In this document: positions 1 to 12,056 of the stretch, piece by piece
Numbering within the stretch: the stretch's first letter is position 1
Layout of the letters: every line of letters begins with the position of its first letter
Source of the DNA: Flavobacteriaceae bacterium
GTDB lineage: Bacteria; Bacteroidota; Bacteroidia; Flavobacteriales; Flavobacteriaceae
Length of the DNA stretch: 12,056 bases
NCBI GenBank assembly: GCA_016763715.1
Contig: JAESTG010000108.1
Span: 1 to 12,056, forward strand
Direction: 5' to 3'
Program-made: the position numbers and the translations under genes
Notes under the pieces: generated by a model
Told to the model about the DNA's origin: nothing
The model's database searches: none
What the model saw: only the letters and a program-made list of their open reading frames with translations

Positions 1-375
1 CAATCATTCTTTGTGGCATCGGTTCTGCCGCTGAACCCAAACGAATGAAACATCCCTTTTCACTCATCCCATATTTTTGAGATGATATGGTTTTTCTGGA
101 CCGCTGGCCATAATGATTTTTAGAATGTTCTTGCCGTCCCTTTCCTCACTCACAATATCAAACAAACCAAGTGCTGAAGGACGGATATTATTTTTGAGTC
201 TATCCTTGATTTTCAATTGGTCGCCATCAGCATCTGTCAAACCGTAAGTGTTTCCTTCCTTATCAATACCTATATATAGAATACCACCTTCACGGTAGTT
301 CAGAAATGCGATAACCTCTTTTTCAAGTCCATCGGTAAGTTCTCGTTTATATTCTATACGGTTTGTTTCAGTCAT
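1..375 (-). pseudogene. AlbA_2 (Schlafen-type) domain protein, 5' part, frameshifted
   Basis: Starts at an ATG (373-375) and stops after 103 codons at 64-66. The N-terminus carries NRIEYKREL and then FLNYREGGILYIGIDKEG, the core of the AlbA_2 fold found in Schlafen-like proteins and many bacterial putative transcription or defence factors. The frame breaks at the A5 run (plus-strand T5, 74-78). With one extra A the reading continues as YGMSEKGCFIRLGSAAEP and runs open to the window edge, which is the expected end of the AlbA_2 domain. The annotated 103-residue product is therefore only a piece of a longer gene. Forty-nine bases separate it from the preceding gene, so it could share the operon or have its own promoter; no clear promoter is seen. 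The AlbA_2 call is firm, while its role (regulator, or nuclease as in Schlafens) cannot be told from this fragment. Confidence 0.8.
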
Positions 376-424
376 TGTTACAACAAAATATGTATATAAA
401 GATACTTATATTAGTCTAACATAA

Positions 425-926
425 TTATGCTACATTTTTCTCCAATATCAAATTCAAAAATGATGTCGGTTGTAAAAAATAGTTTGGATTCTCTTCTAAT
501 TTTTCTTTAATCAAAATAAGACCACCATTGGTATATGATTCCATAGTTTTCAGCATCAATTTTACAGCTTGATCTTCTTCAAGTTCTCCTTTCTCAAGAT
601 CAATCAAGTTGATATCTGTTTTTGCCAAAAGTGCGATAAACATATTTTCTTGTATGTTAGTAAAATCCTTGCGTGTAGAAATCGTTGTTTTACTGCCCCA
701 GTGCTGAATGTGATGACTAAAGTCCGTTTTCTTTTCAACATCGGGTATTGGTGTTAATTCATTGTTGTAAAGACCCAGAAAGAAAGCATAGGTATATAGT
801 TCATAGTTAGTACTGAAGTGTTTACCAAGATTAATTTTCTTTTCACCTTCTGCACCAAACTTTTGAGAAAGTGAGGCAAACAAGTCTTTATGAACCTCAC
901 TATATTTTGGAATTTTAGTTTTCCAT
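425..926 (-). CDS. Unrecognised ~150-166 aa protein of the phosphorothioation cluster, start disrupted
   Basis: The clear open frame starts at a TTG (881-883; 152 residues) and ends with TAA at 425. It stays open further upstream without an ATG. An ATG in another frame (924-926) lies one base after the TAA of the SMC-like gene, but reads only three codons. Removing one A from the A4 run right after it (919-922) joins that ATG to the open frame, giving an N-terminus METKIPKYSEVHKDLFASLS and 166 residues. That start fits the tight packing of the operon better than the TTG. The protein looks soluble and mostly helical, with a segment NYELYTYAFFLGLYNNEL and a charged middle. The pattern faintly recalls small Dnd-associated/DndE-like proteins (dnd_assoc_4 type), but I would not assign it. 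Position suggests an accessory to the restriction module. Confidence 0.7.
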
Positions 927-927
927 T

Positions 928-2485
928 TTATAATGTGATTACTTGTGTGTTAATTGTCTTTAAATTGTTTGAATCAAATGGTCTTTCTAGTTTTACCCAA
1001 AATGCTTTATCTCTTCTAACACTTTCAAATTCTTTTTTAATTGAAAGTGCTTTTGTGACTTTATCTGAATGAAGAAAATCTTTAATAAGTAATATTTTTT
1101 GGCTATCTATTTCAAAAATCAAATTTAAGAACTGTGCTGTTTTGTTTTCACCAAATGATGATGTTGGTGCATCAAAAATCATAGGGAAGTTTTCCTCTTT
1201 TATCTCTGATGCTAGTTCTGAAATAGCAAATAGAATAGATATGTGCATTGAGGTTAACAATGATTGATTTGGCTTATAAAATGTTCTGCCATTTTCTTGC
1301 AATTCAACTTCAACTATTGTTCGATTAACTTTATTTCGCCTTGTAAATACGATTGTACCAGTAAAAGCATCAATGTTGATTCTTTTGAAAAAGTTATTTG
1401 ATTTTGTTTGCAGCTTCTCAATAAATTCATCAAACTTTATTTCTTTTGTATCGATAAATATAGTTTCAATATCTCGCAATATATTTCTTGTTTTAATCAA
1501 GAATGAATTTGCCGAATTAATATCGATTCTATCTTTCTCCTCCTTTTTTAAAACTAAATCGGTTTCAAGTTTTTTAAATTTTGCTGTATAATTGACTTCG
1601 TCTTGATTGCGGATTTTTAGGTCATTTTGCCAAGCATTATAATTTTTTAGGACATCTATTAATTTTTCCTCTGCAATACTTGAATTACCCAAAATTCGCT
1701 CTCTCTCCGTTTTTTCATTTTCTAATTGTTCATTGAGTTCTTCAATATCTTTTTTTCTATCATTATTAAATTCAAAAAGTTCTTTGATTCTGGTTCTTAT
1801 TAATCGAAGGTTTTTCAAATTGTCTTCGTGACTTATACTCAAATTTTCAAGTCTATTGGTATAATCTAGTTTGAAAAACGGTTCATCTTTTTCCTCTTCA
1901 TTTTCTTCGACAACTTGAGTTTCTAAATAGGCTTTTGGTCTTTTCATCATAAATACATACGCATCTGAACCCTTCTCTGCTTCACGATTACATACTTTGC
2001 ATATTTCATCGTGCAACATTTCTTCCATATGTGACTTTGATGGCACACCATCAGGAAGAGGAACCGCATTATTGAGTAATTCTGCTTTTGCTTTTTTCTC
2101 ACCTAGTTTAATGCCCTTCTGTTTATCAAATTCAGATTGTAGTTCTCTTCGTTTTTTGCTATGTGCAGACACCTTTTCAGCAAATTCTTTGTGGAATGAT
2201 TCGAAATTGACTAGAATCCAATTTTCATCAAATAGGGACGTTGTGTAGTTCTCGTCAATACCTTCATTAAGAGAAGAAATTTTCCCCTCAATTTCTTTAA
2301 TTCTTTTATTTAATGTTTCTAAGGCATATGCATTATTAACGTGACTTTCTGCTAATTGCAAATTTCCCTCAATTTTCCTAATTTCCTCTTCAGTTGAGTT
2401 TAAATGAACAAGATATTTAGACTTCTCGTTTTGTATAAGAAGAATTTCTCCTTCAAGTTTTTTATAAAGAACCTCATTTTTTTTT
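928..2485 (-). CDS. SMC/Rad50/DndD-like ATPase, C-terminal part (continues 2474-3079 after a frameshift)
   Basis: This frame supplies the second half of a DndD/Rad50-like ATPase. Joined to the upstream part by dropping one A of the A9 tract, the gene runs 928-3079 and encodes 716 residues, a normal length for DndD-like proteins. A long coiled-coil-rich stretch surrounds a CKVC motif at merged residues 360-363, almost exactly the midpoint, as expected for a Rad50-type zinc hook. Near the C-terminus, FPMIFDAPTSSFG holds the Walker B Asp (merged D636), preceded by a degenerate signature region, SLLTSMHIS. The frame technically extends back to an ATG at 2560-2562, but those residues lie in the out-of-frame reading of the upstream part and are probably not real. 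TAA at 928-930 lies one base before the likely ATG of the next gene. Position matches the last gene of an sspFGH-like restriction module. Family certain; letter uncertain. Confidence 0.88.
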
Positions 2486-3079
2486 ATCAAGCTTTGAAGA
2501 ATCTTCCACCGCTTTTTCAGCTTTTTCTCGAAGGAAAATACCCTTCTCTGAATATTTATCATAATGTTTTGCCTCAGAAAATAAATTAATGAGGTTTACT
2601 AGAGCACTATCACTTTTAAAAATATTTAAATCAGCCTCACCTTTAAACATAGAATATTTTCGAATTTGGAAAGGGAATACTCGGTCAAGAAGCACCGCCC
2701 CATCAACTTGATTACGCTCACCTGAACTATTTTCTTCAATACCCTCAATCATAAAACTTGACGTAGAACACTCATTCGCCTTTTCCTTTTTAGCAAGAAA
2801 GGACTTGGTTATGATACTTTTCTGGCCATACTGTTCCACAGTCATTGACACTCTTACTCTAAAGCTATCTCCAATTTGTGTTTCATCTAGTTTCTTGGCA
2901 GAAACAAGCATTTCAAGTCCTCGGTTTTCACCATTGAAAAGCCATTCAACAGCTTCAAAGAATTTCGTTTTTCCTTCTCCATTTTCACCAAGAATAATAT
3001 TTAACCCTTCCGATAATATAAAAGTGTTGGTGTCGTAATAACAGAGATAGTTGTCTATCTGTATTTTCTTGATAATCAT
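2474..3079 (-). CDS. SMC/Rad50/DndD-like ATPase, N-terminal part with Walker A
   Basis: Starts with ATG (3077-3079), overlapping the TGA of the 76-residue gene in an ATGA junction, which implies translational coupling. Residues 1-50 form the typical SMC/RecF/DndD head: IDNYLCYYD, then Walker A GENGEGKT at 31-38, followed by FFEAVEWLF. YSMFKGEADLNIF near residues 142-154 resembles the Q-loop region of DndD-like ATPases. The frame stops at TGA right after an A9 tract (2477-2485), giving 201 residues that end in the first coiled coil. Alone it lacks the Walker B and the second half of the head, so it could not hydrolyse ATP. With A8 the reading passes through LDKKNEVLYKK into the downstream frame. 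Either a sequencing indel, a phase-variable tract or a true inactivating mutation. Confidence 0.9.
   Translation of the reverse strand: MIIKKIQIDNYLCYYDTNTFILSEGLNIILGENGEGKTKFFEAVEWLFNGENRGLEMLVSAKKLDETQIGDSFRVRVSMTVEQYGQKSIITKSFLAKKEKANECSTSSFMIEGIEENSSGERNQVDGAVLLDRVFPFQIRKYSMFKGEADLNIFKSDSALVNLINLFSEAKHYDKYSEKGIFLREKAEKAVEDSSKLDKKK
2477..2485 (-). repeat. A9 homopolymer causing the frameshift in the SMC-like gene
   Basis: On the coding strand the run reads GAT, nine A, TGA. Nine A give a stop at once; eight A join both halves of the ATPase into one 716-residue frame. Runs of this length are prone to polymerase slippage, transcriptional slippage and base-calling error, so the observed length may not be the only one in the cell population. 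Confidence 0.85.
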
Positions 3080-3306
3080 AATGCCTCATTTAAAAATTGT
3101 GTGACTTGGTTGCGTAAAACAGAATCTGTAACAGGTGAAGTGCCATCTAATCCTTCCACTATCAGTGCAATTGCCCTAATTATTGGTTTATCTGAATAGA
3201 GAGCTTCTCCTATTGTGGAAGGCAAATCAGTTTTATCAAATTCATACTTAGATTCAAGTAAATGGTGAGTTAAAAAACTTTTAAGTATATTATCTTTTCT
3301 TGCCAT
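3076..3306 (-). CDS. Small phosphorothioation-system-associated protein (76 aa)
   Basis: ATG at 3304-3306, 11 bases after the helicase stop. TGA at 3076-3078 overlaps the ATG of the SMC-like ATPase. It encodes 76 residues, soluble, predicted mainly helical, with an acidic/hydrophobic middle (EFDKTDLPSTIGEAL, then DKPIIRAIALIVEGL) and no cysteines or catalytic motif. It matches my memory of the family named 'DNA modification system-associated small protein', found between the helicase and SMC-like genes of such clusters. By order it would be the middle gene of an sspFGH-like module. Coupling on its downstream side suggests it is made in step with the SMC-like protein and may act as a bridging or adaptor subunit; that role is inferred, not shown. 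Confidence 0.85.
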   Translation of the reverse strand: MARKDNILKSFLTHHLLESKYEFDKTDLPSTIGEALYSDKPIIRAIALIVEGLDGTSPVTDSVLRNQVTQFLNEAL

Positions 3307-3317
3307 AAGTATGAATT

Positions 3318-5522
3318 TTATAAATCGTTTAAGTTTAAACTATAGTAGTCCAAAATGTTTTTTAAGGTTTGGTAGGTGTCAGATTTATTCATTGCTAGAT
3401 TAGCGAAATCGACAACTCTCTCCAATTCTTTCTTAACTAGCCCTTTTTCCATCTCAAAAGTATTTTCTTCAGAACCTACTTCTGGCACTACTACTAAATC
3501 GTGAATAGTTGCATGGATTTTATCATCGTGCAAACGCAATACTCTGCCTCTTCTTTGAATGAACTGCCGAGGATTTCCGGTACTAGCACAAAATATTGCT
3601 AACTCTGAACGTGGTACGTCTACACCTTCATCTAAACACTTCATTGATGTCAATACGTGAATATTTCCAGCTTCAAAGTTCTTCAAGATTTCTTCACGAT
3701 TGACGGAATTTGAAGTAAATTGTTTTACCATAACAGAGTCATCCGTTTGGCTCACAGCTTTAGTATATTCGTTTATCAACCTATTTTCATCTTCCGTTTC
3801 AACGCTAAAATCTATATTATCAAAATTTGATTCTATTCCCTCTGGGACATATACTAAAGTATATTTTAGATCCTTACGCTTATCATACTCATCCCTTAGT
3901 ATATTTCGAAAGGCTTCTAATTTATTTGCTGCTTTGTGAATAATGCGTTTTCTTTTAAGAAGCAACATCTCTATTTCTGGACTGCTTCTAAATGCACCTG
4001 TATCTTTGTCAAATAAACCCATTCTTAATAATTGTAGAGATAACTCCCTATAATTCTTCATTTCCTGAACTGTAAGTTTTACGACGTGCGGGTAATAAGT
4101 GTATTTGCACAACCATCCAATTTTTAAAGCTTCCTCCATAGAATACGAAACTATATAAGGTGGCTCATCATCAAAAAATTCTTGAATGGCGTTGTTTCCT
4201 AGTTCATCAAATTTTCTGTGTGGTGTAGCGGACAATCCAATTCTCTTCTCCAAATGTATATTTGGTAATATTCTCAAAATACCTTGTGAACCCAGATTAT
4301 GGGTTTCATCTGCAATTAAAATAGTGTCATTTGGAAGTTGTGAGAAATAGCTTTGAAATTTGGGTCTTGGCAAAGAAGCGTATGTTACAATAACAATAAA
4401 AGATGTATCGATAAGCTTTGAAGCCGTATTGAAGAATGCAAGATTACTATCCCAATTTTCCTTAGAACTTACGGCAATAATATTTTTGAAATTAAACTTG
4501 GCGCATACTTTTTTCCATTGCTCGACTAATGCAGTTGTTGGAACTGTAATAATTGCTCTGTAAATGTTTGTTTTATGATATTCGTTAAGCAAGCAGTTTA
4601 GGGAAGTAATTGTTTTCCCTGTTCCTGTTGCCATTGCAAACATTCCCTTATAATTATTGACAACCCACTCGTTATAAGCGTTAATTTGATATTCCCTAGG
4701 ACCTTCTTTATATGGAAATCTAGGCGATCTTCGAATGAGATCAATGTCATTGAAAAGTTTTGTAATGGTTTTTTTGAGATTGGGATTTAAAATTAAACTC
4801 TGTTTCTTTTTTAAGAGTTGTTCTTCTTGAACAAGTAATTCATTTATATCCTTTTTGCCAAACCTATCTTTTAGAACAACTTCTATTTGATCTACAGGAA
4901 TATATTCTACATCTTCATCTTTCTCAGTAAAATAATCATCCATTAATTTGAGCTGTTTTTTTATTAGTTTGTTTGATCGCCCATTTTCCCAGCTTAGAAA
5001 GGCTTCAAGTTCCTCTAAATTTTCTGATAGTCCATAGAGTGTAAAATTACAAGAAGCTTTATAGCCAACAGAATTTAGTCCATCACTGAAAACTCCTGAT
5101 TTATAATGAGCAATTCCTTTTCCGTTTTTGGGTTTGATGACTTTAATTTCAATTCGCTTTTCAGCAATTAGATAAGCTAAACATTCAAAAAAGTGGGTGT
5201 CGTATTCATCTAATACTTTACCCAACGAAACAACATCCATTAAATCAAAAACCTTGTTGTTAGAATCTCCATTGGCTTTTATAACCGCTTCTTTATCTTT
5301 TGAAGAGAGCAAATGATTGATAACCATTTTCATCTTACCCCCTTTGCTAATAAAGGTGGCAAAGCCAACCGAAAGCAAATTGATAGCGGAAGAACTGAAG
5401 TAGCCTAATAATAAGTTGAACTCATTACTATTAGCTAAGCCATCTAAATAGAATTGTAGAGGTTCATTTTCAGAATCTGTTTTGTAATCTCTATCCAGTG
5501 ACCAATCACAATCTTTAAGCAT
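3318..5522 (-). CDS. SF2 helicase with N-terminal PLD-like domain (phosphorothioation restriction enzyme)
   Basis: Encodes 734 residues; ATG at 5520-5522 lies four bases after the TAA of the desulfurase gene. The N-terminal third looks like a phospholipase-D-family nuclease half: FNLLLGYFSSSAINLL at 35-50, then H139-Y-K141, D147 and N159 in IAHYKSGVFSDG and ASCNFT. An SF2 helicase core follows: Walker A TGTGKT (299-304, K303), DETH (405-408), SATP (431-434), motif V CLDEGVDVP (629-637) and motif VI QFIQRRGR (653-660). All helicase motifs are present, so the motor should be active. This architecture matches the 'DNA phosphorothioation system restriction enzyme' family (dnd_restrict_1), and by position it would be the first gene of an sspFGH-like module. 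It probably moves along and damages DNA that lacks the sulfur mark. A single PLD motif implies a dimer if it is a nuclease. Confidence 0.93.
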   Translation of the reverse strand: MLKDCDWSLDRDYKTDSENEPLQFYLDGLANSNEFNLLLGYFSSSAINLLSVGFATFISKGGKMKMVINHLLSSKDKEAVIKANGDSNNKVFDLMDVVSLGKVLDEYDTHFFECLAYLIAEKRIEIKVIKPKNGKGIAHYKSGVFSDGLNSVGYKASCNFTLYGLSENLEELEAFLSWENGRSNKLIKKQLKLMDDYFTEKDEDVEYIPVDQIEVVLKDRFGKKDINELLVQEEQLLKKKQSLILNPNLKKTITKLFNDIDLIRRSPRFPYKEGPREYQINAYNEWVVNNYKGMFAMATGTGKTITSLNCLLNEYHKTNIYRAIITVPTTALVEQWKKVCAKFNFKNIIAVSSKENWDSNLAFFNTASKLIDTSFIVIVTYASLPRPKFQSYFSQLPNDTILIADETHNLGSQGILRILPNIHLEKRIGLSATPHRKFDELGNNAIQEFFDDEPPYIVSYSMEEALKIGWLCKYTYYPHVVKLTVQEMKNYRELSLQLLRMGLFDKDTGAFRSSPEIEMLLLKRKRIIHKAANKLEAFRNILRDEYDKRKDLKYTLVYVPEGIESNFDNIDFSVETEDENRLINEYTKAVSQTDDSVMVKQFTSNSVNREEILKNFEAGNIHVLTSMKCLDEGVDVPRSELAIFCASTGNPRQFIQRRGRVLRLHDDKIHATIHDLVVVPEVGSEENTFEMEKGLVKKELERVVDFANLAMNKSDTYQTLKNILDYYSLNLNDL

Positions 5523-5526
5523 ATTT

Positions 5527-6672
5527 TTAATTTGGTTCAGTTAGTTCTTTTATCTTTTCAACAACTATTGCTACATCTTCCATTGTGTTGTATTTGCCCA
5601 GTGAAAAACGCAATGAAGCGAATGCATCATCATTACTAAGCCCCATTGATTTTAGTACGTGAGAAGGTTCAAAAATAGCTGACGTGCAAGCGGAACCATT
5701 TGAAACTGCTATGTTTCTCATTCGACCAATTAGTACATTAGCATCTTGACCTTGGAAACAAATATTTGTTGTGTTATAAATCCTTTTTGCTAATTCACCG
5801 TTTAGTGATGTATTCTGTAATTTTAGTAATTCAGACTCCAATTTATTTCTTAATTCAAGAATGATTATCTCATTTTCTTTCATTTCTTGACCAGCAACTT
5901 CACAAGCTTTCGCTAAAGCAATAATTCCAGGGACATTTAATGTGCCACTTCTCAAGCCTATTTCGTGACCACCTCCGTGAATTTGTGGTGTAAGATTCAC
6001 TTTATTTCCACTTCGTCTTAGGTATAGTGCGCCAATACCTTTTGGGGCATACATTTTATGGCCGCTAAAACAAAGTAAATCAACTCCTAATTCATCTACA
6101 TCAATATCAATTTTACCAAGGGCTTGCGTGGCATCTGTCATAAATAGAGCGCCTTTTTTGTGAGCCAATGAGGCGATTTTCTTAATGGGCTGAATAATTC
6201 CTGTCTCATTATTAACATACATAACCGAAACAAGTATTGTATCTGGTCGAATAGATTGCTCTAAAACGTCCAAACAAACCAATCCATTTCCTTTAACGGG
6301 CAGAAAAGTTACTTCAAAACCTTTTTTTTCTAAATCCTTGCAAGTGTCTAAAACTGCTTTATGTTCGGTGGAAACCGTGATGATGTGTTTTCCTTTGCCC
6401 ATATAACTTTCTGCTATTCCTTTAAGCGCAATGTTTATTGCCTCTGTAGCTCCACTAGTAAAGATAATTTCCTTGGATTCTGAATTGATGAAATAAGCAA
6501 TTTGCTCTCGGGCTTGTTTTACGCTTTCATTGATGGTTTGACCAAAATTATGTGTGCTACTTGAGTTGCCGAAATTATCCTTTAAAAAAGGTAACATTGC
6601 ATCGAGCACCCTCGGGTCGATAGGTGTGGTAGAGTTGTAGTCAAGGTATGATGTTTTTTTAAAGCTTTCCAT
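5527..6672 (-). CDS. sspA: Cysteine desulfurase (SspA/IscS/DndA-like)
   Basis: A complete PLP enzyme of the NifS/IscS class, 381 residues, that takes sulfur from L-cysteine to form a protein persulfide and alanine. Visible features: LDYNSTTP at the N-terminus, SGATEAIN (73-80), H104 in STEHKAV, NETG (155-158), D180 in DATQALGK, the PLP lysine K206 in SGHK, GGGHEIGLRSGT (233-244) and the catalytic cysteine C329 in SNGSACTS. ATG at 6670-6672; TAA four bases before the helicase ATG. Its place directly between the PP-loop sulfurtransferase and the restriction genes makes it the dedicated sulfur donor for DNA phosphorothioation (SspA role), although a housekeeping IscS has the same chemistry. The gene looks intact. 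The 155 bases upstream hold a small ORF and could contain an internal promoter, none of which is recognisable. Confidence 0.96.
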   Translation of the reverse strand: MESFKKTSYLDYNSTTPIDPRVLDAMLPFLKDNFGNSSSTHNFGQTINESVKQAREQIAYFINSESKEIIFTSGATEAINIALKGIAESYMGKGKHIITVSTEHKAVLDTCKDLEKKGFEVTFLPVKGNGLVCLDVLEQSIRPDTILVSVMYVNNETGIIQPIKKIASLAHKKGALFMTDATQALGKIDIDVDELGVDLLCFSGHKMYAPKGIGALYLRRSGNKVNLTPQIHGGGHEIGLRSGTLNVPGIIALAKACEVAGQEMKENEIIILELRNKLESELLKLQNTSLNGELAKRIYNTTNICFQGQDANVLIGRMRNIAVSNGSACTSAIFEPSHVLKSMGLSNDDAFASLRFSLGKYNTMEDVAIVVEKIKELTEPN

Positions 6673-6699
6673 TAAAAATTATTATTAATGCTCATCTAT

Positions 6700-6816
6700 C
6701 TAATTATCTAGTTCCGCAAGAACTAATTTGATAAGGGTCGGGGTTAAATCTATCTTACCACTGTCTACTATATCAAGTAAGGTATTAACCGTCCAAATTT
6801 CAACATTAAATTTCAT
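6700..6816 (-). pseudogene. 38-codon ORF resembling the start of a DUF262 protein (possible remnant)
   Basis: In the only sizeable gap of the block (6673-6827) an ATG (6814-6816), 11 bases after the stop of the PP-loop gene, opens 38 codons ending in TAG. The first 25 residues, including IWTVNTLLDIVDSGKIDLTP, look like the N-terminus of DUF262 proteins, where this segment is followed by Pro-x-Tyr-Gln-Arg. Here the frame instead ends in TLIKLVLAELDN. In another frame the bases just after the proline codon read Pro-Tyr-Gln before stopping soon after. DUF262 is the N-terminal domain of SspE, the usual nuclease partner next to sspD, so this could be a stump of a lost sspE-like gene. It might instead be a real small protein. 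The similarity was judged by eye only. Confidence 0.45.
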
Positions 6817-6827
6817 AATGAATTATT

Positions 6828-7928
6828 TTAAACAAAACAAGAAGCGCACCCTTCACCCTCATCATCCAATATATCTACTAGGTATGGTGATTTTGTTTTG
6901 GATTTTCTTTCCATTCGTTTAATATACTCCACTTTGATTTTTTCCATCCTTTCAGGTTGAATCAATTCTTCCAAACTCTCACCTTGTGCCCAAGTATATC
7001 CGTCTTTCTCATATTCCATTGCCTTTAGGTACAATTCTTTATGTTGCTCATACAACCAAACCCATTCAATTTTTTGTTGAAAAAAACAGAAAAAACAACC
7101 TGAACGGCTTCTTGCATATTCACCCTTTTTACCATTTACCTCAAATTCTATTTTGTTGTAATATGCAGGTACTCCAACGCCGCTTTCTTCTAATATTCTG
7201 AAAATATCTGCTTTAATTGATACTTCATCATTTTCCAAAAGTGGAAATGCATCCTCTGTGGCTAATGGGTATTCTGTTGTTTTCAAAAAGTCGAAAACCA
7301 AATGATTGAAAGCTTTTACATTTGAATCTAGTAAAATATTCAGCTTTTGGTCAAGGGTAAAACTAGGATTTACTTTTCGAGAAATGGTTTGAAATGTTTT
7401 CTCTTGATTTTGACCGAAATCTATATTTTTAGACATTGTTAGTAGTTGCTCCATATTTTGGTTAGAAAGCATCTTAGTTACTACGTCCTTACTCCAGATA
7501 TTCTTGCGAAAAGGAAATATGGATTGAATGTTCTTTTTAGTAGAAATGTAACCTTCTCTTTCTTCATCACCCCTAATGCCTACATAAGAAACCACTGGGT
7601 CGGTCCCGACATAATTCTCGAAAGGGTCCAACTTTAATTTTTTTGTACACCAACGAGCATTAGAAGAAGGTAAAAATCCACCATACATTTGCAAAAAATG
7701 GTCAAATGGATCTTCTGAACTGTTTTCTGCACCTTGTAAAAGATTAATTTTTATTCCAAGGTAAACTTCTAAGTTTTTAATTAATTGGTATGTTTCTTCT
7801 AATTCTTTTCCTGTATCGCAAGAGTAAAATTCCAAGTCGATGGATGGATATTTAGTTTTTATATAAATAGCCAAAGCAGCACTATCCTTTCCTCCTGATA
7901 TACCTAATACGTGTCTTATTTTGCTCAT
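6828..7928 (-). CDS. sspD: PP-loop ATP pyrophosphatase / PAPS-reductase-family DNA sulfurtransferase (SspD/DndC-like)
   Basis: Encodes 366 residues. SGGKDS at 11-16 is the PP-loop that adenylates its target; CDTGKELEET (37-46), ARWCTKKLK (91-99) and VGIRGDEER (116-124) are further marks of the PAPS reductase/DndC family. Cysteines C94, C278 and C281 (SRSGCFFC) are placed to hold an iron-sulfur cluster as in DndC. A second pair, C361 and C364, sits in the last six residues (GCASCFV). An insert of about 100 residues (roughly 145-245) separates the PP-loop core from the cysteine region. ATG at 7926-7928 overlaps the upstream TGA as ATGA, so it is coupled to the ATPase gene. Expected role: receive sulfur from the cysteine desulfurase and place it in the DNA backbone. 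The gene is intact. Confidence 0.93.
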   Translation of the reverse strand: MSKIRHVLGISGGKDSAALAIYIKTKYPSIDLEFYSCDTGKELEETYQLIKNLEVYLGIKINLLQGAENSSEDPFDHFLQMYGGFLPSSNARWCTKKLKLDPFENYVGTDPVVSYVGIRGDEEREGYISTKKNIQSIFPFRKNIWSKDVVTKMLSNQNMEQLLTMSKNIDFGQNQEKTFQTISRKVNPSFTLDQKLNILLDSNVKAFNHLVFDFLKTTEYPLATEDAFPLLENDEVSIKADIFRILEESGVGVPAYYNKIEFEVNGKKGEYARSRSGCFFCFFQQKIEWVWLYEQHKELYLKAMEYEKDGYTWAQGESLEELIQPERMEKIKVEYIKRMERKSKTKSPYLVDILDDEGEGCASCFV

Positions 7929-9379
7929 TGTAATAATTCTTTTAACAGATTCAATACCGCTGCTATATTCGAAGTATTATCTTTGCCCAGCTTATTTCTT
8001 AATTCGTTCTTCAATTGCTCAATTTCTTTACTCTTATTTTTGGGCATCCTAACTACCTTGTGGTCAATCTTGCTGAAGAATGAGTCAATCTTAACCCCAA
8101 TTACGTCTTCCTTAGTTTCATCGATATCAGTTTTGGAAATTTTCGTCAAGCTATCTAAATCCAAAATCATTGACTTAAATTTCTCATAAAGTAAAACTTC
8201 ATCTTCATCAGAAAACCTTTCAAGTGTTTTTTCTATTATTGCTTGTCCTATGGAATTTAACCAAGCCTTTCTATCATCCAATGGTGAGTCAAGTCGTTGA
8301 ATAAAAGTTTTTTGATTATTCAAAAGCATATGTTTTTTCAATCCTAAATACCGCTTTTGTAGATATTCCTTATATTCTTGAAACTCGACCTTTTCACCAA
8401 CAAATTCGTTGATGAGGAATTCTTCAAATCTATTGAGAAGATCATCATAAGATGTTCTTAACTCCCTAACCGCATCTTGAAGATTTACTGCGTAATTTTG
8501 TAATTTAGATTTATCCTTTTGCAAAGTACCTAGCGTAATGCCCAACGCGCTTGGAAAGGCTTCAAAGAAAGTTTTCTCCGGGTCTTTACTAGTAGCGATA
8601 GCTTTACGGATTTTTATCGCTGAAGAAGATAATCTTTCAGTATTTTTACTGTACTCTGGTAATTGTTTATAAAAAACAATAAACGGTTTTATAGTTTCAA
8701 TAAAAGAGTTGTTGTCAAACTTTTGCTGTGTTGCAATATTTAAGAAAGTACGATAACTATTAAAAATATCCAACTTAACACCTTCAATATCAAAGGATTT
8801 TACGGAATACTTGTCTGGATATTTGGCAATTAATTCTAAATTCTCTTCGGATAGATTTGGTATATAGCTATCATCGTTAAAAATGGCGAAATCATCTCGT
8901 TTTAAGAATAAGAAGGTAGGAATCCAAAAATCTATAAATCCTTGTTTTAGCTTAAAAGGTCTTTTACCTAGCATATCCGCTAATTCCGAAATCTTGAGTT
9001 GTTCAGATTTGGCACTTTCTAAGAAATCCTCCGAAGCCCTCCATAATTTATTGAAAGTAGAATTCGAGTCAACAGAAACAACACTCATTGTGTTTTCTCT
9101 AATGGGCGAAATTCCGTTTTCCTTTAATAATGATAAGTAGATAGTCTTTTCAGGTGGGAATTTAGAATCTTCGAAGCCTAAATTATCCTCATCCCAACTA
9201 TTAGCTAATGCCTTAAAATAATTTCTTTTGGCTGTGTGAATAGATGATGAAATTTTATGCTTATTAACTAATTCGTTTTTAAATCGAGGCGTTGCGGCAT
9301 AAACTAAGCTACAAACTTGAGAAAGCAATTTATTAAAGTCTTTCTTATCGGATATCGTTTTTTCTTCTCCATTAAAATA
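7925..9379 (-). CDS. sspC: SspC-like ATPase, C-terminal part after an in-frame TGA
   Basis: This stretch is in the same frame as 9380-11143 and follows directly after its TGA. The first codons read YFNGEEKTISDKKDFNKLL, then CSLVYAATPRFKNELVNKHK, which resembles the inner helical region of large defence ATPases (an NGE...LN.LLS...Y..TP.F.NEL pattern), where a Trp usually precedes the YFNGE-like segment. A gene caller would start at TTG 9326-9328 (467 residues), but 17 in-frame coding-like codons lie upstream of it, so a separate start there is unlikely. The whole gene would be 1072 residues (7925-11143). The C-terminus is helical and charged, with no catalytic motif I recognise. TGA at 7925-7927 overlaps the ATG of the PP-loop gene. 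Together with the N-part it is the single large ATPase expected between the DUF4007 and PP-loop genes. Confidence 0.82.
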   Translation of the reverse strand, partial: YFNGEEKTISDKKDFNKLLSQVCSLVYAATPRFKNELVNKHKISSSIHTAKRNYFKALANSWDEDNLGFEDSKFPPEKTIYLSLLKENGISPIRENTMSVVSVDSNSTFNKLWRASEDFLESAKSEQLKISELADMLGKRPFKLKQGFIDFWIPTFLFLKRDDFAIFNDDSYIPNLSEENLELIAKYPDKYSVKSFDIEGVKLDIFNSYRTFLNIATQQKFDNNSFIETIKPFIVFYKQLPEYSKNTERLSSSAIKIRKAIATSKDPEKTFFEAFPSALGITLGTLQKDKSKLQNYAVNLQDAVRELRTSYDDLLNRFEEFLINEFVGEKVEFQEYKEYLQKRYLGLKKHMLLNNQKTFIQRLDSPLDDRKAWLNSIGQAIIEKTLERFSDEDEVLLYEKFKSMILDLDSLTKISKTDIDETKEDVIGVKIDSFFSKIDHKVVRMPKNKSKEIEQLKNELRNKLGKDNTSNIAAVLNLLKELLQ

Positions 9380-9382
9380 TCA
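9380..9382 (-). other. In-frame TGA replacing a probable Trp codon in the SspC-like gene
   Basis: The codon sits between SGSKEVK and YFNGEEKTIS at position 588 of a 1072-codon frame that is otherwise open. A TGG-to-TGA change would explain it. TGA serves as a true stop at 7925 and 3076, both in ATGA junctions, so a reassigned code is unlikely. Confidence 0.8.
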
Positions 9383-11143
9383 CTTAACTTCCTTGCTTCC
9401 CGAATAAATACTATCCGTTATATAATGATTTAGTAATCTAATTTGTGATTCTACAATATTTTCAAGCTCTCTCTTAGCGACCTTATCATCTTGGTTTTCT
9501 TCAAGAACTTTCTGAATTTTTTCAATCTCAAATAATAAGTTTTTTATTTCAGCAGAATTATTGAAAAAACAATAAATGATAGCTTCTTCTTGAAGTTTAG
9601 ATTTATTTTTAATGTTACTTTCTTTCAATTTGCTGTTAAAAACGAGATTTACAAAACCGTCAACTTCTCCTACGGGTATTTCTTGAATAGGGTAGTCTGA
9701 AATAACAAATTCAAAATATCTTGGTGTTCCAGTAGCAAAAGAATATTGTTTTGCAAAAACGGGACTAAAGAGGATATGCTTATTCAAGAGCGTTGTTATG
9801 TCAACCACTTCTGAAATTTTATTTCCCGCTTCTATCAACGCAGTTTGAATATCCAGATCCGTCCCTTCAAACAAAATAAACCGCTTCGAATGCGAACGGT
9901 ATCGAATAATATTCTTTATTTCGAGGTTTTTAATTATGACTTTTGAATCAGAAACTCCACAAGAAATTTTCAAATAATCGATTAAAAAATCCAAATCCAA
10001 AATTGAACCGCTAGCTGAAAAAATATTTAAAAGTCCAATTGTTTTAACAGTCTTAATATAATTATTTATATCTGAATCAAATGCCCTTTCCACTTCTTCA
10101 ATTGCAGAACGGATGGAACTCCAAGCGGAAAAATCCGGATTATACCTTGATGTTAAAAATGAGTAAAAATTAAAATTCAAATAATCATAAACATTTGACA
10201 AATTGTAAAATGGATCTTCCTTCTTGTTGAATTTCGCTAAACCAGTATGGTCTGAAGATTCAAGAAAGGAAAACAATGACCTTTCATTTTGACCGTATCT
10301 CTGTAAAGAAAGCGTTAGAATATTCGCTGAAAGAATATCCAACGGATATAACTTTGAAGCAATATCTTTCAAAAAGTCTTTATTGAAGTTGAAGGCTTTT
10401 GTTTCGGTTGTCAACATTAAGCATTTCTCAATAGCCTTAATTGATGAGTTAATTTCAAATTTTTCAGCAAGATATTCTGATGCTAAAAACAAAAGCTGTT
10501 CAACAGGTTCATTAAACGTAATTTCACGAAAACGACCTTTAATTTTAGTCCATTCCTGTTGTTGTGTTTTACTTAATGAATAAGCATAGGACTCTAAACT
10601 TTGGTGTACCGTTGTAATCAGTACAATGTTGTGCTTTGGATTATTACAAAATTCTGCAAGTTGCTGAACAAAATATAATTCCTTTTCAGGGTTATGTTTG
10701 CTAGCATATTCTAAAAACTTTCCAAACTCGTCAACTAAAATAAATAAAACTTTATTTTCCTTGTCTATAGAATGGTATCTATTAAATATTTCGGAAAGTA
10801 TATTTTCCTGTTGATTTTTGTGTGATTGAACTTCGAACGCATCTTCAAATTGTTCAATTATTGAAGTATACGAGCCAATAATTTTTACAAAATCAAACTT
10901 TGGATTAGTAATAAAATTTGGATCAAAATAGCATTTAGTTCCTTTGACACTCTGTTCAAATGCTAGTAGAAAAGAAGACTTACCTGTGCCATAAGTCCCC
11001 ACCACATTAAAAGAACGAATTCCTTTTTTAAAGTCGTTAACTATTTGGCTGACAACCTGTTTAGCATTAGGTGTTGGGATATAATTAAAATCCCTATCAG
11101 TATCCCTGATAATATTAACCGATGTTGTGAAATTATTTGCCAT
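9380..11143 (-). CDS. sspC: SspC-like P-loop ATPase, N-terminal part
   Basis: Encodes 587 residues before the TGA. Walker A is GTYGTGKS (49-56, K55); Walker B is LFILVDEF with D138-E139; a sensor-like IVLITTVHQS lies at 173-182, and arginines in KGRFREI (202-208) could be the finger. This is a STAND/AAA-like DNA-system ATPase of the sort placed between DUF4007 and PAPS-reductase genes, hence SspC. ATG at 11141-11143 overlaps the last codons of the DUF4007 gene by 11 bases, implying translational coupling. Residues 300-587 are helical with a winged-helix-like stretch around 390-430. The stop falls between domains, and the same frame continues for another 484 codons, so the protein as read is truncated to about 55 percent of its length. 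It might keep ATPase activity but lacks its C-terminal half. Confidence 0.88.
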   Translation of the reverse strand: MANNFTTSVNIIRDTDRDFNYIPTPNAKQVVSQIVNDFKKGIRSFNVVGTYGTGKSSFLLAFEQSVKGTKCYFDPNFITNPKFDFVKIIGSYTSIIEQFEDAFEVQSHKNQQENILSEIFNRYHSIDKENKVLFILVDEFGKFLEYASKHNPEKELYFVQQLAEFCNNPKHNIVLITTVHQSLESYAYSLSKTQQQEWTKIKGRFREITFNEPVEQLLFLASEYLAEKFEINSSIKAIEKCLMLTTETKAFNFNKDFLKDIASKLYPLDILSANILTLSLQRYGQNERSLFSFLESSDHTGLAKFNKKEDPFYNLSNVYDYLNFNFYSFLTSRYNPDFSAWSSIRSAIEEVERAFDSDINNYIKTVKTIGLLNIFSASGSILDLDFLIDYLKISCGVSDSKVIIKNLEIKNIIRYRSHSKRFILFEGTDLDIQTALIEAGNKISEVVDITTLLNKHILFSPVFAKQYSFATGTPRYFEFVISDYPIQEIPVGEVDGFVNLVFNSKLKESNIKNKSKLQEEAIIYCFFNNSAEIKNLLFEIEKIQKVLEENQDDKVAKRELENIVESQIRLLNHYITDSIYSGSKEVK

Positions 11144-12008
11144 AATATTTGTCTAATACTGTGAATGCTTCTACTTTATTCTTGAATTGCAATTCCTTAA
11201 TTCCTGCTTGGTCAGTAAAAGTAATTTCCTCAAACTCACTAACTATTTCGGAAATTTTATTCATCAACCCTAAACGATTCAATGCAAAAATTGAACCTGG
11301 ACTATTGATATTGAATTCTAAGGAATTTAAGCCAATTGAATTGCCATAATTTAAGTTGTCAAGAATTGTATATAATACTATAAATTCAGAAAGATTATCT
11401 CTTTCGTTGTTTTCGATATAGAATTGCTCATCCTTTCCTTTTCCAGTAGTGTTTACAAGTTCTATTTCAGAGAGTATTCCTGTAAAACTATCTTCTATAT
11501 TCTTGCTCTCAGATTCATTTTTATATAAATTGGTAAAAACATTAAAGTCCTTAGCAACCGTATTTTCATTAAAATTAAAATCATTATCACTTTCACCAAT
11601 TCTTTTTAAATAATTCACATATGTTTCTTTATTAAAAAAGAGTTTTTCTTTTCTGAATTCATTGAAAATGATGCTGTAAATTGAAGCAAATCCAGTTTTT
11701 ACAAGCTGGTAATGTAAAAGCCACAAACTAGCTTCATCTTCTAAAAACGGATCATAACCAGTCTCATCGTCGAATAATCGTTTTCCGAATTCAGTTGGAA
11801 AATCCTTATTATCAACTATATTAAAAGCCTTTAACCAAAATCTAATTGAAGAAACCATATTTTTACCAACCCCTAGCTGTACTACTGCATCTTCATCATT
11901 GAATTTTCTATTCTCGATTACGTAATCATATCCTTTTTTAAGCCAAAGCTGTCTACATTGAAAAGAATCGTGCCCTGAGAATGTGTATTTTATATTTTCT
12001 AAACTCAA
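11133..12008 (-). CDS. sspB: DUF4007 protein (SspB-like component of phosphorothioation)
   Basis: Encodes 291 residues. DUF4007 marks are clear: FSGHDSFQCRQLWLKKGYDY (10-29), VQLGVGKNMVSSIRFWLKAF (43-62) and DPFLEDEASLWLLHY (86-100). DUF4007 proteins head operons with a large ATPase and a PAPS-reductase-like enzyme; in the Ssp system the corresponding protein, SspB, is reported to nick DNA so that sulfur can be inserted in one strand. No classical nuclease motif is obvious by eye. The start is TTG (12006-12008): the frame is open a little further up, but no ATG exists in any frame in the remaining 48 bases, and the conserved FSGH begins at residue 10, as expected. No SD motif is near. This appears to be the first gene of the operon, with too little upstream sequence to see a promoter. 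Confidence 0.9.
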   Translation of the reverse strand: MSLENIKYTFSGHDSFQCRQLWLKKGYDYVIENRKFNDEDAVVQLGVGKNMVSSIRFWLKAFNIVDNKDFPTEFGKRLFDDETGYDPFLEDEASLWLLHYQLVKTGFASIYSIIFNEFRKEKLFFNKETYVNYLKRIGESDNDFNFNENTVAKDFNVFTNLYKNESESKNIEDSFTGILSEIELVNTTGKGKDEQFYIENNERDNLSEFIVLYTILDNLNYGNSIGLNSLEFNINSPGSIFALNRLGLMNKISEIVSEFEEITFTDQAGIKELQFKNKVEAFTVLDKYYGK

Positions 12009-12056
12009 ATTTTGTTTATGTTTGTTAATTATTTACCTTAATTTTTAGAATAAAAA

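Follow-up and report, generated by a model that had tools for sequence, protein, structure and literature searches.

In Ssp phosphorothioation (PT), which marks a single DNA strand, SspA and SspD handle the sulfur transfer, SspB is the nickase and SspC the ATPase (PMC8092258, PMC7464106). One described restriction partner, SspFGH, includes a Walker-A protein and the FtsK/SpoIIIE-like SspH (PMC8092258). PbeABCD stops viral DNA from replicating and depends on PT in the DNA of the host; its partner in print is Dnd phosphorothioation (PMC6459918). The two Pbe papers (PMC6459918, PMC10853773) disagree on whether PbeA cuts DNA. Elsewhere, pbeA-D with dnd or ssp genes were counted per genus without pairing (PMC7464106), and one sentence gives the partners of DndABCDE as SspE, PbeABCD and SspFGH (PMC9239176). 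Wang et al. 2021 (PMC8092258) found neither sspE nor sspFGH with 2,211 of 2,678 sspBCD clusters and asked for other restriction partners, and Xiong et al. 2019 (PMC6459918) found 320 of 553 PbeAC without dndCD and asked for their pairing partner. No system joining Pbe with Ssp was described in the passages searched, which came from the main texts of published, mostly open-access papers.

An operon of Ssp and Pbe genes

The window is the whole stretch of DNA analysed here, 12,056 bp from Flavobacteriaceae bacterium (assembly GCA_016763715.1, contig JAESTG010000108.1, positions 1 to 12,056). The following features were found.

11133..12008, minus strand: sspB, DUF4007 protein (DNA-binding nickase for Ssp modification); begins with TTG; PADLOC SspB 3e-120
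7925..11143, minus strand: sspC, AAA+ ATPase; PADLOC SspC 2e-287 and 1e-210 (two parts); Walker A and B motifs
6828..7928, minus strand: sspD, PP-loop sulfur transferase of the PAPS-reductase family; PADLOC SspD 5e-92; SGGKDS and a C-terminal CxxC
6700..6816, minus strand: 38-codon ORF within the accessory slot; probable 5' remnant (~26 codons) of a DUF262 gene that was lost
5527..6672, minus strand: sspA, cysteine desulfurase; PADLOC SspA 7e-164; PLP lysine and SACTS loop
3318..5522, minus strand: pbeA, HKD nuclease domain and SF2 helicase; PADLOC PbeA 1112 bits
3076..3306, minus strand: pbeB, 76-aa protein; position and size as PbeB
928..3079, minus strand: pbeC, Zn-hook ABC ATPase; GENGEGKT and CKVC motifs
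425..883, minus strand: pbeD, predicted DndE-fold protein; listed from TTG, with relatives beginning ~21 codons earlier at ATG
64..375, minus strand: start of a Schlafen AlbA_2 gene; PF04326 1e-14; adjoins pbeD

The operon is genuine. Its eight genes are co-directional on the minus strand in the order sspB, sspC, sspD, sspA, pbeA, pbeB, pbeC, pbeD, as the preliminary description had stated, with the 38-codon remnant between sspD and sspA. They overlap or nearly abut, and several neighbours share a few bases in an operon-like manner. Promoter-like sites (58 vs 49.1 +/- 6.8 in shuffles) and terminator-like sites (3 vs 5.9) were uninformative either way. No tRNA was found in the window. Three features go beyond the preliminary description: a TGA within sspC, a frame change in pbeC and the 38-codon ORF.

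The reading of the modification half as a phosphorothioation island with sspBCD and an embedded desulfurase gene held up. SspB, SspC and SspD are encoded together, sspC with a stop, and SspB matches the solved SspB 6juf (E 7e-20). The desulfurase scored 544 bits with the PADLOC SspA model and 540 with DndA, and its nearest solved chains are IscS; the SspA, DndA and IscS models score alike, and the name sspA was given from its position.

Family matches were obtained for seven of the eight genes, pbeB being placed by position only. PbeA matched TIGR04095 at 1e-120, below the cut-off, and carries HYKSGVFSDG...SCN at residue 139. PbeB gave no match in profile searches, PADLOC included; it is kept in relatives (63-91%), and its predicted structure is helical (pLDDT 77, pTM 0.59). 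The first part of PbeC matched PADLOC PbeC (4e-16) and AAA_23 (2e-10), and the second part matched LmuB only (2e-6). The last gene, previously taken as extra and unrecognised, turned out to be PbeD, a regular PbeABCD member: its protein had no PADLOC match and a weak, sub-threshold one (5e-5) to DNA phosphorothioation-associated protein 4, and its predicted structure is a DndE fold. The locus has the HKD and SF2 helicase of PbeA, the Zn-hook ATPase PbeC (frame broken), the predicted DndE fold of PbeD and a 76-aa PbeB between, as in PbeABCD. The Dnd partner known from print is missing, with no dnd modification gene found by profile searches of the window. A Schlafen-type gene also lies behind pbeD in L001, L002 (31 residues), L003 and L089; it is a neighbour, and its membership in Ssp-Pbe is putative.

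Recurrence, descent and the accessory slot

The neighbourhood comparison proposed in the preliminary description found the same gene order, sspB-C-D-sspA-pbeA to pbeD, in 11 of the 15 PbeA loci of one GTDB genome scan (pbeB undetected in L013). The other loci were two on short contigs (L008, L014), one that begins inside sspD and is without sspA (L012), and one with sspB and a truncated sspC (L015). PbeA was also searched for in Bacteroidota, in 395 genomes of the phylum and in 397, 295 and 246 of three families. Convincing PbeA was found in 44 genomes, seed genomes included by construction: 25 were Ssp-linked, 12 had DndC over its cut-off on the contig of PbeA, and 7 were without a partner call (G485, G684, G759, G283, G979, G992, G1012). 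The phylum sample alone gave 10 PbeA genomes (6 Ssp, 3 Dnd and 1 outside the partner check). Because 7 of the 14 control genomes also gave weak matches to the SspD model, reliance was placed only on matches that reached 5e-52 and had SspB and SspC next to them. For three of the 25 Ssp cases the evidence is partial: G811 has SspD alone, G013 has sspB with a truncated sspC, and G1123 lies at a contig end.

In 13 of the 25 Ssp-linked genomes sspBCD stands tail-to-tail with the pbe genes, and DndC was found in none of these 13. They had been considered a "desulfurase-only Pbe" class, which was rejected when the SspD search found sspBCD just beyond ~1 kb past pbeD. In 12 of the 13 convergent loci sspA directly precedes pbeA, and in one it comes after pbeD (L100 and L149). 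This places sspA with the pbe half, and the earlier suggestion that the embedded gene marks a subtype survives in part, as a position before pbeA that is kept where sspBCD is on the opposite strand.

Two alphaproteobacterial plasmids carry Ssp-Pbe. Consecutive genes of the Sphingomonadaceae plasmid encode a desulfurase, DUF4007, an SspC-like protein, a PAPS reductase, a helicase, a small protein, an AAA ATPase and a 148-aa protein; the Rhizobium plasmid has its Ssp and Pbe halves in facing orientation. A search of viral contigs did not find PbeA. Fourteen phage records matched PbeA, two of them covering 80% or more at ~28-30% identity.

A tree of 50 PbeA proteins, the window's included, was built without L008, L116, L122 (methyltransferase-linked, long branch), L014 and L117 (both incomplete). 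The 34 main Ssp-linked PbeA, including that of the window, formed one clade (99/99), and the nearest relatives of the window's PbeA were Flavobacteriaceae, in keeping with a flavobacterium-like host. Outside this clade fell 13 Dnd-linked and 3 Ssp-linked PbeA (genome G180 and the Sphingomonadaceae and Rhizobium plasmids). A single origin of all Ssp links was rejected (p-AU 0.0008), in a test weakened by the long branches and unusual composition of the outside rows. PbeA distances correlated with those of SspB, SspC and SspD at r 0.83, 0.84 and 0.81 (28 loci), and none of 999 permutations was as high; the correlation comes partly through host phylogeny. A value of 0.107 was published for DndCD vs PbeAC (Xiong et al., PMC6459918). 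HxK..D..SxN was found in 50 of 51 PbeA, the single miss being a fragment, and CxxC in all 45 PbeC found. The existing PADLOC PbeA model already fits the Ssp-linked clade.

The gap between sspD and sspA, 155 bp in the window, is a slot for exchangeable genes. It is filled in 13 of 18 operonic main-clade loci and empty in 5 (L001, L004, L005, L011, L092); in the convergent loci, genes lie in the gap between the facing 3' ends in 13 of 13. The slot contents were as follows.

GIY-YIG-like (weak) and DndB-like: L003, L137 by profile; L002, L089, L090 by identity; L147, L148 by eye
DUF262 and SIR2: L009 by profile; L142 by eye
DUF262, SIR2 and a third, Mrr-like gene: L013, DUF262 by profile
DUF262 and protein kinase: L140
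SspE-like GmrSD protein (slot or gap): L141, which has Pbe too
551-aa protein, AAA ATPase and a third protein: L006, L010, L106
Deoxyribosyltransferase-like: L007, L146 by profile; L107, L109, L147 by likeness
RNase_T exonuclease and membrane-like protein: L012, L139; L148 by eye
HATPase and two proteins: L138 by profile; L144, L145, L149 by likeness
HATPase and GIY-YIG: L143

In the three sister loci L092, L106 and L107 the slot differs each time. In some cases cassette genes resemble each other more than the backbone does: between L006 and L106 the slot AAA protein is 88% identical and PbeA 62%, but the AAA protein's two neighbours do not share this closeness (64% and 53%).

The window's 38-codon ORF seems to be the start of a lost DUF262 gene. 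For 115 of the 120 DUF262 proteins the alignment fell on the first 30 residues, and against the 120 N-termini its mean score was 37.9, compared with 21.1 +/- 2.7 (maximum 34.1) for 300 shuffles. The assignment rests on this comparison and not on the other searches: Pfam gave no match in the 38 aa, tblastn of plasmids gave one chance match (E 2), and among 757 ORFs of relatives the L013 slot DUF262 was best (44, equalled by 4 of 1000 shuffles) with unrelated ORFs at 43 and 42. No match was found in 299 Flavobacteriaceae genomes, an empty result that carries no weight by itself. Since ~26 DUF262-like codons remain in the slot, the window most likely lost such a cassette.

Alternative readings and the state of the window's copy

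The preliminary description read the restriction module as SspFGH. A known SspABCD-SspFGH system would agree with the identical modification genes and the three genes after sspA, but PbeA reached its 1112 bits, published SspFGH is a different gene set (PMC8092258), and profile searches of the window found no SspF, SspG, SspH or FtsK (for the first part of PbeC, among the best 25 of 81 PADLOC matches). As neither an FtsK/SpoIIIE-like SspH nor a Walker-A SspF was among the matches listed, this reading was rejected as extremely improbable, and the module is PbeABCD. SspE (DUF262 with DUF1524) was likewise absent from the window, where only the DUF262-like start of ~26 residues is left. Another explanation is that two independent units share a defence island, one being Ssp with its slot effectors, the other Pbe, by itself or alongside a different modification. 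An sspBCD-DUF262-SIR2 set without Pbe on a Hymenobacter plasmid fits this, and it also suggests that DUF262-SIR2 probably serves Ssp as an independent effector; Pbe has been reported near methyltransferases (PMC6459918), and we found it beside a methyltransferase on one plasmid. However, all 37 partner-assigned PbeA genomes had SspD/SspB genes or DndC near pbeA on the same contig, and none of the 27 genomes tested for both Ssp and Dnd had both at full strength. The PbeA clade structure, its co-divergence with SspB, SspC and SspD and the position of sspA before pbeA in the convergent loci also argue against independence, which we regard as unlikely.

The window's locus could also be dead or dying, so that nothing works. 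In its sspC a TGA at 9382-9380 cuts an otherwise continuous frame, and pbeC shifts frame at the A9 run that starts at 2485 (about 2485-2477), which leaves it listed as two ORFs (3079-2474 and 2562-928); the slot gene is lost as well. Most relatives are intact: among the 17 operonic main-clade relatives that cover the region, 16 have sspC as a single ORF of 1071-1073 aa (in L015 a remnant of 224 aa is left) and 16 have a single pbeC ORF of 712-728 aa (two pieces in L013). Because of this, sequence error and recent decay both fit the breaks. The pbeC break falls on the longest homopolymer of the window, where sequencing errors fall, the remaining frames are open, and 5 of the 18 operonic relatives have no slot genes either. 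In a second assembly PbeA differs in 2 places, and PbeD, which starts normally there, is the same from residue 2 onwards. We consider a dead locus less likely than not; the copy as sequenced may be inactive. The Schlafen gene stops early through a frame change near a short A-run, and relatives read on. A programmed frameshift in pbeC, raised because L013 pbeC is also broken, is opposed by the single frame in the 16 relatives, and stop-codon reassignment by TGA ending sspC and pbeB themselves.

Proposed working and comparison with known systems

We consider it probable that Ssp modification, PbeABCD restriction and the exchangeable slot make up one PT defence system. SspA would take sulfur from cysteine and supply SspD; together with SspB and SspC, SspD would then insert the sulfur at a short motif in a single strand of the host's DNA. 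PbeD, with its predicted DndE fold, and the Zn-hook ATPase PbeC would scan DNA for the sulfur mark. PbeA, the helicase with an HKD nuclease domain, would then block replication of unmarked DNA or cut it; cutting is favoured because the HKD motif is conserved. The slot genes would act as a second layer, and the slot provides a list of candidate effectors for it. We infer that this Pbe reads the mark of Ssp because the partnership was inherited.

The evidence leans towards Ssp-Pbe being a distinct, long-lived branch of PT defence, in which a Bacteroidota Pbe lineage is dedicated to the mark of Ssp, the same pairing has been assembled again elsewhere, and effectors are swapped in the slot after sspD around a fixed core (DndB-like/GIY-YIG, DUF262/SIR2, DUF262/kinase, SspE-like, exonuclease, deoxyribosyltransferase-like and HATPase sets). 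On this reading, some of the "orphan" sspBCD and "solitary" pbeAC in print would belong to Ssp-Pbe. Ssp-Pbe is a concrete answer to some share of the questions of both Wang et al. and Xiong et al., and it makes testable how a restriction machine that was shown to function with Dnd phosphorothioation reads the mark of another writer.

The closest described systems are the following. DndCDEA-PbeABCD of Haloterrigena jeotgali (PMC6459918) has the PbeA-B-C-D order and similar sizes (PbeB 66 aa, PbeD 152 aa), but its mark comes from Dnd and is double-stranded at GATC, whereas the window's modification genes are Ssp. The CxC ABC ATPase-DndE systems (PMC10853773) contain the same module of HKD and SF2 helicase, small protein, Zn-hook ATPase and DndE. 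They occur with Dnd genes or methylases, Ssp being treated there as a separate system, and their hook is CxC where that of the window's PbeC is CxxC. SspABCD-SspE and SspABCD-SspFGH (PMC8092258) share the window's modification module, in which sspA may or may not adjoin sspBCD, but restrict by SspE or SspFGH where the window has Pbe.

Allele classes of pbeC and pbeD

Two allele classes were found for each of pbeC and pbeD among the relatives (loci denoted by L-numbers), with L001 as the reference. The pbeC alleles had either 62-66% or 80-94% identity, and the pbeD alleles either 62-66% or 82-95%. PbeA stood at 83-96% beside both classes of both genes. The stretches in which the classes contrast are as follows:

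pbeC: pbeB 3' end and pbeC, seen in L006, L007, L008, and L090
pbeD: N-terminal part of pbeD, seen in L009, L011, and L090

All four combinations of pbeC class and pbeD class were present among the relatives. From the sequence comparison, this pattern looks like the outcome of recombination among separate cassettes for specificity or escape.

Additional and broken genes in the relatives

A Schlafen AlbA_2 gene lies 3' of pbeD in the window, L001, L002 (partial), L003, and L089. In L001 and L003, its product is 459 aa long and contains both an HTH and an HATPase domain of the RecG-C-like kind.

Window 375-64, minus strand: Schlafen AlbA_2 gene
L001:15153-16532: Schlafen AlbA_2 gene
L003:15153-16532: Schlafen AlbA_2 gene

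DndB-like genes (PF14072, 8e-32; PADLOC DndB, 9e-25) were located within the Ssp loci of L003 (7613-8848) and L137 (9328-10581). Three genes adjoin sspD at L138:5753-9843, one encoding a protein with two HATPase domains, and this set also occurs beside sspD in L144, L145, and L149. Broken genes were seen as well: pbeC (L013:12419-14607) and sspD (L011:7748-8851) are each split into two ORFs, and sspC is shortened to 224 aa (L015:3048-3722).

Related gene sets on plasmids

An Aurantiacibacter plasmid (L122:8908-14595) carries a site-specific DNA-methyltransferase gene followed by a Pbe-like set, the methyltransferase being in place of the phosphorothioation genes. On one Hymenobacter plasmid (L120:7797-18363), genes for DUF4007, SspC-like, and PAPS reductase proteins are followed by helicase, ATPase, and phospholipase D as separate genes; this is an HKD/helicase set in split form adjoining Ssp. 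Another (L121:11130-18236) has genes for DUF4007, SspC-like, PAPS reductase, DUF262, and SIR2 proteins without Pbe, and is likely an SspBCD-DUF262-SIR2 system.
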